From Subtercola boreus (GTDB lineage Bacteria > Actinomycetota > Actinomycetes > Actinomycetales > Microbacteriaceae), in contig NZ_NBXD01000029.1 of the NCBI RefSeq assembly GCF_003399645.1, positions 1 to 64,000 of the forward strand: a DNA stretch of 64,000 bases, in the 5' to 3' direction. Below the pieces are notes generated by a model, which saw nothing but the letters and a program-made list of their open reading frames with translations, made no database searches and had not been told where the DNA came from. Below are positions 1 through 64,000 of the stretch, in pieces. Position numbers and translations under genes: made by a program. How positions within the stretch are numbered: position 1 is the stretch's first letter; each line of letters starts with the position of its first letter.

Positions 1-59
1 CCGCCGTCAAGGAAGGCCTCCTCGTCGGCGTCGCAAAAATCACCGTCAACACCAAGTAA
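1..59 (+). CDS. C-terminus of an unidentified protein (5' end outside window)
   Basis: An open frame enters from the left edge and ends in TAA at 57-59. Only about 18 residues are visible, ending in ITVNTK, which is too little to assign a family. A strong hairpin 30 bp downstream supports this being the real end of a gene. Confidence 0.5.
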   Translation, partial: AVKEGLLVGVAKITVNTK

Positions 60-88
60 CACCCCCGCACCACCCACACCACAGCAAC

Positions 89-123
89 CGAAAGCCCCCG
101 ACCACACCGGCCGGGGGCTTTCG
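89..123. terminator. Bidirectional hairpin terminator
   Basis: Two perfect 12-bp arms (89-100 and 112-123) flank an 11-nt loop. The stem begins CGAAAGCCCCC, so A or T runs lie at the outer ends in both directions. It sits between convergent genes and can serve both. Confidence 0.8.
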
Positions 124-146
124 CCGTCGCTCGAGCGAAAGCCGGG

Positions 147-2540
147 TCAGTAGGCGCGACGGTCCGCCTGGAGGTTCAGGGTGACGGTCTGGCCGGGAGT
201 TACGGTGATGATGCGACCGCCGGGGGTCTCGGGCGAACCGTAGGTACCCGGCTCGTAGGGTTCCTGGCGGGGAAGGTACTCGATCGTGTAGTCGCCCGCC
301 GGCAGGCCGGCGAAGGTGAAGTGGCCCGACGAGTCGACCGTGAGGTTGTAACCACGCTGGGCCAGCTCGGCGTCGACCGGGTGCAGCAGCACGAAGGCAT
401 ACGGGAACACCGCGCCGGTGTCCTTTGCGCTGACCACCCCGGTGATGACGGCCTGCACGACGAGGGATGCGTTCAGGCCCGGGTAGCTACCACCGTTCGT
501 CACCGGGACCTTTGTGGCAGTGGTGTAGGAGGTTCCGCCCACCCATTGGGAGGCAAGACCCGATCCATTCACCGGTTCGACGAGCAGGGCATAGGTCATC
601 TCCTCGAGGGAGGTGAACTGGAAACGCCCGTCGGCGCCGGTGCGGACGGTCTTCACCCGCTGCACCGTTCCGTAGAGCGGGCCGTACGCGACGACCGCCG
701 CACCGACGACCGGTCTGCCCGTCGCCCGGTCGGTGACGACGCCGCTGACAAGGCCGGCCGGTTTCATGGCGAAGGCGATTCCGGTGACGTCCGTGCCCGG
801 AGCGACCCGGATGGGCGTGGGTGTCTTGCTGAAGCCGGTGGTGTAACTCTGGGTCGAGTAGTGGCTGGTGCCGCTGAAGTCATAGGACTTGAACACCAGT
901 GTGTAGGTGCCGGGGATGAGGTTCTGAATCGTGAAGGTTCCGTCGGCGGCAACTGTCGCATAGGCGGTTGCGGTGGATGACGTCGCATAGACCTCGAAGT
1001 CCGTGAACGACTGGGCGGGGCCGCCGAGGGTCAGCGTGCCGGAGAGGCTCCCGAAGTCGGGCAGCGTGAAGTTCCTCGTCGTGGTCTGGGCGCTCCGCAC
1101 GGTGAGGGGCGGGCTGTCTTCGGCCGCGCCCACACCACCGTAGAACGCCCGGGCACCGGTGGCTGTCGAGGACGCCTGCAGCGCCCACTTGCCCGGCGGC
1201 ACGGCGCCGAAGGTGTACGACCCGTTGACGATCTCGGTGATCTGCGCGAGGAAGGGCGGGTCGTCTGGCGACTGCTGTGGGGCCCAGAGTTCTGCGTACC
1301 CCGCAACGATCGGGGTCTTCGGGTTGCCCGCCTCGTAGACCATGCCCGTGACCACCCCGGTCGTGTAGACCGGGGTCTTCAGCGTGTCGGTGCGGGTCGC
1401 GCTGACCGAGCCCGGATGACTGCCGACGACGGTGACCGAGACCGTCTTGCCGAGGTCGGCGACGGTCGGGGTGTAGGTGGTGGTCGTGTTGTCGATGCGT
1501 TTGCCGGCAACCGACCACTGGTAGGTGAACGAGACGGGCGCGGGCTGCCAGAATCCCACGACGGCGGTGAGCTGTTCACCGACCATGCCCGACCCGAGGA
1601 TCAGTACGTTGGTGGCCTTGACGATCGAAGTGCCGGCCGCGACCGGGGCCGTCGGCACGCTCACGCGCACGGTCTGGTCGTACCCGGGGTTGAGGGCCTG
1701 CACGGTGAAGGTGATGGTCTTGCCTGCTGTCTCGGGTGCGAGCAGCAGCGTGTAGTCGCCGGCATCCGTGAGGCGTTCACCATTCGCCGACCACCAGTAC
1801 GAGTAGGTGCTGAGAGCGGGCTTCCAGGTACCGACGGTCGCTGTGAGGGTCTGGCCGACCTTGGCCGTGCCGGTCACGACCGGCTGGGGCGCCGTCGAGT
1901 AGGCCGGCAGGGGCGTGCCGGTACCACTCACGGTGGGGGTCGCCTGGCTCGACCTGAACGTCGTCGTGTACCCCGGCCGGGCTGCCGTCACGGTGACGGT
2001 GATCTTCTTGCCGCTGTCGGTGGCCCGCACGAGATAGTTCGACGTGATCTCGCTGACGACCTTCACCCCACCCGAGAACCAGGTGTATTTGAAGAAGGGA
2101 ACCTCGGGAACCCAGGTGCCCGTGGCGGCGGTCAGGGTCGACCCGACGGTGGCCGACCCGGCGATGGTCGGTGAGGGGCTCGAGGTGAAGGGCACGGTGG
2201 ATGCTGCGGGGGCGCGTTCTGCGGGCGCGGGCGCCGGTGTCGGGGCAGGCGTGGCCGGCTCCGCCGGAGCGGAGGTGGGCGCGGGAGTCGATGTCGGAGC
2301 AGGGGTGGGCGTCGGCGCAGAGGTTGGTGTCGGAGCAGGGGTGGGCGCCGGAGCAAGGGTGGGCGTCGGGCCAGGGGTGGGCGCGACCGTGGCCGCGGCT
2401 GTTGGCACGGGCGTACCGGCGGCCGCCGATCCGACCCCGATCATCCCGCCCAGCACCAGCGTGGCCGCGGCCACCGCGGCCATTATGACGGCCGCACCTT
2501 TCGTTCGCGAGCCATAGCGACCATCACGCGCTGAGAACAT
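147..2540 (-). CDS. Secreted multidomain surface protein with Ig-like and CnaB-like repeats
   Basis: A 797-aa exported protein. I chose the ATG at 2540 because GAAGGG lies 7 nt upstream; an in-frame TTG at 2555 is the alternative. A signal peptide or anchor (about residues 14-42) is followed by a Pro/Thr/Ala-rich linker to about residue 110. Three repeats of about 95 residues follow, of the bacterial Ig-like type with the pattern VGxTLTAxxGTW and later GKxITVTV. The C-terminal half has about four beta-sandwich modules of the carboxypeptidase-regulatory/CnaB-like kind, with the pattern SGVVTD...G..V.GA and DGRFQFTSL. There is no LPXTG motif or C-terminal membrane segment, so it is probably released or loosely cell-associated. 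Adhesion or a structural role is inference only. It stands alone and ends against the 89-123 hairpin. Confidence 0.85.
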   Translation of the reverse strand: MFSARDGRYGSRTKGAAVIMAAVAAATLVLGGMIGVGSAAAGTPVPTAAATVAPTPGPTPTLAPAPTPAPTPTSAPTPTPAPTSTPAPTSAPAEPATPAPTPAPAPAERAPAASTVPFTSSPSPTIAGSATVGSTLTAATGTWVPEVPFFKYTWFSGGVKVVSEITSNYLVRATDSGKKITVTVTAARPGYTTTFRSSQATPTVSGTGTPLPAYSTAPQPVVTGTAKVGQTLTATVGTWKPALSTYSYWWSANGERLTDAGDYTLLLAPETAGKTITFTVQALNPGYDQTVRVSVPTAPVAAGTSIVKATNVLILGSGMVGEQLTAVVGFWQPAPVSFTYQWSVAGKRIDNTTTTYTPTVADLGKTVSVTVVGSHPGSVSATRTDTLKTPVYTTGVVTGMVYEAGNPKTPIVAGYAELWAPQQSPDDPPFLAQITEIVNGSYTFGAVPPGKWALQASSTATGARAFYGGVGAAEDSPPLTVRSAQTTTRNFTLPDFGSLSGTLTLGGPAQSFTDFEVYATSSTATAYATVAADGTFTIQNLIPGTYTLVFKSYDFSGTSHYSTQSYTTGFSKTPTPIRVAPGTDVTGIAFAMKPAGLVSGVVTDRATGRPVVGAAVVAYGPLYGTVQRVKTVRTGADGRFQFTSLEEMTYALLVEPVNGSGLASQWVGGTSYTTATKVPVTNGGSYPGLNASLVVQAVITGVVSAKDTGAVFPYAFVLLHPVDAELAQRGYNLTVDSSGHFTFAGLPAGDYTIEYLPRQEPYEPGTYGSPETPGGRIITVTPGQTVTLNLQADRRAY

Positions 2541-2648
2541 CGATGTGCCCTTCAATACCCCGGGCGATCGTCGTCCGGCGCTGCAACTCTGTCAGTCCTC
2601 GAAGACAGCGTCAACAGAGCGCCCGACTCACCGGTTCACCGCTGCCGC

Positions 2649-3518
2649 TCAGCCGCCGATCGCATCGAGTCGTGCGACGGCCGACGTCGGCAGGACGAGG
2701 GCGGCGCCCGCAACGTTCTCACGCAGGTGGGCGACCGACGAGGTACCCGGAATGAGAAGGATGTTCGGCGAGCGCTGCAGCAGCCACGCCAGCGCGACAG
2801 CCATCGGCGATGCTCCGAGTTCGGCCGCGACCTCGCCGAGGGTGTCGGACTGCAGCGGGGTGAACCCGCCCAGCGGGAAGTACGGCACGTACGCGATGCC
2901 CTCGGCCGCCAGCGTGTCGATGAGCGCGTCGTCCTCCCGGTTCGCGATGTTGTAAAAGTTCTGCACCGTCACGACGGGAGCGATCGAGCGCGCTTCGACG
3001 ATCTGGTCGGTGTCGACCGTGCTCACCCCGAGGTGGCGGATGAGCCCCTCCTGCTGCAGCTCGGCGAGGGCGGTGAAGGGTTCCGCGAGCGAACCGGGGG
3101 TCGGGCGGTCGAACCCACCGACGCGCAGGTTGACGACATCGAGCACGTCGAGGCCGAGGCGGCCGAGGTTGTCGTGCACCGCCTTGCGCAGTTGGTCACG
3201 CGACCGCGCCTGGGGCCAGCCGCCCTCGGCGTCCCGGAGCGATCCGACCTTGGTGACGAGATGCAGGTCGGCCGGGTACGGGTGCAGGGCCTCGCGGATG
3301 ATCTCGTTCGTGACGAACGGGCCGTAGAAGTCGGAGGTGTCGATGTGCGTGATGCCCAGCTCGACGACCGTGCGCAACACGGCGACGGCCTCGGCGCGGT
3401 CGGCGGGCGGCCCGAAGACGTGCGGGCCGGCGAGCTGCATCGCGCCGTATCCGACGCGAGTGAGGGTGAGATCGTCGGCCAGGGTGACTGTGCCTCCGGC
3501 GAGGGGTGCGGATGTCAT
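2649..3518 (-). CDS. pdxI: Aldo/keto reductase, PdxI-like pyridoxal reductase
   Basis: A 289-aa NADPH-dependent aldo/keto reductase. The sequence matches E. coli PdxI (YdbC) closely along its length: RVGYGAMQLAGPHVFGPP near the start, then HIDTSDFYG, KAVHDNLGRLGLDVLDVV, AYVPYFPLGGFTPLQS and NILLIPGTSSVAHLREN. PdxI reduces pyridoxal to pyridoxine in B6 salvage. The AKR catalytic tetrad is visible: Asp and Tyr in DTSDFYG, Lys in LVTKVG, His in VHDNL. The start ATG has AAAGGA 5-6 nt upstream. It lies just downstream of the quinone-response-like genes on the same strand but about 90 bp away, so co-transcription is uncertain. Function beyond a generic carbonyl reductase is inferred from similarity. 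Confidence 0.85.
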   Translation of the reverse strand: MTSAPLAGGTVTLADDLTLTRVGYGAMQLAGPHVFGPPADRAEAVAVLRTVVELGITHIDTSDFYGPFVTNEIIREALHPYPADLHLVTKVGSLRDAEGGWPQARSRDQLRKAVHDNLGRLGLDVLDVVNLRVGGFDRPTPGSLAEPFTALAELQQEGLIRHLGVSTVDTDQIVEARSIAPVVTVQNFYNIANREDDALIDTLAAEGIAYVPYFPLGGFTPLQSDTLGEVAAELGASPMAVALAWLLQRSPNILLIPGTSSVAHLRENVAGAALVLPTSAVARLDAIGG

Positions 3519-3610
3519 GGGTTTCCTTTCGTGTGACCGAACGCCGCGTGCGCGCCCGGCGGGGGGTGAATGCTACCGCCTCAGGCCAGGCCGCCTCAGG
3601 CCAGGCCGCC

Positions 3611-4102
3611 TCAGGCGCCGAGGCGCACGTCGGCCGCGAACGCCGACGCGTGCTCCCGGAGCACAGAGATGCGGCGCTCCCTCGCCGCCTCGGCGTCGAA
3701 GCCGATGTAGGCCATCGGTGGCAGCTTCCGCACGTTCGCCGAGCATTCGAAGTTCGCGCAGAGGAGCGTGCCGATGGTGTTTCCGTTCCGTCCGGCCGCG
3801 CCCGCCCGCTTCGCGCTGTAGAGCACGACGTCGTTGGGCAGGGTGACGTCCTGGCACCAGGCGCACTGCGCGCGGCTGCGCGGCGACGCCTCGGCCTGCT
3901 TCAGGATGACGCCGACCGGCTCGCCCTCGACCGGCACGACGAGCAGGCCGCGGCGCGGCATCCTCGGGTCACGCCAGCCGAGGTAGTCGAGCCTGTCGAA
4001 GTCGAGGTCGGCGAATCCCGCCGGCAGGGTGACGTCGTTCAGTTCTCGGCGGGACGCGTTCACGAAGGAGGCGCGCAGAATTTCTTCGCTCAGGGGGAGC
4101 AT
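3611..4102 (-). CDS. FBP (EF-G-binding type) zinc-finger protein
   Basis: 163 aa. The start MLPLSEEILRASFVNAS matches the usual N-terminus of actinobacterial FBP-domain proteins, so I prefer the ATG at 4102 over the GTG at 4150, which would overlap the upstream gene. The N-terminal part contains LDYLGWRDP. The C-terminal half carries two cysteine pairs, CAWC and CANFEC, as expected for a four-Cys treble-clef zinc finger. In the family this finger binds ribosomal translocase EF-G, as in FusB-type proteins. Here it is the third gene of a same-strand group after the dioxygenase and esterase. Its biological role in this setting is not known. Confidence 0.75.
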   Translation of the reverse strand: MLPLSEEILRASFVNASRRELNDVTLPAGFADLDFDRLDYLGWRDPRMPRRGLLVVPVEGEPVGVILKQAEASPRSRAQCAWCQDVTLPNDVVLYSAKRAGAAGRNGNTIGTLLCANFECSANVRKLPPMAYIGFDAEAARERRISVLREHASAFAADVRLGA

Positions 4103-4128
4103 GTGATGTTTCGCCAATCGGTCAAGCC

Positions 4129-4752
4129 CTAGAGTGTACGCCCCAACCACCCTTGCGCGGCGGCCAGCTCGCCTTCGGTTATGCCGTGGCCGCCGGCGCG
4201 GGTGACCCGTTCGACGCGCGAACCGTGGGCTTTGAGCTGGGTCTCGAGGCGGTCGACGGATGCTGCGGGCGCCATCTGGTCGTCGCGCCCGTTGAGCAGG
4301 AGAACGGATGTCGCAGTCAGGTCGGTCGTGATGTCACGATCGCCGAGTGGGTACATTCCCGAGAAGGCGATGGCGCGGGAGAGCGTCGTGGGGTGCTGGA
4401 TGGCGAGGGCGAGCGCGATGTTGGCCCCGTTGGAGAACCCGACTGCCGTGAGAGGGCGCTCGAGCAGCCCGTACTCGGTCGCTGCCCAGCCGACGAACCG
4501 AGCGAGCTCGGCGGCCCGCACGATCACGTCGTCGACGTCGAAGACGCCCTCGGCACGCCGCCGGAACCAGCGGGTGGCACCGTTCTCGCTGACGCGGCCG
4601 CGGGGAGCGAGAACGGCGGCACTCGGGTCGAGCTGTTCAGCGAGCCCGGCGATCTGCGACTCACTGCTCCCGGTGCCGTGCAGCATCAGCAGCACCGGGC
4701 CGGAGCCCTCGGAGTAGAGGTGCGGCCAGGCGGCGAGATCGGTGGTGGCCAC
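4129..4752 (-). CDS. MhqD-like alpha/beta-hydrolase (carboxylesterase/phospholipase family)
   Basis: 207 aa, GTG start, only 3 bp after the stop of the dioxygenase gene, so the two are co-transcribed. The fold is that of the small carboxylesterases: MLHGTGSSES oxyanion region, nucleophile Ser107 in GFSNG, acid in NGRDDQMAP and His in AGGHGIT. In Bacillus subtilis the paralogous esterase MhqD is co-regulated with the ring-cleaving dioxygenase MhqO by MarR-type MhqR in response to quinones. The same three functions lie together here, so a role in thiol-independent quinone or hydroquinone detoxification is a reasonable inference. The substrate is not proven. Confidence 0.8.
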   Translation of the reverse strand: MATTDLAAWPHLYSEGSGPVLLMLHGTGSSESQIAGLAEQLDPSAAVLAPRGRVSENGATRWFRRRAEGVFDVDDVIVRAAELARFVGWAATEYGLLERPLTAVGFSNGANIALALAIQHPTTLSRAIAFSGMYPLGDRDITTDLTATSVLLLNGRDDQMAPAASVDRLETQLKAHGSRVERVTRAGGHGITEGELAAAQGWLGRTL

Positions 4753-4755
4753 CGC

Positions 4756-5727
4756 CTACGCCTCGGCGATCCCGGGGTTGTTCTCGTGCGGCAGTGTCAC
4801 CGGAACCACGGAACGCTCGATCGCCTCCCGCGAGGGTTCGAGCCACGGTGGCAGGCGGAGGCTCCGACCGAGTTCGAGCAGCGGCTCGTCGATGTCGAAG
4901 CCGGGGGTGTCGGTCGCGATCTCGAAGAGCACTCCCCCGGGCTCACGGAAGTAGATCGAGGTGAAGTACTGCCGGTCGAGAATCTCGGTGACCTCGAAGC
5001 CGTGGTCGACGAGCTGCGAGCGCCAGAGCTGCTGCGTCTCGCCGTCGGGCACGCGGAACGCGATGTGGTGCACGGTGCCGCCGGCGGTCAGACCCGCCTG
5101 GGCGCGGGGGTCGGCGATCACGTCGACGATGTGGCCCGCCGACTCGGTGCCCGCGGCGAAGCGCAGGCGATCGCCCTGCTCGGAGACGAGGGTCAGACCG
5201 AGCTCCTCGGTGAGCACCCGGGCCGTACCGGCCGGGTCGTTGACCGTGAGCACCGACGAGTGCTGGCCGCGCACGGCGTACTCGGCGGGAACGGATGCCG
5301 AATCCCACGGCGTGCGCGGGTCGGTGACCGACGATGCCACGAGATCGAGTTGCAGGCCGTCGGGGTCGCGCAGGGAGAGCCTCTCCTCCGAGGAGTTCTC
5401 CGTGGTGATCGTGGAGCCCACTCCGAGTTCAGCGAAGTGGCTGCTCCACCAGCCCAGGGAGCCTGCGGGAACGGAGAATGCCGTCGTCGTCGACTGACCC
5501 GCGCCGATTCGCCCGGGCCGCACACCCTGCCAGGGGAAGAATGTCATCAGCGAACCGGGTGTGCCCGCGTCGTCGCCGTAATAGAGGTGATAGGTGCTGG
5601 GTGAGTCGAAGTTGACCGTCTTCTTCACGAGTCGGAGCCCGAGCCCCTGAATGTAGAAGTCGATGTTCTGCTGGGGGTCGCCGCCGATCGCGGTGACGTG
5701 GTGCAGACCTGATGTGGTGGCGGGCAT
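4756..5727 (-). CDS. MhqO-like ring-cleaving extradiol dioxygenase (VOC superfamily)
   Basis: 323 aa made of two pairs of VOC/glyoxalase modules. It opens with LHHVTAIGG (first metal His), has VHHIAFRV in the C-terminal half (second His) and GGVLFEIATD (metal Glu), the 2-His-1-carboxylate set for an Fe(II) or Mn(II) dioxygenase. Close relatives are MhqO/MhqA of Firmicutes and hydroquinone dioxygenases such as LinE, which open the ring of (methyl)hydroquinones. GAGGAG lies 6 nt before the ATG. It is first in a dioxygenase-esterase-FBP group and is transcribed away from a MarR gene. The 243-bp divergent spacer holds a five-copy 15-bp repeat. Confidence 0.85.
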   Translation of the reverse strand: MPATTSGLHHVTAIGGDPQQNIDFYIQGLGLRLVKKTVNFDSPSTYHLYYGDDAGTPGSLMTFFPWQGVRPGRIGAGQSTTTAFSVPAGSLGWWSSHFAELGVGSTITTENSSEERLSLRDPDGLQLDLVASSVTDPRTPWDSASVPAEYAVRGQHSSVLTVNDPAGTARVLTEELGLTLVSEQGDRLRFAAGTESAGHIVDVIADPRAQAGLTAGGTVHHIAFRVPDGETQQLWRSQLVDHGFEVTEILDRQYFTSIYFREPGGVLFEIATDTPGFDIDEPLLELGRSLRLPPWLEPSREAIERSVVPVTLPHENNPGIAEA

Positions 5728-5743
5728 CCTGAACTCCTCGTTC

Positions 5744-5818
5744 TCTGAGCGGCTTGTGTCTGAGCGGTTGCTGTCTGAGCGGTTGCTGTCTGAGCGGTTG
5801 CTGTCTGAGCGGTTGCTA
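5744..5818. repeat. 15-bp tandem repeat in the leader of the dioxygenase operon
   Basis: TCTGAGCGG recurs at 5744, 5759, 5774, 5789 and 5804, that is, five times at an exact 15-bp spacing. The last three full units are identical; the first differs slightly. It begins about 17 bp upstream of the dioxygenase start codon and would lie in its 5' leader or promoter. Confidence 0.85.
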
Positions 5819-5820
5819 TT

Positions 5821-5834
5821 TATGCAAACGCATA
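5821..5834. promoter_or_regulatory. Candidate MarR operator (short inverted repeat)
   Basis: TATGC-aaac-GCATA, a perfect 5-bp inverted repeat in the only AT-rich stretch of the divergent spacer between the dioxygenase and MarR genes. Its position suits a MarR operator, but the arms are short. Confidence 0.4.
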
Positions 5835-5970
5835 GATCCGGAGACTATTCCCGTCGAACTTTTCCGGTGGAATTGAGCGTCATCAGGGTGTTGCCCCTCA
5901 ACGCTCTGAGGATATGATTTGGCATCGCTTTTTCTCCCTCCTTCACGGCGGAAGATTAAGGCTCGCACCT

Positions 5971-6486
5971 ATGGCTCTGCTCAATGAGGACACCATCACG
6001 ACCCTCAAGCCCCGAACTCGACCCGTCCGCGAATCCGACGTGACGGAGTTCGCGCTTGCACTCAACCAGCTCGACATCGAGCACCGGAGGCTTCGAACCC
6101 GCTTCGCCGACCATTTCGGCCTGACGCACACCGAGTACGACGCGTTCACGTTCGTGGCCGACGAGGGCACGACCACGCCCAAGAACCTGGCGGCGAACCT
6201 CCGGTTCACCACCGGTGCAACGACAGCGCTGATCGACCGGCTCGAGAAACTGGAGTTCGTGCACCGCACCCCGAACCCGACAGACCGACGAAGCGTCCAC
6301 CTGGAGCTCACTCCACACGGAGCGTCGGCCTTCGCCTGGGTCGGCGACCACTACCTCGATCTCGCCCGCACGATCATCACCGCAGGCGACACGAAGGCGC
6401 CGAAGATGACCAGCGTGCTCATCCGGGCGACCGAAGCCATCGGCTCGGCGCAACGCGCCCTGGAGTCCCCGGATGAGCGCCGCTAG
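5971..6486 (+). CDS. MarR-family transcriptional regulator (MhqR-like by context)
   Basis: 171 aa from the ATG at 5971, which has AAGG about 10 nt upstream. An in-frame ATG at 5914 would add 19 residues but has GAGG only 2 nt away. The winged-helix core runs from about residue 30 to 130 (FGLTHTEYDAFTFVADEG, then LRFTTGATTALIDRLEKLEFVHR and the wing PNPTDRRSVHLELT). MarR proteins are dimeric repressors released by small phenolic or quinone-like ligands or by thiol modification. It is divergent from the dioxygenase-esterase group and convergent with an ene-reductase. By analogy with MhqR it probably represses its neighbours and itself. Confidence 0.85.
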   Translation: MALLNEDTITTLKPRTRPVRESDVTEFALALNQLDIEHRRLRTRFADHFGLTHTEYDAFTFVADEGTTTPKNLAANLRFTTGATTALIDRLEKLEFVHRTPNPTDRRSVHLELTPHGASAFAWVGDHYLDLARTIITAGDTKAPKMTSVLIRATEAIGSAQRALESPDERR

Positions 6487-6492
6487 AGGGGC

Positions 6493-7590
6493 CTAGGCCG
6501 CACTCTCCTCGCGCGCCACCTCGGCGAGGGTCGGGTAGTCGGTGTAGCCGTCGGCAGTGGAACCGTAGAGGGTCGACGGGTCGAGCTCGTTCTCCGGGTG
6601 CTCCCCCTGCCAGCGTTCGACGAGGTCGGGATTCGCGATGATCGCGCGCCCGACCGCCACGGCGTCGGCGAAGTCGCCCTCGACCAGCATGGTCGCCTCT
6701 TCGCGGGTCGTCATGTGGCTGAAACCGCTGTTCACGATGAAGCCACCGCCGAAACGGGTGCGCAGATCCTGAACGAATTCGCCGGTCGGATCGGCGTGCA
6801 GCACGCTGACGAACGCGAGCCCGAGCGGCGCGATGGCCTCGATGAGCCCACGGTAGGTCGAACGCACATCGTCGTCCTCGGTCTCGAGCACGTCCTGGAT
6901 GTTGTGCGAGGGCGAGAGACGGATGCCGACACGGCCCGCACCGATCGCCTCGGCCACGGCCTCGACCACCGAGACCACGAAACGGATGCGGTTCTCGGGG
7001 CTTCCGCCGAACCCGTCTGTGCGCTGGTTGGAGACCGGCGAGAGGAACTGGTGCAGCAGGTACCCGTTCGCGGAGTGCAGTTCGACACCGTCGAGCCCGG
7101 CGCGGATCGCGCGGCGTGATGCCTCGACGAACTCGGCACGCACCACGGCGAGCTCGTCGGTCGTCAGGTCGTGCGGAACGGGGAACGGCTTCTTGCCCTC
7201 GGGCACGTGAACCTCGCCCTCGATGGCGATCGCGCTCGGGGCGACGATGCGCTCGGTGCCGGTGATGTCGGTGTGCGAGACCCGTCCGCCGTTCATGACC
7301 TGCATGACGAGTGTGCCGCCCTTGGCGTGCACGGCCGCGGCGACCCGCTTCCAGCCGGCCTCCTGCTCATCGGTCACGATGCCGGGCTGGCCCGGGTAGG
7401 AGCGCGACTCGGCACTGGGGTAGGTGCCCTCGGTGATGATGAGGCCGGCACTCGCCCGCTGGCTGTAGTGCTCCACGTTGAGATCGTTCGGCACACCGGA
7501 TGCTCCCGACCGGGTGCGCGTGAGCGGCGCCATGACGAGACGGTTGGCGAGCGCGAGGTCGCCGAGTGCGAGAGGGGAGAAGAGATCCAC
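6493..7590 (-). CDS. Old Yellow Enzyme family ene-reductase (NemA-like)
   Basis: 365 aa, GTG start with AAAGGA 5 nt upstream. This is a complete FMN-dependent TIM barrel. MDLFSPLALGDLALANRLVMAPLTR opens the barrel, ELHSANGYLLHQFLSP carries the His/Asn pair that binds the substrate carbonyl, and SNQRTDGFGGS and GRAIIANPDLV are family hallmarks (N-ethylmaleimide reductase, xenobiotic reductase, 12-oxophytodienoate reductase). It reduces activated C=C bonds with NAD(P)H and can reduce quinones and nitro compounds. It ends 6 bp from the MarR gene and runs toward it. Functionally it fits the same electrophile/quinone defence as the dioxygenase group, although it has its own promoter. Confidence 0.9.
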   Translation of the reverse strand: MDLFSPLALGDLALANRLVMAPLTRTRSGASGVPNDLNVEHYSQRASAGLIITEGTYPSAESRSYPGQPGIVTDEQEAGWKRVAAAVHAKGGTLVMQVMNGGRVSHTDITGTERIVAPSAIAIEGEVHVPEGKKPFPVPHDLTTDELAVVRAEFVEASRRAIRAGLDGVELHSANGYLLHQFLSPVSNQRTDGFGGSPENRIRFVVSVVEAVAEAIGAGRVGIRLSPSHNIQDVLETEDDDVRSTYRGLIEAIAPLGLAFVSVLHADPTGEFVQDLRTRFGGGFIVNSGFSHMTTREEATMLVEGDFADAVAVGRAIIANPDLVERWQGEHPENELDPSTLYGSTADGYTDYPTLAEVAREESAA

Positions 7591-7709
7591 GGGTGTCCTT
7601 TCGAGCGGGCTGCCGTTCGCAGCCTCTCAGTCCAACATCACCGCTTCCTGTCCATTCCCGACTCGTGCCGGATTGACAGGTGGGGCGTATGAATCCGCGA
7701 GTGCGGAAA

Positions 7710-7715
7710 TATACT
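7710..7715 (+). promoter_or_regulatory. -10 box for a leaderless transcript of the HTH-Mop gene
   Basis: TATACT followed by 7 nt and the ATG at 7723, with no Shine-Dalgarno sequence. This spacing would place the transcription start at the start codon. Confidence 0.55.
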
Positions 7716-7722
7716 GGGCCTC

Positions 7723-8127
7723 ATGACGCAGATTCGGATTCGGGATGCAGCGCTCTACCTCGGGGTCAGCGACGACACGGTGCGGCGGTGGATCGACAAC
7801 GGCACGCTGGAGAGCAGCCGCGACGACTCCGGCCGCTCGGTGGTCGAGGGGCTTGCGCTGGCACAGCTGGCCGGGCGGAACGCCGTGCTGCCCGATGACC
7901 CCTCCGGGATCGGGAGGTCGGCCCGCAATCGCTTCGTGGGCCTCGTCACGGCCATCACCCTGGACACGGTGATGGCCCAGGTCGAGCTGCAGTGCGGCCC
8001 GCACCGCGTCGTGTCGCTCATGTCGAGCGAGGCCGTTCGGGAGCTCGGCCTCGAGCTCGGCTCCATTGCCGTCGCCGTCGTGAAAGCCACGACGGTCATC
8101 GTCGAGACCCCGCCCGGAAAGGCCTGA
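7723..8127 (+). CDS. HTH-Mop (TOBE) molybdate-binding protein, probable mod regulator
   Basis: 134 aa. The N-terminal half is an excisionase/MerR-like helix-turn-helix (IRDAALYLGVSDDTVRRWIDNGTL). The C-terminal half is a single Mop/TOBE domain (ARNRFVGLVTAITLDTVMAQVELQCG, then ELGLELGSIAVAVVKATTVIVE), the fold that binds molybdate or tungstate oxyanions. It is the first gene of the modABC operon, 4 bp before modA. It most likely senses molybdate and regulates the operon, or buffers molybdate; the arrangement is common in actinobacteria but differs from the winged-helix ModE of E. coli. It appears leaderless. Confidence 0.85.
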   Translation: MTQIRIRDAALYLGVSDDTVRRWIDNGTLESSRDDSGRSVVEGLALAQLAGRNAVLPDDPSGIGRSARNRFVGLVTAITLDTVMAQVELQCGPHRVVSLMSSEAVRELGLELGSIAVAVVKATTVIVETPPGKA

Positions 8128-8131
8128 AGCC

Positions 8132-8965
8132 ATGAGAACCACTGCTCGCTCGTTCACTCTGCTCCTGGTGGCTGCAGCCGTCGTCACCGGGGCTGCGGCA
8201 TGCTCGGCCGGAGGCTCCTCGGCACCCGGCCCGCAGGCATCCGGTGCCACCTCGGCCAGCACACCCACCGCCTCCCGGGCCACCGCCCCCGAGGGAACGA
8301 TCACGGTGTTCGCCGCAGCATCCCTCAAGGCCACCTTCACCCAGCTGGGCACGGAGTTCGAAACCGCCAACCCGGGAACGACCGTCACCTTCAGCTTCGC
8401 CGGTTCGTCTGACCTCGTGACGCAGATCACCGGCGGCGCGCCCGCCGACGTCTTCGCCTCGGCCGACACGAAGAACATGACCAAACTCACCGACGCGAGA
8501 CTCGTCAGCGGCACCCCGGTGAACTTCGCGACGAACGTGCTCGAGATCGCCACCCCTCCCGGCAACCCGGCCGGGGTCACGAGCTTCGCCGACCTCGCGA
8601 ATCCCGGCGTCAAGACCGTCATCTGTGCGCCGGTCGTGCCCTGCGGCGCCGCCACCGTGACCATCGAGACGGCGACGGGAGTGACCATCCCCGCGGTGAG
8701 CGAAGAGTCGGCCGTCACCGATGTGCTCGGCAAGGTGAGTTCGGGCGAGGCGGATGCCGGCCTCGTCTACGTCACCGATGTCCAGGGCGCCGGCGACGCC
8801 GTCCAGGGCGTGCCGTTCGACGAATCGGGCACGGCGGTCAACACCTACCCCATCGCAGCGCTCTCGGCGACGAAGAGTGCCGGCCTCGCCCAGGCCTTCG
8901 TCGACTACGTGACCGGAACCGAGGGCCAGGCCGTGCTGTCGGCCGCCGGGTTCGGCGCACCCTGA
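8132..8965 (+). CDS. modA: Molybdate ABC transporter substrate-binding lipoprotein ModA
   Basis: 277 aa. A lipoprotein signal peptide ends at the lipobox GAAAC around residue 24, so the protein is anchored outside the membrane. After a Ser/Thr/Ala linker the mature protein begins [18 protein letters not shown], the signature of ModA-type type-II binding proteins, and continues with [32 protein letters not shown] lies about 9 nt before the ATG. It captures molybdate for ModBC. The operon order is HTH-Mop, modA, modB, modC. Confidence 0.95.
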
Positions 8966-8985
8966 TCCACGGAGTCGATCAGCGA

Positions 8986-9801
8986 ATGAAGCATTCCCCG
9001 GGTCACGCGCGCGTTCCCCTCTGGGTGCTGGCGATCGCGACCGTCGGCGCCCTCTTCGTGGTGCTGCCGCTGGTGGCGATCGTCGTGCGCGTCAACTGGG
9101 GCCAGTTCATCCCGCTCATCACCTCCGAGTCGTCGGTGGATGCTCTGCTGCTCAGTCTTCGCACCTCGGCGGTCGCGACGGTGCTCTGCGTGGTGTTCGG
9201 GGTACCGATGGCGCTGGTGCTGGCCCGTACGGCCTTCCCGGGGCAACGGATTCTGCGCGCACTGGTGCTGCTCCCCCTCGTGCTGCCTCCGGTGGTGGGC
9301 GGTATCGCACTGCTCTACACCTTCGGACGGCAGGGTCTGCTGAAGGAGCCGATGAACCTGTTCGGCATCCAGATCGCGTTCTCGACCACCGCCGTCATCC
9401 TGGCGCAGACCTTCGTGGCGCTCCCGTTCCTCGTGCTGAGCCTCGAGGGCGCGCTCCGAACGGTCGGTACGCGGTACGAGGCGGTCGCGGCCACCCTCGG
9501 CGCCGGCCCGACGACCGTGTTGCGCCGCGTCACCCTGCCGCTCGTTCTTCCGGCGCTCGTCTCGGGCGCGGTGCTGTCGTTCGCCCGGGCGCTGGGCGAG
9601 TTCGGGGCGACGCTCACCTTCGCCGGCAGTCTGCAGGGAGTCACCCGCACCCTGCCGCTCGAGATCTACCTGCAGCGCGAGAGCGATCCCGATGCGGCGG
9701 TCGCACTCGCGCTCGTGCTGGTCGCCGTGGCCATCCTCGTGGTCGGGCTCGCCAATCAGGCCGGCGTGCGCGGGCGATTCAGCGCAGGGTCGCTCTCGTG
9801 A
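8986..9801 (+). CDS. modB: Molybdate ABC transporter permease ModB
   Basis: 271 aa, an inner-membrane protein with about six hydrophobic segments and the binding-protein-dependent EAA loop ([22 protein letters not shown]) that contacts Mod[17 protein letters not shown] near the C-terminus is typical of ModB and sulfate permeases. It starts 20 bp after modA and its stop overlaps the modC start by 4 nt (GTGA), so modB and modC are translationally coupled. Confidence 0.95.
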
Positions 9802-10838
9802 CCCTCACGTTCAGCGCCGCCCTGCCCCAGCGTCGCTTCGACGTCTCGTTCACGCTCCGGCACGGCGAGACCCTGGCCGTGCTCGGTCCGAACGGCGCCG
9901 GAAAGTCGACACTCGTCAACCTCATCGCCGGGCTACTGGCACCGGCCTCGGGGCACGCCGAGCTGGAGGGTGAAGTGCTGTTCGGGCCCGGCGTCTCCAC
10001 CCCGCCGCATGCCCGGAACGTCGCGCTGCTGGCCCAGGACGCCCTGCTGTTCCCGCACCTCAGCGTGCTCGAGAATGTCGCCTTCGGCCCCCGCAGTTCG
10101 GGTGCCTCGCGCAGAACGGCGCGGTCCACCGCGCGCACCTGGCTCGCCGAGGTCGGCGCAGCGGGGTTCGAGCACCGCCGCCCGGGAGAACTCTCGGGCG
10201 GGGAGGCCCAGCGCATCGCCGTCGCCCGGGCCCTCGCCGCCGAACCACGCCTGCTGCTGCTCGACGAACCGATGGCGGCCCTCGACGTCGCCGTCGCGCC
10301 CGCCCTCCGGTCGATGCTCCGCCGGGTGCTCGCGCACCGCACTGCGATCATCGTCACCCACGACGTGCTCGACGCGTTCTCCCTCGCCGACCGCGTGATC
10401 GTCCTCGACGGCGGTCGGATCGTCGACGACGGTCCGACGCGCAGCGTTCTCGAACAGCCGCGCGACCCCTTCACCGCCGGTATCGCCGGGCTGAGCGTGC
10501 TGCACGGCATCCGCACCGCAGAAGGCCTGCGCACCACCGACGGCGACGAGCTCCGGATCGCTGGCGGCGAAGACCTCGAGCCGGGCAGTGCGTGCACCCT
10601 CGCGATCCGGCCGTCGAGCATCCGCGTGTCGGCGTCACGCCCCGCCGGTGCGGGGAACGCCCTGCGCGTCGGGATCAGCGACGTGGAGCCCCGCGGAGAC
10701 CTCGTGCGACTCCGGGCCGGAGCGCTGGCCGCCGATGTGACGCCCGCGACCGCCGCCGACCTCGACCTCGGCGCCGGGTCGACCGCGTGGTTCGCTTTCA
10801 GGGCCGAGGATGCAGTGCTGTACAGCGCGACCCGCTGA
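9798..10838 (+). CDS. modC: Molybdate ABC transporter ATPase ModC
   Basis: 346 aa, GTG start. ATPase domain with Walker [10 protein letters not shown], signature LSGGEAQR, Walker B LLLLDEP and switch His in VTHDVLDAF. Residues after about 250 form a C-terminal Mop/TOBE regulatory domain that can bind molybdate and lower transport. It energises ModB. The stop codon lies inside a strong hairpin shared with the convergent epoxide hydrolase remnant. Confidence 0.95.
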
Positions 10839-10853
10839 GCGCGGTACAGCACT
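10814..10853. terminator. Bidirectional terminator spanning the modC stop
   Basis: Perfect 10-bp arms, 10814-10823 and 10844-10853 (AGTGCTGTAC / GTACAGCACT), with four more pairs inside after one mismatch. It lies between the convergent modC and epoxide hydrolase genes and includes the modC stop codon in its loop. Confidence 0.7.
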
Positions 10854-10868
10854 TCTCGTAGTCGACAG

Positions 10869-12023
10869 TCACCGGAAGGGACGGAAGAACCTCCGCAGCT
10901 CCTCGACGTAGAGCTCGGGCTGCTCGAAGGGGGCGAAGTGCCCGCCGCGCGAGGGCTCTGTGACGCTGACGGCGTTCGCCACCCTGTCGATCCATTCCCT
11001 CGGCGGCCTGGAGATGTCGCCGGGAAAGAGCGAGAAGCCCGAGGGCACCTCCACCCGCCGCATGAGCTCGGCGGGTGGGATGGCGCCATTGGCGTTGTAC
11101 ATGCGCATCGACGAACCGATGGTCTCCGTGAGCCAGTAGATGGTGATGTTGGTGAGGATCTCGTCTTTCGTGTAGACCCGGGAGAGGTCGCCGTCGCTCC
11201 AGGCGCGGAGCTTCTCGACGATCCACGCGGCGAGCCCCGCCGGGGAGTCGTTCAGAGCGGCCGCGACGGTCTGCGGCTTCGTTCGGTGCAGCGCCCCATA
11301 GGCACCCTCGGTGCGAGCCCATTCCGCGGTCGTCTCGAACCACGCCTGCTCGGCGGGAGAGAGCAGTGACCGGTCGCCGTCGAACACCGCCAGTCCGGCA
11401 TCCATCCTGTGCACGGCCGTGACCCGGTCGGGAGAGTTCAGGGCGAGGTACCGGCTGACGTGGCTGCCGATGTCGCCGCCGGCCGCGACGAAGCGGTCGT
11501 AGCCGAGCGTCGTCATCAGCTCGGCCCAGAGGGCGGCGACGTCACGCGAGTCCAGCGGTCGCCCCACCGGCCGGTCGGAGTAGCCGAAGCCGGGCATGTC
11601 GGGCACGATGACGTCGAACGCGTCGGCGGGGTCGCCGCCGTGCGCGCCGGGGTCGGCGAGCATCCCGACCACCTTCGATTACCGCCAGAACGAGTCGGGC
11701 CAGCCGTGGCAGAGAACCAGGGGCAGGGCCGGATGCTCGGAGCGGACGGCGCGGGCATGCACAACGTGGATGCCCCGACCACCGACCTCGGCCCGAAACC
11801 GGGGCAGACGGGCGAGCTCCCGCTCTGCGGCCGGCCAGTCGAACCCGTCGATCCAGTACGCCACGAGTTCGCGCAGGTAGACCGTGTCGGTGCCGAGCGA
11901 CCACCCCGCGTCATCGGGGGCGTCGGGCCACCGGGTCGCGGCGAGCCGGCGCCGCAGATCATCCAGCTGCTCCGTGGTGGCGCGGGTCTCGAACGGCTGT
12001 ACCCGTGGTGCGTCTGCTGGCAT
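10869..12023 (-). pseudogene. Epoxide hydrolase interrupted by an in-frame TAA
   Basis: Together the two pieces would encode about 384 aa of an alpha/beta-fold epoxide hydrolase. The first 114 codons hold the N-terminal lid domain (RVQPFETRATTEQLDDLRRR) and stop after LCHGWPDSFWR at TAA 11679-11681. The same reading frame then continues with KVVGMLADPGAHGGDPADAFDVIVPDMPGFGYSDRP, the nucleophile Asp in AAGGDIGSHV and the catalytic His in GGHFAPFEQPE. Relatives run straight through this point, with a residue where the TAA is, so a TAC or similar codon to TAA change is the simplest reading. Neither piece would be active alone: the first lacks the catalytic residues, the second lacks the lid and oxyanion HGWP. 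Readthrough or a sequencing error cannot be excluded. Confidence 0.85.
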
Positions 12024-12030
12024 GACGCCA

Positions 12031-12036
12031 ACGCTA
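12031..12036 (-). promoter_or_regulatory. -10 box for the epoxide hydrolase remnant (leaderless type)
   Basis: TAGCGT on the minus strand, then 7 nt, then the ATG at 12023; no Shine-Dalgarno sequence. It is divergent from, and close to, the -10 box of the AfsR-like gene. Confidence 0.4.
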
Positions 12037-12078
12037 CGCCGGCGCCCGGGCCGCTGGGCCCTGCCCGGCGGCCCGCAG

Positions 12079-12084
12079 TAGAAT
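12079..12084 (+). promoter_or_regulatory. -10 box for the AfsR-like regulator (leaderless type)
   Basis: TAGAAT followed by 6 nt and the GTG start at 12091. No Shine-Dalgarno sequence is visible. Confidence 0.5.
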
Positions 12085-12090
12085 CAGGGT

Positions 12091-15012
12091 GTGAGAATCT
12101 CGCTGCTGGGCGGACTGCGGGTCGAGCACGATGGCCGCGCCCTCGCGGTGGCGGGAACGATGCAGCTGGCGGTGCTCTTCCGGCTCGCCGTCGATGCGGG
12201 CACGGCGGTGAGCTACCGCGCCATCGCCGAAGACGTCTGGGGGCTGGATGCTCCGGAGAACACGAAGGCGGCCCTGCAGTCGATCGTGTCGAGGCTCCGC
12301 TCGCAGTTGCCACCCTCCTCGATCGAGTCCACCGTCGGTGGCTACCGGCTGGGTGTGGCGCGAACGGATGTCGACGCACTCGAATTCACCGATCTCGTCG
12401 CCTCGGCAGAGCGTACCGGCGAGACATCCACCGCCCGGCGGGCTCTCGACCTGTGGTCGGGTGAGCCATGGATCCCGTCGGAGAACTTCGACTGGTTCGT
12501 GCGCGACCTGGCGCGCGACCACGCCACCGCGGCGCGTCTGCGCGACAGCGGCAGCCGCAGCGGCAGCCCGAGCGGCATCGGCGACAGCGACAGCAGCCCG
12601 TTTCCGGCCGCGCTGCCCGCCCAGCTCACCACTCTGGTCGGCCGTGAGCTCGAACTCCGCACCATCGCAGACCAGCTCGCGGGTAACCGCCTCGTCACCA
12701 TCATCGGCACCGGCGGGGCCGGCAAGACCCGGCTGGCCCTCGAGACCGCCGCCCGACAGGGCAGTGCGCTGCTCGTCGAGCTAGCGCCCGTCGGCCCTGA
12801 CGAGGTCACCGGAGCCGTGCTGACCGCCACCGGCCGTGAGCTCCGCACGGGTGAAACCTCCGGCGAATCCAGCCGCACGCGACTGCTCGAGGCGCTGGCG
12901 GGCCGTGAGGTGCTGCTCGTGCTCGACAACTGCGAGCACGTGATCGACAAAGCGGCGGAGTTGACGCAGCAACTGCTCTCGGCGCTGCCCCGACTGCGCA
13001 TCCTCGCCACGAGCCGCGAGCCCCTGGGGGTGCCCGGCGAGGCGTTCGTCGGGCTCGGGTCGCTCGCCCATCCGAACGACTCCGAGCTCCGAGCGTCGAC
13101 ACCCGCCGAGCTCCGGGCGTTCGCCGCCGTCGAACTCTTCTGCCAGCGCGCCCTCTCGGCGCAGGGTCGCGCGCTCGACGACGCCGGTGTCTCGGTGGCG
13201 GCCCGCATCTGCACCCGGCTCGACGGCCTGCCGCTCGCGATCGAGCTGGCCGCCGCAAAGCTCCGCACGATGGAACCTGCCGAGGTGCTCGCCGGCCTGG
13301 ATGACCGGTTCTCCCTCCTGACGGGGGGCTATCCCACCGCGATGCCCCGACACCAGACCCTGAAGGCGATGATCGACTGGAGCTGGAGCCTGCTCGACGA
13401 ACCCGAACGGCGCGCGCTGCTCGGTCTCAGCGTCTTTCCCGCCGGCGTCGGTGTCGGCGAGGCCCGCCTGCTCGCGACCGCGCTCGACCTGCCCGGCTCC
13501 GCGGTGTTCGATTCGCTCGTCGACCGGTCGCTGCTGCAACGCTCGCGCGGCCGCTTTCGAGAGCTCGAGACGATTCGCGAGTACGGCATCGAGCGCATCG
13601 CCTCCCAGGGCGGGCTCGCCGAGGCGAGAACGGCGCAGGCGCGCTACATGGTGGAGCGTGCGGCCGACGTCGACCGGCAGCTCCGCGGGCCCGGCATCAT
13701 GGCCGCCATCGCCTGGTTCGATGACGAGGAAGACAACCTCGCGAGCGCACTGCGCTTCAGCGGTGGGGTGCCCCTGCCGAACATCGTCGTGCGGCTCACC
13801 ATCTCGTGTGCGTGGTACTGGATCCTGCGCGATCGCAACGAGGAGGCCGCGACCTGGCTGGGCGTGGCCGCCGCATCTGCGTCGCTCGTGGAGGGCGACG
13901 AAGACGGTGACGAGGCGAGGCTGCTGGCCCTCCTGCATCCGCTGCTCGAAGGCTTCTCGGGCCGGGACGGTGACGAGTTCGACATCGCCCTGCTGAGCGA
14001 GAGACTGCGGGGGCTGCTCGAACCGCTGCGGTCGGTGAAGCTCGGGGCAGGCAGCCACGAAATGCTGCAGATGTTCACCCCGGCCCTGCTGGCGTTCGCC
14101 GAGGTCGCCAGCCAGCCGAACTGGCTCGCCGCCGTGCGGCTGCCCCGCGGCGAAGACCTCGGCCTGGATGCCTGGCCGACCGCGATGCTGCATGTGATGC
14201 GCGCCGCCACCGCCCAGAACCGCGGCGATGTGGGCGAGCTGGGCCGCGAATCGGATGTGGCGCTCGAACTGTCGGGCGTCGTCGGTGACCGCTGGGGCAC
14301 GGCTCTCGCGCAGCGGATGCGCGCGGAGTGGCTCACCCTGCACGGCCGGCTCGAAGAGGCGCTCGACCTGGCCGATTCGTCGACCGCGATAATGCGTGGC
14401 ATCACCTCGACACCCGACCTCGCCCGGGAACAGGGTCTCAGCATCCAGCTGCTCTGGCGGCTGGGACGAAGCGCCGAGGCCCGGGTTCGCCTCGCGGCGA
14501 TGCTCGACGAGACGGATGCTGGCGGCGACCATCGGGCCATCCTGAATGTGCAGATCAACGCCCTCGTGCTGGAGGTCGCGCTCGGAGATCTGGAGTCGGC
14601 CGGTGCCCGGGTGCCGGTGATCGACGAACTCGTCTCGCTCTCGAAGCCGCCCACTCAGTCGGTGGCCGTGCTCGAGACCACGAAGGCGGCACTCGCCAGG
14701 AAGCGCGGCGACATCGACGGCGCCCACCGGCACCTCGGGGCGGCGGCCGAAAGGGCTCTGCAGAGCGGCGACCAGCCCGTCATCGGCGGGGTGGCGATGG
14801 GAATCGGGATGCTCGCCCTCGCCACGGGAGACGTCAGAATGGCCGTGCGGGCCGCCGACTACGCGACGGCCATCGTGGGAGCGTGCGACGCGACGCACCC
14901 CGATCTCGTTGCGATCAGCCGGGCGGCCGACGACGCGGGAATCGGGCGCCCGGGTACTGTCGTACCCGAACGCCCGCTTCCGCTCGAGGCGCTGAACGAA
15001 CTGCTCGCCTGA
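12091..15012 (+). CDS. AfsR/SARP-like ATPase transcriptional regulator
   Basis: 973 aa, GTG start. Residues 1-95 form an OmpR/SARP-type winged helix (MRISLLGGLRV ... ALQSIVSRLRSQLP ... GGYRLGV), followed by a short remnant of the BTAD region. An NB-ARC/STAND ATPase follows: Walker A GTGGAGKTR near residue 206 and Walker B-like VLLVLDNCEHV near 275, then ATSREPLGVPGE and GLPLAIELAAAKL. The last 500 residues are helical, TPR-like repeats for ligand or protein sensing. Such proteins activate secondary-metabolism or stress genes when ATP-bound. It is divergent from the epoxide hydrolase remnant and convergent with the DrrAB-like exporter; either could be a target, which is inference. Confidence 0.85.
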   Translation: MRISLLGGLRVEHDGRALAVAGTMQLAVLFRLAVDAGTAVSYRAIAEDVWGLDAPENTKAALQSIVSRLRSQLPPSSIESTVGGYRLGVARTDVDALEFTDLVASAERTGETSTARRALDLWSGEPWIPSENFDWFVRDLARDHATAARLRDSGSRSGSPSGIGDSDSSPFPAALPAQLTTLVGRELELRTIADQLAGNRLVTIIGTGGAGKTRLALETAARQGSALLVELAPVGPDEVTGAVLTATGRELRTGETSGESSRTRLLEALAGREVLLVLDNCEHVIDKAAELTQQLLSALPRLRILATSREPLGVPGEAFVGLGSLAHPNDSELRASTPAELRAFAAVELFCQRALSAQGRALDDAGVSVAARICTRLDGLPLAIELAAAKLRTMEPAEVLAGLDDRFSLLTGGYPTAMPRHQTLKAMIDWSWSLLDEPERRALLGLSVFPAGVGVGEARLLATALDLPGSAVFDSLVDRSLLQRSRGRFRELETIREYGIERIASQGGLAEARTAQARYMVERAADVDRQLRGPGIMAAIAWFDDEEDNLASALRFSGGVPLPNIVVRLTISCAWYWILRDRNEEAATWLGVAAASASLVEGDEDGDEARLLALLHPLLEGFSGRDGDEFDIALLSERLRGLLEPLRSVKLGAGSHEMLQMFTPALLAFAEVASQPNWLAAVRLPRGEDLGLDAWPTAMLHVMRAATAQNRGDVGELGRESDVALELSGVVGDRWGTALAQRMRAEWLTLHGRLEEALDLADSSTAIMRGITSTPDLAREQGLSIQLLWRLGRSAEARVRLAAMLDETDAGGDHRAILNVQINALVLEVALGDLESAGARVPVIDELVSLSKPPTQSVAVLETTKAALARKRGDIDGAHRHLGAAAERALQSGDQPVIGGVAMGIGMLALATGDVRMAVRAADYATAIVGACDATHPDLVAISRAADDAGIGRPGTVVPERPLPLEALNELLA

Positions 15013-15038
15013 CGCCGCCCGCCACCCGCCACCCGCCG

Positions 15039-15806
15039 CTAGATCTTGCGGCGGTAGGCCCACGTCGCGAGCGGGAAGAACACGCCGACCAGCACGACGC
15101 AGGAGGCGAGCACCCACAGCACCTGGCCCGTGACCGTATCTCCGACCACGCCGGTCGATCCGGTCAGCAGCCCACGCATCGACTCGATCACGTGCGTCAC
15201 AGGGTTGATCGCCACCCAGCCCTGCAGCCACGTCGGAAGGGTGGAGGCCGGAACGAAGGTCGACGATCCGAAGGTGAGCGGAAAGACGATCAGGAACGAC
15301 AGGCCCTGCACGGCGCCGGAGCTCCTGGCGAGCATCCCGATCAGCACCGAGACCCAGCACAGGCTCACGGCGAAGGTGATGATCAGCAGCACGGCGATCG
15401 CCACATGCCACCACGGCGTCGGAAACTCGAACCCGATGATGCGGCCGAACAGCAGCGTCACGGTGATGGCGATCGAGTGACGGACGATGTCGCCGAGAAC
15501 CGCACCGAAAAGCGGCGAGGAGCGGGCGATCGGCAACGACCGGAAGCGGTCGAAGATGCCCTTCTGAATGTCGGTGTTGAGGTTCACGCCGATGGTGAGC
15601 GAGGTGAACATGATGGTCTGCACGATGATGCCGGGCAGCGCGAACTGCACGTATTCACCGGTCGACCCGGCGATCGCGCCACCGAAGATGAACACGAACA
15701 CCACGGTCAGGATGATCGGCTGCAGGGTGACGTCGATGAACTGTTCGGGGTTGCGCACCATCTTGATGACGGAACGCTTGGCGAGGATGAGAGAGTCGCG
15801 GAGCAT
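15039..15806 (-). CDS. ABC-2 type exporter permease (DrrB-like)
   Basis: 255 aa. The start ATG at 15806 overlaps the stop of the ATPase gene by one base (TGATG), so translation is coupled; the open frame runs further upstream only as an overlap with the ATPase gene. Six hydrophobic segments and the ABC-2 motifs QFIDVTLQPIILTVVFVFIF, GIFDRFRSLPIARSS and TFGSSTFVPASTLPTWLQGW identify a DrrB-like permease. It pairs with the DrrA-like ATPase to export a hydrophobic compound or antibiotic. The substrate is unknown. Confidence 0.9.
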   Translation of the reverse strand: MLRDSLILAKRSVIKMVRNPEQFIDVTLQPIILTVVFVFIFGGAIAGSTGEYVQFALPGIIVQTIMFTSLTIGVNLNTDIQKGIFDRFRSLPIARSSPLFGAVLGDIVRHSIAITVTLLFGRIIGFEFPTPWWHVAIAVLLIITFAVSLCWVSVLIGMLARSSGAVQGLSFLIVFPLTFGSSTFVPASTLPTWLQGWVAINPVTHVIESMRGLLTGSTGVVGDTVTGQVLWVLASCVVLVGVFFPLATWAYRRKI

Positions 15807-16813
15807 CAGGCGGCCGCTCCGTTCCGGGTCTGGTCGTTCTGGGTCTGGTCGATCTGGGTCTGGTCGTTCTGGGTCTGGTCGTTCTTCGGTTGCCCGGTGA
15901 GCGAGTAGAAGACCTCGTCGAGGCTCGGCAGCCTGAGCGACAGCTCGGAGACCGAGATGCGCTCGGCCGCGAGCGCGGCGACCACGGTCGTCAACGCGGA
16001 TTCGTCGGTGACCGGCACCGAGAGCAGGTCGGGCGCCGGCTGGTCGGGTTCCCTCGTGCCGTACCTGATGAGCAGTTCGCGAACGCGCGGCAGGGACGCG
16101 ACATCCGTCGGCCGCACCTCGAGGGTCTGGCCGCCGACCTGGCGCTTCAACCCCCGCGGGGTGTCGTGCGCGATGATCGTGCCGTGGTCGATGACCGTGA
16201 TCTCGTTGGCGAGCGCATCCGCCTCCTCGAGGTACTGCGTCGTCAACAGGATGGTCGTTCCCTGCCGCACGAGCGCTCGGATCATCTCCCACACGTCATC
16301 GCGCTTGGCTGGGTCGAGCCCGGTCGTCGGCTCGTCGAGAAAGACCACACTCGGCCGCCCGATGAGCGACGCCGAGAGGTCGAGCCGGCGGCGCATGCCC
16401 CCGGAGTAGGTCTTCGCCAGCCGGCCGGCGGCATCCGTCAGGTCGAACTCGGCGAGAAGTTCGGATGCCCGCGCCCTCGCCTGGCGCGTCGACAGGCCGA
16501 GCAGCTGCCCGATCATCACGAGGTTCTGGGTGCCGGTCAGATCTTCGTCGACGCTCGCGAACTGCCCGGTCAGGCCGATCGTGCGCCGCACGGCGGTCGC
16601 CTGGTGCACCACATCGAGCCCCGACACCACGGCGGTGCCGCCGTCGGGCTTCAGCAGCGTGGCCAGGATGCGTACCGCCGTGGTCTTGCCTGCTCCGTTC
16701 GGGCCGAGCACGCCCAGAACGCGTCCCTCCTGAACCGTCAGGTCGATACCGTTCAGCGCCCTCGTCCTGCCGAAGTGCTTGATGAGGCCGTGGGCCTCGA
16801 TTGCTGCTGCCAT
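15806..16813 (-). CDS. Daunorubicin-resistance-type ABC exporter ATPase (DrrA-like)
   Basis: 335 aa; GAGGAG lies about 8 nt before the ATG. Walker A GPNGAGKTT, signature YSGGMRRRLD, Walker B VVFLDEPTTGLD and LTTQYLEEAD are those of DrrA-type ATPases, as is the C-terminal LRLPSLDEVFYSLTG. After that motif the protein carries four repeats of five residues, (N/I)DQT(Q/R), encoded by an exact 15-bp tandem repeat, before the final GAAA. The tail is outside the conserved domain and may be dispensable or a contact to the membrane partner. It forms a two-gene operon with the DrrB-like permease. Confidence 0.92.
   Translation of the reverse strand: MAAAIEAHGLIKHFGRTRALNGIDLTVQEGRVLGVLGPNGAGKTTAVRILATLLKPDGGTAVVSGLDVVHQATAVRRTIGLTGQFASVDEDLTGTQNLVMIGQLLGLSTRQARARASELLAEFDLTDAAGRLAKTYSGGMRRRLDLSASLIGRPSVVFLDEPTTGLDPAKRDDVWEMIRALVRQGTTILLTTQYLEEADALANEITVIDHGTIIAHDTPRGLKRQVGGQTLEVRPTDVASLPRVRELLIRYGTREPDQPAPDLLSVPVTDESALTTVVAALAAERISVSELSLRLPSLDEVFYSLTGQPKNDQTQNDQTQIDQTQNDQTRNGAAA
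15826..15885. repeat. Four 15-bp tandem units inside the DrrA-like gene
   Basis: GGGTCTGGTCGTTCT is repeated at 15826, 15841, 15856 and 15871; the second copy has one change (A for T). The repeat is a multiple of three, so copy-number changes keep the reading frame and only alter the length of the C-terminal tail. Confidence 0.9.
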
Positions 16814-16966
16814 GCGAATTCTCCTCTGCGGGTCGCGCTCTGGCGCCCTCAGTGACGAGTGTGCGGCCCGCCCTCTGTCGCACCGCTGTCAGCCGCTGTC
16901 ACCCGCTGCCGCGCTGCTCGATTGCTGGTTCGGCACGAGGGTGGGTGTCTTGGGGGGAAGTGCGAA

Positions 16967-16972
16967 TACGGT
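16967..16972 (+). promoter_or_regulatory. -10 box for the methyltransferase (leaderless type)
   Basis: TACGGT followed by 7 nt and the ATG at 16980. No Shine-Dalgarno sequence is in the usual place. Confidence 0.45.
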
Positions 16973-16979
16973 CGTGAGC

Positions 16980-17768
16980 ATGACCCCGAAACCGCACGAT
17001 TCCGGCCACACGCATGCGCACGCCGGCCCGCACGGGCCCGACCTCGCGCGACTGCTCGACCTCGACGCGATCGTTCAACGCCCGGCGCTCGAGCAGGCGC
17101 TGGCGACGGTCGCCGATCTCGTCGGGACCGACACACCTCGCCGCATCCTCGACATCGGGGCCGGCACCGGCACCGGCTCGGTCGCCCTCGCCCGGCTGTT
17201 CCCGACCGCCGAGGTCGTCGCGGTCGACATCGACGAGCGGATGCTCGAGCGGGTTCGCGCCCGGGCCCGCTCCGAGCGGGTCGCCGATCGCGTGAGCACG
17301 GTCGCCGCCGATGCCTCCGCAGACGAATGGTCTCTCGGCACCGCCGATCTCATCTGGTCGGCCGTGGCCCTGCACGAGGTCTCCGACGCCCCGAAGGCCC
17401 TCGACAACCTGTTCTCGAGCCTCCGGTCGGGCGGGCTGATCGTGATCGTAGAGATGGATGCTCCCCCTCTGGTGATCCCCGACACCGCCGCCGAGTCGGA
17501 GCCCGAGCAGGAACAGCACCTCAGGCCCGCGGAGCCCCGACGCTCACCCGCGTTCGATCATCCCGACTGGTCTGCCGGCCTCGCCGCAGCGGGCTTCGAG
17601 TCCCTGATCACCCGCACTCTCGTCACCGACCACCGGATGCCCGCAGACGGACCGGCGGGTGAGTACGCGGCGCTCGAACGGCGCCGCACCGGTCAACCCG
17701 AACTCGTGGGAGCCGATCAGCTGCACATCCGTGGCACCCGCACCCTCTGGGCGGCCCGCCGGCCCTGA
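16980..17768 (+). CDS. SAM-dependent class I methyltransferase with His-rich N-terminus
   Basis: 262 aa. The start at 16980 is chosen from the leaderless promoter and from where similarity begins; the open frame extends upstream without support. Residues 5-20 are His-rich (HDSGHTHAHAGPHG) and may bind metal. The Rossmann SAM site is ILDIGAGTGTGSVALARLFP with acidic VVAVDIDERML, followed by DLIWSAVALHEVSDAPKAL and the usual beta-4/beta-5 pattern. The substrate cannot be told from sequence. It is divergent from the ABC exporter and ends 5 bp before the convergent TetR gene. Confidence 0.85.
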   Translation: MTPKPHDSGHTHAHAGPHGPDLARLLDLDAIVQRPALEQALATVADLVGTDTPRRILDIGAGTGTGSVALARLFPTAEVVAVDIDERMLERVRARARSERVADRVSTVAADASADEWSLGTADLIWSAVALHEVSDAPKALDNLFSSLRSGGLIVIVEMDAPPLVIPDTAAESEPEQEQHLRPAEPRRSPAFDHPDWSAGLAAAGFESLITRTLVTDHRMPADGPAGEYAALERRRTGQPELVGADQLHIRGTRTLWAARRP

Positions 17769-17773
17769 ACCTC

Positions 17774-18346
17774 TCAGCCTGCCGGGCGAAAAGCCGCGCG
17801 AAAGATGGCCCGGGCCCGCGCCGCGACGCCGGGCTGCTGGTCGGCATCCGTTCGGGCGAGCAGGAAGGCGAGCATCGAGATCGACAGCAGGATGTCTGCC
17901 GACACCACTGTGCGGGCGATCCGGTCGCGCTTCTGGTCGCGCTCGAGCACGGTGTCGATGATGTTCTCGAGCCGTCGGCCGAGGCCGACAGCACGATCGT
18001 CGTGGCGTTGGGAGGTGATCAGGTCGATCAGTGCCGTCGAGGCCATCGCCTGGTCGGCGATGCGGTCGAAGAGGTCGACCACCGACCCGTCGGGGTCGGA
18101 GACGAGCGAGTCGAGGTCGGCGATGTTCTCGTCGAAGACGGCGAGCGCGAGACTCACCCGGTCGGGAAAGTGCCGGTAGAGGCTGCCCTGGCCGACCCCC
18201 GCCCGCCGGGCCACCGCGCTGAGCGGTGCGCTGAGGCCGTGCTCGGCGAAGACATGCCGCGCAGCAGCGATGAGAGCCTCGCGGTTGGCGGGGCCGGCAC
18301 TCGGTCCCCGGTTGGCCTTCGGCAGGTCTTCACGAGTGGTCGGCAT
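17774..18346 (-). CDS. TetR-family transcriptional regulator
   Basis: 190 aa. The N-terminal HTH (residues about 22-65) reads EALIAAARHVFAEHGLSAPLSAVARRAGVGQGSLYRHFPDR, and the rest is an all-helical ligand-binding domain. It is divergent from the SDR gene, with a perfect 13-bp inverted repeat between them, so it most likely represses the SDR gene and its own promoter. A TACGCT -10 box 6 nt before the ATG overlaps the palindrome, which fits autorepression. Confidence 0.92.
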   Translation of the reverse strand: MPTTREDLPKANRGPSAGPANREALIAAARHVFAEHGLSAPLSAVARRAGVGQGSLYRHFPDRVSLALAVFDENIADLDSLVSDPDGSVVDLFDRIADQAMASTALIDLITSQRHDDRAVGLGRRLENIIDTVLERDQKRDRIARTVVSADILLSISMLAFLLARTDADQQPGVAARARAIFRAAFRPAG

Positions 18347-18352
18347 TCGGGT

Positions 18353-18358
18353 AGCGTA
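18353..18358 (-). promoter_or_regulatory. -10 box of the TetR gene, overlapping its operator
   Basis: TACGCT on the minus strand, 6 nt before the ATG at 18346. Its last three bases lie within the 13-bp inverted repeat. Confidence 0.5.
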
Positions 18359-18385
18359 CTACCGGACAGAGTTGTCCGGTAGTAC
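18356..18385. promoter_or_regulatory. TetR operator: perfect 13-bp inverted repeat
   Basis: GTACTACCGGACA and its exact reverse complement are separated by 4 nt (GAGT). The site lies between the divergent TetR and SDR genes. Length and symmetry are typical of TetR-family operators. Confidence 0.85.
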
Positions 18386-18410
18386 ATCCCACGAACAGGA
18401 GCCCCTCCCC

Positions 18411-19511
18411 ATGAGCAAGAACGAGAAACTCTCCGGCGATTCATCCATTCGCACCTGGCTCGCGGACCCTGCCGGCGGCCCGGTGCTGCGTGAACTACTC
18501 GCCGCGGGCGGTCAGGACGAGGGCGTGCTGCGGCCCGTCAGCCGGCTGGCGCTGAAGCGCCTCGTCACGATGAGCAAGGGCGCCTTCACGACCGGGATGA
18601 TCGACGAACTGGTGCGGAAGGTCGAGGCGGGCGAGGTTCCCGAACCCTCCGAGACGGGCGGGGCGGGAGAGGCGGATGCCGTCGGCTCTGCGAGCGCGTC
18701 AGATGGAGCTCCCGAGTTCCCCGCCGCACAAGACGCCCCCGAACCCGAGTCCTGGGTCGAGAAGATCACCCCCGGGCGTTTCGACGGGATGACCGTCATC
18801 GTCACCGGAGCCGGTTCCGGCATCGGCCGGGCGACGGCATCCCGTATCGCCCGCGAGGGTGGCCGGGTGATCGCGGTCGACATCTCGCGCGAGCGGCTCG
18901 AGGAGTTCAGCTCCGAGCATCCTGAAACCGACGTGGTCACGGTCGAGGCCGACATCACCGACGACGCCGCCATCGCGCGCATCATCGAAGAGGCCGGCGA
19001 CCGCATCGACGCACTGGCGAACGTCGCGGGCATCATGGACAACATGACGCCGGTGCACGAGCTGAGCGACGCCGTATGGCAGCGCGTCTTCGCCATCAAC
19101 GTGACCGGAACGATGAAGCTCATGCGCGCCGTGGTGCCCGGGATGCTCGCCCGGGCCAAGGGTTCCATCGTCAACATCGCCTCCGAAGCGGCTCTTCGCG
19201 GCTCCGCGGCCGGAGCCGCCTACACCGCCTCGAAGCACGCCGTCGCGGGCCTCACCAAGAGCAGCGCGTTCATGTACGGCGCCACCGGAATCCGCGTCAA
19301 CGCCGTGGCGCCCGGGGCCACGATCACGAACATCGAGGCGACCTTCGCCTCCGAGCTCGGGGCCCAGCGCGTGCAGATGGCCATGGCCGTGCTGCCCGAC
19401 GCCGTCGAGGCCGACGCCCTGGCCGCCTCGATCACGTTCCTGCTGAGCGACGATGCCGTCAACCTGAACGGCGTCATCCTGCCCTCCGACGGCGGCTGGT
19501 CGGTGGCCTGA
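18411..19511 (+). CDS. Short-chain dehydrogenase/reductase with an extra N-terminal domain
   Basis: 366 aa; AGGAG lies about 9 nt before the ATG. Residues from about 128 form a complete classical SDR: cofactor loop TGAGSGIGR, NVAGIM, catalytic Ser in VNIASEAAL and YTASK (Tyr/Lys). The Asp after beta-2 (VIAVDIS) suggests NAD(H) preference. The first 75 residues form a separate helical module (SIRTWLADPAGGPVLRELL ... LALKRLVTMSKGAFTTGM) joined by an acidic Ala/Gly/Glu linker. A similar stretch is found at the ends of some beta-glucosidases, by memory only. Substrate unknown. Regulation by the divergent TetR protein is likely. Confidence 0.85.
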   Translation: MSKNEKLSGDSSIRTWLADPAGGPVLRELLAAGGQDEGVLRPVSRLALKRLVTMSKGAFTTGMIDELVRKVEAGEVPEPSETGGAGEADAVGSASASDGAPEFPAAQDAPEPESWVEKITPGRFDGMTVIVTGAGSGIGRATASRIAREGGRVIAVDISRERLEEFSSEHPETDVVTVEADITDDAAIARIIEEAGDRIDALANVAGIMDNMTPVHELSDAVWQRVFAINVTGTMKLMRAVVPGMLARAKGSIVNIASEAALRGSAAGAAYTASKHAVAGLTKSSAFMYGATGIRVNAVAPGATITNIEATFASELGAQRVQMAMAVLPDAVEADALAASITFLLSDDAVNLNGVILPSDGGWSVA

Positions 19512-19521
19512 GGAGGGATCG

Positions 19522-19551
19522 CCGACGGCGGGGGTCAGCCCGCCGTCGGCA
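19522..19551. terminator. Hairpin shared by the SDR and GH127 genes
   Basis: Perfect 12-bp arms (19522-19533, 19540-19551) with a 6-nt loop. It lies between convergent genes and overlaps the last codons and stop of the GH127 gene. There is no clear T tract. Confidence 0.6.
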
Positions 19552-21493
19552 ACCACACCCGCATCGTCGACGGGCCACGGTTCGCCCACGCGTAGTACGG
19601 CGTGAGCGCGACACCCTCGAGCACGCGAGCTGCCGCCGGCGCAGGCCGGCCCGACCCGGGACCGGGGCCGTCACCCGTCGGATCGGCCCCACCCGCGTAC
19701 GGCCAGCCGGGGTCGTCATCCGCCCGCAGCGCCACCGTCGCCGTGACCCGGCCGTCCGCCATCACCGTGAGACCGCTGTCGAGGCAGAGGCCGGCATCCT
19801 CCGTCGACCTGCCCGCGGGCAGGTCCGACGACTCGAGCACCATCACGAGGGGACCGCGCTCGACCGCGACGGTTCCACGAACGGCGTCGATGCGGGGGTG
19901 CGGATGCACGATCCGCGGCTGCATCGGCAGGCTCAGGACGATCGTGTCACCGGCCGCGAACGCACGATCGACCACGACAGAACCACCGCCGGGCACGACG
20001 GTCTCACCTGCGACGGTGACCGTCGCAGCATCCTGTGCCCACTGGGGAACCCGTAGCGTGATCGCTGCATCGACCTCCTCGAGCACCGTCACCGTCACGA
20101 TGCCCTCGTGCGGGTAGCCGCTCGAGACCTTCAGCGAGACCACCCGGGAGTCAGGCAGGGTCACCCGCACCGAGAGGTCGCCGTACTGGTGCAGCTGCAC
20201 ACCGTTCTGGTCTGCGGTGGCGAAGTACAGGCCTGCGCTCGCGAGCGTGCGCGCCACGTTCGTCGGGCAGCACGAAACCTCGAACCACGGAGCGCGCAGA
20301 CTCGCTTCGGCCCGTTCGCTCAACTCGCCCTCGGAGGGCTCGGTGCCGGCAGCGCGCTGCTGCAGCGTGTTCGTGTAGAAGAATGCCCGGCCGTCCTGCC
20401 GGGGCGAGGCGAGGATGTTGTTCAGCAGGGTGCGCTCGATGAGGTCGGCGTAGGCGGTGTCCCCGGTCTCGAGCAGCAGCCGCCAGCTCAGCATGACGGA
20501 GCCGATGCCGGCACAGGTCTCGGAGTAGGCGCGGTCGGCCGGCAGCTCGTAGTCGTCGCCGAACGCTTCGTCCTGGTGGTGCGATCCCATGCCACCGGTG
20601 ATGTAGGTACGCCTCGCGACGGTGTTGCGCCACTGCAGTGCGACGGCATCGGCGAGCGCACGGTCACCCGTCTCCGTCGCAACATCCAGCGCGCCGCTGG
20701 CGAGGTAGAGCGCCCGAACGGCGTGACCGCGCAGCACGGTGGCCGAGCGCACGGGTACGTCGTCCTGAAAGTACTCGTGACCGAAGAGGATCGTGGTGGC
20801 GAGCATCCCCCTCCCCCGGCGCTCGACGAACAGCCCGGCGAGCTCGAGGTACCGAGGCTCACCCACTGCCCGCGAGAGCTCGACGAGCGCGACTTCGACC
20901 TCGGGATGCCCGCAGATGGCCACGCGCCCGTCTGGTCCGAACTCGCGATACACGTGATCGGCGAGGCGCCGGGCGACCCGCACGAGGTCGTCGTCGGCGT
21001 ACCCGCCTCGCACCCGCGCCACGGCGGCCTGAAAGAGATGCCCGAAACAGTACAGCTCGTGACCCCATTCGAGGTTCGAGTAACGATCGGGCTGTCCCGG
21101 ATGCCCGAAGCTGGTGTGCAGGTAGCCGTCCGCCTCCTGCGCGGCGGCCACTCGGTCGACGAGGGCGCGGTAGCGGGCCTCGAGGGCCTGATCGGGCCGA
21201 CGCGCCAGTTCCCAGGCCATGGCCTCGAGGAGTTTGTAGACCTCGGAGTCGACGAACTCGATACCGGCATGCCGCGACCCGACCGTGCCTGTGGCGACCG
21301 CGTCGAAGTTCTGGATCCAGCCGATCCGTTCCATCCACTTCTCGCAGTGCGCGAGGATGACGTCGGCGTTCAGCGCCTGGCGCTCCGCCCAGAAACCGCC
21401 ATCGATCATGACCTCGTCGGGGCCGAGCGGGCGCAGGCGCGAGGCGCTCGGAGCGACCGGCCCACCCCGCAGGGCCTTCCCGGCGGCGTTCAT
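19535..21493 (-). CDS. Glycoside hydrolase family 127 (beta-L-arabinofuranosidase type)
   Basis: 652 aa from the ATG at 21493, close to the usual family length; upstream in-frame codons overlap the GH31 gene and lack similarity. The (alpha/alpha)6 core includes GFWAERQ near the start, DGYLHT and ITGGMGSHHQDEAF, the conserved ETCAGIGSVM (acidic residue) and EVSCCPTNVAR with Cys408/Cys409. In GH127 a zinc-bound Cys in this CCP motif is the nucleophile. The family releases L-arabinofuranose from beta-linked arabino-oligosaccharides. There is no signal peptide, so it acts inside the cell on imported oligosaccharides. It is the last gene of the first sugar operon. Confidence 0.88.
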   Translation of the reverse strand: MNAAGKALRGGPVAPSASRLRPLGPDEVMIDGGFWAERQALNADVILAHCEKWMERIGWIQNFDAVATGTVGSRHAGIEFVDSEVYKLLEAMAWELARRPDQALEARYRALVDRVAAAQEADGYLHTSFGHPGQPDRYSNLEWGHELYCFGHLFQAAVARVRGGYADDDLVRVARRLADHVYREFGPDGRVAICGHPEVEVALVELSRAVGEPRYLELAGLFVERRGRGMLATTILFGHEYFQDDVPVRSATVLRGHAVRALYLASGALDVATETGDRALADAVALQWRNTVARRTYITGGMGSHHQDEAFGDDYELPADRAYSETCAGIGSVMLSWRLLLETGDTAYADLIERTLLNNILASPRQDGRAFFYTNTLQQRAAGTEPSEGELSERAEASLRAPWFEVSCCPTNVARTLASAGLYFATADQNGVQLHQYGDLSVRVTLPDSRVVSLKVSSGYPHEGIVTVTVLEEVDAAITLRVPQWAQDAATVTVAGETVVPGGGSVVVDRAFAAGDTIVLSLPMQPRIVHPHPRIDAVRGTVAVERGPLVMVLESSDLPAGRSTEDAGLCLDSGLTVMADGRVTATVALRADDDPGWPYAGGADPTGDGPGPGSGRPAPAAARVLEGVALTPYYAWANRGPSTMRVWLPTAG

Positions 21494-21527
21494 CTCACGA
21501 ACGCCAGGGAGCAGCGTGGCGGTTGTG

Positions 21528-23555
21528 TCAGGGGACAAGGGAGACCTGTGCTTCTTCTCGGAGGAAAACGGGAATGCGTTCAAGAGGTGCCTCGACGGTG
21601 ATCGTGCGGCCCGCATCGATGAGTTCGGCGGAGTGCGCATCGCGCCAGCGACCAGTGCCGGGCAGGTACACCTGACGTTCGCGCTGGCCGGGTGCGGTGA
21701 TGGGGCAGACGAGGATGTCGGGGCCGAAGAGAAACTGGTCCTCGATGAGCCACGCCCGCTCGTCGGTCGGGTAGTCGATGAACAGTGGTCGCATCGGCGG
21801 TACACCGGTGCGCCGAGCCAGGCTCATCTGCTCGTGGATGTAGGGGCGGAGCCGCTCCCGCAGCTGCAGCACCCCGGTCAGGATGCCCAACGCCTCATCA
21901 CCGAACGACCACACCTCGTTCGGCCCGCCGGTCATCTCGAACCCGGTCGGCGTTCGCGGCTGGCGGTCGCCGTGCAGCCGGAACAGCGGGCAGAACACGC
22001 CGTACTGGAACCAGCGGATGACCAGCTCCCGGTACTCAGGATCTGACGCGTCGCCGCCGTGGAACCCGCCGATGTCGGTCGTCCACCACGGAATGCCCGA
22101 GATCGCGATGTTCAGCCCGGCCCGCAGCTGCTGCGCGAGCGACAGCCACGTGGCGGGAATGTCGCCCGACCACACGGCGGCGCCGTACTTCTGCGAGCCG
22201 GCCCAGGCCGAGCGGCAGAGCAGCACGGTCGGCTGCTGGTTCGCCTCGGCCATTCCCTCGGCGAAGAGCCGGGCGTTGTCGCGGGGGTAGATGTTCGCGA
22301 CCTCTGCACCCGGGCCGGCCCAGAGGTGCATGTTCGAGGGGTGCGCGGGGTTCAGTTCGGGCTCGGAGGCGTCGAGCCAGAACACACGGATGCCGTGTGC
22401 GAGATAGTTCTGCTCCACCAGCTTCCACACGTACTCCCGGGTCTCGGGGTTCGTCGGGTCGTAGAATCCGACCGGCATCGGCGTGGCCATGCCCTTGTCC
22501 TGGATGCTCTGCAGGAACTCGACGCCCTGCTCGGCACCGACCAGCAGCCCTCGGTCGCGGTAGTCGGCGAAGTTCTCCGACAGCGGCGAGATCGTCGGCC
22601 AGATCGACACCATGAGTTCCACGCCGAGGGCCTTCAGCTCGGCGACCAGGGCGGGAACATCCGGCCACTCGTTCTCGTCGAAGCGGAAGTCGCCCATGGC
22701 CGACCAGTGGAAGAAGTCGGCCACGATGACCGAGAGCGGCAGGCCACGGCTGGTGTGCTCGCGCGCGACGGCGAGCAGTTCATCCTGGGTGCGATAGCGC
22801 AGCTTCGACTGCCAGAACCCGCTCGCCCACTCGGGCAGATCGGGCACATGGCCGGTGGCATCGGCAAAGCGCGAGAGGATGCCTGCGGGGGTCGGTGCGG
22901 CGGTGATCCAGTAGTCGATCTCCCGCGCCTGGGCGGCCTGCCAGCGGGTCGCGTTGTCGGCGAATTCGACGCGTCCCACGGCGGGTACGTTCCAGAGCAG
23001 CCCGTAACCGCGGTCGGAGAGCACGAACGGGATGTTCACCTCGGCGTTGCGTTGCACGAGGTCGAGAGAGAGGCCCTTGATGTTCAACCGCCCGTGGGTG
23101 CGTTGACCCAGGCCGAACAGTTTCTCCCCGTCGTAGGCCCGGAACTGCTGGTGGATCTCGGAGGCGCCGGAGCCGTTGCCGAGAAAGACGCGTGCCCCGG
23201 GCAGCCAGAAGTGCTCGCGACTCTCGGCCAGAAGTTCGGCGCCGGTCGTGGTGTTCGTGAAGGTGAGCTGGGGTTCGGGGTAGGGCTCCGCAGCGTCGAA
23301 CGTCACGGTGACGGTGAGTTCACCGTTGACGAGCCGGCCGCCGGTGGCGGTCGCGGTCGCGATGGCTGCAGGCCCCTCGATGTCGCCCGCGGGCGGCACC
23401 GGCGCCGTCTCGGCGAGCGCCCCCGCACTCTCGGCGGGTAGCCGATACTGGCTCGCCCGAACGCGGGCGCTGTCGACGCCCCACGCCTCGATGCGCAGTA
23501 CCTCGTGCCCGTGGCGCACCTCGAGGCAGCCCGAGGCGGCGGTGAAGGTGGCCAT
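21528..23555 (-). CDS. Glycoside hydrolase family 31 (alpha-xylosidase/alpha-glucosidase type)
   Basis: 675 aa; the start overlaps the permease stop by one base (TGATG). It has an N-terminal beta-sandwich and a TIM barrel with nucleophile Asp395 in WLDASEPE and acid/base Asp465 in WSGDIPATW, then WWTTDIGGF and FCPLFRLHG. DFRFDENEWPD is typical of the alpha-xylosidase branch (YicI-like), so xylose removal is somewhat more likely than glucose. No signal peptide. It lies between an ABC permease and GH127 in one operon, consistent with stepwise trimming of imported xylose- and arabinose-bearing oligosaccharides. Confidence 0.88.
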   Translation of the reverse strand: MATFTAASGCLEVRHGHEVLRIEAWGVDSARVRASQYRLPAESAGALAETAPVPPAGDIEGPAAIATATATGGRLVNGELTVTVTFDAAEPYPEPQLTFTNTTTGAELLAESREHFWLPGARVFLGNGSGASEIHQQFRAYDGEKLFGLGQRTHGRLNIKGLSLDLVQRNAEVNIPFVLSDRGYGLLWNVPAVGRVEFADNATRWQAAQAREIDYWITAAPTPAGILSRFADATGHVPDLPEWASGFWQSKLRYRTQDELLAVAREHTSRGLPLSVIVADFFHWSAMGDFRFDENEWPDVPALVAELKALGVELMVSIWPTISPLSENFADYRDRGLLVGAEQGVEFLQSIQDKGMATPMPVGFYDPTNPETREYVWKLVEQNYLAHGIRVFWLDASEPELNPAHPSNMHLWAGPGAEVANIYPRDNARLFAEGMAEANQQPTVLLCRSAWAGSQKYGAAVWSGDIPATWLSLAQQLRAGLNIAISGIPWWTTDIGGFHGGDASDPEYRELVIRWFQYGVFCPLFRLHGDRQPRTPTGFEMTGGPNEVWSFGDEALGILTGVLQLRERLRPYIHEQMSLARRTGVPPMRPLFIDYPTDERAWLIEDQFLFGPDILVCPITAPGQRERQVYLPGTGRWRDAHSAELIDAGRTITVEAPLERIPVFLREEAQVSLVP

Positions 23556-24424
23556 CAGTCTTTGACCGCGCCGGCGGTCACGCCGGCCGCGACGTAACGC
23601 TGGGCGACGACGAGAAGCACGGCTGCCGGGATGGACGCGACGACGGCTGTTGCCATGATCGAGTTCCACTCCTGGTTGTTGTTGCCGATGTACTTGTAGA
23701 TGCCGAGCGTGATCGGTTGGATCTTGCCGCCGCCGTCGAGCGTCGACGCGAAGATGAAGTCCGACCAGGCCCAGAGGAAGGCGAACAGCGACACCGTCAC
23801 GACGGAGTTGCGGCTGATCGGCAGCACCACCGAGCGGAAGGTGCGCCACGACGATGCTCCGTCGATCTTGGCAGCCGACATCAGCTCGTCGGGGATGGCC
23901 GACATGAAGGCGGTGAACAGCAGCACACCGAACGGCACGGCGATCGTCGAGTCGGCGAGAATCAGGCCCGGTATCGAATTCAGGATGCCCAGGTTGAGGT
24001 AGATCGCATAGAACCCCATCGCCATGATGATGCCCGGGATCATCTGCGCGATCAGGAACACGAAGCTCACGGCTCCGCCGCCGCGCGGCCGGAGTTTCGC
24101 CAGCGCGTAGCCGGCCGGGGCGGCGAGCACGAGTGTGAGCACCACCGTTCCGAGGCCGACGATCAGACTCGTACCGAGATAGGGCAACTGCTGGGAGAGC
24201 ACCGCCTGGTAGCCCGAGAAGGTGGGGTCGAACGGGAACCAGGCGGGCGGGCTCTTCCGCATGTCGGCGGTCTTCGTCAGGGAGACGTTGATCATCCAGT
24301 AGATCGGGAACAGCATGAGTGCGGTGAGTACGACGCCGATCACCGTGATCCACCAGGTGGGACGCCGACGGTTCCGCTGGGCGGTCGAAGTGGCTCCGAC
24401 GGTCGGTGTGGCCAGAGCGGTCAT
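23555..24424 (-). CDS. CUT1 sugar ABC transporter permease (MalG-like)
   Basis: 289 aa with six membrane segments. The EAA loop (ELMSAAKIDGASSWRTFRSVVLP) is the contact to the shared ATPase. The start overlaps the preceding permease stop by 4 nt (ATGA). No ATPase is encoded nearby, as is usual for CUT1 systems that borrow an MsmK/MsiK-type ATPase. Confidence 0.93.
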   Translation of the reverse strand: MTALATPTVGATSTAQRNRRRPTWWITVIGVVLTALMLFPIYWMINVSLTKTADMRKSPPAWFPFDPTFSGYQAVLSQQLPYLGTSLIVGLGTVVLTLVLAAPAGYALAKLRPRGGGAVSFVFLIAQMIPGIIMAMGFYAIYLNLGILNSIPGLILADSTIAVPFGVLLFTAFMSAIPDELMSAAKIDGASSWRTFRSVVLPISRNSVVTVSLFAFLWAWSDFIFASTLDGGGKIQPITLGIYKYIGNNNQEWNSIMATAVVASIPAAVLLVVAQRYVAAGVTAGAVKD

Positions 24425-25413
24425 CGCTTGGCCTCCCTTCGCTGCAGGTGGATGTAGACGAGCCCGAAGACGAGCGCGACGATGATGAGGATGTTGCCGA
24501 CCGCCGCCGCCGGCCCGAAGCGCGGCAGGGTCGAACCGAAGCCGAGCTGGTACGACCACGTCGACAGGGTGGTCGACGAACTGGCCGGCCCACCCTTCGT
24601 CATGATCCAGATGATGTCGAAGACCTTCAGCGTGTAGACCAGTCCGAGCAGGATCGTGATGGCCGACACGGGCCGCAGCAGCGGAAAGGTGATCCGCCAG
24701 AACTTCTGCCACGCGTTCGCGCCGTCGAGCGATGCGGCCTCATAGAGGTCGGCCGAGATGTTCTGCAGGCCGCTGTAGAGAATGACGAGGTTGAACGGGA
24801 TGCCGATCCAGATGTTCGCGATCGTCACCGAGACCAGCGCCCACTGCGGCGAGGTCAGCCAGTTGACACTGCCGATGCCGAACGATTCGAGAAAGGAGTT
24901 CACGATGCCCGAGTCGCTGTTGAGCATCCACGACCAGGTGGAGGCCGACACGATCAGAGGCAGCAGCCACGGCACCAGGAACAGCGCGCGAAGCGTCGCC
25001 GACAGGCGGAACCGGTTGTAGAAGAAGACGGCGAGCGCCATGCCGATGGTGAACTGGAACAGGATCGACACCAGCACGAAGAACCCGGTGTGCAGGACCG
25101 CCGGGAGGAACGTGGGGTCGGAGAACACCTTCAGGTAGTTCTCGAGCCCGACGAAAGGTGCATTGCCCTGCACGAACGAGCGCACCGTGTAGTCGCGGAT
25201 GCTCAGGTCGACGTTCTTGTAGAGCGGTAGCGCATAGAACAGTGCGAGATAGATCACCACCGGAGCAAGGAAGGCCCAGGCGGCCCACTGGGTCGCGTGG
25301 GGCCGCCGGGCCCGGCCGGCCGCCCCGGTGGGAGCGACCGGATCGGGCCGACGAGGAACCGCCGCCTCAGCCGTGACGGCGGGCGAGACGGCGGTTCTCT
25401 GCGTGACGGTCAT
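24421..25413 (-). CDS. CUT1 sugar ABC transporter permease (MalF-like)
   Basis: 330 aa. ATG at 25413, 2 bp after the stop of the binding-protein gene; codons further upstream belong to that gene. About six membrane segments follow a 50-residue cytoplasmic start. The EAA loop reads DLYEAASLDGANAWQKFWRITFP. It is the partner of the MalG-like permease. Confidence 0.93.
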   Translation of the reverse strand: MTVTQRTAVSPAVTAEAAVPRRPDPVAPTGAAGRARRPHATQWAAWAFLAPVVIYLALFYALPLYKNVDLSIRDYTVRSFVQGNAPFVGLENYLKVFSDPTFLPAVLHTGFFVLVSILFQFTIGMALAVFFYNRFRLSATLRALFLVPWLLPLIVSASTWSWMLNSDSGIVNSFLESFGIGSVNWLTSPQWALVSVTIANIWIGIPFNLVILYSGLQNISADLYEAASLDGANAWQKFWRITFPLLRPVSAITILLGLVYTLKVFDIIWIMTKGGPASSSTTLSTWSYQLGFGSTLPRFGPAAAVGNILIIVALVFGLVYIHLQRREAKR

Positions 25414-25415
25414 GA

Positions 25416-26684
25416 CTACTGGGCGGCCGCGGCCGCGGTCTGGGCGGCCTTCATCGCGTCTGCTGGCGCCTGGCTGCCCGAGAGGGCGTTCTGGAATCCA
25501 CCCCACATGGCCTGCGAGATGACCGGGTACTTGGTGCCGAGGTTGTCACTCGTGCGACCACGCGCTGCGGCCACCGCAGCGACCCAGGGCGTGAGTTCGG
25601 CGTTCGCGGCGACCTGCTGGGTCTGCACGGTGGCGATCGGCGCAACGTACGACAGTGTCGTGTCGGTCGTCAGCAGGTTCGAATCGCTGGTGAGGCAGGA
25701 GACGATCTTCTCGGTGGTCGCGTAGCGACCGGTGTCGCTCTGCACGGGCGCCGCGACGAACTCTCCGCCGGTGGGTGCCGCTGCAGCCCCGCCCGCTTTG
25801 GCCGGAATCGGCACCACGCCGTAGCTCAGGCCGGATTTGTCGGCGCCGGCGAGCTGCCAGGTGCCGTTCTCGCTGAAAGCGAAGTCGCCGGTGAGAAACT
25901 CCTGCCAGCTCGTCGTCTGGGTGTTGTTGATCACGGAGTTGGGGGCGTAGCCCTCCTTCACCCAGTTCGTCCAGAGGGTCGCCGCGTCGACGGCCTGGCT
26001 CGAGCTGAGGTCGGTCAGCTCTGCGCCGGCGCCCCAGAACCACGGCAGGAACTGAAAGCTGCCCTCCTCGGTTCCGATGCCCGAGAACGTGATGCCCTGC
26101 TTGCCCGACGCCTTCACCTTCGCGAGTGCAGCGTTCAGCGAGTCCCAGTCGGTGACGCTGGCGATATCGACACCGGCGGCCGTGAGCACGTCTTTGTTGT
26201 AGTAGAGCGCCAGGGTGTTGGCGCCGATCGGCACACCGAAGGTGTCGCCGTTGCTCTGGCCGGCGGCGAGGATGTTCGCCTCGAAGTTCGTCGTGTCGAG
26301 CCCGAGTTCTTTGGTGGTGGTCAGGATGCCGGCGTCTGCCAGAGTGGAGACGACGGGGTTGTCGACGACGAGCACATCGGGCGAGCTGCCCTGCTGGCCC
26401 GCCAGAAGGGCCTTGCTGGTGAGGTCGGAGGTATCGTAACCGGTGCGCTCGATCGTCACTCCGGCCTCCGTTCCGCATTTCGCGACGAGCTTCGACCAGT
26501 CGGCGGTCTCATCGAACTGGGGGTAGGGATCCCAGAAGGTGTAGGTGCCGCCGGCGGCGGAATCGGTCGAGGCCTGGCCCGTGCCGGTGTCTGAACCGGA
26601 GCAGGCAGACAGCGCCGCGAGCGCGGCGATCGAAAGAACGGCTGCCCCGACAAGGCGCCCTCTTCTGGCGGGCTTGATCATCAT
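25416..26684 (-). CDS. Sugar ABC transporter substrate-binding lipoprotein (CUT1)
   Basis: About 422 aa. Two adjacent ATGs (26684 and 26681) are possible; AGAGGA spacing favours the second. The signal peptide ends in the lipobox LSAC (LAALSACSGS), so the mature protein is lipid-anchored. The rest is a family-1 binding protein (GTYTFWDPYPQFDETADW, ALYYNKDVLTAAGVD, GTWQLAGADKSGLSYGVVPIP). It captures oligosaccharides, probably arabinose- or xylose-containing given the GH127 and GH31 genes in the operon. It is the first gene of that operon and is separated from a divergent LacI gene by a 204-bp spacer with a perfect palindrome. Confidence 0.93.
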   Translation of the reverse strand: MMIKPARRGRLVGAAVLSIAALAALSACSGSDTGTGQASTDSAAGGTYTFWDPYPQFDETADWSKLVAKCGTEAGVTIERTGYDTSDLTSKALLAGQQGSSPDVLVVDNPVVSTLADAGILTTTKELGLDTTNFEANILAAGQSNGDTFGVPIGANTLALYYNKDVLTAAGVDIASVTDWDSLNAALAKVKASGKQGITFSGIGTEEGSFQFLPWFWGAGAELTDLSSSQAVDAATLWTNWVKEGYAPNSVINNTQTTSWQEFLTGDFAFSENGTWQLAGADKSGLSYGVVPIPAKAGGAAAAPTGGEFVAAPVQSDTGRYATTEKIVSCLTSDSNLLTTDTTLSYVAPIATVQTQQVAANAELTPWVAAVAAARGRTSDNLGTKYPVISQAMWGGFQNALSGSQAPADAMKAAQTAAAAAQ

Positions 26685-26738
26685 ATTCCTCTCTGAATGT
26701 GACGTGCTCATAGGGTACCGGCGGCAGGTCACCGAAAT

Positions 26739-26756
26739 ACCGAAAGTACTTTCGGT
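26739..26756. promoter_or_regulatory. LacI-type operator of the first sugar locus
   Basis: ACCGAAAGTACTTTCGGT, a perfect 18-bp palindrome, about 55 bp upstream of the binding-protein start. A partial half-site (CACCGAAA) lies just beside it. The position between divergent LacI and transporter genes supports an operator. Confidence 0.8.
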
Positions 26757-26888
26757 CACCACCATATGCGCGGTCTTCCCGCTCGTCAAGCAGGAATACG
26801 CCCGATAGGGTGAAAGAATCGGTCAAAGTTTCGAAGTCGCGGTTTCGGTGCCGGAACACAACCGGGAGTACAACGAGGGAGGTCGGAG

Positions 26889-27920
26889 GTGGACGGCAGA
26901 AAACGCGGCAAGGGGGCGCCGACGCTGACCGATGTCGCTGAGCTCGCGGGTGTCTCCCTCGCGACGGCGTCGAAGGCGATGAACAACGTGAGCCAGGTGC
27001 GCGCCGAGACGCGGCAGCGGGTTCTCGACGCCGCGGCCACCCTCTCGTTCACCCCGAACCCGTTCGCCAAAGCACTCAATTCGGCCACCACCGGAACGAT
27101 CGGGATGCTCACGCAAGACCTCGACAACCGGTTCGTACTGCCGGTGCTGCTGGGGGCCGAAGACGCGTTCGGCGCCGGGTCGACCTCGGTGCTGCTGGCC
27201 GACGCGCGAAGCGACTCCGTGCGCGAGAGGCACCAGCTCAGCATGCTGCTCGCGAAACGGGTGGATGGGCTGCTCGTCGTGGGGCGCACGACGAACCCCC
27301 GGGCATCCCTCACTGCCGCGTTGACGGTACCGGTCGTCTACGTCTACGCGCCCTCCGTCGACCCAGCCGACCTCTCGTTCACTCCGGACAACTTCGACGC
27401 GGGGCGCCAGGCGGTCGAACACCTGCTCTCCCGTGGGCGGCGCCGCATCGCGTTCATCAATGGCGACCCCTCGTACACGGCCGCACAGGACCGCGTAGCC
27501 GGGGCATCCGCCCGGCTGGCCGAGGCCGGTCTCGAGCTCGTCGGCGGCAATGACCTCTTCGGCCCCTGGGGTGAACGCTGGGGCCGAAGGTGCACCGAGT
27601 CACTCGTCGATTCGGGGGTGGCCTTCGACGCCCTGCTCTGCGGCAGTGACCAGCTCGCGCGGGGTGCCCTCGACCAGCTGCGCGAGAGCCGCCTCTCGGT
27701 GCCCGACGATGTCGCAGTGATGGGTTTCGACAACTGGGATGTGCTCGCCGAGGAGGCCCGGCCGCCGCTCACCAGCGTGGAGATGAACCTGCAGGAGCTC
27801 GGTCGGGCCGCAGCCCAGGAGCTCGTCTCCGCCATCGGCGGAGGGAGCGCCCGGGGTGTGCGGCGCGGCTCGGTGCGCGTGGTGCCGAGGGAGTCCACGG
27901 CATCCTGGTCGCACCGCTGA
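26889..27920 (+). CDS. LacI-family regulator of the first sugar locus
   Basis: 343 aa, GTG start preceded by GGGAGG. The HTH is LTDVAELAGVSLATASKAMNN (residues about 12-32), followed by the hinge and a periplasmic-binding-protein-like effector domain (GTIGMLTQDLDNRF, VAVMGFDNWDVLAEEARPPLTSV). It is divergent from the CUT1/GH31/GH127 operon and most likely binds the palindrome at 26739-26756 until an arabinose- or xylose-derived inducer arrives. Confidence 0.92.
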   Translation: MDGRKRGKGAPTLTDVAELAGVSLATASKAMNNVSQVRAETRQRVLDAAATLSFTPNPFAKALNSATTGTIGMLTQDLDNRFVLPVLLGAEDAFGAGSTSVLLADARSDSVRERHQLSMLLAKRVDGLLVVGRTTNPRASLTAALTVPVVYVYAPSVDPADLSFTPDNFDAGRQAVEHLLSRGRRRIAFINGDPSYTAAQDRVAGASARLAEAGLELVGGNDLFGPWGERWGRRCTESLVDSGVAFDALLCGSDQLARGALDQLRESRLSVPDDVAVMGFDNWDVLAEEARPPLTSVEMNLQELGRAAAQELVSAIGGGSARGVRRGSVRVVPRESTASWSHR

Positions 27921-27935
27921 GCCGCGCCCCACGGT

Positions 27936-29780
27936 CTACTTCGTGTAGGTCAGCGTGTTCGACACCGCCACGACCGTCACGACCGCGGCCATGATGAAGC
28001 CCCCGATATAGGGATTGTTCGTCGCCCGGTAGATCTTTCGCGTCACCACTGCGGCCACCGGCAGGATGATCAGGATCGGGAACAGCCAGATGCTGTTGAT
28101 GCCCCCGAACCCGGGAATCAGGTCGCCCGTGACGAAGAAGTGGGAGTACTGCGCGACAACCAGGATCAGCGGAGCGATCGCGTTCGCGAGGGCCAGAACC
28201 GCCGTGTTGCCCCACTCGCGACCGAAGATCGTGAAGCGGTTGAAGGCGTTGATCGCCACTGAGTTCGCCAGGAAGTAGACCAGGAAGAACGGCAGGTAGA
28301 TCAGTGCGATGGCGAGCTTGTTCGGAGTGAACGTCGGAATCGCCAGCACCCAGAGCCGGAAGTCGGTGGTGAAGAAGTACGCGAAGACGAACACCAGCAC
28401 GAACGCCGACGCGACCACGATGAGGCCGAGAAGAATTCCCTGGCCGAACTTCTTCCAGCCGGGCAGCACACCGATCTCGCGGAGGTCCAACCCGTTCTTC
28501 CGCCCGAACGCGAGGTACGAGACGGCCATGATCACCACGGCGACCACGCCGTTGACGGAGGCCCAGAGGGCGATGATCCAGACGGCGCCCTGGGGGTTCA
28601 GCGGCGGGTCGCCGAGAAAGCTGACGGCTCCGACCGACTTGTCGGCGCTGATGATCCAGTAGCTGACACCCGACACGATGGCCGAGATGACGAGCCCGCC
28701 CCAGAACCAGAGGAGACCGCCGCGGCTGTTCGGCTGCAGCGCCGCCGTTCTCGTCGTGCGAAGACCGGCGAAGGCGCGGGTGCCGAGCAGGGCGATCGCG
28801 AAAGCGACCAGGAACATCCCGAAGCCGACGAGGCCGAGCGCGTTGAAACCCTCCTTGACCTGCCAGATCTGGGAGCCGGGCGCGATCGGATCGGGGGTAC
28901 CGAGCGATTTGTCGAAGAACGTCAGCAGCGAGGTGACCTCCTGCTTCGAGAAGGGGCCCCAGGGGTGGGTCTGGGCGGGATTGTCGATCTCACGGATGGC
29001 GTCTGTGCCATCGACGGTCTGGGTGTACGTGGTGTACGACTCCTTCGCCGGCGTCCCCGAGGCGTCCGCTCCGAAGTTCAGGAACGACTGCGCGTTCGGC
29101 GTGCCGATGTACTCCCGCGGGGGTGTGAGTTCGGCACCGCTCTTGTCATAGCTCCGAAAGAAGAATTCGTCGTACTGGTCGGCCATCACGCCGACATCGC
29201 GGTTGCCGTAGTAGTTCGTGTAGGCGCCGGCCGAATCGACGTAGATCGGGTCGTTGTCGACGAGGTAGACCGACCTGATGAGAGGCGTCGCGGCCGCATC
29301 GTCGAGCGGGATGGCCCAGTTCGCGGCACGGGCACCGTTCGAATGGCCGCTGATACCGATCTTCGTCGTGTCGACGTACGGCAGGCTCGCGATCTCCTTC
29401 ACTCCGTCGTACATGCCGGTTGCGGCATCCATCTCGTGGCCCTCCTGCAGCGGGTCGGAGGAGGCATGGCCGTACATGTCGATCGAGAGCACCACGTAGC
29501 CGCGGCGAGCCAGCTCGACGTAGTTGGAGTCCTGCATCTCCTTGTTGTTCCACCAGCCGTGCGCCAGCACGATCGCCGGGCGCTTGTCGGTCTCGCTGGC
29601 GCCGTCGGGAACCAGCAGGAGTGCGCTCATCGTCTTGCCCGAGCCGGTCACCCACGACATGTCGTGGATCGTGGCCGTGCCGCCCGAGGACTGCACGATC
29701 GAGGCTCCGATGGAGGAGACCAGCATGAGCACCAGCGAGAGCACGAGCCAGAACGCTGGCCTTCGCACATTCTTCTTCAC
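27936..29780 (-). CDS. Alpha/beta-hydrolase fused to a seven-segment membrane domain
   Basis: 614 aa, GTG start. A first membrane segment (residues 9-29) is followed by an alpha/beta-hydrolase domain of the dienelactone-hydrolase/acyl-peptidase kind: PAIVLAHGWWNNKEM, SIDMYGHASSD, nucleophile Ser in GISGHSNGARAAN and a late His in NPAQTHPWGPFSK. From about residue 310 there are seven or so hydrophobic helices with short loops. The hydrolase domain would face the outside if the first segment is a signal anchor. I know of no assigned function. It lies between the two sugar loci, ends 15 bp from the convergent LacI gene, and could deacylate or de-esterify imported plant polysaccharide fragments, which is speculation. 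Confidence 0.8.
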   Translation of the reverse strand: MKKNVRRPAFWLVLSLVLMLVSSIGASIVQSSGGTATIHDMSWVTGSGKTMSALLLVPDGASETDKRPAIVLAHGWWNNKEMQDSNYVELARRGYVVLSIDMYGHASSDPLQEGHEMDAATGMYDGVKEIASLPYVDTTKIGISGHSNGARAANWAIPLDDAAATPLIRSVYLVDNDPIYVDSAGAYTNYYGNRDVGVMADQYDEFFFRSYDKSGAELTPPREYIGTPNAQSFLNFGADASGTPAKESYTTYTQTVDGTDAIREIDNPAQTHPWGPFSKQEVTSLLTFFDKSLGTPDPIAPGSQIWQVKEGFNALGLVGFGMFLVAFAIALLGTRAFAGLRTTRTAALQPNSRGGLLWFWGGLVISAIVSGVSYWIISADKSVGAVSFLGDPPLNPQGAVWIIALWASVNGVVAVVIMAVSYLAFGRKNGLDLREIGVLPGWKKFGQGILLGLIVVASAFVLVFVFAYFFTTDFRLWVLAIPTFTPNKLAIALIYLPFFLVYFLANSVAINAFNRFTIFGREWGNTAVLALANAIAPLILVVAQYSHFFVTGDLIPGFGGINSIWLFPILIILPVAAVVTRKIYRATNNPYIGGFIMAAVVTVVAVSNTLTYTK

Positions 29781-29951
29781 GTCTTGTTACCTGCTTCATT
29801 GGGGGTGTGTGAGGGCGCGCTGAGACGGGGCGGATGCCCGTGCCGAGCGCAGCTCCCACCGTAGAAGACGGGCGGCCGCCCAGGGTCGCCCTCTCAGTGC
29901 CCCCCACACCCTCCCCCGCGGCGGAGGGCCCGGGCAGACCGGGGAGGAACG

Positions 29952-29957
29952 TAGGAT
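29952..29957 (+). promoter_or_regulatory. -10 box for the XRE/MmyB regulator (leaderless type)
   Basis: TAGGAT followed by 6 nt and the GTG at 29964, without a Shine-Dalgarno sequence at usual distance. Confidence 0.5.
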
Positions 29958-29963
29958 CGACGG

Positions 29964-30806
29964 GTGGAACACGGGGACAACGCACTGGGAGAGTTTCTGC
30001 GGGCACGGCGGAGCCTTCTCGACCCGGCCGACTTCGCGGTTCTCGACCACGGGCAGCGCCGCGTCGAGGGGCTGCGCCGGGAGGAGCTCGCCTTTCTCGC
30101 CGGCGTGAGCACGCACTACTACGCCCGGCTCGAACAGGGGCGGGCGAGGCATCCCTCCCGGGCCGTTCTCGACTCCCTCGCGCGCGCCCTCGAGCTCGGC
30201 GACGAGGCGAAGAAGCACCTGCACGCCCTCGCTGAAGACCTGCCACTGGTGAAGGTGGCGGCCCGACGGAACGAGCGGGTCAGCCCCGAGCTGCTGCGCC
30301 TGCTCGACCGCTGGAGCGACCAGCCGGTGGCGGTGATCGGCCGTTACCGCGATGTGCTTACGTCGACGCCTCTGGCCCAGGCCCTGAACCCGGGTTTCGC
30401 GCCGGGGCACAACCTGCTGTACGAAGCGTTTCTGTCGCCCGCCGGCGAAGGCTTCTACGTCGACTGGGAGATCGTCGCCGCCGGGGCCGTCGCGGGACTG
30501 CGCAGCTCGGCGGGCTCCGACCTCGCCGACCCGCAGCTGAAGGAACTCGTCGACGAGCTCTCCCGCCGCTCCCCCGAATTCCGCCGTATCTGGGCACGCC
30601 ACGACGTTCAGGAGCGCACCAGCGGCACGAAGCGCTACCTCAATCCGCTGGTCGGCCCGCTCACGCTCGAGTATCAGACCTTCCGCGTGAACGAGGCCCC
30701 CGACCAGACGCTCTTCGTGTTCTTCGCCGAGACCGGCTCTGTGAGCGAACAGGCTCTCGTGCTGCTCGCGTCGTGCGCAGAACTGAGCGACGCGAACCGG
30801 GGCTGA
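29964..30806 (+). CDS. XRE-type regulator with MmyB-like ligand-binding domain
   Basis: 280 aa, GTG start. An N-terminal Cro/XRE HTH (LGEFLRARRSLLDP ... RREELAFLAGVSTHYYARLEQGR) is followed by the MmyB-type PAS-like domain from about residue 105 (LLRLLDRWSDQPVAVIGRYRDVLTSTPLAQAL ... FRRIWARHDV ... LTLEYQTFRVNEAPDQTLFVF). Such regulators in actinobacteria usually control an adjacent reductase or hydrolase. Here the divergent neighbour is the membrane-fused hydrolase, the most obvious target. Confidence 0.88.
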   Translation: MEHGDNALGEFLRARRSLLDPADFAVLDHGQRRVEGLRREELAFLAGVSTHYYARLEQGRARHPSRAVLDSLARALELGDEAKKHLHALAEDLPLVKVAARRNERVSPELLRLLDRWSDQPVAVIGRYRDVLTSTPLAQALNPGFAPGHNLLYEAFLSPAGEGFYVDWEIVAAGAVAGLRSSAGSDLADPQLKELVDELSRRSPEFRRIWARHDVQERTSGTKRYLNPLVGPLTLEYQTFRVNEAPDQTLFVFFAETGSVSEQALVLLASCAELSDANRG

Positions 30807-30911
30807 CACCGGCTCACGAGGCGCCATGACGCGAGTGTCGGCCGTCGACTTGTAAGGTGACAGAGGGGAACGAAAGCGCCGCCCGGCGCTGTTCCGCCCG
30901 ATGGAGGGACG

Positions 30912-31976
30912 ATGGCTCGATCGGCGCGTGGGGCTGCCACGATGCAGGATGTCGCGGCTCTCGCCGGAGTGTCGGTGAAGACCGTCTCGAACGTGCTGTC
31001 GGGGTACGAGCACGTCTCGGCGAAGATGCGTGAGCGGGTCATGGGCGCGGTGGGCGAACTGGACTACGAGATCAACGTCTCGGCCCGCAACCTGCGGGTC
31101 GGCAGCACCCGGGTACTCGGGCTCGCTGTGCCAGAGCTCAGCCAGGCCTACTTCGCCGAACTCGCCGACGCGGTCATCCGGGCGGCAGGGGCCCGCGGGT
31201 ACACGGTTCTCATCGAGCAGACGATCGTCGACCGGTCGCTCGAGATCAGCGCGGTGGCCGCCATGCGCCGGCACTCGATCGACGGCCTGATCTACAGCCC
31301 GCTGGCCATCGGGCCGGGCGATGTCGAGCAGCTCGACGTCGACTTTCCGCTGGTGGTGCTGGGCGAACGCGTCGAGGGCAGCCGCGCAGACCATGTCACG
31401 ATGTCCAACGTGCAGGCGATGAAGGCCGCAACCCTGCACGTGCTCTCGCTCGGTCGGCGACGGGTCGCCGTGATCGGGGCGCAGCCCGACGGGCCTGTCG
31501 GAACGGCCGCCTCCCGGTTACGGGGCTACACCGAGGCGCTGGCCGACTACGGCATCGAACAGGACCCCGACCTCATCATCACCGCCGCTCTCTGGCACCG
31601 CACCTACGGCGTCGAGGCCATGGAGCGGCTGCTCGCCAGCGGCGTTCCGTTCGATGCGGTCGTCTGCTTCAACGACGCCCTCGCGCTCGGCGCGCTGCGG
31701 GCGCTGCACAAGCACGGCCGTCGTATCCCCGAAGACGTCGCGGTCGTCGGCTTCGACGACATCGAAGACTCGGCGTACTCGACCCCGTCGCTCACCACCG
31801 TCTCTCCCCGGCGCGATGAGATCGCGCAGAAGGCGATAGACATCCTGATCGATCGCATCGAGGGGCCCGACACACGACTGGCCCCGCTGCACGTCGAGAC
31901 CGGATATGAGCTCATCGAACGGGAGTCCTCGGCCGGCGTGCGCGTCGAGCGCGAGGCTGCCGGGATTTCTTCCTAG
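30912..31976 (+). CDS. LacI-family regulator of the second sugar locus
   Basis: 354 aa; GGAGGG lies about 4 nt before the ATG. HTH TMQDVAALAGVSVKTVSNVLSG, hinge region, then the effector domain (VLGLAVPELSQAYFAELADAV, VVCFNDALALGALRALHKHGR, VAVVGFDDIEDSAYSTPSLTTV). It lies directly upstream of the second CUT1 importer in the same direction. The spacer carries a promoter and a perfect palindrome with the central CG typical of LacI operators, so it probably represses that operon. Confidence 0.92.
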   Translation: MARSARGAATMQDVAALAGVSVKTVSNVLSGYEHVSAKMRERVMGAVGELDYEINVSARNLRVGSTRVLGLAVPELSQAYFAELADAVIRAAGARGYTVLIEQTIVDRSLEISAVAAMRRHSIDGLIYSPLAIGPGDVEQLDVDFPLVVLGERVEGSRADHVTMSNVQAMKAATLHVLSLGRRRVAVIGAQPDGPVGTAASRLRGYTEALADYGIEQDPDLIITAALWHRTYGVEAMERLLASGVPFDAVVCFNDALALGALRALHKHGRRIPEDVAVVGFDDIEDSAYSTPSLTTVSPRRDEIAQKAIDILIDRIEGPDTRLAPLHVETGYELIERESSAGVRVEREAAGISS

Positions 31977-31982
31977 GTCGAG

Positions 31983-32011
31983 TTGACAGTGGTGCCGACG
32001 TCGCCTACTGT
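31983..32011 (+). promoter_or_regulatory. Strong sigma-70-type promoter of the second sugar operon
   Basis: -35 TTGACA (31983-31988) and -10 TACTGT (32006-32011) at an exact 17-bp spacing. The predicted start of transcription falls inside the palindrome at 32015-32032. Confidence 0.8.
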
Positions 32012-32014
32012 CTC

Positions 32015-32032
32015 ATTTACATCGATGTAAAT
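32015..32032. promoter_or_regulatory. LacI-type operator of the second sugar locus
   Basis: ATTTACATCGATGTAAAT, a perfect 18-bp palindrome beginning 4 bp after the -10 box. A repressor bound here would block initiation or clearance. Confidence 0.85.
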
Positions 32033-32095
32033 TTGATGCCCACCACTCAAGAGAGTTCCCACACAGAGACGTTGGGAGCAGTAAGTAGGTACTCA

Positions 32096-33361
32096 GTGAA
32101 GAAGCTGATCGGAGTCGTCGCAGCAGCCGGATTGGTTGCCGCGGGGCTCTCAGGATGCGCCGGCTCCTCGAGCGACCAGGCCAGCGGCCCGGTCGCACTC
32201 ACCTTCTGGCACGGCTACACCGAAGCCGACGGAGGTGTGCTCGACGACATCGTCAAGAACTTCAACGCTTCGCAGAGCGACATCACCATCACGACCCAGA
32301 CGAAGACCTGGGCCGTCATCGACGACACACTGCTTCCGGCGCTGTCGTCGAAGAACGGGCCCGACATCGTCGCGATGACCTCCGACCGCCTGCCGGTCTA
32401 TGCTCAGAAGAAGGCGCTCGTCGACCTCGACGACTTCTACGGCCAGTCCTCGAGCAATACCTCGGCACTCAAGGCCGAGGCCGTCGCGATGGAGACCGTC
32501 GACGGCAAGAAGTACGGCGTGCCGAGCGGGTTCGTTCCGCTCTCGGTCATCTACAACAAGACCCTCTTCGCCGCGGCTGGTATCACGGCCTTCCCGACGA
32601 CCTGGGACGAATGGGTCGCCGACGCGAAGAAGCTCACCGTGGACTCCAATGGCGACGGCACCCCCGAGCAGTACGGTCTGGCCCTGCCCGACCACGCCAC
32701 CGTCGGCAACGGCGTCTGGCCGAGCCTGTTCGAGGGCAACGGCGGCTCGATCACGAGTGACGACGGCACCGAGTCGACCATCGACTCCCCCGAGAACGTC
32801 GAGACGCTGACCTACTGGTCCACGGCGATCCAGAACGACAAGATCTCCCCGACCGGACTCGACGGCATTGCCTCCGACAACCTCTTCAAGGCCGGCAAGG
32901 CCGCGATGGAGGTCGGTGGCCCGTGGATGGCCGGGGTCGCGACATCCTCGAACATCGACTACGGACTTGCTGCCATCCCGGCGGGCCCGAAGGCCCAGGC
33001 CGCTTCGGCCATCGGCATCTCGCTCGGCATCACGGCGCAGACCGACGCGAGGAGCCAGCAGGCGGCAGAGAAGTTCCTCGCCTACTTCAACGACAAGACC
33101 ACGGCCACGAAGTGGTCGCTCGGTTCGGGCTGGCCGCCGCTTCGCACAGACGTCAGTGCCGCCGACGTGTCGGCGAACGCCACCGTCGCGAGCCTGACCG
33201 AGATCGCTCCCAACACCGTCGCACTGCTTCCCGGCGTGGTCAACAGCACCGACGTGCTGACGGCCATCGACACCGCCACGCAGAAGGCCGTCGCCGGTGG
33301 CGACCCGAAGCAGTTGCTGAGTGACGCTTCGACGAGCATCCAGCAAGCCCTCACCAACTAG
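32096..33361 (+). CDS. Sugar ABC transporter substrate-binding lipoprotein (CUT1)
   Basis: 421 aa from the GTG at 32096, which puts Lys-Lys directly before the hydrophobic signal segment; an ATG at 32036 is in frame but lacks a ribosome site. The lipobox is LSGC (AAGLSGCAGSS). The mature protein is an extracellular family-1 binding protein (VALTFWHGYTEADGGVLDDIV, IVAMTSDRLPVYAQKKALVDLDD, KAAMEVGGPWMAGVATS). It is the first gene of an operon with two permeases, a GH1-like enzyme and GH51, so the ligand is probably an arabinose-containing oligosaccharide. Confidence 0.92.
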   Translation: MKKLIGVVAAAGLVAAGLSGCAGSSSDQASGPVALTFWHGYTEADGGVLDDIVKNFNASQSDITITTQTKTWAVIDDTLLPALSSKNGPDIVAMTSDRLPVYAQKKALVDLDDFYGQSSSNTSALKAEAVAMETVDGKKYGVPSGFVPLSVIYNKTLFAAAGITAFPTTWDEWVADAKKLTVDSNGDGTPEQYGLALPDHATVGNGVWPSLFEGNGGSITSDDGTESTIDSPENVETLTYWSTAIQNDKISPTGLDGIASDNLFKAGKAAMEVGGPWMAGVATSSNIDYGLAAIPAGPKAQAASAIGISLGITAQTDARSQQAAEKFLAYFNDKTTATKWSLGSGWPPLRTDVSAADVSANATVASLTEIAPNTVALLPGVVNSTDVLTAIDTATQKAVAGGDPKQLLSDASTSIQQALTN

Positions 33362-33424
33362 CTCGACCGACGACGTGGGGCGGGCGCGGAACACCACAGC
33401 CGCCCGCCCCACCCAGGAGCACCC

Positions 33425-34378
33425 ATGACCACCCAGAATCTCGCGCCGTCCAGGCCATACCGACCGCCCGCCCAACTCGGCGGCCGCACCCCGCTGAACG
33501 GAACGTTCAAGCGGCGGGCCACGATCGTCGGCTTCCTCGCTCCGGCCCTCATCATCCTCGCCGCCTTCGTGGGCTGGCCGATGATCTCGGCCCTTCAGCT
33601 GTCGTTCACGGATGCGAGTGGGTTCGGCACCCCGGAGTTCGTCGGCCTCGACAACTACCTGAGGGTGTTCAGCGACACGGAGATCCTCCAGGCCATGGGC
33701 AACACCGCCCTGTACTCGGTGTTGTTCACCCCTACAGCCATCGTCGTGGCCCTGGTGCTCGCTCTCGCGATCAACAGCCCCCGCCTGCCGTTCCGCGGTT
33801 TCTTCCGCTCCACCCTCTTTCTGCCGTTCATCGTCTCGCTCGCTGTGGCCGCCTTCGCGTGGTCGTACCTGCTCGACCCGCAGATCGGTCTGCTGAACTA
33901 CTGGCTGCAGGCCGTCGGCATCCGTATCGGCAACGTGCTGCAAGACCCGAACCTCGCGATGCCCACCGTGGTACTCGTCGCGGTCTGGAAGAACTTCGGC
34001 TTCTACATGGTGATCTTCCTCGCCGGTCTGCAGGACATCCCGACCAGCCTCTACGAGGCCGCACAGCTCGACGGCGCCAGCGTCTGGAAGCGGTTCACCA
34101 ACGTCACCTTCCCCATGCTCAGCAACACGATGGCGTTCGTTGTGATCGTGGCGCTGATAGCCGCGCTGCAGGCGTTCGACCAGATCTACGTGCTCACCGG
34201 CGGGGGGCCGTACCGCAGTACCGAGACGATCGTCATGCAGATCTACCAGTCGGGATTCAAAGACCTCGACCTCGGCTTCGCCTCTGCCCTGTCGTATGTG
34301 CTGCTCATCGTCACACTGCTGCTCAGTCTCGCGCAGTTCCTCTTCTTCGGTCGTCGCTCAAAGGACATCAACTCGTGA
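33425..34378 (+). CDS. CUT1 sugar ABC transporter permease (MalF-like)
   Basis: 317 aa; CAGGAG lies 6 nt before the ATG. Six membrane segments and the EAA loop SLYEAAQLDGASVWKRFTNVTFP. The stop overlaps the next permease start by 4 nt (GTGA). Confidence 0.94.
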   Translation: MTTQNLAPSRPYRPPAQLGGRTPLNGTFKRRATIVGFLAPALIILAAFVGWPMISALQLSFTDASGFGTPEFVGLDNYLRVFSDTEILQAMGNTALYSVLFTPTAIVVALVLALAINSPRLPFRGFFRSTLFLPFIVSLAVAAFAWSYLLDPQIGLLNYWLQAVGIRIGNVLQDPNLAMPTVVLVAVWKNFGFYMVIFLAGLQDIPTSLYEAAQLDGASVWKRFTNVTFPMLSNTMAFVVIVALIAALQAFDQIYVLTGGGPYRSTETIVMQIYQSGFKDLDLGFASALSYVLLIVTLLLSLAQFLFFGRRSKDINS

Positions 34379-35250
34379 CCGCTCTCGCCCGCTCCGGTGT
34401 TCTGCCGGTCACCCGCACCCACTCCAGGCACCGGGGCGACCCGATGCGCTGGGTCTTCTTCGCCGTGCTGCTGGCCGTCACCTTCGCCATCATGCTGCCG
34501 GTGCTCATCATCGTCTTCACGGCCTTCAAACCCGCCTCCGAGGTGAATGCCTTCCCGCCGACGCTCTTTCCGCACCAGTGGACCCTCGCCAACTTCGAGG
34601 CGATCTTCTCCGAACTGCCCTTCGGCCGGCTGATCCTCAACAGTTTCGGTTTCGCCGGCGGCGTGACGGTCTTCGCCCTGGTCTTCGACTCCCTCGCGGC
34701 CTACGCGCTGGCCCGGCTCGATTTTCGCGGCTCCCGCATCCTGCTGATCGTCATCATCGCCAGCCTGATGATCCCGTTCCAGGCGACCCTCATCCCGATC
34801 TACCAGTTGGTGTCGCAGCTCGGCTGGGTGAACACCTTCGCCGGCCTGATCGCCCCACGGGCGGCCGATGCCTTCGGCATCTTCTTCCTCCGCCAGTTCT
34901 TCCTCTCCCTCCCCCGCGACCTCGACAACGCGGCCCGCATCGACGGCGCCTCGGAGTGGCGGGTGTTCCGAAGTGTCGTGCTGCCGAATGCGGTTCCGGC
35001 CCTTCTCACGCTCGGCATCTTTCTCTTCGTGAACAACTGGAACGACCTGCTCTGGCCCCTGGTCTTCACCACAGACCAGAACATGGGAACGATCACCTCG
35101 GGCCTCACCCTGCTCACCGGCCCGGGCGGCATCATCCCGCAGGGAGTGATGATGGCGGGCGCCCTGATGGCCGTGCTGCCGCTGGCCATCCTGTTCCTGC
35201 TCGTGCAGCGCCGCTTCATCGAGTCCGTCGCGACCTCGGGGCTCAAATGA
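34375..35250 (+). CDS. CUT1 sugar ABC transporter permease (MalG-like)
   Basis: 291 aa, GTG start inside the upstream stop; longer upstream frames are only overlap with the previous gene. Six membrane segments, EAA-type loop DLDNAARIDGASEWRVFRSVVLP. Its stop overlaps the glycosidase start by 4 nt (ATGA). As at the first locus, no ATPase gene is present. Confidence 0.94.
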   Translation: MTALARSGVLPVTRTHSRHRGDPMRWVFFAVLLAVTFAIMLPVLIIVFTAFKPASEVNAFPPTLFPHQWTLANFEAIFSELPFGRLILNSFGFAGGVTVFALVFDSLAAYALARLDFRGSRILLIVIIASLMIPFQATLIPIYQLVSQLGWVNTFAGLIAPRAADAFGIFFLRQFFLSLPRDLDNAARIDGASEWRVFRSVVLPNAVPALLTLGIFLFVNNWNDLLWPLVFTTDQNMGTITSGLTLLTGPGGIIPQGVMMAGALMAVLPLAILFLLVQRRFIESVATSGLK

Positions 35251-36539
35251 CACGCCAGACGGGCCAGTCGATGAAATGGTTCGACGACGGAGAGCTGCAC
35301 TTCGCCCTGGGCATCGAAGACACCTTCGTGCCGCAGAGCCGCCCGGGTGAGCGCGCGATCGACGAATACGAACTCACCGACCACTACGCGCAGGTCGAGA
35401 CAGACCTCGCGCTGGCCAAGGGTGTCGGCGCCGATCTCCTCCGCTGGGGCGTGCCGTGGTACCGCATCGCGCCCGAGCAGGGGCGATGGGACTGGTCGTG
35501 GATCGACAGGGCGATGGCCGAGTTCGAGCGCCTCGAGCTGCGGCCGATCGTCGACCTGCTGCACTACGGCACCCCGCTCTGGCTCGAGAACCAGTTCGCG
35601 AACCCCGACTATCCGCAGCACATCGCGGAGTTCGGTGCCCGCTTCGCCGACCGCTTCGCCGCCGTCGCCACGGACTATACGCCCGTGAACGAGCCGATGA
35701 TCCACGCCCTCTTCTCGGGCGAGTACGCCTACTGGCCGCCCTACCTCGAGGGCCCGCGCGGCCTGGCGAGCATTGCGACGAGCCTCGCCAAGGGCTTCGT
35801 GCTGACCCAGCAGGGTATCGCCGACGTTCTTGGCGAGCGCGCGAGCTTCGTGCACGTCGACGCCGGCATGCGCTACGTCGGCGATGTGGATGCCGCGGAG
35901 CACCGGCAGACCGTCGAACGGCTCCGGCACCAGAGTTATCTCGTCGAAGACCTCGTCACCGGTAATGTGGGCCCCGATCATCCGCTGCTCGCGCAGCTGC
36001 TGAGCGGCGGAGTCACCGACACCGACCTCGACTGGTTCGCCCGCAATGCGGTTCGCCCCGACGTGATGGGGGTCAACTACTATCCCCGTCACTCGACGGA
36101 GGTCTTCGAAGCGGGGGTGCACCACGGCGGCGGTTTCGCCGATCCGAGGCCGTTCTTCGACGCCGGATGCGACGGGTTGGCCGAGGTGCTCACCCGGTAC
36201 GCCGAGCGATACGGTGCGCCGGTCATGCTCACCGAGACCTGCGTCACCGGCACGGTCGACGAGCGCCTGGCCTGGCTGGACGACTCGGTGGCCACACTGC
36301 ACCGGCTCCGCGGCGAGGGTCTTCCCGTCGTCGGAATGACCTGGTGGCCGCTCTTCGACATGTACGAATGGACATACCGGCACAGCACCGCCCCGCGAAA
36401 GGATCACCTGCTGACCATGGGGCTGTACGACCTCGTGGAGTCCCCCGGCGGCACCCTCGAGCGGCACCGCAACCCGGTCGCCGACCGGTTCCAGCAGCAC
36501 GCAACCGCCGCCCTCGCCCCCTCATCCGCTTCAGCCTGA
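35247..36539 (+). CDS. GH1-like glycosidase
   Basis: 430 aa, ATGA overlap with the permease. A TIM barrel of clan GH-A: early LHFALGIEDTF, LLRWGVPWYRIAPEQGRWDW, acid/base Glu149 in YTPVNEP, VMGVNYYPRH, nucleophile candidate Glu330 in MLTETC and WWPLFDMYEW. The usual GH1 TENG is TETC here and the protein is somewhat short, so it belongs to a divergent branch often annotated as family 1 glycosyl hydrolase or beta-glucosidase. No signal peptide; it acts on imported sugar. Its exact specificity (beta-glucosidase, beta-xylosidase or other) cannot be set from sequence. Confidence 0.75.
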   Translation: MTRQTGQSMKWFDDGELHFALGIEDTFVPQSRPGERAIDEYELTDHYAQVETDLALAKGVGADLLRWGVPWYRIAPEQGRWDWSWIDRAMAEFERLELRPIVDLLHYGTPLWLENQFANPDYPQHIAEFGARFADRFAAVATDYTPVNEPMIHALFSGEYAYWPPYLEGPRGLASIATSLAKGFVLTQQGIADVLGERASFVHVDAGMRYVGDVDAAEHRQTVERLRHQSYLVEDLVTGNVGPDHPLLAQLLSGGVTDTDLDWFARNAVRPDVMGVNYYPRHSTEVFEAGVHHGGGFADPRPFFDAGCDGLAEVLTRYAERYGAPVMLTETCVTGTVDERLAWLDDSVATLHRLRGEGLPVVGMTWWPLFDMYEWTYRHSTAPRKDHLLTMGLYDLVESPGGTLERHRNPVADRFQQHATAALAPSSASA

Positions 36540-36550
36540 AAGAGACCTGC

Positions 36551-38074
36551 ATGCTCCGCGCCCGCGTCACCGTCGATACGCACTCCGTGATCGGCCCCAT
36601 CAATCCGCGCCTGTATGGCTCCTTCATCGAACACCTCGGCCGCGCGGTCTACGACGGAATCTACGAGCCCGGTCACGAGCTCGCCGACGAAGACGGTTTT
36701 AGAAGCGACGTGATCGATCTCGTGAAAGAGCTGGGCGTGACCACGATCCGCTACCCCGGCGGCAATTTCGTCTCGGGGTTCCGCTGGGAAGACAGCGTGG
36801 GTGCGGTCTCATCCCGGCCGCGGCGCCTCGACCTCGCCTGGCACTCCACCGAGACGAACGAGGTGGGGCTCGCCGAGTTCGAACAGTGGCTCACCAAGGT
36901 GGGCAGCGACCTGATGCTCGCGGTCAACCTCGGCACGCGCGGAGTGCAGGAGGCGCTCGACCTGCTCGAGTACGCGAACCTCCGGCAGGGCACCGCCCTC
37001 GCCGAGAAACGCATCGCCGACGGGCATCCGGAGCCCTACGACGTGCAGATGTGGTGCCTCGGCAACGAGATGGACGGGCCGTGGCAGCTCGGCCACCGCT
37101 CGGCCGACGACTACGGAAAACTCGCGGCACAGACCGCCCGGGCCATGCGATCGTTCGACCCGGGGCTCGAACTGGTGGTCTGCGGGTCGTCGAGCGCCTC
37201 GATGCCCACCTTCGGCGAGTGGGAGCGCACGGTGCTCAGCCACACGTACGACGAGGTCGACTACATCTCGTGCCACGCCTACTACGAAGACCGCGGCGAC
37301 CGGGCGGAGTTTCTCGCCTCGGGCGTCGACATGGACCGGTTCATCGAGGCGGTCGTCGCGACGGCAGACCACGTCAAGGCCGTGCGCGGCAGCTCGAAGA
37401 CGATCGACATCTCGTTCGACGAGTGGAACATCTGGTACAACGAGCGGTTCGAGAAGGTCGACAAGATCACCGGCGTCGACAACTGGCCGATCGCCCCGCG
37501 GCTGCTGGAGGACAGCTACACCGTCACCGATGCGGTCGTGTTCGGGAGCCTGCTGATCTCGCTGCTGAAACACGCCGACCGGGTGACCAGCGCCTCCCTG
37601 GCCCAGCTGGTGAACGTGATCGCCCCCATCATGACCGAGCCCGGCGGGCCGGCCTGGCGGCAGACGACCTTCTTCCCGTTCGCCGAGACCTCGGCCAACG
37701 CCCGCGGCCAGGCCCTTCGGGTGAACGTGCAGTGCGACAGCTACGCCACCGCCTCCTACGGAGACGTTCCGCTGGTCGACTCCGTGGCGGCATTCGATGC
37801 GGCGACAGGGCGCGGTGCGGTGTACCTCGTGAACCGGTCGGAGAACGAATCGGTCGAGGTGACGCTCTCCCTCGGGTCGCTGGCCAGTGCCGGGCTCTCG
37901 GCCCAGAGCCTTTGGGCCGATGACTTTTCAGCCGCCAACACGCTCAGCGACCCGTCACGGGTGGGGCTGATCGTGAACGCGACCCTGCGGGTCGAGGGCG
38001 ACGAGGCGACGATCGTGCTGCCGCCGGTCTCGTGGACCCAGATCGCCGTCGCCGCGGTGCCCGCGGAGGCGTGA
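36551..38074 (+). CDS. Alpha-L-arabinofuranosidase, glycoside hydrolase family 51
   Basis: 507 aa, the normal family length. The start MLRARVTVDTHSVIGPINPRLYGSFIEHLGR is the standard GH51 N-terminus. Acid/base Glu173 is in CLGNEMDG and nucleophile Glu291 in FDEWNIWY; RYPGGNFVSGF and NVIAPIMTEPGG are also conserved. A TIM barrel is followed by a C-terminal beta-sandwich. It releases terminal alpha-L-arabinofuranose from arabinan or arabinoxylan oligosaccharides in the cytoplasm. It starts 11 bp after the GH1-like gene and ends the second sugar operon. Confidence 0.95.
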   Translation: MLRARVTVDTHSVIGPINPRLYGSFIEHLGRAVYDGIYEPGHELADEDGFRSDVIDLVKELGVTTIRYPGGNFVSGFRWEDSVGAVSSRPRRLDLAWHSTETNEVGLAEFEQWLTKVGSDLMLAVNLGTRGVQEALDLLEYANLRQGTALAEKRIADGHPEPYDVQMWCLGNEMDGPWQLGHRSADDYGKLAAQTARAMRSFDPGLELVVCGSSSASMPTFGEWERTVLSHTYDEVDYISCHAYYEDRGDRAEFLASGVDMDRFIEAVVATADHVKAVRGSSKTIDISFDEWNIWYNERFEKVDKITGVDNWPIAPRLLEDSYTVTDAVVFGSLLISLLKHADRVTSASLAQLVNVIAPIMTEPGGPAWRQTTFFPFAETSANARGQALRVNVQCDSYATASYGDVPLVDSVAAFDAATGRGAVYLVNRSENESVEVTLSLGSLASAGLSAQSLWADDFSAANTLSDPSRVGLIVNATLRVEGDEATIVLPPVSWTQIAVAAVPAEA

Positions 38075-38088
38075 GGCGGCGGGGTGAT

Positions 38089-38126
38089 GCGGCCGCGTGA
38101 CTCGGCCGGCTGCGTGGCGCGGCCGC
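38089..38126. terminator. GC-rich hairpin after the GH51 gene
   Basis: Perfect 9-bp arms GCGGCCGCG (38089-38097) and CGCGGCCGC (38118-38126), 20-nt loop, between the GH51 gene and the convergent 47-aa ORF. No T tract, so moderate support only. Confidence 0.4.
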
Positions 38127-38130
38127 CGGG

Positions 38131-38274
38131 TCAGGCGGTGGCCGTCTGGGAGGCCTGGGGGTTCTGCGTGTCGATGCACGACTGCGTCACCGAGGAGGAG
38201 TCCTCGAGGCCCCGGTAGCTGACGAACGTGTCGAGCGTCGCGAACCATTCGCGGATGCGGGCAAAGATCTTCAC
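38131..38274 (-). CDS. Hypothetical 47-aa protein
   Basis: A short ORF with a GTG start at 38274 preceded by a strong ribosome site (GAGAGGAGC, about 6 nt away). The product starts MKIFARIREWFATLDTFVSY and ends in a Gln/Thr/Ala/Ser-rich tail with one Cys. The first part could form an amphipathic helix. I do not recognise the family. It lies downstream of the tRNA-Ser gene on the same strand, beyond a terminator, so it probably has its own promoter. Confidence 0.55.
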   Translation of the reverse strand: MKIFARIREWFATLDTFVSYRGLEDSSSVTQSCIDTQNPQASQTATA

Positions 38275-38415
38275 GATCTCGCTCCTCTCTTCACACGGTG
38301 CTGCGGGTCCGTGCGGCCCACACCCACCACTCTATCGAGAAGCGTCCCCCAAATGGGTGACATTTCTGGCCGACCCCCGCAGTGAGCTGTTCCGCCTGGC
38401 CTCCCCGCGAACGCA

Positions 38416-38457
38416 GAAACCCCCTGCCACGCCCGGGGGGCGGTGAGCAGGGGGTCG
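38416..38457 (-). terminator. Rho-independent terminator of tRNA-Ser
   Basis: On the minus strand ACCCCCTG pairs with CAGGGGGT across a GC-rich loop (arms 38448-38455 and 38419-38426), followed by TTTCTG. It lies directly after the tRNA 3' end. Confidence 0.75.
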
Positions 38458-38462
38458 GATTC

Positions 38463-38552
38463 TGGCGGTACCGGTGGGATTTGAACCCACGGTGCTCTTT
38501 CAAGCACACAACTTTTCGAGAGTTGCACCTTCGGCCGCTCGGACACGGTACC
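38463..38552 (-). tRNA. tRNA-Ser(CGA)
   Basis: A 90-nt cloverleaf including an encoded CCA (38463-38465). The acceptor stem is GGTACCG/CGGTACC with discriminator G, the anticodon arm is CAACT-CTCGAAA-AGTTG with anticodon CGA (reads UCG), a long variable arm typical of Ser follows, and the T arm is GTGGG-TTCAAAT-CCCAC. Monocistronic. Confidence 0.95.
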
Positions 38553-38641
38553 GGGGGATACTTTACGGCACCCCCGGGCGCCGCGCCAGTCGATGGCGCC
38601 GGGCACCCCCCGCTCCCCCGGGGTGTCGGCGGGCCCGGGCG

Positions 38642-39712
38642 TCAGCGCTCGGCGGTGGCGCCCTGCTCGCCCCGGCGCTCGGCCTCGGCCCGCGCCTTCT
38701 GCCCGGCGCGCTCCCGCTCAGCGGCGTCGACACGCGAGGCGTCGCCCGAACGCTCCATCGCCTGGGCGTGCTCGGTCTTGCCCTCGGCGATCAGGTCGTC
38801 GTCGCCGCGCGCAACCCCGACCGCTTCCGTGATCCGGCCCTTCACGGCGGCCACGGCATCCGGAATCGACACCGGAGGAAGGGTGTCGGGAATGTCGTCG
38901 GCCGACGTGTCGTAGTGCTGCAACTCGTCGTCGTCGCCGGGCGCCGAGTCGCTGGTGGCCTGTTCGGCGTGCTCGACGCAGAGCAGCGCGACCTCTTCCG
39001 CATGGGCGTGCATCACGGAGTGTGCGGCTCCCGGCATCTCCCAGAGGCGCGAGAGCGGAAGCAGGCGGCCGACCTCCTCGACCCACTCCCGCGGCGCAAC
39101 CGCATCGAATTCACCCCTGATGACAAGCGTGTGGGCCCGGATGTTCGGCAGCGCCTTTTCGATCGGGTACTGCATCATCTCGGGCAGCACGCGTGAGAAC
39201 CACTTGAACCCGCACACCAGGTAGGCGCTCACCGCCAGGAACTTCACCTTGAACGGCTCGTGCCAGGCCGCCTGGAGGAAGCGCAGCGCCTGCCGGGCGA
39301 CCCACCTCTCCCGAGGATTCACGACCGGGCCGATGAGCACCACCGTCGAGATCTCGGGCCGGCGCGACACCAGGTCGCTGACGATCTGCGTGCCCATCGA
39401 GTGCCCCACGATGATCGGATCGTCGAGCTCCAGATCGTCGATCACCCGGCCGACGAGGTCGGCGTACTGGCGGATCGTCATTGCGCTGTCGGGATGTGGC
39501 ACCCCGCCGAAGCCCGGCAGGTCGAGGGCGTGCACCGGCCCGAATTCGTTCAGGTTCGGCGCCAGGCGCTCGAAGTACGTCGACGATACCCCTATGCCGG
39601 GAACGAGCACGAAGGGCCGCACCCCGGTCGTTCCGATCGTGTTGATGCGTGCGTAGGTGTCGCCGCGCTCGGTGTAGACACGGCTCACGTCGACAGCGGT
39701 ACGAGAAGCCAT
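38642..39712 (-). CDS. Alpha/beta-hydrolase with C-terminal CsbD-like domain
   Basis: 356 aa from the ATG at 39712; an ATG at 39721 is also in frame. The N-terminal 260 residues are an alpha/beta-hydrolase: FVLVPGIGVSSTYFERLA, ALDLPGFGG, nucleophile Ser in VGHSMGTQI, acid in RGEFDAVAP and His in PGAAHSVMHAHA. An acidic linker leads to a stretch from about residue 295 (AAVKGRITEAVGVARGDDD, then LIAEGKTEHAQAM) with the KGRxxEAxGxxxGDxxLxAEGKxxQ pattern of CsbD stress proteins, and a charged helical tail rich in Ala, Arg and Glu. CsbD proteins are normally separate small stress-induced proteins, so this is an unusual fusion. Substrate unknown. Confidence 0.8.
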   Translation of the reverse strand: MASRTAVDVSRVYTERGDTYARINTIGTTGVRPFVLVPGIGVSSTYFERLAPNLNEFGPVHALDLPGFGGVPHPDSAMTIRQYADLVGRVIDDLELDDPIIVGHSMGTQIVSDLVSRRPEISTVVLIGPVVNPRERWVARQALRFLQAAWHEPFKVKFLAVSAYLVCGFKWFSRVLPEMMQYPIEKALPNIRAHTLVIRGEFDAVAPREWVEEVGRLLPLSRLWEMPGAAHSVMHAHAEEVALLCVEHAEQATSDSAPGDDDELQHYDTSADDIPDTLPPVSIPDAVAAVKGRITEAVGVARGDDDLIAEGKTEHAQAMERSGDASRVDAAERERAGQKARAEAERRGEQGATAER

Positions 39713-39719
39713 GCCCTCC

Positions 39720-39725
39720 ATCGTA
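39720..39725 (-). promoter_or_regulatory. -10 box for the hydrolase-CsbD gene (leaderless type)
   Basis: TACGAT on the minus strand, 7 nt before the ATG at 39712. Confidence 0.4.
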
Positions 39726-39823
39726 GGCCCGGGCTCTCGTTGACGCGGCTGGCCCCGGCGTGTAACGTCGCTCGGTTGCGCCGGCCCCGGCGCCGGGGCA
39801 GAGCCGACAGCGGCCCGGCCCCT

Positions 39824-40755
39824 CTGCTGCCCGATACCCACCTCGGGCTCGGCGCAACGGTGGGGTCGGTCATCCCCACCCTCGGAGCCGTCATGCCGGC
39901 AGCCGTGGGAGTCGACATCGGCTGCGGAATGATCGCGGTGAAGACGCAGTTCACGGCAACAGACATCGCGGCCCGGGGCGGCGAGCTGCGCGAATTGCGC
40001 GAACAGATCGAACGCGCCATCCCACTCTCGGCAGCGGCAACCACTTCATAGAGGTCTCGCTCGACGAGACCGGTGCGGTGTGGCTGTTCCTGCACTCGGG
40101 CAGCCGGGGAATCGGCAACCGCATCGCGCAGCACCACATCACGGTCGCACAGGCCCTGATGAAGAAGTGGTGGATCGACCTGCCCGACCGTGACCTCGCC
40201 TACCTCGTCGAGGGCACTGACGAGTTCGACCGGTACATCGCCGAGCTGCGCTGGGCCCAGCAGTTCGCCCTGCTCAACCGGGAGGAGATGATGGATCGGG
40301 TCATCCGCCAGCTCTCCGACTTCATGGGCGCGCCCGTTGCCGAGATCGAACGCATCAACTGCCACCACAACTTCACCCAGAAGGAGACGCACTTCGGTAA
40401 GAGCGTCTGGCTCTCCCGGAAGGGAGCCATCTCGGCGCGGAAAGAGCAGCTCGGACTGATCCCCGGATCGATGGGAACCGCGTCGTATGTGGTGTCGGGG
40501 CGCGGAAGCGCGCTTGCGCTCGAGTCGTCTCCGCACGGCGCAGGGCGCACGCACTCCCGCAGCGCGGCCCGGCGTGAGTTCACGCACGAGCAGCTGCGGG
40601 AGGCGATGGTCGGCATCGAGTTCCGCGACACGGCGGCGTTCATCGATGAGATTCCTGCGGCCTACAAGCCGATCGACCAGGTGATGGCCGATGCCGCCGA
40701 CCTCGTCGAGGTACGGCACACGCTGCGCCAGATCCTGAACGTCAAGGGGGACTGA
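39824..40755 (+). pseudogene. rtcB: Decayed RNA ligase RtcB (5' truncation, internal deletion, frameshift)
   Basis: RtcB similarity starts abruptly at LLPDTHLGLGATVGSVIP with no start codon and no trace of the usual first 40 or so residues. It continues through GVDIGCGMIAVKTQF (metal Asp and Cys) to ERAIPLS, then jumps at about 40030 to GSGNHFIEVSLDE in another frame. About 50 codons of the normal protein are missing at the jump, and the first frame ends at TAG 40049-40051. The second frame is intact to the family's true C-terminus (HSGSRGIGN, INCHHNFTQKE, SSPHGAGRTHSRSAARR with the guanylate-binding His, RQILNVKGD). RtcB joins 2',3'-cyclic phosphate or 3'-phosphate RNA ends to 5'-OH ends; this copy cannot make a whole enzyme. 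Confidence 0.9.
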
Positions 40756-40815
40756 GCCGGGCGGGGACTGAGGCGGGGGCGGGTGCGACGAGTTCGCGGC
40801 CGCCCCCGGCAGCAA

Positions 40816-40821
40816 TACTCT
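40816..40821 (+). promoter_or_regulatory. -10 box for the PIG-L deacetylase (leaderless type)
   Basis: TACTCT followed by 6 nt and the ATG at 40828. Confidence 0.45.
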
Positions 40822-40827
40822 GGGTGG

Positions 40828-41631
40828 ATGCTTTTCTTCGAACTCGACGGGCAGCCGGGTGCCGCTGTGCTGCTCCTTCACGCGCACCCCGATGATGAGA
40901 CGCTCGCCACGGGCGGGCTGATGGCCACGCTCGCACGGCGGGGGTATCGCGTCGTGCTCGTCACGGGAACCCGCGGCGAGCGCGGCGAGGTCGTTCCGGG
41001 ACCGCTTAAACACCTCGAAGGAACGGATGATCTGGCCGCCGTCCGCGTGGAGGAACTGCGGCGTGCGATGCTGGCGCTCGGTGTCACCGACCACCGCCTG
41101 CTCGGCGAGGCGAGCGCTCGCGCGGCCGGGCTTGCGCCTCGGACATATTCCGATTCGGGCATGCAGTGGGGTCCGCACGGCTCCGCGATCGCTGCGGATG
41201 ACGCACCCGCCGACGCCCTGAGCCGCGCTCCACTCGAGGAGATCGCGGCCGACGTGCTCGCCGTGGTTCTCGAGGTCGCGCCGCTCGTCATCGTCTCGTA
41301 TGACGAAAGAGGGGGGTACGGGCATCCGGATCATGTCCGCATGCACGACGTGGCCGTCGAGGTCGCCGGCTTCACGGGCATCCCGCTCTACACGATCGTC
41401 GCGGAGTGGGACGGCGGGGCGCCTCTCGAGCGAGACGCCTTTGCGATTCCCCTCGGACCGTACCGAGCACTGAAGTTCGCCGCGTTGCGGGAGCACGCGA
41501 CGCAACTCACCGTCAAGGGTCCCGATGTCGTGCTGTCGGGCGGACAGCGACACACGATCGCCGACGACGAGGTGTTCCGCCTCTACGAACCTCCCGTGCT
41601 GAGGCCAGTCGCCCGGATCACAGCTCGCTGA
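40828..41631 (+). CDS. PIG-L family N-acetylglucosaminyl deacetylase (LmbE/MshB-like)
   Basis: 267 aa. The zinc-binding motif HAHPDDETLATGG (AHPDDE) is near residue 19 and the second zinc His is in GGYGHPDHVRMHD. This is the MshB/Mca/LmbE fold, which hydrolyses N-acetylglucosamine or mycothiol-type amides. The actinobacterial paralogues include MshB (mycothiol synthesis) and Mca (mycothiol conjugate amidase); without alignment I would not choose between these and other PIG-L proteins. A short upstream extension of the frame (to 40783) lacks support. Stands alone. Confidence 0.85.
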   Translation: MLFFELDGQPGAAVLLLHAHPDDETLATGGLMATLARRGYRVVLVTGTRGERGEVVPGPLKHLEGTDDLAAVRVEELRRAMLALGVTDHRLLGEASARAAGLAPRTYSDSGMQWGPHGSAIAADDAPADALSRAPLEEIAADVLAVVLEVAPLVIVSYDERGGYGHPDHVRMHDVAVEVAGFTGIPLYTIVAEWDGGAPLERDAFAIPLGPYRALKFAALREHATQLTVKGPDVVLSGGQRHTIADDEVFRLYEPPVLRPVARITAR

Positions 41632-41659
41632 GCATCCTGCCGGTCCGTAACGGCGAGTG

Positions 41660-41678
41660 TTAGGCTCGCCTTACCAGA
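41660..41678. promoter_or_regulatory. Candidate IdeR/DtxR iron box
   Basis: TTAGGCTCGCCTTACCAGA agrees with the 19-bp DtxR/IdeR consensus (TTAGGTTAGSCTAACCTAA) at about 14 positions, including TTAGG, the central G-C-CT and ACC. It lies 47 bp before the ATG of the putative iron dioxygenase. Confidence 0.55.
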
Positions 41679-41724
41679 CCGGTGGACGCACCTGGTCGCC
41701 GTTTAGAAGGGTTCACTTCTCCCG

Positions 41725-42501
41725 ATGAGCTTCATCACCTCTCCGGCGTTCGCGGAAAAAGGCTACGTCGTGCTCGACGCCTACGACCAGGCGGCCGATC
41801 CGAAAGAGTGGCTCGATCTGGAGTTCGTCGACTGGAAGTCGTCGGGCGATACTCGGTTCGCCCCTCTGGCCAGCGCTTTCGGCGAAATGGAGTGCAACGG
41901 CTTCTGGAACCACACCCCGCCCCGCACCGACAAAGACGGCGTCTGGGTGAGGGCGAACGTGGATGTCGCGCCCATCCTGAAGGCTCGCGCAGAAGAGCCC
42001 GGGGCGAACATCGGCCGCTGCCGAGTGATCGAACTGCAGCCGAACGACTACACGAATGCCATCTACAACCTGCACCAGGATGACAACAACCGTCTCAATC
42101 CCGACGGCACCGGTTGGATCGTGCGCGGCTTCTTCAATCTCTCCGACGACCCCGAGTCCGCCCTGATCCTGCGGTCGGACCGGTTCGACCCCGACACCGA
42201 GGTGCGCATCCCGCTCCCCGCCGGCGCGCAGGTCATCGTCGACACCCAGCGGTTCTGGCACGCGGTGTGGCAGAAGGGCCCCGACCCGCGCTACTGCCTC
42301 ATCACCTCGTGGGAGTCGGGCCCCGAGCTCGACGCCTACATCGAGAAGTACCACGGCACCTCGAACGTCGCGAGCCTGCCCCTAGACCCCGCCGTGATCG
42401 ACGGCGCGCAGGCCGAGGTGCGGCGCCTGCTCGCCGAGCGCTCGGCCCAGCTCGCGACCCAGGGTCGCAAAGACACCGGTCCGCGCGACCCGGAGGCGTA
42501 G
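41725..42501 (+). CDS. Putative Fe(II)/2-oxoglutarate dioxygenase-like protein
   Basis: 258 aa, not recognised by name. It carries a possible HxD...H iron triad: His117 and Asp119 in YNLHQDDNN and His179 in QRFWHAVW, with Arg189 ten residues later (DPRYCLITSW), the usual place for the 2-oxoglutarate-binding Arg. The order and spacing suit a double-stranded beta-helix dioxygenase. The sequence between (WIVRGFFNLSDDPESALILRSD, PLPAGAQVIVDTQ) is beta-rich with the late turn typical of that fold. AGAAGG lies about 13 nt from the ATG, so translation start strength is modest. An iron-box-like sequence in its promoter suggests iron-dependent control. Confidence 0.6.
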   Translation: MSFITSPAFAEKGYVVLDAYDQAADPKEWLDLEFVDWKSSGDTRFAPLASAFGEMECNGFWNHTPPRTDKDGVWVRANVDVAPILKARAEEPGANIGRCRVIELQPNDYTNAIYNLHQDDNNRLNPDGTGWIVRGFFNLSDDPESALILRSDRFDPDTEVRIPLPAGAQVIVDTQRFWHAVWQKGPDPRYCLITSWESGPELDAYIEKYHGTSNVASLPLDPAVIDGAQAEVRRLLAERSAQLATQGRKDTGPRDPEA

Positions 42502-42907
42502 GGCGCGCTGCGCTTGTCTGACCGCTCCTCCACACCTCAGGCCTGAGGCAGCGCACGATACTCGCCCGCCAGCCTGAGCGTCGTGCTGATCTCGCTCAGC
42601 CACGCCGCGAGATCGCTACTGACGAATCCCGAGATGCGCAGTATCGAGGCGTGGGCTTCGGTGAGACTCAGGCGCCGAGAAGTTCCCGCGCTGCTGTCGA
42701 TCTGACCGGGCAGCGATACGCCCCAGAGGACTGGCTCATGGTGTGCCGCGCGGTGCCTGCTGGTTCGGCTGACAGCGTTCGACCGCGTGCCGCTCCCAGA
42801 CCGAGGAGTGAGTTCGCTGGCTCCTCCACACCGGGGATGGGCGCCGAGTTCTGCACAGGGTGCGGGGCCAGCCGGTGGGTGTCGGTGGGCGCGCCTAGGG
42901 TGAAGGC
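42502..42907. other. 406-bp region without a confident gene
   Basis: I see no supported gene. A minus-strand frame ends at 42537; its last 45 residues (RRLSLTEAHASILRISGFVS and on) look protein-like but it has no suitable start codon nearby and its upstream part is low-quality, so it may be a gene remnant. A perfect palindrome CCTCAGGCCTGAGG lies at about 42535-42548. The right end holds the radA promoter. Confidence 0.5.
42896..42901 (+). promoter_or_regulatory. -10 box for radA (leaderless type)
   Basis: TAGGGT followed by 6 nt and the ATG at 42908. GAAGG lies directly before the ATG, too near to act as a normal ribosome site. Confidence 0.45.
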
Positions 42908-44236
42908 ATGCCAACAAAGCCGCTCAGCAATTTCAAGTGCACCGAGTGCGGGTGGAAGACCCCGCGCTGGGCCGGCCGCTGCGGTGAATGCCAGTCGTGG
43001 GGCACGGTCGTGTCGGCCGCCGAGTCGACGGGGCTGCAGGGCCAGGTGCGCGCCGTCAGCGTCGACGAGGCCAGTATCGCCCGCCCCATCACCGAGATCG
43101 AGACCGACGCCGCCATGCACTGGGCGACCGGAATCACGGAGTTCGACCGTGTGCTGGGTGGCGGCCTGGTACCGGGTGTGGCCATCCTCCTCTCCGGCGA
43201 ACCCGGTGTGGGCAAGTCCACTCTGTTGCTCGAGGTCGCGGCCCGCGCCGCACAGGAGCACCTCCGCGTGCTCTACGTCAGCGCAGAGGAGTCCGTCGGA
43301 CAGATCAAGATGCGGGCCGAGAGAACCCGATCGTTGTCTCCCACGCTCATGCTCGCCGCCGAGACCGATCTGGCGACCATACTCGGGCAGATCGATGCGG
43401 TCATGCCGCACCTGGTCATCGTCGACTCCGTGCAGACCGTGAGCAGCTCCCAGATCGAGGGGGCGGCCGGCGGGCCCACGCAGGTGCGGGCCGTCGCGTC
43501 GGCGCTGATCCGCGTCGCGAAGGAGCGGTCACTGCCCGTGCTGCTCGTCGGGCATGTCACGAAAGACGGTTCGATAGCGGGTCCCCGGGTTCTGGAGCAC
43601 CTGGTGGATGTCGTCTGCCAGTTCGAGGGCGACCGCCAGACCTCACTGCGGTTCGTTCGTACGCTGAAGAACCGGTTCGGCCCGACCGACGAGGTCGGTT
43701 GCTTCGAGATGACGGGTGAGGGCATCCGGGAGGTCCCCGACCCGAGCGGGCTGTTCCTCAGCCGTGGGCAGGAGGCGGTCAGCGGCACCTGCGTCACCGT
43801 CGCACTCGAGGGCCGGCGGGCGCTGCCCGTCGAGGTGCAGGCTCTGGTCGTGTCCACCACGGCACCCAACCCACGGCGGGTCACGAATGGGGTCGATGCG
43901 TCACGGGTGTCGATGCTCCTGGCGGTGCTCGAGAGGCGGCTGCAGGTGAAGCTCTCCGACAAAGACGTCTACGTGTCGACCGTGGGCGGGGTCAAGCTCA
44001 CCGAGCCGGCCGCCGACCTCGCCATCGCGCTGGCCATCGCGTCGGCCAACAACGACAGACCGCTCCCCCACGACTTCGTCGCGTTCGGCGAGATCAGTCT
44101 GGCGGGTGAGGTACGCCCGGTGACGTCGAGCGACCTCCGCGCGACGGAGGCCCGGCGCCTCGGGTTCTCGAAGGTGCTCGGGCCGGGGCAGACGGGGATC
44201 AGGTTGGCGTTCCACAAGGCGTTCGAGGCGACGTGA
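42908..44236 (+). CDS. radA: DNA repair protein RadA
   Basis: 442 aa, full length. A four-Cys zinc finger at the N-terminus (Cys11, Cys14, Cys25, Cys28) is followed by a RecA-like ATPase with Walker A GEPGVGKST, the RadA-specific KNRFG motif (LKNRFGPTDEVG) and a C-terminal Lon-like domain (VYVSTVGGVKLTEPAADLAIALAIASA). RadA/Sms helps branch migration and processing of recombination intermediates. Monocistronic; the downstream neighbour is convergent. Confidence 0.97.
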   Translation: MPTKPLSNFKCTECGWKTPRWAGRCGECQSWGTVVSAAESTGLQGQVRAVSVDEASIARPITEIETDAAMHWATGITEFDRVLGGGLVPGVAILLSGEPGVGKSTLLLEVAARAAQEHLRVLYVSAEESVGQIKMRAERTRSLSPTLMLAAETDLATILGQIDAVMPHLVIVDSVQTVSSSQIEGAAGGPTQVRAVASALIRVAKERSLPVLLVGHVTKDGSIAGPRVLEHLVDVVCQFEGDRQTSLRFVRTLKNRFGPTDEVGCFEMTGEGIREVPDPSGLFLSRGQEAVSGTCVTVALEGRRALPVEVQALVVSTTAPNPRRVTNGVDASRVSMLLAVLERRLQVKLSDKDVYVSTVGGVKLTEPAADLAIALAIASANNDRPLPHDFVAFGEISLAGEVRPVTSSDLRATEARRLGFSKVLGPGQTGIRLAFHKAFEAT

Positions 44237-44294
44237 GCGGGGGCGGGTTGCGAGCACGGTGAGCCGCGATCAGGCGCCTGAGACGCGCGCCCGG

Positions 44295-45941
44295 CTAGAC
44301 GTGCGGCACGAACGCCTGCCACGCGAGCCGCCGTGAGCTGCGCGGGTCGCTCTCGACACGGTCGGTGCCGTCGAAGATGAGGGTACGGCGCGTCTTGGCG
44401 GAATACCTCGGCCACGGAATGGTCGCCGAACCCTTTCCCGAACCCCGAGCATCCTCACCCTCCGCACCCACCGGGTTCACCGAGCCCGTGTAGGCGAACC
44501 ACACCCAGTACTCCCGCATGCGCCCGCCCGCGGCGAGGAACGAACCCCGCCCGCCCAGCAGCGTCATCGTTCGCCCGAACGACCCACCCATCCGGTCGAA
44601 CAGCGCGAACAGTTCGAGCCCGTGCGTCGCATCGAAGCCGGCGAGGCGCACGAGCCGCGGCGCGATGTCGAAACGGTAGAAGTAGACCGGTGCGTAGCGC
44701 GCGTGCCGCTCCGCGACCTTCACCGTGGGGTACCAGAACGCGTAGTCGCCGCCGAAATCCGCCGCAGGACGCTTCGCTGGCAACCCGGGATACTCCGCCT
44801 TGATCGCCTTGCGCGCCTTCTTCTTCGTCTTCGCGAAGATAGCCCTGATGCGCTTCGGCGTCGTCGCCAGAATGTCGAGCCGCCCGGTGAACAGGGAACC
44901 CTCCCTGTCATTCGTGCCGATGATGAGCGGAACGGGATGCGCACGCCCGGCTTTGAACGCATCCAGCGGCCGTTCGGGCAGAAAGTCGCCGTCGATGACC
45001 GGGCAGAGCGCGATCGTTCCCGGATCGGTGTCGGGCGCACGCATCGTGAGCACGTCGGTCGCCCGGATGAGATCGCGCCAGTCCGCTGTCGCCAGCAGCT
45101 CCCCCGCGTCTTCGGCCGAGGTGTTCTCGACGCTGTCGTTCGCAACCCGTTCGCTCAGCAATTCGACGTACTCGGCAGCCCATTCGCGTGTGAGGGTCGG
45201 CGGGTAGACCGCATTGGTCGGCGAACTCTGCGCAATCGCCCGCGCGAAGAGACCGGACGCCCGCGGCACCGTCATCAGCGTCGTGACAGCGTTCGCCCCG
45301 GCAGACTCGCCGAACAGCGTCACCCGCTCAGGGTCACCGCCGAACGAACGGATGTTCGCCTGCACCCATTCGAGCGCTGCAACACAGTCCCGCAGGCCCA
45401 GGTTGTTCTCGATCACCCGTTCCGGTGTCGAATACGCCGTGAAGTCCAGAAACCCGAGCGCCCCGAGCCGGTAGTTGAGGCTCACGTAGACCACTTGTCC
45501 ATCGCGCGCCAGCGTGTCGCCGTTCCGCGGCACCTCCGATGACGACCCCACGCTGTAGGCGCCCCCGTGGATGAACACCATCACCGGCAACAGTGCAGCA
45601 GACTCCGGATCGCCCGAACCCGCCGGACGCACCACGTTCAGCGTCAGGCAGTCCTCGCCCATCGGAGCGTTCTTGGCCGCCCCGATGAAGTTGCCCTCAC
45701 GGGACTGCGGCGCGACGGCACCGAACCGGCTCGCGTCGCGCACCCCCTCCCACCCCCGCGGAGGCTGTGGAGCCCGAAACCGCCATCCTCCGACCGGCGG
45801 CAGCGCATACGGCAGCCCCCGCCATGTCTCGATCCCCCGCTCGCGCACCCCGCGCGCCACCCCCTGCTGCGTGACGACGTCGAGCCTATACACCTCTTTC
45901 GATCCCTCGGCCCGGCGGGAGGTGAAGCGCGGTGACGACAT
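44295..45941 (-). CDS. Type-B carboxylesterase/lipase family protein
   Basis: 548 aa, near the family norm. RGIETWRGLPYALPPVG at the start, EDCLTLNVVRP, oxyanion HGGAYSVGSS and nucleophile Ser in LFGESAGAN are the carboxylesterase family signatures; the catalytic His is expected in FDATHGLELFALF. No signal peptide, so probably cytoplasmic. Substrates of this family range from p-nitrobenzyl esters to xenobiotics. It appears leaderless and monocistronic. Confidence 0.92.
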   Translation of the reverse strand: MSSPRFTSRRAEGSKEVYRLDVVTQQGVARGVRERGIETWRGLPYALPPVGGWRFRAPQPPRGWEGVRDASRFGAVAPQSREGNFIGAAKNAPMGEDCLTLNVVRPAGSGDPESAALLPVMVFIHGGAYSVGSSSEVPRNGDTLARDGQVVYVSLNYRLGALGFLDFTAYSTPERVIENNLGLRDCVAALEWVQANIRSFGGDPERVTLFGESAGANAVTTLMTVPRASGLFARAIAQSSPTNAVYPPTLTREWAAEYVELLSERVANDSVENTSAEDAGELLATADWRDLIRATDVLTMRAPDTDPGTIALCPVIDGDFLPERPLDAFKAGRAHPVPLIIGTNDREGSLFTGRLDILATTPKRIRAIFAKTKKKARKAIKAEYPGLPAKRPAADFGGDYAFWYPTVKVAERHARYAPVYFYRFDIAPRLVRLAGFDATHGLELFALFDRMGGSFGRTMTLLGGRGSFLAAGGRMREYWVWFAYTGSVNPVGAEGEDARGSGKGSATIPWPRYSAKTRRTLIFDGTDRVESDPRSSRRLAWQAFVPHV

Positions 45942-45947
45942 ACCGCG

Positions 45948-45953
45948 ATGCTA
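45948..45953 (-). promoter_or_regulatory. -10 box for the carboxylesterase (leaderless type)
   Basis: TAGCAT on the minus strand, 6 nt before the ATG at 45941. Confidence 0.5.
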
Positions 45954-46111
45954 TCCCCGCCGCATGAACGCCGCCCGCCGCCGCCCACCCCCGAATGCGC
46001 CCGCAGCCCACGACCGCCGTCCGCGCCGCCGCTCACCCCCGATCAGGTGGCAGACCGCAGGGGCCCGGTAGTGGATGATAAGTGTTTTACAGCAACTACA
46101 CAGGGGGAACC

Positions 46112-46762
46112 ATGTCTACACAAAGTCCAGCACCGCAGCCCTACGCAGCGCCTATCGAAGCGAAGAAGGGAAATGGGTTCGGCCTGACGGCTTTGATTCT
46201 GGGGATCGTCGCATTCGTTGGATCATTCATTCCATTTCTCAACTTCGCTACGGGTTTCGTCGCCTTCATAGGAATCGTTTTTGGCATCATTGGACTGGTC
46301 GTCAAGCACCGGCCGAGGAAAGTGGCGATAGCCGGTCTCATCATCTCGGTCATCGCGCTGATCCTTTCGATTATTCTGGCTATCGCCTACACAGCGGCGT
46401 TCGCCAGTGGTGTGAGCAGTGCTATCGCAACAGCGAGCGCCGAAGCCAACATTGATGTACCGATCGTCTACGCGGTCACCGGGGATGGCACAGCCCAGAT
46501 CAACTACTCGACGTACTCGAATGGAACATCGGGTTCGGAGAGCGCGAACGGTCAGACGCTGCCTTTCGAGAAGGACGTCATCGCGAAAACCGGAGGCACG
46601 TTTAACTACAGCAGCTTCAATCTCTCTGCCATCGGTGACGCCAACACCACCACAATCACCTGCACCATCACGGTGAACGGCAAGGTCGTCTCAACCCAGA
46701 CAGGATCGGGTGCGTACGCGAACGCGAGCTGCAACGTTTCGGGGTCAGACCTCACCAAGTAG
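46112..46762 (+). CDS. DUF4190-type membrane protein with MmpS-like C-terminal domain
   Basis: 216 aa from the ATG at 46112 (AGGGGGAACC just before it). Hydrophobic helices lie at about residues 22-65 and 75-105 (GLTALILGIVAFVGSFIPFL, then GIVFGIIGLVV and VAIAGLIISVIALILSIILA), the DUF4190 pattern. The extracytoplasmic remainder (about 115-216) resembles MmpS-type domains: VVYAVTGDGTAQINYSTYSN and later TITCTITVNGKVV. The role is unknown; MmpS-like domains accompany lipid transport in mycobacteria. Base composition is visibly lower in GC than neighbours, so it may be a later arrival. It ends at a strong shared terminator. Confidence 0.75.
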   Translation: MSTQSPAPQPYAAPIEAKKGNGFGLTALILGIVAFVGSFIPFLNFATGFVAFIGIVFGIIGLVVKHRPRKVAIAGLIISVIALILSIILAIAYTAAFASGVSSAIATASAEANIDVPIVYAVTGDGTAQINYSTYSNGTSGSESANGQTLPFEKDVIAKTGGTFNYSSFNLSAIGDANTTTITCTITVNGKVVSTQTGSGAYANASCNVSGSDLTK

Positions 46763-46777
46763 CGGAATCGGACGATG

Positions 46778-46813
46778 GAGGCCCCGGCCGGTGCTTAGCA
46801 CTGCCGGGGCCTC
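46778..46813. terminator. Bidirectional terminator
   Basis: Perfect 11-bp arms GAGGCCCCGGC (46778-46788) and GCCGGGGCCTC (46803-46813), 14-nt loop, followed by TTCC. Placed between two convergent envelope-protein genes. Confidence 0.8.
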
Positions 46814-46840
46814 TTCCATTCAGCCGGGCACGGGCACGAG

Positions 46841-47542
46841 TCAGTTCAGGATGAACTGGGTGGTGTCGGCCGAAGCGATTCCGTCGACCGAGACCTTCAG
46901 GTGGTACGACGCACCGCCCGCGGGCACAGCGGTCTGGGTGCCCCCGCAGGTGGAGGGTGACGAGCGAACCCGGTTCCACGCGAAGGGGGTCGAGGTCACA
47001 GCGACGCCCGGGGCGAGCATCGCGGGCGTATCGGACGGATCGGTCTGGCAGTCGGTCGACACCCAGTACGTCTCAGATCCGCTGGTGATCGTGTAGACCT
47101 GCTTCGAGGTGCCGGCGTTGATGGTGCAGGGGGTCGACCCGGTGTTCAGGATGCTGAACGACAGCTGCGGGGCCGCTCCAGCCGCATAACTGTTCGTGTC
47201 GGTCACAGCCGTGACGGTGATGTTGCCGGCGGTGCAGGCGGCCGAGCCGTCGGATGCCGCTGGTGCCGCTGATGCTGAGGGAGTCGCGGGGGTTGCCGAG
47301 CCGGTCGGTTGGGTCGACGACCCGGTCGCGCCGGGAGTCGCCGCGACATCCGGAGGCCCCGAGCTCGTCGGAGTCGGTGAGCCGGTCTGCGGGCTGCCTG
47401 CCGGAGTCGCTGCTCCGCCGGAACCCGGCCTCAGGATGACCAGCAGTACCACCACGACGGCCGCGACGAGCACGAGCAGGGCGACAGCGCGTCGCCGCCG
47501 GTACACCCTCGGCGAGGGTCGGCGGGGCCGGGCGGTGGACAT
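46841..47542 (-). CDS. DUF4232-like membrane-anchored extracytoplasmic protein
   Basis: 233 aa from the ATG at 47542. An Arg-rich start is followed by one membrane anchor (AVALLVLVAAVVVVLLVIL, residues about 19-37), a 65-residue Ser/Thr/Pro/Gly/Ala linker and a beta-sandwich domain from about 105 (NITVTAVTDTNSYAAGAAPQ, then LSFSILNTGSTPCTIN) with paired cysteines, as in DUF4232 proteins. A wall- or surface-exposed role is likely; no ligand is known. The upstream frame extension lacks support. Appears leaderless. Confidence 0.8.
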   Translation of the reverse strand: MSTARPRRPSPRVYRRRRAVALLVLVAAVVVVLLVILRPGSGGAATPAGSPQTGSPTPTSSGPPDVAATPGATGSSTQPTGSATPATPSASAAPAASDGSAACTAGNITVTAVTDTNSYAAGAAPQLSFSILNTGSTPCTINAGTSKQVYTITSGSETYWVSTDCQTDPSDTPAMLAPGVAVTSTPFAWNRVRSSPSTCGGTQTAVPAGGASYHLKVSVDGIASADTTQFILN

Positions 47543-47548
47543 GGTGTC

Positions 47549-47554
47549 AGGGTA
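47549..47554 (-). promoter_or_regulatory. -10 box for the DUF4232-like gene (leaderless type)
   Basis: TACCCT on the minus strand, 6 nt before the ATG at 47542. Confidence 0.4.
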
Positions 47555-47621
47555 CCCGCCGAGGCTGGCAGCATCCGCGACATCGCTCGAGGTGTCGCGA
47601 GCGGGCTCCGCTGGCCGCGCC

Positions 47622-49448
47622 CTACCCGACCGCGTTCGCCGCCGCGAGCCTCGTGACGGCGGTGCGCGCACGCGCCGCCGAGGTCGCAGAGACCGCCGCG
47701 CGCGCCAGCGCCTGCGCTTCGGGGAGGGTGTGCAGCGCGAGTTCGGCACGAACATCCGCGATCGCTGCCGGAGTCATCGAGAGCGTCGTGATTCCGAGCC
47801 CGACAAGCACGACCGCGAGCAGCGGATCGGCCGCGGCCTCGCCGCACACCCCCACGGGCTTGTTCGCCTCGCGACCGGCCCTGCCGAGCATCCCGACCAG
47901 CCTGAGAACGGCCGGATGCCACGGATCCTGCAGGTGGGCGACCGACCCGAGCAGGCGGTCGGCTGCGAGGGTGTACTGGGTGAGGTCGTTGGTGCCGATG
48001 CTCACGAAGTCGGCGATCTCGAAGACCTGGTCGGCGAGCACGGCGAGGGAGGGCACCTCGGCCATCACCCCGGCCACCCGGATTCCGAGCTCGCGGGCGA
48101 TGCTTGTGAAGTATTCGGCGTCGTCGGCGTCGGCGATCATGGGCGCCATCACCCAGAGGTCGACCCGCTCTGCGCCGGGGGTGGCGGATGCCCCGCTCGG
48201 CTGGCTCGGCCCGCCCGTCTCGGTCGCTTCACCGGCGTGCCGCCCGCGGTGGGCCGTGTCGCCCGATGCGGCGGCGCCCGCGGCACCCGTGGCACCCCCG
48301 GCGCCCCCGGCGCCCGCGGCGCTCCCGTTCACGCGAGCCTCCGCCTCTGCCAACGCCGTCAGCTGGTCGAGCAGCACCTGCTCGCTCGCCTTCAGGGCTC
48401 GGATGCCCCGCAGCCCGAGAGCCGGGTTCTCCTCGTGTGCATCGTTCAGAAAGGCGAGCGGTTTGTCGGCGCCGGCGTCGAGCACCCGCACGACGACCTT
48501 CTTGCCCACGAAGGCCCGCAGCATCCGTTCGTACTCGACGACCTGCTGCTCGACGGTCGGCGCCGAGGTGGAGTCGAGAAAGAGGAACTCGGTGCGGAAG
48601 AGCCCCACCCCCTCCGCCCCCAGCGCGAGCGCCTCCGCGGCACCGTCGGCCGAGCCGAGGTTCGCGAGCAGGGGTATCGGCGTTCCGTCGGCGAGCGCAC
48701 CGGGGCTGAGGGGCGCTGCCGCGAGCGCCGCGCGCTCGGCGATGCGCGCCCGGGCATCCGCCACGTCATCGTCGGACGGCTCGGTGTCGACCGTTCCGGC
48801 GACGGCGTCGAGAACGACGAACATTCCGTCTGCCAGGTTCTCGGCACCCTGCACACCCACGATCGCGGGAATCGACTTCGACCGGGCGAGGATCGCGGTG
48901 TGCGACGTGGGCCCGCCCTCGCGGGTGATCAACCCGATCACCCTGTCGAGGTCGAGCAGGGCCGTGTCGGCGGGTGCGAGGTCGTGGGCGACGAGGATGA
49001 ACGGGGTTGGCGACTCTGGCACGCCCGGCGCCGGCACGCCGCGGAGGTTCGCGATGACCCGGCGCGACACGTCATCGAGGTCGGTCGCCCGCTCGGCCAT
49101 ATAGCCACCCATCTGCACGAGCAGGTCGCGAAAGCCCGCATATGCCTCGAACACGGCGCGGTCGGCGGTTCGGCCCTCGCCGAGCCGGGCCTGGATGTCG
49201 TCGACGATCGTCGGATCGGCCGCCATCAGAGACTGCGCCTGCAGCACGTTCTGCGCCTCCCCGCCAGCGAGCTCCCCGCGTGCCTCGAGGTCGGCCGCGA
49301 CGGCGGCAAGGGCGGCCTCGACCCGCGCGAAGGCTGATGCCACCGGCTCCACGCTCACCTCGTCGATGGGTTCATCGAGTGGTTCGGGCATCCGGAGCGT
49401 GGGCCCGACGGCAACACCACGACCGACTCCGACACCCTTCAACAGCAT
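47622..49448 (-). CDS. ptsI: Phosphoenolpyruvate-protein phosphotransferase (PTS enzyme I)
   Basis: 608 aa; GGGAGAG precedes the ATG at 49448. The phosphohistidine is His183 in GGPTSHTAI, followed by the PEP-binding barrel (GVGLFRTEFLFLD, FVGKKVVVRVLDAGADKPL, NPALGLRGIR, VSIGTNDLTQYTLAADR, VGVCGEAAADP with the active Cys). It passes phosphate from PEP to HPr and so feeds the fructose PTS encoded at 57.8-59.8 kb; no HPr gene is in the window. A Gly/Ala/Ser/Thr-rich insert of about 55 residues (374-428) interrupts the barrel just before VMAPMIA, where most enzymes I have a short loop. Confidence 0.96.
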   Translation of the reverse strand: MLLKGVGVGRGVAVGPTLRMPEPLDEPIDEVSVEPVASAFARVEAALAAVAADLEARGELAGGEAQNVLQAQSLMAADPTIVDDIQARLGEGRTADRAVFEAYAGFRDLLVQMGGYMAERATDLDDVSRRVIANLRGVPAPGVPESPTPFILVAHDLAPADTALLDLDRVIGLITREGGPTSHTAILARSKSIPAIVGVQGAENLADGMFVVLDAVAGTVDTEPSDDDVADARARIAERAALAAAPLSPGALADGTPIPLLANLGSADGAAEALALGAEGVGLFRTEFLFLDSTSAPTVEQQVVEYERMLRAFVGKKVVVRVLDAGADKPLAFLNDAHEENPALGLRGIRALKASEQVLLDQLTALAEAEARVNGSAAGAGGAGGATGAAGAAASGDTAHRGRHAGEATETGGPSQPSGASATPGAERVDLWVMAPMIADADDAEYFTSIARELGIRVAGVMAEVPSLAVLADQVFEIADFVSIGTNDLTQYTLAADRLLGSVAHLQDPWHPAVLRLVGMLGRAGREANKPVGVCGEAAADPLLAVVLVGLGITTLSMTPAAIADVRAELALHTLPEAQALARAAVSATSAARARTAVTRLAAANAVG

Positions 49449-49630
49449 GGTTCTCTCCCTCGGTCGCCGCACGCGTGGGTTCAAGAATAGTGCCGCGGAT
49501 GATCGGCCACCCGGGCGCCAGGAGCACCCTCGGCGGCTCCGGGCGTGTGACGATGTCTCAGTTTAGGGGACGAAAGTGCAGTAGACTGGCCTCGGGGATG
49601 ATCGACCGCAGCATCCCGGGAGGAGTCCGC

Positions 49631-51346
49631 TTGTCCGCGCCGAACTCCGCCGAGCGGTCCTCCGCTCTGCCCCCTCACTCCCCCGCGCGAGCAGACTCTC
49701 CCGCGCCCCGGCGTTCGTCGCGGCCGCGCTACACGCGTCCCGGCAGGCTCGCCCGGCAGGCCGTGCTGCGCATCTCGACCGCGATCGTCACCGCGTTCTA
49801 TGGCGTCTACCGTCTGCACCCCGTGCTCTGGCGATTCACGGCGCGGCACTATCACCCGTCGTTCGAACACTTCGCCCGGTGGAACGCCTGGGCCATCTGC
49901 CAGCAGGCCTACCTCGACGTTCCCGCCTATCGCCGTTACCTCGACGAGCACGACTTTGTCTTCGACTGGTGGAACCTCTCGTCGTACCAGCCCACGTCGA
50001 AGAAGGCGTACGTCGACCGGTACTCGGAGGAGGATCGCTGCTGGAACGGTGAAATCACGACGATCGGCACCGTGGTCGACGAGTCCAGCGGTTCGAGCGG
50101 CAAACCGTACAACTGGATGCGGTCGAAAGACGAGCTCGACACGGTGCACAAGAACGTCGCGGGCTACATCACCCTGCTGTTCGGCAGCCGCAGGCTCTTC
50201 TGCATCAACGCCTTCTCCATGGGCGCGTGGGCGACCGGCACGAACACCGGCCAGGCGATGTCGAAGGTCGCAATGGTGAAGAACACCGGGCCCGACATCG
50301 ACAAGATCGTCGATACACTCGCGCATTTCGGGCCGGGCTACACCTACCTGATCAGCGCCTACCCGCCGTTCCTGAAGCACCTGCGCGACCGGCTCGACTC
50401 CGACGGCTTCGACTGGGACGCCTACGAGCTCAATGGCTTCGTGGGCGGCGAGGCGCTCACCGAGGGGCTTCGCGACTACATCGAGAAGCGGTTCGTGCGC
50501 GTGTACTCGGGGTACGGCGCATCCGATCTCACCATCGGGATGGCCGGCGAGAGCGACCTCTCGGTGTGGTTGCGGCGGAGCCTGGTCGCGAATCCGGCGC
50601 TGCGGGCGGCTGTGCTGGGGCCGGATGAAGACCGCACGCCGATGATCTTCCAGTACAACCCGCTCGAGACGTACCTCGAGACCACCGCCGACGGCGAGCT
50701 CCTCGTCACGCTCAACTCGACGGCGATCATGAGCCCGAAGGTGCGCTACAACATCGGCGACGAGGCGAAGATCGTCACCTTTCCGCAGATGGAGGCACAC
50801 GTCGCGGGCTTTCCGCGGCTGGCGCTGGCGTTCGAGAGGGCATTCTCGTCGCAACGCATGAAGCTGCCGTTCGTACTTCTGTTCGGGCGAAAAGACTCGA
50901 CGATCTCGTACATGGGCGCCAACATCTACCCACTCGACGTCGAGAACGGGCTCTACCTCGACAATCCGCACGCGGCCGCCATCGAGTCGTTCAAGCTCAG
51001 CCTGCTCGACATCGGCAACCTCGAGCAGCGGCCGGTCATCCACCTGCAGTTGCGCGAAGATGCCTCACTGGCTCCGGATGACCGGCAGGAGCTCCGCGCG
51101 GCATCGGCGTCGGGCGTGCTCAGGCACCTGTCGAGCGTCTCACGCGACATCGCCCAGTCGCTCGACGAAGACCCGACCGCATCGGATGTGCGCATCGAGA
51201 TCCACGACCACGGCACCGGGGTCTTCGCACAGGGCTCAAGCAAGATCAAGAACGTCTACCTCGTGGACGAGGGTGATCGCGCCGGCGCCGGCGCGGGCGG
51301 AGCGGATGCGGGCGCGGGCGCGGGTGGAGCGGATGCGCACCACTGA
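49631..51346 (+). CDS. CapK/phenylacetate-CoA-ligase-like adenylate-forming enzyme
   Basis: About 571 aa. I favour the TTG at 49631, which has GGGAGGAG 5 nt upstream; an ATG at 49598 is in frame but poorly supported. After a Ser/Pro/Arg-rich start comes the CapK/PaaK-type fold: AYLDVPAYRRYLDEH, phosphate-binding VDESSGSSGKPYNW, ISAYPPFLKHL, LNGFVGGEALTEGLRDYIE, VYSGYGASDL, KVRYNIGDEAKIV and LFGRKDSTISYMGANIYP. Such enzymes activate a carboxylate as an acyl-adenylate for transfer to CoA, an amine or a sugar. The acyl substrate is unknown. The tail is a low-complexity GAGAGGADA repeat that overlaps the next gene. It is first in a tightly packed six-gene operon. Confidence 0.82.
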   Translation: MSAPNSAERSSALPPHSPARADSPAPRRSSRPRYTRPGRLARQAVLRISTAIVTAFYGVYRLHPVLWRFTARHYHPSFEHFARWNAWAICQQAYLDVPAYRRYLDEHDFVFDWWNLSSYQPTSKKAYVDRYSEEDRCWNGEITTIGTVVDESSGSSGKPYNWMRSKDELDTVHKNVAGYITLLFGSRRLFCINAFSMGAWATGTNTGQAMSKVAMVKNTGPDIDKIVDTLAHFGPGYTYLISAYPPFLKHLRDRLDSDGFDWDAYELNGFVGGEALTEGLRDYIEKRFVRVYSGYGASDLTIGMAGESDLSVWLRRSLVANPALRAAVLGPDEDRTPMIFQYNPLETYLETTADGELLVTLNSTAIMSPKVRYNIGDEAKIVTFPQMEAHVAGFPRLALAFERAFSSQRMKLPFVLLFGRKDSTISYMGANIYPLDVENGLYLDNPHAAAIESFKLSLLDIGNLEQRPVIHLQLREDASLAPDDRQELRAASASGVLRHLSSVSRDIAQSLDEDPTASDVRIEIHDHGTGVFAQGSSKIKNVYLVDEGDRAGAGAGGADAGAGAGGADAHH

Positions 51347-52178
51347 CTTCAGGGCGGCCCCCGTGAAGGCCCGCGCAGAGGCGATGGTCATCGCAGAGTT
51401 CTCCTTTCGACCATCGAGCCCCGAACTCCGTTCGCCGCACGTCGTCCGGGGCTTCGCCGGCTATGTCTGGCACAGGTCGTTCCGACGGGCCGGCGTGCGG
51501 GGTATTGTCGTGCTCTTCGACACGGGTGATCACGCCCAGGTGTACCGCAGCGCCCTTCGCCGCACTCCGGCTCGAACACGCCTCATGATCGCGGAACCGG
51601 GCGGGTACAGTAACGGGGTCTGGCGCGCGGAGGGGCACGTCATGGCGCACATCCCCACTTTCACGCCCACCTCGGTCGAGGCCGCCCGCGGTGCGACCGG
51701 GCCCCCCGTCACCGAGCCGGCTGGCGCGGAAGACGGCCCCGATCGACGTCCCGCACGCGGGCGGCGGAGGCGCCCTCGGTTCTCACCCACAGGCAGGTCG
51801 GACCGGTCGCCGGAGCGGCCCGTCGAGCGGCCTGTGACAGATGCGGGGGCAATGTTCGTCGGGGCGACGAAGTACCGCGGGCCGACAGCGCTCCTGCAGT
51901 TGTCGCGCACGTGGTACCCGATGGTGGCGCGAATGCAGACGCTGCGGGGCTACGTGTGGCACACGATCTACTGGGAGCCCCCATTCACGCTCGGAACGCT
52001 CGCATTCTTCGCTTCGCGCGACGATCTGCTGTCATTCGCCAGGCTCCCCGCCCACCGCGCTCTCATGCAGTGGATCACTCGCGGCACCCGCAACGGAACG
52101 GGCGGTTACATCCGTCTGCACCTCGCACCGGAGACTGCGGCGGAGGCGCGCGGGCCGCGTCCCGGGGGTGCGCCGTGA
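51333..52178 (+). CDS. Unknown protein, possible dimeric alpha/beta-barrel monooxygenase-like
   Basis: 281 aa, overlapping the ligase gene by 14 nt. Two globular parts flank a basic Pro/Arg-rich linker (about residues 130-165). The second part (TALLQLSRTWYPMVARMQTL, GYVWHTIYWEPPFTLGTLAF, FASRDDLLSFARLPAHRALM) has the spacing seen in small heme-degrading/spheroidene-monooxygenase-like ferredoxin folds, and the first part (RSPHVVRGFAGYVWHRSFRR) looks related to it, suggesting an internal duplication. No catalytic residues can be assigned. It may be an accessory or oxidative enzyme of the operon. Confidence 0.6.
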   Translation: MRTTDFRAAPVKARAEAMVIAEFSFRPSSPELRSPHVVRGFAGYVWHRSFRRAGVRGIVVLFDTGDHAQVYRSALRRTPARTRLMIAEPGGYSNGVWRAEGHVMAHIPTFTPTSVEAARGATGPPVTEPAGAEDGPDRRPARGRRRRPRFSPTGRSDRSPERPVERPVTDAGAMFVGATKYRGPTALLQLSRTWYPMVARMQTLRGYVWHTIYWEPPFTLGTLAFFASRDDLLSFARLPAHRALMQWITRGTRNGTGGYIRLHLAPETAAEARGPRPGGAP

Positions 52179-53362
52179 CCGGCGGCATCACCGTCGAGCG
52201 GGTCGCCTCCGCGCACGCACTCCGCGAGTTCATCGCGATGCCGCTTCGGCTGCAGCCGCCTGACCTCGCCGTTCCGCTGGTCGAGGCCAGCATCCGGTCG
52301 TGGTTCGACGGGCGCAGCCCGCATCCCGAGCCGATCGAGCTGCTGGTCGCGCGTGACGCCGGCGGCCAGGTCACCGGACGCACGACCGCCCATACCGACC
52401 GCCGCCTCGACGCGAAGCTCGGCGAGGAGCTGCAGCTGTTCGGTGCGACCGAGTTTTGCGACCGAGAGACGGCCGCGGCACTCTTCGAGGCGCTCGATCG
52501 TCGGGCACGGGCATCCGGAGCCGCCGCACTCTTCGGGCCCGTCTCGCTGCTGCCCAACCAGGCCGGCGGCGTCATCACCTCGGGGTTCGCCGAACGCGGC
52601 TTCGTCGACTCGGCGTGGAACGACGAACAGACGCCGACCGTCTACGAGTCCGAAGGGTTTGCTCGCTGGGGGGAGGCCGACACCTGGGCCGTGGAGGTGG
52701 GCACTGTCGAGGTCACGGCCCCCACAGCCGAGGAACTCGAAGAGGCCGGGCTGCTGCTGGAGTACGGATCGAAACGCGGCATGAAGCGACTGATCCCCGA
52801 ACTGCTCGGGCTTCTCAACGCGTCGTTCGCCCAGCTGCCCTACTACACCGAGATCAGCCCGGCCGAGATGGAAGCGGCGACCGCCGGCCTGGCGTTCCTC
52901 CTCGATGAGCGGCTGCTGCTGCTTGCCCGCGAGCGGGCGACGGGCCGGGCGCTGGCGTTCGTACTGGTCATCCCCGATATCACGGAATTCGTGCAGAAGG
53001 CCGGCGGGCGGCTCTCACCGCTCCGGCAGCTACAGTTGCTCCTGGCGCGGGGGCGGTATCGCGAGGAGGCAGTGCTGGTGATTCAGGGAACCGATCCGTT
53101 GCGGCAGGGGCAGGGCATCCTGAGCCTGCTGAGCAGGCAGCTGCAGGTGAACCTGCGCGACGGGGGGTATCGGATGCTCCGCAGCACCTATGTCGCCCGC
53201 GACAACCCCGGGTCGACGGCGCAGTTCGCGCGGTTCGGTGGGCGGCCGCTGCACGGGTACACGTTCTACCGCCGGCCGGTCGGGCCGACGACGGGGCCGG
53301 GAGTCGGATCGGCCGGGAGCCCGCAGAGCGGGCCGGCGACGACCGCGGGAGGCACAGCGTGA
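52175..53362 (+). CDS. GNAT-like acyltransferase-fold protein
   Basis: 395 aa, GTG start overlapping the upstream stop (GTGA). The N-terminal half (VERVASAHALREFIAMPLRL ... IELLVARDAGGQVTGRTTAH) and the C-terminal part (VLVIQGTDPLRQGQGILSLLSRQLQVNLRDGG, then STYVARDNPGSTAQFARFGGRPLHGYTFYRR) follow a GNAT-like pattern; the latter includes a G-x-G near the expected acyl-CoA site and the closing beta-bulge region. It may transfer an acyl group activated by the upstream ligase, which is inference. The C-terminal 25 residues are Gly/Pro-rich. Confidence 0.65.
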   Translation: MTGGITVERVASAHALREFIAMPLRLQPPDLAVPLVEASIRSWFDGRSPHPEPIELLVARDAGGQVTGRTTAHTDRRLDAKLGEELQLFGATEFCDRETAAALFEALDRRARASGAAALFGPVSLLPNQAGGVITSGFAERGFVDSAWNDEQTPTVYESEGFARWGEADTWAVEVGTVEVTAPTAEELEEAGLLLEYGSKRGMKRLIPELLGLLNASFAQLPYYTEISPAEMEAATAGLAFLLDERLLLLARERATGRALAFVLVIPDITEFVQKAGGRLSPLRQLQLLLARGRYREEAVLVIQGTDPLRQGQGILSLLSRQLQVNLRDGGYRMLRSTYVARDNPGSTAQFARFGGRPLHGYTFYRRPVGPTTGPGVGSAGSPQSGPATTAGGTA

Positions 53363-54645
53363 ACGACGAGACCACCGAACGGCTGCTCGACGGGCTCATC
53401 CTGCTCGCGAGCCGCTCCCCCTCCCCGCACAACACGCAGCCCTGGTCGCCGCACATCGTTCGCGACGGGGCCGACCCGGTGCCCACCGTCGAGGTGTGCG
53501 TCGTGCCGAGTCGAACGCTGCCCGCGGGCGATCCGAGCTTTCGCGATGTGGTGCTCGCGCTGGGAGGCTGGGTCGAGAGCTTCGCTATCGGCGCGGCCGA
53601 GGCGGGGTACGACGCTGAGGTCGAGGCGCTGCCGCAGCTGTCGCGGCTCGAGGAGCTTCCGCTGACGGGGCCGGCCGACGCCGCGATGCCGGTGCTGCGG
53701 CTGCGGCTGGTACCGCGGCTCGCGGCGAAGGCCGGGGGTGGCCACTCCAGCCAGGGCGCCCGGGCGGGCACGGATGCGACCCGCGGCGACGCGGCGGCGC
53801 ACCCTGTCGACGAGAGTGCCGCCCCGCGCCCCTTCACAGCCGACGATGTGCGTGAGCGGGCGGTGTACCGGGGGCGGCTGATCGGGCATCCGGCGACCTG
53901 GGACGACCTCTCCGATGTCGACCTGCCGCCGTGGCTGACGCTCCGCCGCCTCGACGATCGGGCGATGGCGTACCTCAGCCGCCTCGGCATCGCGTTCACA
54001 GCGTCGCGGCCGAGCATCGCGAAGGAGCTGCTGCACTGGCTGCGACTCGACCCCGCGCATCCGAACTACACGAAAGACGGGATGACCGACACGATGCTCG
54101 GCGTGCCGGCCCCGCTTGCGCGGCTTGCCGCTCCGGCGACGCGCTGGCGCAGCATCCGGAACCCGCTGCTGGGCGTCGCCGGGGTCGTGGGGCGCACCGC
54201 GGAGTCGCTCGAACGCGCGCGCACGCTGCGACCCCTCGCCCTCTCGCTCGCCGAGAGCCAGGATGAATCGCCCACCCACCTCGTTCTCGTCGCCAATGCC
54301 CGGCTCGCGGCGCTCGACGACGGCCCGCGCATCACCGCGGCGATGGACAGTCGCATCGGCGTCGCAGAACCCGACGCTCTCGAGGCCGGGCGCGCTCTGC
54401 AGCGCCTGTGGCTGCATGCGCACACGCGCGGGCTGGTCGTGTCGCCGCACTCCGAGCTCATCGATTCGCCGCTCGCGCACGGCCTGCTGCGCAAACGGCT
54501 CTCGCTGGGGCGCAGCGACGTCGCGCTCTCGGTCTTCAGCGCAGGCGTCGCCGCGGGGGCGGTGCAACGCTCCCCACGGCTGACGGATGCCCGCCCGGCG
54601 CGGGCGCGCACAGCCACCCCGCGCCCCACTGCGGCACCCCGATGA
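53359..54645 (+). CDS. Acg-family nitroreductase-like flavoprotein
   Basis: 428 aa, GTG start overlapping the upstream stop. The N-terminal SRSPSPHNTQPW is the FMN-phosphate-binding motif of Acg-type nitroreductase-fold proteins, and the C-terminal LQRLWLHAHTRGLVVSPHSELIDSP matches the helix and loop that close the flavin site. A disordered Ala/Gly/Thr linker lies near residues 125-155. Relatives include FMN-sequestering Acg of mycobacteria and oxidases/dehydrogenases of peptide-derived heterocycles. Oxidation or reduction of the operon's product is possible. The last 25 residues are low-complexity and overlap the next gene. Confidence 0.75.
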   Translation: MNDETTERLLDGLILLASRSPSPHNTQPWSPHIVRDGADPVPTVEVCVVPSRTLPAGDPSFRDVVLALGGWVESFAIGAAEAGYDAEVEALPQLSRLEELPLTGPADAAMPVLRLRLVPRLAAKAGGGHSSQGARAGTDATRGDAAAHPVDESAAPRPFTADDVRERAVYRGRLIGHPATWDDLSDVDLPPWLTLRRLDDRAMAYLSRLGIAFTASRPSIAKELLHWLRLDPAHPNYTKDGMTDTMLGVPAPLARLAAPATRWRSIRNPLLGVAGVVGRTAESLERARTLRPLALSLAESQDESPTHLVLVANARLAALDDGPRITAAMDSRIGVAEPDALEAGRALQRLWLHAHTRGLVVSPHSELIDSPLAHGLLRKRLSLGRSDVALSVFSAGVAAGAVQRSPRLTDARPARARTATPRPTAAPR

Positions 54646-55663
54646 CCGCGATACCGCGCCGCGTGCGCGCCTGGGGCTGGTTCATGAACCGCTTCGACTC
54701 CATGCACGTCGCCACCATGAGCCCGAGCGACATCGCCCACAACCAGACGATGCAGCACGTGCCGGCACCCGTTCGCCGGCTGCTGTTCGGTGCGCGGCAC
54801 CGCGGAGTGTCGACGGATGACCGTTCCTTCCCCTCTGCGAACGGCGACGTGCCCGTGCGCATCTACCGCCCCCGCGTGACGTCCAGTGCCACCACCCTCC
54901 GTCTGGCCACGAGTCCGAGCGCAGTGAAGACCTCCGCCCGATCGTGCTCTACTTCCACGGCGGCGGTTGGACGCTGTTCGGCGGCCTCGACATGTGCGAA
55001 TGGCTGCCGAGCCGCGTCGCCGCCGAACCCGGCGCCATCGTGGTCGCTGTCGACTACCGGCTCGCCCCCGAGCATCCGTTCCCGGCAGCCGTCGACGACT
55101 GCTACGCCGCACTCGAATGGGCCGCTGCCAACGCCACCGGCCTCGGAGCCGACCCACACCGCCTCGCCGTGATCGGCGACAGCGCCGGAGGCAACCTCTC
55201 GGCCGTCGTCAGCCTGCTCGCCCGCGACCGCGGCGGCCCGCACATCGCAGCCCAGGGCCTGATCTACCCGGTCACCGACACCGTTCTCGATGACCGCTCC
55301 ATGCGCCTGAGTGCCACCAACCCCGTGCTGCACCGGGCCGACATGCGCGCCTTCCTCGACCACTATCTGGGCACCGACCCGGAGGCTCCGGAGCGAACGG
55401 ATGCCCGGGCCGCCCCGACCCTGGCCGAGAACCTCAGCGGGCTGCCTCCGGCACTCGTGCAGGTCGCGGCGCACGACGTGCTGCGAGACCAGGCCGTGCT
55501 CTATGCGGAGCGCCTCATCGCGGCAGGCACCCGCACCGATGTGAGCATCTACGCCGATGCCGCGCACGGCTGGGTCACCTACCCGACCATCATGCGCGTC
55601 TCGAAGCGTGCGACCGCCGAGCTCATCGCCTTCCTCCGCAAAGCACTCGCACTCGGCGCATGA
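54642..55663 (+). pseudogene. HSL-family alpha/beta-hydrolase with a frameshift
   Basis: The ATG at 54642 overlaps the nitroreductase stop (ATGA). The first frame encodes the normal start (FMNRFDSMHVATMSPSDIAH ... GDVPVRIYRPR) to about 54875. The rest of the enzyme is in another frame, joined by LRPIVLYFHGGGWTLFGG at about 54930: oxyanion HGGG, nucleophile Ser in IGDSAGGN, acid in QVAAHDVLRDQ and His in DAAHGW. The shift lies between about 54866 and 54925, where the first frame becomes Ser/Thr-rich and unlike the family. It is either a recent frameshift mutation or a sequencing error; the second part alone (54944-55663) would lack a proper start. Confidence 0.8.
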
Positions 55664-56004
55664 CGCGAGGGGAGAAGCACGACGGCGAGGAACAGGGTTT
55701 CGATGCCGACCGCTGGCTCCTCATCGACGGCCGCCGCTGGCGCCGCACCGAACCGTCTCTTCCCGACGACATTGTGGCGGCGCTGAAGTCGCACCTCGGG
55801 CGCGGGCGCTCCGGCGTGCGCACCGCCAGGAGAGCCGGCGACGAAGCCGGCACAGCCGCCGCCCGCCGCCGCAACGGCCTGGCCAAGCTCGGCCTCGGCG
55901 AGCGCGGCCCGTACTGGTGGGAGGTGCCCGAGAAGGAGCGACTCGCCCAGGCCCGGCAGGCGCTTCGCGATCTCGACGACATGGATATGTCCGAAGACAC
56001 TTGA
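55660..56004 (+). CDS. Small conserved actinobacterial protein of unknown function
   Basis: 114 aa, ATGA overlap with the hydrolase. DRWLLIDGRRWRRTEPSLPDDIV and the end LGLGERGPYWWEVPEKERLAQ follow a pattern seen in many actinobacterial proteins (RWL.IDGRRWR..DP.LPE ... GERG.PWWE), sometimes mislabelled as Tol transport proteins. It is highly charged, with no membrane segment. It closes the six-gene operon; its stop codon overlaps the -35 box of the fructose operon. Confidence 0.7.
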   Translation: MTRGEKHDGEEQGFDADRWLLIDGRRWRRTEPSLPDDIVAALKSHLGRGRSGVRTARRAGDEAGTAAARRRNGLAKLGLGERGPYWWEVPEKERLAQARQALRDLDDMDMSEDT

Positions 56005-56030
56005 CAAGCAGACACAAACGGCGGTAAAAC
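56001..56030 (+). promoter_or_regulatory. Promoter of the fructose PTS operon
   Basis: -35 TTGACA (56001-56006) and a -10-like TAAAAC (56025-56030) at 18-bp spacing. The -10 region overlaps the left arm of the inverted repeat at 56027-56060. Confidence 0.6.
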
Positions 56031-56060
56031 AAACAAAGCAAATACTGTATTTGTTTGTTT
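56027..56060. promoter_or_regulatory. Candidate operator for the DeoR-type fructose repressor
   Basis: AAACAAACAAA (56027-56037) and its reverse complement (56050-56060), 12-nt spacer, in the unusual AT-rich leader of the operon. Confidence 0.65.
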
Positions 56061-56090
56061 CACCTCGAACGCCCGACAACGGAGTCTGCT

Positions 56091-56852
56091 GTGTACGCCA
56101 CCGAACGCCACCAAGCCATCCTCGACCAGGCCCGTCGAGACGGCCGTGTCGACGTTCGTGAACTCAGCGAGAACCTCGCCGTCACACCGGAGACCATCCG
56201 CCGCGACCTCACCACCCTCGAACGCCGGGGACTCGTGCAACGGGCCCACGGCGGCGCCATCCCCGTCGACCGGCTGGGCATCGAGCCCGGTGTCTCCGAC
56301 CGCGAGGGCCGTCTGTCGACCGAGAAGAGCGCCATCGCGCGCGCCGCCCTCAGCGAGGTGCCCGACGGCGGTTCCATCATCATCGACGCCGGCACCACCA
56401 CAGTCCGTCTCGCTGAACTGCTCCCCGTCGACCGTGAGCTCACCGTCGTGACGCACTCGCTGCCGGTGGCCATGCTGCTCTCGACGAAGCCGAACATCGA
56501 CCTGCACTTTCTCGGCGGCCACATCCGCGGCCGAACCCTCGCCGCCGTCGGTCCCTGGATCCAGAACGCCATCGCCTCCGTCTCGGTGGATGTCGCGTTC
56601 ATCGGCATCAACGGGATCACCGTCGAGCGCGGCCTCACCACCCCGGACCTCGACGAGGCTGTGGTGAAGTCGACTCTCGTCGCTGCCGCCCGCCGCGTCG
56701 TCGTGCTGGCCGACCACAGCAAGTTCGGCCGCCAGGACTTCGGCCTCGTCGCCCCGCTGAGCGCGATCGACACCGTCATCACCGACGCCGGCCTCGACGG
56801 CGAGTTCTACGACGAGATCGTGGTCTCGGGAACCGACGTGGTGCGCGCATGA
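56091..56852 (+). CDS. DeoR-family repressor of the fructose operon (FruR-like)
   Basis: 253 aa from the GTG at 56091, which has GGAG 8 nt upstream. N-terminal HTH: ATERHQAILDQARRDGRVDVRELSENLAVTPETIRRDLTTLE, with HGGAIPVD; then the sugar-phosphate-sensing domain with DAGTTTVRLAELL, VAFIGINGITVERGLTTPD and ADHSKFGR, all DeoR hallmarks. It is first in the fructose operon, upstream of fruK, so the likely effector is fructose 1-phosphate. Its stop overlaps the fruK start (ATGA). Confidence 0.93.
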   Translation: MYATERHQAILDQARRDGRVDVRELSENLAVTPETIRRDLTTLERRGLVQRAHGGAIPVDRLGIEPGVSDREGRLSTEKSAIARAALSEVPDGGSIIIDAGTTTVRLAELLPVDRELTVVTHSLPVAMLLSTKPNIDLHFLGGHIRGRTLAAVGPWIQNAIASVSVDVAFIGINGITVERGLTTPDLDEAVVKSTLVAAARRVVVLADHSKFGRQDFGLVAPLSAIDTVITDAGLDGEFYDEIVVSGTDVVRA

Positions 56853-57820
56853 TCGTCACCGTCACCGCCAATCCGAGCATCGATGTGACCCTCACGGTCG
56901 ACACTCTCGTCGTGGGCGAGGTGAATCGCGCGACCTCGGTGCGCCGCGACCCCGCCGGTAAGGGCGTGAACGTCTCCCGCGCACTCGCCCAGAACGGCAT
57001 CGCCACCCGCGCCGTGCTACCCGCCGACGCGGTGAACGGCTACGAACTCGAACGGATGCTCGCCGCCCGGTCGATTCCGAGCGTGAGCACCATCATCTCC
57101 CAGGCCATCCGCACCAACGTCACGGTTGTCGACAGCACCGGAACCACGAAGCTGAACGAGCCCGGCCCCGAGGTCAGCACCGCAGAGCTCGCCCGCCTGA
57201 TGACGCTCATCACCGAGCAACTGACCCTCGGCCCCGCCTGGCTGGTCGGTTCGGGCAGCCTGCCCCCGGGCATCCCGAACCGCTTCTACTGCGACCTCGC
57301 AGAACTCGCTGCGAGCTTCGGCGTTCCGTTCGCCGTCGACACCTCGGGCGCGGCCCTGGCCGAGACCGCTCGGAGCGGCACGGCCAGCTTGCTGAAGCCG
57401 AACCTCGAAGAGCTCGAGGAGCTCGTGGGCCGGGAGCTCGCCACCATCGGCGACGTCGTCGACGCGGCCCGCCCCTTTCTCACGATGCCCGGATCGGCCA
57501 TGCTCGTCAGCCTCGACGCCGACGGCGCCCTGCTCGTGAGCGACACAGATCTCTGGTGGGCGGGCTCCCGGCCCGTGGCACCGGTCAGCACGGTCGGCGC
57601 CGGTGACAGTGCCCTGGCCGGCTATCTCAGCGTGACCGACGGCGCGTTCGCTGCACGCCTCGGCGCCGCCGTCGCCTGGGGAACTGCCGCCGTGCAGCTG
57701 CCCGGGAGCCAGGCGCCCTCACCCGCCGACATCCGCCCCGAAGATGTTCGGCTCATCGAAAACCCACCCCCCACCACACCGCTAGGAGAACTCACACTAT
57801 GGCTTCAACCACGCCCCTGA
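56849..57820 (+). CDS. fruK: 1-Phosphofructokinase
   Basis: 323 aa, PfkB/ribokinase fold. It starts MIVTVTANPSIDVTLTVDTL, has the substrate motif GKGVNVSRAL, LVGSGSLPPGIP and the catalytic PVSTVGAGDSALAGYL with the general-base Asp. It phosphorylates fructose 1-phosphate, the product of the fructose PTS, to fructose 1,6-bisphosphate. Its last 22 nt overlap the EIIA gene. Confidence 0.96.
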   Translation: MIVTVTANPSIDVTLTVDTLVVGEVNRATSVRRDPAGKGVNVSRALAQNGIATRAVLPADAVNGYELERMLAARSIPSVSTIISQAIRTNVTVVDSTGTTKLNEPGPEVSTAELARLMTLITEQLTLGPAWLVGSGSLPPGIPNRFYCDLAELAASFGVPFAVDTSGAALAETARSGTASLLKPNLEELEELVGRELATIGDVVDAARPFLTMPGSAMLVSLDADGALLVSDTDLWWAGSRPVAPVSTVGAGDSALAGYLSVTDGAFAARLGAAVAWGTAAVQLPGSQAPSPADIRPEDVRLIENPPPTTPLGELTLWLQPRP

Positions 57821-58260
57821 CCGAGGCCGGACTGGTCATCGTCGACCTCGCTGCCCCGACCAAAGACGAGGCGACGCGCCAGCTGGCGCAGACGCTCTTC
57901 GACCAAGGCCGAGTCTCCGATCTCGACGGATTCCTCGCCGACGTCCGAGCGCGCGAAGCACAGATGGCGACGGGCCTGCCCGGCGGCATCGGCATCCCGC
58001 ACGCCCGCTCGTCGCACGTCACCGTCGCCAGCGTCGCTGTCGGCGTCAGCCCCGCGGGTGTCGACTTCGGAGCCGAAGACGGCCCCGCGCACCTCATCTT
58101 CCTGATCGCTGCGCCCGACGGCGCCGACCAGAACCACTTGGTCATTCTCGCCCAGCTCGCCCGCAAGCTCGTGCACGATGACTTCCGCCAGTCCCTCCGC
58201 GACGCGGGCACGCCCGAAGCCGTCGCCGAGATCGTCACCAGAGAGGTCGTTCTCCCGTGA
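57799..58260 (+). CDS. fruA: Fructose PTS EIIA component
   Basis: 153 aa; AGGAG lies about 9 nt before the ATG, inside the end of fruK. The phosphorylated His68 is in GIGIPHAR, as in the mannitol/fructose EIIA family. Here EIIA is a separate small protein rather than being fused to EIIBC. Its stop overlaps the EIIBC start by 4 nt (GTGA). Confidence 0.93.
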   Translation: MASTTPLTEAGLVIVDLAAPTKDEATRQLAQTLFDQGRVSDLDGFLADVRAREAQMATGLPGGIGIPHARSSHVTVASVAVGVSPAGVDFGAEDGPAHLIFLIAAPDGADQNHLVILAQLARKLVHDDFRQSLRDAGTPEAVAEIVTREVVLP

Positions 58261-59795
58261 GAATCGTCGCCGTCACCTCCTGCATCGCAGGAATCGCACA
58301 CACCTACATGGCCGCCGAGGCCCTCGAACAGTCCGCCAAGAAGTCGGGCTACGACATCCAGGTCGAGACCCAGGGCGCAGCCGGCTCGAACCCGCTGTCG
58401 GCCGCCACCATCGCCGCCGCCGACGTCGTCATCTTCGCCGCCGACCTCGAGGTGAAGGACAAGGCCCGCTTCGCCGGAAAACCCACCGTCACGGTCGGCG
58501 TCAGCAAGGCGCTGGCGGATGCTCCCACCGTCATCCAGCAGGCCGTCGACCTCTACGAGTCCACGCCGGCAACCCCTGCGGGCACCGCTGCCGCGCCGGC
58601 CGCAACAGTCGGTGCGGCGGCAGCGGCGGCATCCGGACCCTCCCTGGCGACCAAGGTGCCCAAGGGTGCCGGCGTCGGCACGCGGATCCGCCAGTACCTG
58701 ATGACCGGTGTCTCGTACATGATCCCGTTCGTCGCCGCCGGTGGCCTGCTGATCGCGCTGAGCTTCATCATCGGCGGCTACGAGATCGTGAGCGTGAAGC
58801 CCGCCGACATCATCGGCAACTTCAACGCGTTCTCGTCGCACGACTGGGCCGCCCTGATGTTCCTCGTCGGGGCTGCGACCTTCGGGTTCCTGGTGCCGGT
58901 GCTCTCGGGGTTCATCGCCTTCGCGATCGCCGACCGCCCGGGTATCGCGCCCGGCATCGTCGGCGGCGCCATCGCGCTGACCGTCGGCGCCGGCTTCCTC
59001 GGCGGGCTCGTGTCGGGATTCGTCGCCGGTTTCATCGCGCTCGGCATCAGCCGGATCAAGCTGCCGGCCGCCTTCCGATCGCTGATGCCGGTGATCATCA
59101 TCCCGCTGCTCGCCACCTTCGCGACAGGGCTGATCATGTTCGTCATCCTCGGTGCGCCCCTCAAGGCGGTCAGCACCGGCCTGAGTGACTGGCTGAACAG
59201 CCTCTCGGGCGGCAACCTGATCCTGCTGGGCATCCTGCTCGGCCTGATGATGGCGTTCGACATGGGCGGGCCCGTCAACAAGGTCGCCTACGCCTTCGCC
59301 ACCACGGGCCTCGCCTCGGTCGCCCTCGACGGCGACCCCAACTCGGTGCAGTTCAAGATCATGGCGATCGTCATGGCCGCCGGCATGACGCCGCCGCTCG
59401 GGCTCGCCCTCGCCACCGTCATCCGCAGAAAGCTATTCACGGTGGCCGAGCGGGAGAACGGCAAGGCCGCGTGGGTGCTCGGTGCGTCGTTCATCACCGA
59501 GGGCGCCATCCCGTTCGCCGCGGTCGACCCGCTGCGCGTCATCCCGTCACTGATGGTCGGATCGGGGGTCACCGGCGGTCTCGTCGCCGCGTTCGGCTCG
59601 ACCCTGCGCGCCCCGCACGGCGGAATCTGGGTGACCCCGCTCGTCGGCCAGCCGTTCCTGTACGTGCTGGCTATCCTGATCGGCACCGTCGTGACGGCGC
59701 TGCTGGTGATCGTGGCGAAGAACCTCAAGCGCTCGGCCGTTCCCCTGACCGACCCGCTCGAAGAGAGCTACGCGCGGGAGACCGCCATCGCCTGA
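58257..59795 (+). CDS. fruA: Fructose PTS EIIBC component (permease)
   Basis: 512 aa, GTG start. EIIB comes first, with phosphocysteine Cys9 in VTSCIAGIAHTYMAAEAL and FAADLEVKDKARF. An Ala/Pro-rich linker (about 100-130) leads to the EIIC membrane domain: LMTGVSYMIPFVAAGGLLIALSF, GVLSGFIAFAIADRPGIAPG-like segments, FDMGGPVNKVAYAF and ITEGAIPFAAVDP. It transports and phosphorylates fructose to fructose 1-phosphate. HPr must be encoded elsewhere. Confidence 0.96.
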   Translation: MRIVAVTSCIAGIAHTYMAAEALEQSAKKSGYDIQVETQGAAGSNPLSAATIAAADVVIFAADLEVKDKARFAGKPTVTVGVSKALADAPTVIQQAVDLYESTPATPAGTAAAPAATVGAAAAAASGPSLATKVPKGAGVGTRIRQYLMTGVSYMIPFVAAGGLLIALSFIIGGYEIVSVKPADIIGNFNAFSSHDWAALMFLVGAATFGFLVPVLSGFIAFAIADRPGIAPGIVGGAIALTVGAGFLGGLVSGFVAGFIALGISRIKLPAAFRSLMPVIIIPLLATFATGLIMFVILGAPLKAVSTGLSDWLNSLSGGNLILLGILLGLMMAFDMGGPVNKVAYAFATTGLASVALDGDPNSVQFKIMAIVMAAGMTPPLGLALATVIRRKLFTVAERENGKAAWVLGASFITEGAIPFAAVDPLRVIPSLMVGSGVTGGLVAAFGSTLRAPHGGIWVTPLVGQPFLYVLAILIGTVVTALLVIVAKNLKRSAVPLTDPLEESYARETAIA

Positions 59796-59816
59796 CCCGC
59801 CCGCCGAATCGGGTTC

Positions 59817-59881
59817 GAATGGACACGGTTCCGGCCATCCGCCGCAGATCGCGGAGAGGATGCCCGGGATCGTGTCCATTC
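59817..59881. terminator. Long stem-loop between the fructose operon and the Nudix gene
   Basis: Perfect 11-bp outer arms GAATGGACACG (59817-59827) and CGTGTCCATTC (59871-59881), with a second short stem (CATCC/GGATG) inside. Lies between convergent genes, so it may end both transcripts; there is no T tract. Confidence 0.5.
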
Positions 59882-59892
59882 ACGTTTCGCGG

Positions 59893-60414
59893 TCACTCGA
59901 GCGGAAGGTCGCTCTCGGCCACGGTCGCATTGTCGGCCCGGAACGAGAACCGCGCGCGCACCTGCTCACCGTTGAGAACGCGCGGCAGCCAGTACTTCGC
60001 ATCGTCCCACATCAGGTCGAACGGAATGTCGTCGAGCGCGAACCACCGCGGCGCCAGCTCTTCTGAAGGCTCCGGATGCCCGTGCCAGACGGTCGCGACG
60101 AACACGGTCGACTCCTGGCTCCACGCGGGCCTGTGCGGAAAGGCGTAGCTCAGAAAACCGGCCTCGCGGAGGTCGGACGGCGCCACGCGGATGCTCGTCT
60201 CCTCCTCCACCTCCCGCACGATGGCCTCGAGCGCACTCTCGCCGGGCTCGATCTTGCCGCCCGGGCCGACCATCTTGCCGACGCCCAGCCCGGTGAGCTT
60301 CTGGCCGAGCAGAACCTCGGTCCCGCCATCCGGGGCCGTGCGCAGCAGGTAGCAGACGCAGACCTGGTACGGGGTGGCCGGCACGGCGGGCTCGGCATGC
60401 TCGGCGGCGGTCAT
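59893..60414 (-). CDS. Nudix hydrolase, MutT/8-oxo-dGTP diphosphatase type
   Basis: 173 aa from the ATG at 60414; a TTG at 60432 is an in-frame alternative. The Nudix box is present: GGKIEPGESALEAIVREVEEETSI, with the metal-binding REVEEE glutamates. YQVCVCYLLRT, VLLGQKLTGLGVGKMVGPGG and AWSQESTVFVATVWHGHPEPSEELAPRWFALDDIPFDLMWDDA are like MTH1/MutT-type sanitation enzymes that hydrolyse oxidised nucleotides. It lies 19 bp after argA and is probably co-transcribed with it. Confidence 0.9.
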   Translation of the reverse strand: MTAAEHAEPAVPATPYQVCVCYLLRTAPDGGTEVLLGQKLTGLGVGKMVGPGGKIEPGESALEAIVREVEEETSIRVAPSDLREAGFLSYAFPHRPAWSQESTVFVATVWHGHPEPSEELAPRWFALDDIPFDLMWDDAKYWLPRVLNGEQVRARFSFRADNATVAESDLPLE

Positions 60415-60433
60415 GGCTCGGTGTTCCGGCAAC

Positions 60434-61168
60434 TCAGAGGTGCTTCAGCATGCGGGTGTTGCCGAGCGTGTTCGGCTTCACCCGAGCGAGGTCGAGGAAC
60501 TCGGCGACACCTTCGTCGGGCGATCGCACCAGCTCCATGTACACCTCCGGCGCGACGAGCGAGAGCGGGGAGGCCGTGAAGTCGTGCCGCTCGAAGAACG
60601 ACACCTCGAACGTGAGGCAGAAGAGGCGACTGAGCCCGAGCTCGCGGGCGTCCTCCTCGATGCGTTCGAGCAGGGCGTGGCCGACCCCCCTGCCGAGATG
60701 CTCGCGATCGACGGCGAGCGTGCGAACCTCACCGAGATCTTCCCAGAACACATGCAGCGCACCGCACCCGATGGGGGTGCCCTGCTCATCGACCGCGATG
60801 CGGAACTCCTGCACGGCCTCGTAGAGCACCACCGAGTCCTTGCCGAGCAGCACCCGCTCCTGCACCAGGGGCTCGGTCAACTTCTGGATCCACGGCACAT
60901 CGCTCGTGCGCGCCCGTCGCACCGTGACGCCCGGGCGCTTCGCGGTGCCCCGCTCGGCGCCCCGGGGCCCGCGCTCCGCGCCGCCCCCGCTCTCAGCGCC
61001 GCCACCGCTCTCAGCGCCGCCCCCGCTCTCAGCGCCGCCCCCGCTCCCAGCGCCGCCCCCGCTCCCAGCGCCGCCCCCGCTCTCAGCGCCTTCGCCTGGT
61101 CGTTGAGCGCCGACATCCGTACCCATGGCATGTGCGGGTGTGGCGTCTGCAGGCATCTTCTCGGGCAT
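60434..61168 (-). CDS. argA: Amino-acid N-acetyltransferase (short ArgA, Rv2747-like) with repeat-rich N-terminus
   Basis: About 244 aa from the ATG at 61168 (GGAAG 7 nt upstream); ATGs at 61156 and 61126 are alternatives. The GNAT domain occupies the last 165 residues: VTVRRARTSDVPWIQKLTEPLVQERVLLGKDSVVLYEAVQEF, GCGALHVFWEDLGEVRTLAV, acetyl-CoA site HLGRGVGHALLERI and FCLTFEVSFFERHDF. It closely follows mycobacterial Rv2747, which acetylates L-glutamate or glutamine at the start of arginine synthesis. The N-terminus carries six copies of A(E/G)SGGG from an 18-bp tandem repeat, absent from the enzyme core. Confidence 0.88.
   Translation of the reverse strand: MPEKMPADATPAHAMGTDVGAQRPGEGAESGGGAGSGGGAGSGGGAESGGGAESGGGAESGGGAERGPRGAERGTAKRPGVTVRRARTSDVPWIQKLTEPLVQERVLLGKDSVVLYEAVQEFRIAVDEQGTPIGCGALHVFWEDLGEVRTLAVDREHLGRGVGHALLERIEEDARELGLSRLFCLTFEVSFFERHDFTASPLSLVAPEVYMELVRSPDEGVAEFLDLARVKPNTLGNTRMLKHL
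60981..61088. repeat. Six 18-bp tandem units inside argA
   Basis: CCGCCCCCGCTCTCAGCG and variants start at 60981, 60999, 61017, 61035, 61053 and 61071, differing at single positions. Being in frame, copy-number changes would only lengthen or shorten a Gly/Ser linker. Confidence 0.92.
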
Positions 61169-61221
61169 CCTCCATCTTCCCGCACCCACCCCCATCCACG
61201 AAAACGCCCCCTCCCCGCTTC

Positions 61222-61283
61222 GTGAGACAGGTGCGCGCTTGTGAGACCGGCGGGCGCGTCTCACAAGCGCGTACCTGTCTCAC
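61222..61283. repeat. 25-bp near-perfect inverted repeat
   Basis: Arms at 61222-61246 and 61259-61283 pair at 24 of 25 positions (one G/A difference), with a 12-nt spacer. Each arm contains GTGAGACAGGT followed by CGCGCTTGTGAGA. It lies upstream of argA, between it and the end of clpC. Confidence 0.85.
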
Positions 61284-61353
61284 AGACGGCCTTGGCGGCG
61301 GGGCGGGCGCGGGGCAGCGGGCGGGAGGGGGCGCGAGGGCGGCGGGGGACGAC

Positions 61354-61387
61354 GAAGGGGCCGCCCACGTCAGTGGACGGCCCCTTC
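61354..61387 (-). terminator. Terminator of clpC
   Basis: Perfect 10-bp arms GAAGGGGCCG (61354-61363) and CGGCCCCTTC (61378-61387), with four more pairs inside after one mismatch. It begins 12 bp after the clpC stop. Confidence 0.7.
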
Positions 61388-61398
61388 GGGAGGTGCGG

Positions 61399-63888
61399 CT
61401 AGACCTTGTCGATCGAGATCGCGTCGGCTGCGGTGATCTCCGCGAGCGGCTCGGGCGATGTCGTCAGGAAGGTGAACTCACCCTCGACGAAGTCGACGAA
61501 GATGTGGTCGCCCGCATTGAGTTCACCCTGCAGGATGCGCTCGGAGAGCCGGTCCTCGACCTCGTTCTGCATCGCGCGGCGCAGCGGCCGGGCACCGAGC
61601 GACGGGTCGAACCCGACCTCGATGAGGCGCTCCTTGCTCGAGAGCGACAGCTCTATGGTGAGGTCGCGGTCGAGCAGACGATCGCGCAGGCGGCCGATGA
61701 ACAGGTCGACGATCTGCAGCAGCTCCTCTTTCGACAGCTGCGGGAACACGATCGTGTCGTCGACGCGGTTCAGGAACTCGGGCTTGAAGTGCTTCTTCAG
61801 CTCTTCGTTGACCTTGCCCTTCATTCGGTCGTAAGACGTCGAGACGTTCGTGGTCGACTGGAAACCGATCGGCGAACCCGTGATGTCTTTCGTACCGAGG
61901 TTGGTGGTCATGATGATCACGGTGTTCTTGAAGTCGACGACGCGGCCCTGGCCATCGGTCAACCGACCCTCTTCCAGAATCTGGAGGAGGGAGTTGAAGA
62001 TGTCGGGGTGCGCCTTCTCGATCTCGTCGAACAGCACCACGGAGAACGGCTTGCGGCGCACCTTCTCGGTGAGCTGTCCACCCTCTTCGAAGCCGACGAA
62101 CCCGGGAGGGGCACCGAACAGCCGCGAAACGGTGTGCTTCTCGCCGTACTCGCTCATGTCGAGCGAGATGAGGGCGTTCTCGTCGTCGAACAGGAACTCG
62201 GCCAACGCCTTGGCGAGCTCGGTCTTACCGACACCCGTGGGGCCGGCGAAGATGAACGATCCCGAGGGGCGCTTCGGGTCTTTCAGGCCCGAGCGGGTGC
62301 GGCGGATGGTGCGCGACAGGGCCGCGATCGCCTCCTCCTGGCCGATGACCCGCTGGTGCAGGGCCTTCTCCATGAACATGAGCCGCGAGGACTCCTCCTC
62401 GGTGAGCTTGAAGACCGGGATGCCGGTGGCCTGCGCCAGCACCTCGGCGATCAGCCCCTCGTCGACGATGCCCGACGCCTTGACGTCGCCCGACTTCCAC
62501 TTCTTCTCGAGGCGCAGACGCTCACCGAGGAGGTTCTTCTCCTCGTCGCGGAGCGCGGCGGCCTTCTCGAAGTCCTGCTCCTCGATCGCCGCCTCCTTGC
62601 GACCGCGGACGGTCGAGATGCGGTCGTCGAACTCGCGGAGCTCCGGCGGGGCCGAGAGGATCGAGAGGCGCAGGCGCGCGCCGGCCTCGTCGATCAGGTC
62701 GATGGCCTTGTCGGGCAGGAAGCGGTCGGCGACATAGCGGTCGGCGAGGTTCGCCGCAGCCACGATGGCGCCATCCGTGATAGAGACCTTGTGGAAGGCC
62801 TCGTACTTGTCGCGCAGCCCCTTGAGGATGTTGATCGTGTGGGGCAGGTTCGGCTCGGCGACCTGGATGGGCTGGAACCGGCGCTCGAGCGCCGCATCCT
62901 TCTCGAAGTGCTTGCGGTACTCGTCCAGCGTGGTCGCGCCAATGGTCTGCAGCTCACCGCGGGCAAGCAGCGGCTTCAGGATGCTCGCCGCGTCGATCGC
63001 GCCTTCTGCGGCACCCGCACCGACCAGGGTGTGGATCTCGTCGATGAAGGTGATGATGTCACCGCGGGTGCGGATCTCCTTCGTGACCTTCTTCAGACGC
63101 TCTTCGAAGTCACCGCGGTAGCGGCTGCCGGCGATGAGCGAACCGAGGTCGAGCGTGTAGAGCTGCTTGTCTTTCAGCGTCTCGGGAACGTCGCCGCGAA
63201 CGATCGCCTGGGCGAGGCCCTCGACCACCGCGGTCTTGCCGACGCCGGGCTCACCGATGAGAACGGGGTTGTTCTTCGAACGGCGAGACAGGATCTGCAT
63301 GACCCGCTCGATCTCTTTCTCACGCCCGATGACCGGGTCGAGCTTGTTGTCGCGCGCGGCCTGCGTCAGGTTGCGCCCGAACTGGTCGAGGATCTGCGAG
63401 CCCTTGTCGGGAGCCTGGTCGTTGCCGCCCACTGCCACCGCCTCCTTGCCCTGGTACCCGCTCAGCAGCTGGATGACCTGCTGGCGAACTCGGTTCAGGT
63501 CGGCGCCGAGCTTGACGAGCACCTGCGCGGCGACGCCCTCGCCCTCGCGGATGAGGCCGAGCAGGATGTGCTCGGTACCGATGTAGTTGTGGCCCAGCTG
63601 CAGCGCCTCGCGAAGCGACAGCTCGAGCACCTTCTTCGCACGCGGCGTGAAGGGAATGTGGCCGGTGGGCTGCTGCTGGCCCTGGCCGATGATGTCTTGC
63701 ACCTGCTCGCGCACGGCGTCGAGCGAGATACCGAGGGACTCGAGCGCCTTGGCAGCGACGCCCTCACCCTCGTGGATCAGCCCGAGCAGGATGTGCTCGG
63801 TACCGATGTAGTTGTGGTTGAGCATCTTGGCCTCTTCTTGGGCCAAAACGACGACGCGACGGGCACGGTCGGTAAATCTCTCAAACAT
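61399..63888 (-). CDS. clpC: ATP-dependent Clp protease ATPase subunit ClpC
   Basis: 829 aa, full length; AGGAG lies 5-6 nt before the ATG. Two Clp-N repeats (about 1-145) start [20 protein letters not shown]. The first AAA+ module has Walker A GEPGVGKT and Walker B FIDEIHT. The UVR/coiled-coil middle segment reads [18 protein letters not shown], and the second AAA+ module has Walker [10 protein letters not shown] and Walker [12 protein letters not shown]. ClpC unfolds proteins for the ClpP1P2 peptidase and is essential in many actinobacteria. Its promoter region runs to the window edge. Confidence 0.98.
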
Positions 63889-64000
63889 GCTGACTCCTTG
63901 GGTACCGGGGCAGAGACGGTATCCGGTACATAAATGTTAACGAGAGGGGGCTGTTCCTGCTGCCCTGTTCGCCGTGGGCAGATAAATGCGTCGGATGCGG
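63889..64000. other. clpC upstream region
   Basis: 112 bp to the window edge. It holds the clpC ribosome site and an inverted repeat GTACCGG (63902-63908)/CCGGTAC (63923-63929), beside an AT-rich stretch (TACATAAATGTTAAC) that probably contains the promoter. I cannot fix the -10 and -35 boxes. Confidence 0.4.

Follow-up and report, generated by a model that had tools for sequence, protein, structure and literature searches.

The closest described systems to the locus analyzed here are small acyl-oxazolone clusters, namely, tyzACB of M. tuberculosis, oxzAB of Pseudoalteromonas rubra, and trzAS. As described in excerpts of the respective reports (PMC10404671, PMC12856293), these clusters combine an N-acyltransferase, a flavin oxidase of the nitroreductase superfamily, and an ATP-using adenylating enzyme, and N-acyl amino acids are desaturated by TyzC, OxzB, or TrzS, which act beside an ATP-dependent cyclase and the acyltransferase. 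The same excerpts report that the oxidase is fused with ThiF in OxzB and TrzS and that TyzA is AHL-synthase-like (PMC10404671, PMC12856293). A similar logic appears to be shared by four genes, here called g1 to g4, within a 64,000-nucleotide stretch of Subtercola boreus DNA (the window), in which a CapK/PaaK-type enzyme stands where ThiF would. A first-pass annotation of this DNA knew of no named pathway with its gene set, and the titles and abstract openings of the papers found agree, despite this resemblance.

The locus consists of six coding stretches in series, all on the plus strand and overlapping by 14, 4, 4, 4, and 4 nt, as seen from ORF ends and translations. They encode a CapK/PaaK-like adenylate-forming enzyme of 571 amino acids (aa) (g1, 49631 to 51346), a tandem ABM/af470-like (dimeric alpha/beta-barrel) protein of 281 aa (g2, 51333 to 52178), a tandem-GNAT acyltransferase of the YghO/bacterial ceramide synthase type of 395 aa (g3, 52175 to 53362), an Acg-like (FDO-like) flavin enzyme of the nitroreductase superfamily of 428 aa (g4, 53359 to 54645), an HSL-type esterase whose frame is broken between about 54890 and 54944 (g5, 54642 to 55663), and a small conserved protein of 114 aa that lies outside the conserved unit (g6, 55660 to 56004). 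The TTG start of g1 at 49631 is preceded by GGAGG, and GC3 is 0.81 to 0.89 for each coding piece of the locus. No sigma-70-like promoters or terminators were found between 49300 and 56200, a result that we regard as uninformative. The six overlapping genes of the first-pass annotation were thus recovered as stretches overlapping by 4 to 14 nt, although g5 is not a single ORF. The family calls of that annotation held for g1 (CapK-like), g2 (alpha/beta, more precisely af470-like), g3 (GNAT), and g4 (Acg-like), with several scores lying below curated cutoffs.

The conserved unit comprises four genes, g1 to g4, and not six. In one scan, the order g1-g2-g3-g4 was kept in all 29 actinobacterial loci, representing twelve genera, and the same order was seen in Nonomuraea (L109), in G151, G251, and G628, and in five more near relatives (L152 to L156). 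Gene fusions were present in 8 of the 29 loci; stop-free reading frames joined g3 to g4 in L032, L036, and L038 and g2 to g3 and g4 in L039 and L041 to L044. Distances across 15 loci were correlated (Spearman) at 0.54 for g3-g1, 0.45 for g3-g4, and 0.73 for g1-g4, values reached by 0, 3, and 0 of 500 permutations, respectively. This correlation fits joint inheritance of g1, g3, and g4, and species relatedness alone can produce it.

By profile comparison, the closest solved relatives of g1 were phenylacetate-CoA ligases (PaaK 2y4o in the PDB, 6.2e-12). The motifs DESSGSxGxP, YGASD, YxIxD, and GRxD and a C-terminal Lys were invariant in 18 rows, and we take these to be the adenylate-forming motifs. 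Unlike PaaK/CapK ligases proper, g1 scored 33.8 bits against the NCBIfam PaaK model TIGR02155, well under the curated cutoff of 646 and hence outside the family as curated, and it has a constant neighbor: a g4-type oxidase adjoined g1 in all 51 g1 relatives examined (at least 33% identity), which span four phyla. The oxidase lay on the same strand as g1 and at most 2.4 kb away in 45 of 45 loci, the window included, and in 6 of 6 more (L151 to L156). None of the 51 g1-oxidase loci contained, in the DNA examined, a match to ThiF at an E value of 1e-3, using 11 ThiF queries from the ThiF-FDO fusions of NF005901 loci. Both g2 and g3 were present in 39 of the 51 and both were absent in 12, including L151, which belongs to the window's own family. 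No oxidase was seen within the 12 kb examined around a truncated g1 relative (L157, 31% identity) or in the DNA examined for two weaker relatives (L148 and L150). Candidate FDO-CapK fusions in L110 and L147 were rejected, as the long ORFs encode the g1 part only and the oxidase lies in another frame.

Given the conserved order, the fusions, and the g4-type oxidase beside g1 in 51 of 51 relatives, joint action of g1 to g4 on one molecule is supported. The first-pass annotation had suggested such joint action for all six genes, which does not extend to g5 and g6.

The best solved match of the g4 profile was Acg (2ymv, 4e-26), with which it aligned over most of its length, placing it near the Acg/Rv3131 FMN-binding oxidoreductases; classical nitroreductases matched in short stretches only. 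However, g4 scored 99.8 bits against the Acg family model NF047509, half of the curated cutoff of 199, and so falls outside that family as curated. Assignment of g4 to FDO-A, represented by 11 ThiF-FDO fusion rows that include neither TyzC nor OxzB, was not borne out. In the tree, in which the outgroup has long branches and for which we claim no root, g4 and three CapK-linked oxidases from proteobacteria formed a branch of their own (support 89/90), separate from the FDO-A rows sampled. The hhalign comparison likewise favored 15 Rv3131/Acg-type rows (1e-29) over the 11 ThiF-FDO fusions (1.2e-14).

Of 15 g3 rows, 8 matched PF00583 (GNAT) with E values of 1 or less, the lowest being 0.0011; the row from the window was not among them, and the g3 profile gave only weak GNAT matches among PDB sequences. 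The AF2 model of g3 (pLDDT 88.3, pTM 0.85) matched tandem GNATs in the PDB with Z scores of 20.6 to 24.5, with no FeeM/BjaI-type AHL synthases among the fold matches listed. Most g3 rows keep a Q/R-G-x-G loop, presumably the CoA-binding loop. In hhalign comparisons, g3 aligned over 359 to 364 columns, at 20 to 23% identity, with E. coli YghO (1.2e-21) and with a homologue from a Sphingomonas sphingolipid cluster (4.3e-23, about 23% identity), which identifies it, as judged by sequence, as a full-length homologue within the YghO/bacterial ceramide synthase (CerS, bCerS) superfamily. This placement was made with these two proteins; the Caulobacter enzyme CerS is reported to be an N-acyltransferase. 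The Sphingomonas homologue, the presumed ceramide synthase of its cluster, lies near an aminotransferase (taken for Spt), a DAGK-type kinase, and LptF/G. An Spt-like fragment from that cluster (L077) had no match at an E value of 1e-3 around the operon in L019 to L053, which sets g3 apart from that setting. Other g3 homologues (L069 to L074) had none of g1, g2, and g4 in the surrounding stretches examined.

PF13826 (Monooxy_af470-like) matched 15 of 18 g2 domain rows at E values up to 1 (best, 5.3e-6); the window protein, with an E value of 0.24 and 12.1 bits, stayed below the gathering cutoff of 25 bits and outside the family so defined. Comparison of the g2 profile with PDB sequences gave nothing useful, and a fold search supplied the answer instead: the AF2 model (pLDDT 83.8, pTM 0.80) matched ABM proteins, its second half with a Z score near 10 over about 95 residues. 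On the basis of this model, g2 is predicted to have the dimeric alpha/beta-barrel (ABM) fold, which is a common one. Structure prediction for 51333 to 52178 and 52175 to 53362, proposed in the first-pass annotation, thereby yielded an ABM fold and a tandem GNAT. In alignments, the conserved residues of the g2 tandem lie in the second half, and the first half is divergent. The PF13826-like domain and fold are shared with Af470 (Fma-ABM) and other ABM proteins, from which g2 differs in its score under the Pfam cutoff, its tandem with one divergent half, and its bacterial operon.

Because ThiF is absent and g4 stands apart from the FDO-A oxidases sampled, sequence comparison places g1 to g4 outside the acyl-oxazolone pathway family. 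They differ from it further in the extra ABM protein g2 and in fusions that join other parts. By homology g3 looks like an N-acyltransferase, but it models as a tandem GNAT (of the YghO/bCerS type), and TyzA is reported to be AHL-synthase-like; the acyltransferases may differ as well. By analogy, our preferred reading, which we put at just short of an even chance, is that g1 to g4 encode one biosynthetic module that supplies an acyltransferase, a flavin oxidase, and an ATP-using activator in the manner of tyz, oxz, and trz, with CapK in place of ThiF. The operon probably makes an oxidized fatty-acid-linked small molecule, resembling a recently described mycobacterial lipid pathway but using other parts. 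From the homologies, the co-linearity, the fusions, and the g1-oxidase pairing that we observed, we infer substrates, step order, and product as follows. The g3 enzyme would acylate an amine, most likely an amino acid's, with a fatty-acyl group, and g4, as an FMN enzyme, would dehydrogenate the product with O2. Activation of a carboxylate by g1 at the expense of ATP would then permit cyclization (oxazolone-like) or hand-over, and in actinobacteria g2 may carry out a further oxidation or cyclization. An oxazolone ring as a feature of the product is itself rather unlikely. Against the preferred reading stand the separate position of g4, the tandem-GNAT model of g3, the g3 homologues that have none of g1, g2, and g4 nearby, the 12 g1-oxidase pairs devoid of g2 and g3, and the g1 relatives L157, L148, and L150, for which no oxidase was seen.

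The same enzymes could also work in another order, with g1 converting an acid to acyl-AMP or acyl-CoA, g3 moving the acyl group to an amine, and g2 and g4 oxidizing the amide, with no cyclization of a carboxylate. The kinship of g1 with phenylacetate-CoA ligases and the loop retained in most g3 rows would suit this order, but the g1-oxidase pair occurs without g3 in 12 of 51 loci, so that the partner tied to g1 is the oxidase and not g3, and we consider the alternative possible but doubtful. A role of g3 as a ceramide synthase in an operon that modifies ceramides of a sphingolipid-like envelope lipid is suggested by its full-length alignment with the Sphingomonas homologue; with only about 23% identity and no match to the Spt-like fragment in L019 to L053 (E value, 1e-3), this is quite improbable.

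Catabolism or detoxification of an aromatic acid by a PaaK-like CoA ligase and a nitroreductase would draw on the similarity of g1 to PaaK, yet g1 is far under the PaaK cutoff, g4 finds its best solved match in Acg and only short matches in classical nitroreductases, and the fusions bind g4 to g2 and g3, so that we give this idea very little credence. That the genes are chance neighbors suits g6, but nothing favors it for g1 to g4, where co-linearity in 29 of 29 loci over twelve genera and the fusions make it barely credible.

If the preferred reading, by analogy with tyz, oxz, and trz, is extended, CapK-type enzymes and their own branch of flavin oxidases would form a widespread, undescribed route to oxidized (dehydro or cyclized) lipo-amino acids in at least four phyla, to which actinobacteria added two proteins, one of the ABM type and the other an acyltransferase resembling ceramide synthase, giving a partly fused enzyme line and a new lipid class. 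We advance this broader view speculatively and think it somewhat unlikely as a whole. If the preferred reading is right, oxidized lipo-amino acids would be made well beyond the bacteria of the cited papers, through a pathway that is parallel in its chemistry but assembled differently. The proposal gives one group of CapK-like proteins, and likewise one branch of the Acg-like oxidases, a function that can be tested, and it ties the YghO/ceramide synthase superfamily to a second kind of setting.

The two downstream genes behaved differently from g1 to g4. In the window, the N part of g5 (54642 to about 54890) and its C part (about 54944 to 55663) are in different frames, whereas the ten actinobacterial loci carrying both parts have a single frame with no stop between them. 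These ten of the 29 loci with g5 after g4 are 10 of the 12 from Subtercola/Agreia, against 0 of the 17 others; of the two exceptions, L021 reaches a contig end and L029 is without g5. In 5 of 5 further near relatives, g5 also follows g4; it was found in near relatives only and is probably an accessory gene. For g6, no match was found in L019 to L053, and it followed the operon in 0 of the 29 actinobacterial loci. A g6 homologue sits on a different contig from the operon in G008, G011, and G042; in G011 the operon runs to the contig end (L021), which makes the separate contig weak evidence, and in G008 (L020) and G042 (L033) the DNA after the operon contains no g6. We therefore rejected the single six-gene unit of the first-pass annotation; the gene-neighborhood comparison across actinobacteria that it had proposed keeps g1 to g4 linked, with g5 restricted to near relatives and g6 unlinked. 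The flanks of the operon differ between loci, as seen by ORF clustering, which was relied on for this point alone because its crude ORF calling overlooked some of the core genes.

The first-pass annotation had described six overlapping genes (49631-56004) as one operon. ORF ends and translations bear out all six reading frames, with overlaps of 14, 4, 4, 4 and 4 nt, for a CapK/PaaK-like adenylase (g1, 49631..51346), an ABM/af470-like barrel protein (g2, 51333..52178), a tandem-GNAT acyltransferase (g3, 52175..53362), an Acg-like flavin oxidase (g4, 53359..54645), an HSL-type esterase (g5, 54642..55663) and a small conserved protein (g6, 55660..56004), all on the forward strand. The conserved unit is shorter, however, and comprises g1-g4. 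A single scan that used g1 as its query across the genome collection gave 35 loci, 29 of them actinobacterial (L019-L047) and assigned by record name to Subtercola, Agreia, Sanguibacter, Cellulomonas, Nesterenkonia, Brevibacterium, Auritidibacter, Corynebacterium, Ornithinimicrobium, Serinicoccus, Kytococcus and Piscicoccus. The g1-g2-g3-g4 order on one strand was found in all 29 (in L021 and L046, g4 extends up to the end of the contig), with mostly -4 or -1 nt at junctions where gene boundaries could be defined. The same order was observed in Nonomuraea gerenzanensis (L109), in genomes G151, G251 and G628, and in five more genomes (L152-L156) that share the window's genus or family. This linkage did not extend to the last two genes: g5 directly follows g4 only in near relatives (10/12 Subtercola/Agreia loci and 5/5 of L152-L156, against 0/17 of the remaining actinobacterial loci), and g6 had no match anywhere in L019-L053.

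Nor is g5 a single ORF in the window. Its N-terminal and catalytic parts sit in different frames, with the change placed between about 54890 and 54944, whereas both parts share one stop-free frame in 10/10 loci carrying both (among L019-L053). Since the window comes from an assembly of 86 contigs, a sequencing error and a real break are indistinguishable here.

Stop-free fusions of neighboring genes were present in 8 of the 29 actinobacterial loci, joining g3 to g4 in L032, L036 and L038 and g2 to g3 and g4 in five loci, all from Serinicoccus (L039, L041-L044). Because the fusions occur in different combinations, they provide good evidence that the products work together. The g1-g4 set is a real, conserved and partly fused operon. 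In Auritidibacter (L035:12167-14394), the last stretch of g3 shares its frame with g4 instead of with the remaining g3; g3 is therefore frame-broken there, and the locus was excluded from the fusion count. Two apparent oxidase-CapK fusions (L110:6822-9353 and L147:4770-7346) were rejected, as these GC-rich long ORFs encode only the CapK part in that frame; such ORFs are a trap for ORF-based reading.

The distribution of the system is scattered, not universal. Any g1 match was found in 27/396 genomes of the window's phylum and a g3 match in 12/394 genomes of its class; within the genus, 10/11 genomes carry g1, the exception being G003. Flanking genes, by crude ORF calls, vary by genus. In the window the operon lies between a divergent ptsI (47622-49484, reverse strand) and a DeoR-type regulator with a 1-phosphofructokinase-like gene, pfkB (56055-57820, forward strand). 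All three neighbors occur in L019 and ptsI alone in five other Subtercola loci, while none was found in loci of other genera among L019-L053 within the stretches examined.

The pairing of g1 with the oxidase extends beyond this operon. A same-strand g4-type oxidase lies near g1 in 45/45 loci including the window (largest gap, 2.4 kb) and in 6/6 of L151-L156. These 51 loci are the g1 relatives with examined surroundings and an identity to the window g1 of at least about 33%, a count that leaves L123-L136 outside; g2 and g3 are jointly present in 39 and jointly absent in 12, and ThiF was found in none (E, 1e-3). Directly adjoining pairs, at which g2 and g3 were not found, occur in Sphingomonas (two), Mesorhizobium, a Patescibacteria-labeled MAG, Gemmatirosa, six genomes from the same phylum as the window (L142-L147) and one from the same family (L151). 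Among more distant relatives, no oxidase was found near g1 in L148 and L150 (both 31%) or within 12 kb in L157 (31%; incomplete g1 in two pieces), the window g4 as a query gave no match in L052 (28%) and L053 (26%), and in L149 (32%) the contig ends inside g1. In Sphingomonas, an ORF lies directly upstream of the oxidase-CapK pair (L048:5635-9066 and L051:5437-8877); a family search of the L048 ORF returned MFS transporter, PlsC-type acyltransferase and AMP-binding domains. An Acyl_transf_3 gene is upstream of the pair in L146.

By itself, g1 matched PaaK weakly (33.8 bits; cut-off, 646), and its 18-row profile reached PaaK 2y4o at 6.2e-12. All 18 rows share DESSGSxGxP, YGASD, YxIxD, GRxD and a C-terminal lysine without variation, which we read as motifs of adenylate-forming enzymes (ATP-binding and lysine). 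For g2, the af470-like family PF13826 was matched by 15/18 domain rows (E up to 1; best, 5.3e-6) and ABM by 8/18 (best, 0.011), the window g2 alone scoring under the PF13826 cut-off. Its predicted structure (pLDDT, 83.8; pTM, 0.80) has two ferredoxin-like halves, the second resembling ABM proteins along about 95 residues (Z near 10), a common fold. The arrangement varies by genus, g2 being a lone single-domain gene, a tandem of two genes or a single gene with two domains; the first half of the window g2 is without most conserved residues. Af470 is described as catalyzing an oxidative cleavage in fumagillin synthesis (PMC7020470).

For most of its length, the 18-row g4 profile aligned with Acg 2ymv (4e-26). 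Fifteen actinobacterial g4 rows (the window and 14 of the 29 loci; the L035 row includes some g3 tail) and 3 proteobacterial rows were compared by hhalign with the FDO domains of 11 ThiF-FDO fusions (of 14 loci; L090-L092 omitted) and with an Rv3131/Acg-type set (15 of 16 loci; the incomplete L100 omitted). The actinobacterial rows matched the former at 1.2e-14, the latter at 1e-29 and the proteobacterial rows at 3.8e-27; the two reference sets matched each other at 6e-37. In an unrooted 46-row tree, actinobacterial g4 formed one group (92/95) that joined the proteobacterial rows (89/90), with both lying apart from either reference set (99/100 and 99/97).

That the first-pass annotation knew of no named pathway with this set agrees with the open-access literature searched, where none of the papers listed, judged by titles and abstract starts, describes g1-g4; a search there for CapK, nitroreductase, GNAT and operon in combination returned nothing. 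The nearest parallel we infer is with the acyl-oxazolone clusters tyzACB, oxzAB and trzAS. As reported (PMC10404671, PMC12856293), these small clusters use an N-acyltransferase to form an N-acyl amino acid, a nitroreductase-superfamily flavin oxidase for its desaturation with O2, and an ATP-dependent ThiF enzyme for closing the oxazolone ring; related N-acyl dehydrotyrosine clusters are likewise described as having ThiF and a nitroreductase along with an acyl synthase (PMC12479983). By analogy, g3 would act as the N-acyltransferase and g4 as the desaturating oxidase, g1 might substitute for ThiF in the ATP-dependent role, and g2 could add an oxidative or cyclizing step. That g1-g4 may work like tyz in this broad form seems to us nearly as probable as its contrary. 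As a tyz family member, judged by sequence, it fails on two defining features: whereas tyz/oxz/trz combine ThiF with an oxidase of the FDO-A subgroup, this operon shows neither, with no ThiF match at E 1e-3, g1 being of CapK type and g4 lying outside the FDO-A rows sampled (the 11 ThiF-FDO fusions). The word CapK is absent from the main text of PMC10404671, PMC12479983 and PMC12856293.

Sequence profiles matched g3 to GNAT weakly. A likeness to YghO and bacterial ceramide synthase was put to hhalign comparison, in which the 15-row g3 profile aligned with E. coli YghO at 1.2e-21 (359 columns, 20% identity) and with a Sphingomonas jatrophae protein at 4.3e-23 (364 columns, 23% identity). Near the gene for the latter lie a DAGK-type kinase, LptF/G and an aminotransferase class I/II gene that is presumably spt, a cluster resembling the Caulobacter sphingolipid region as described (PMC11324152). 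Because of this sphingolipid-type setting, the Sphingomonas homologue is probably a ceramide synthase. The g3 model (pLDDT, 88.3; pTM, 0.85) has a tandem-GNAT fold, for which 7q3a (Z, 24.5) and mycothiol synthase 2c27 (Z, 22.9) are the nearest matches, ahead of N-myristoyltransferases (Z near 17).

Other g3 homologues occur in different surroundings. One (L069:7807-8895; 47% identity to a g3 row) had no g1, g2 or g4 within the 17 kb examined, and distant homologues in L072, L073 and L074 are close to very long ORFs whose starts look modular-polyketide-synthase-like by eye. Although E. coli yghO (L054:5044-6216) carries the annotation of a putative transcriptional regulator, its alignment with the tandem-GNAT g3 spans the full length; in K-12 the copy terminates at an IS5 insertion.
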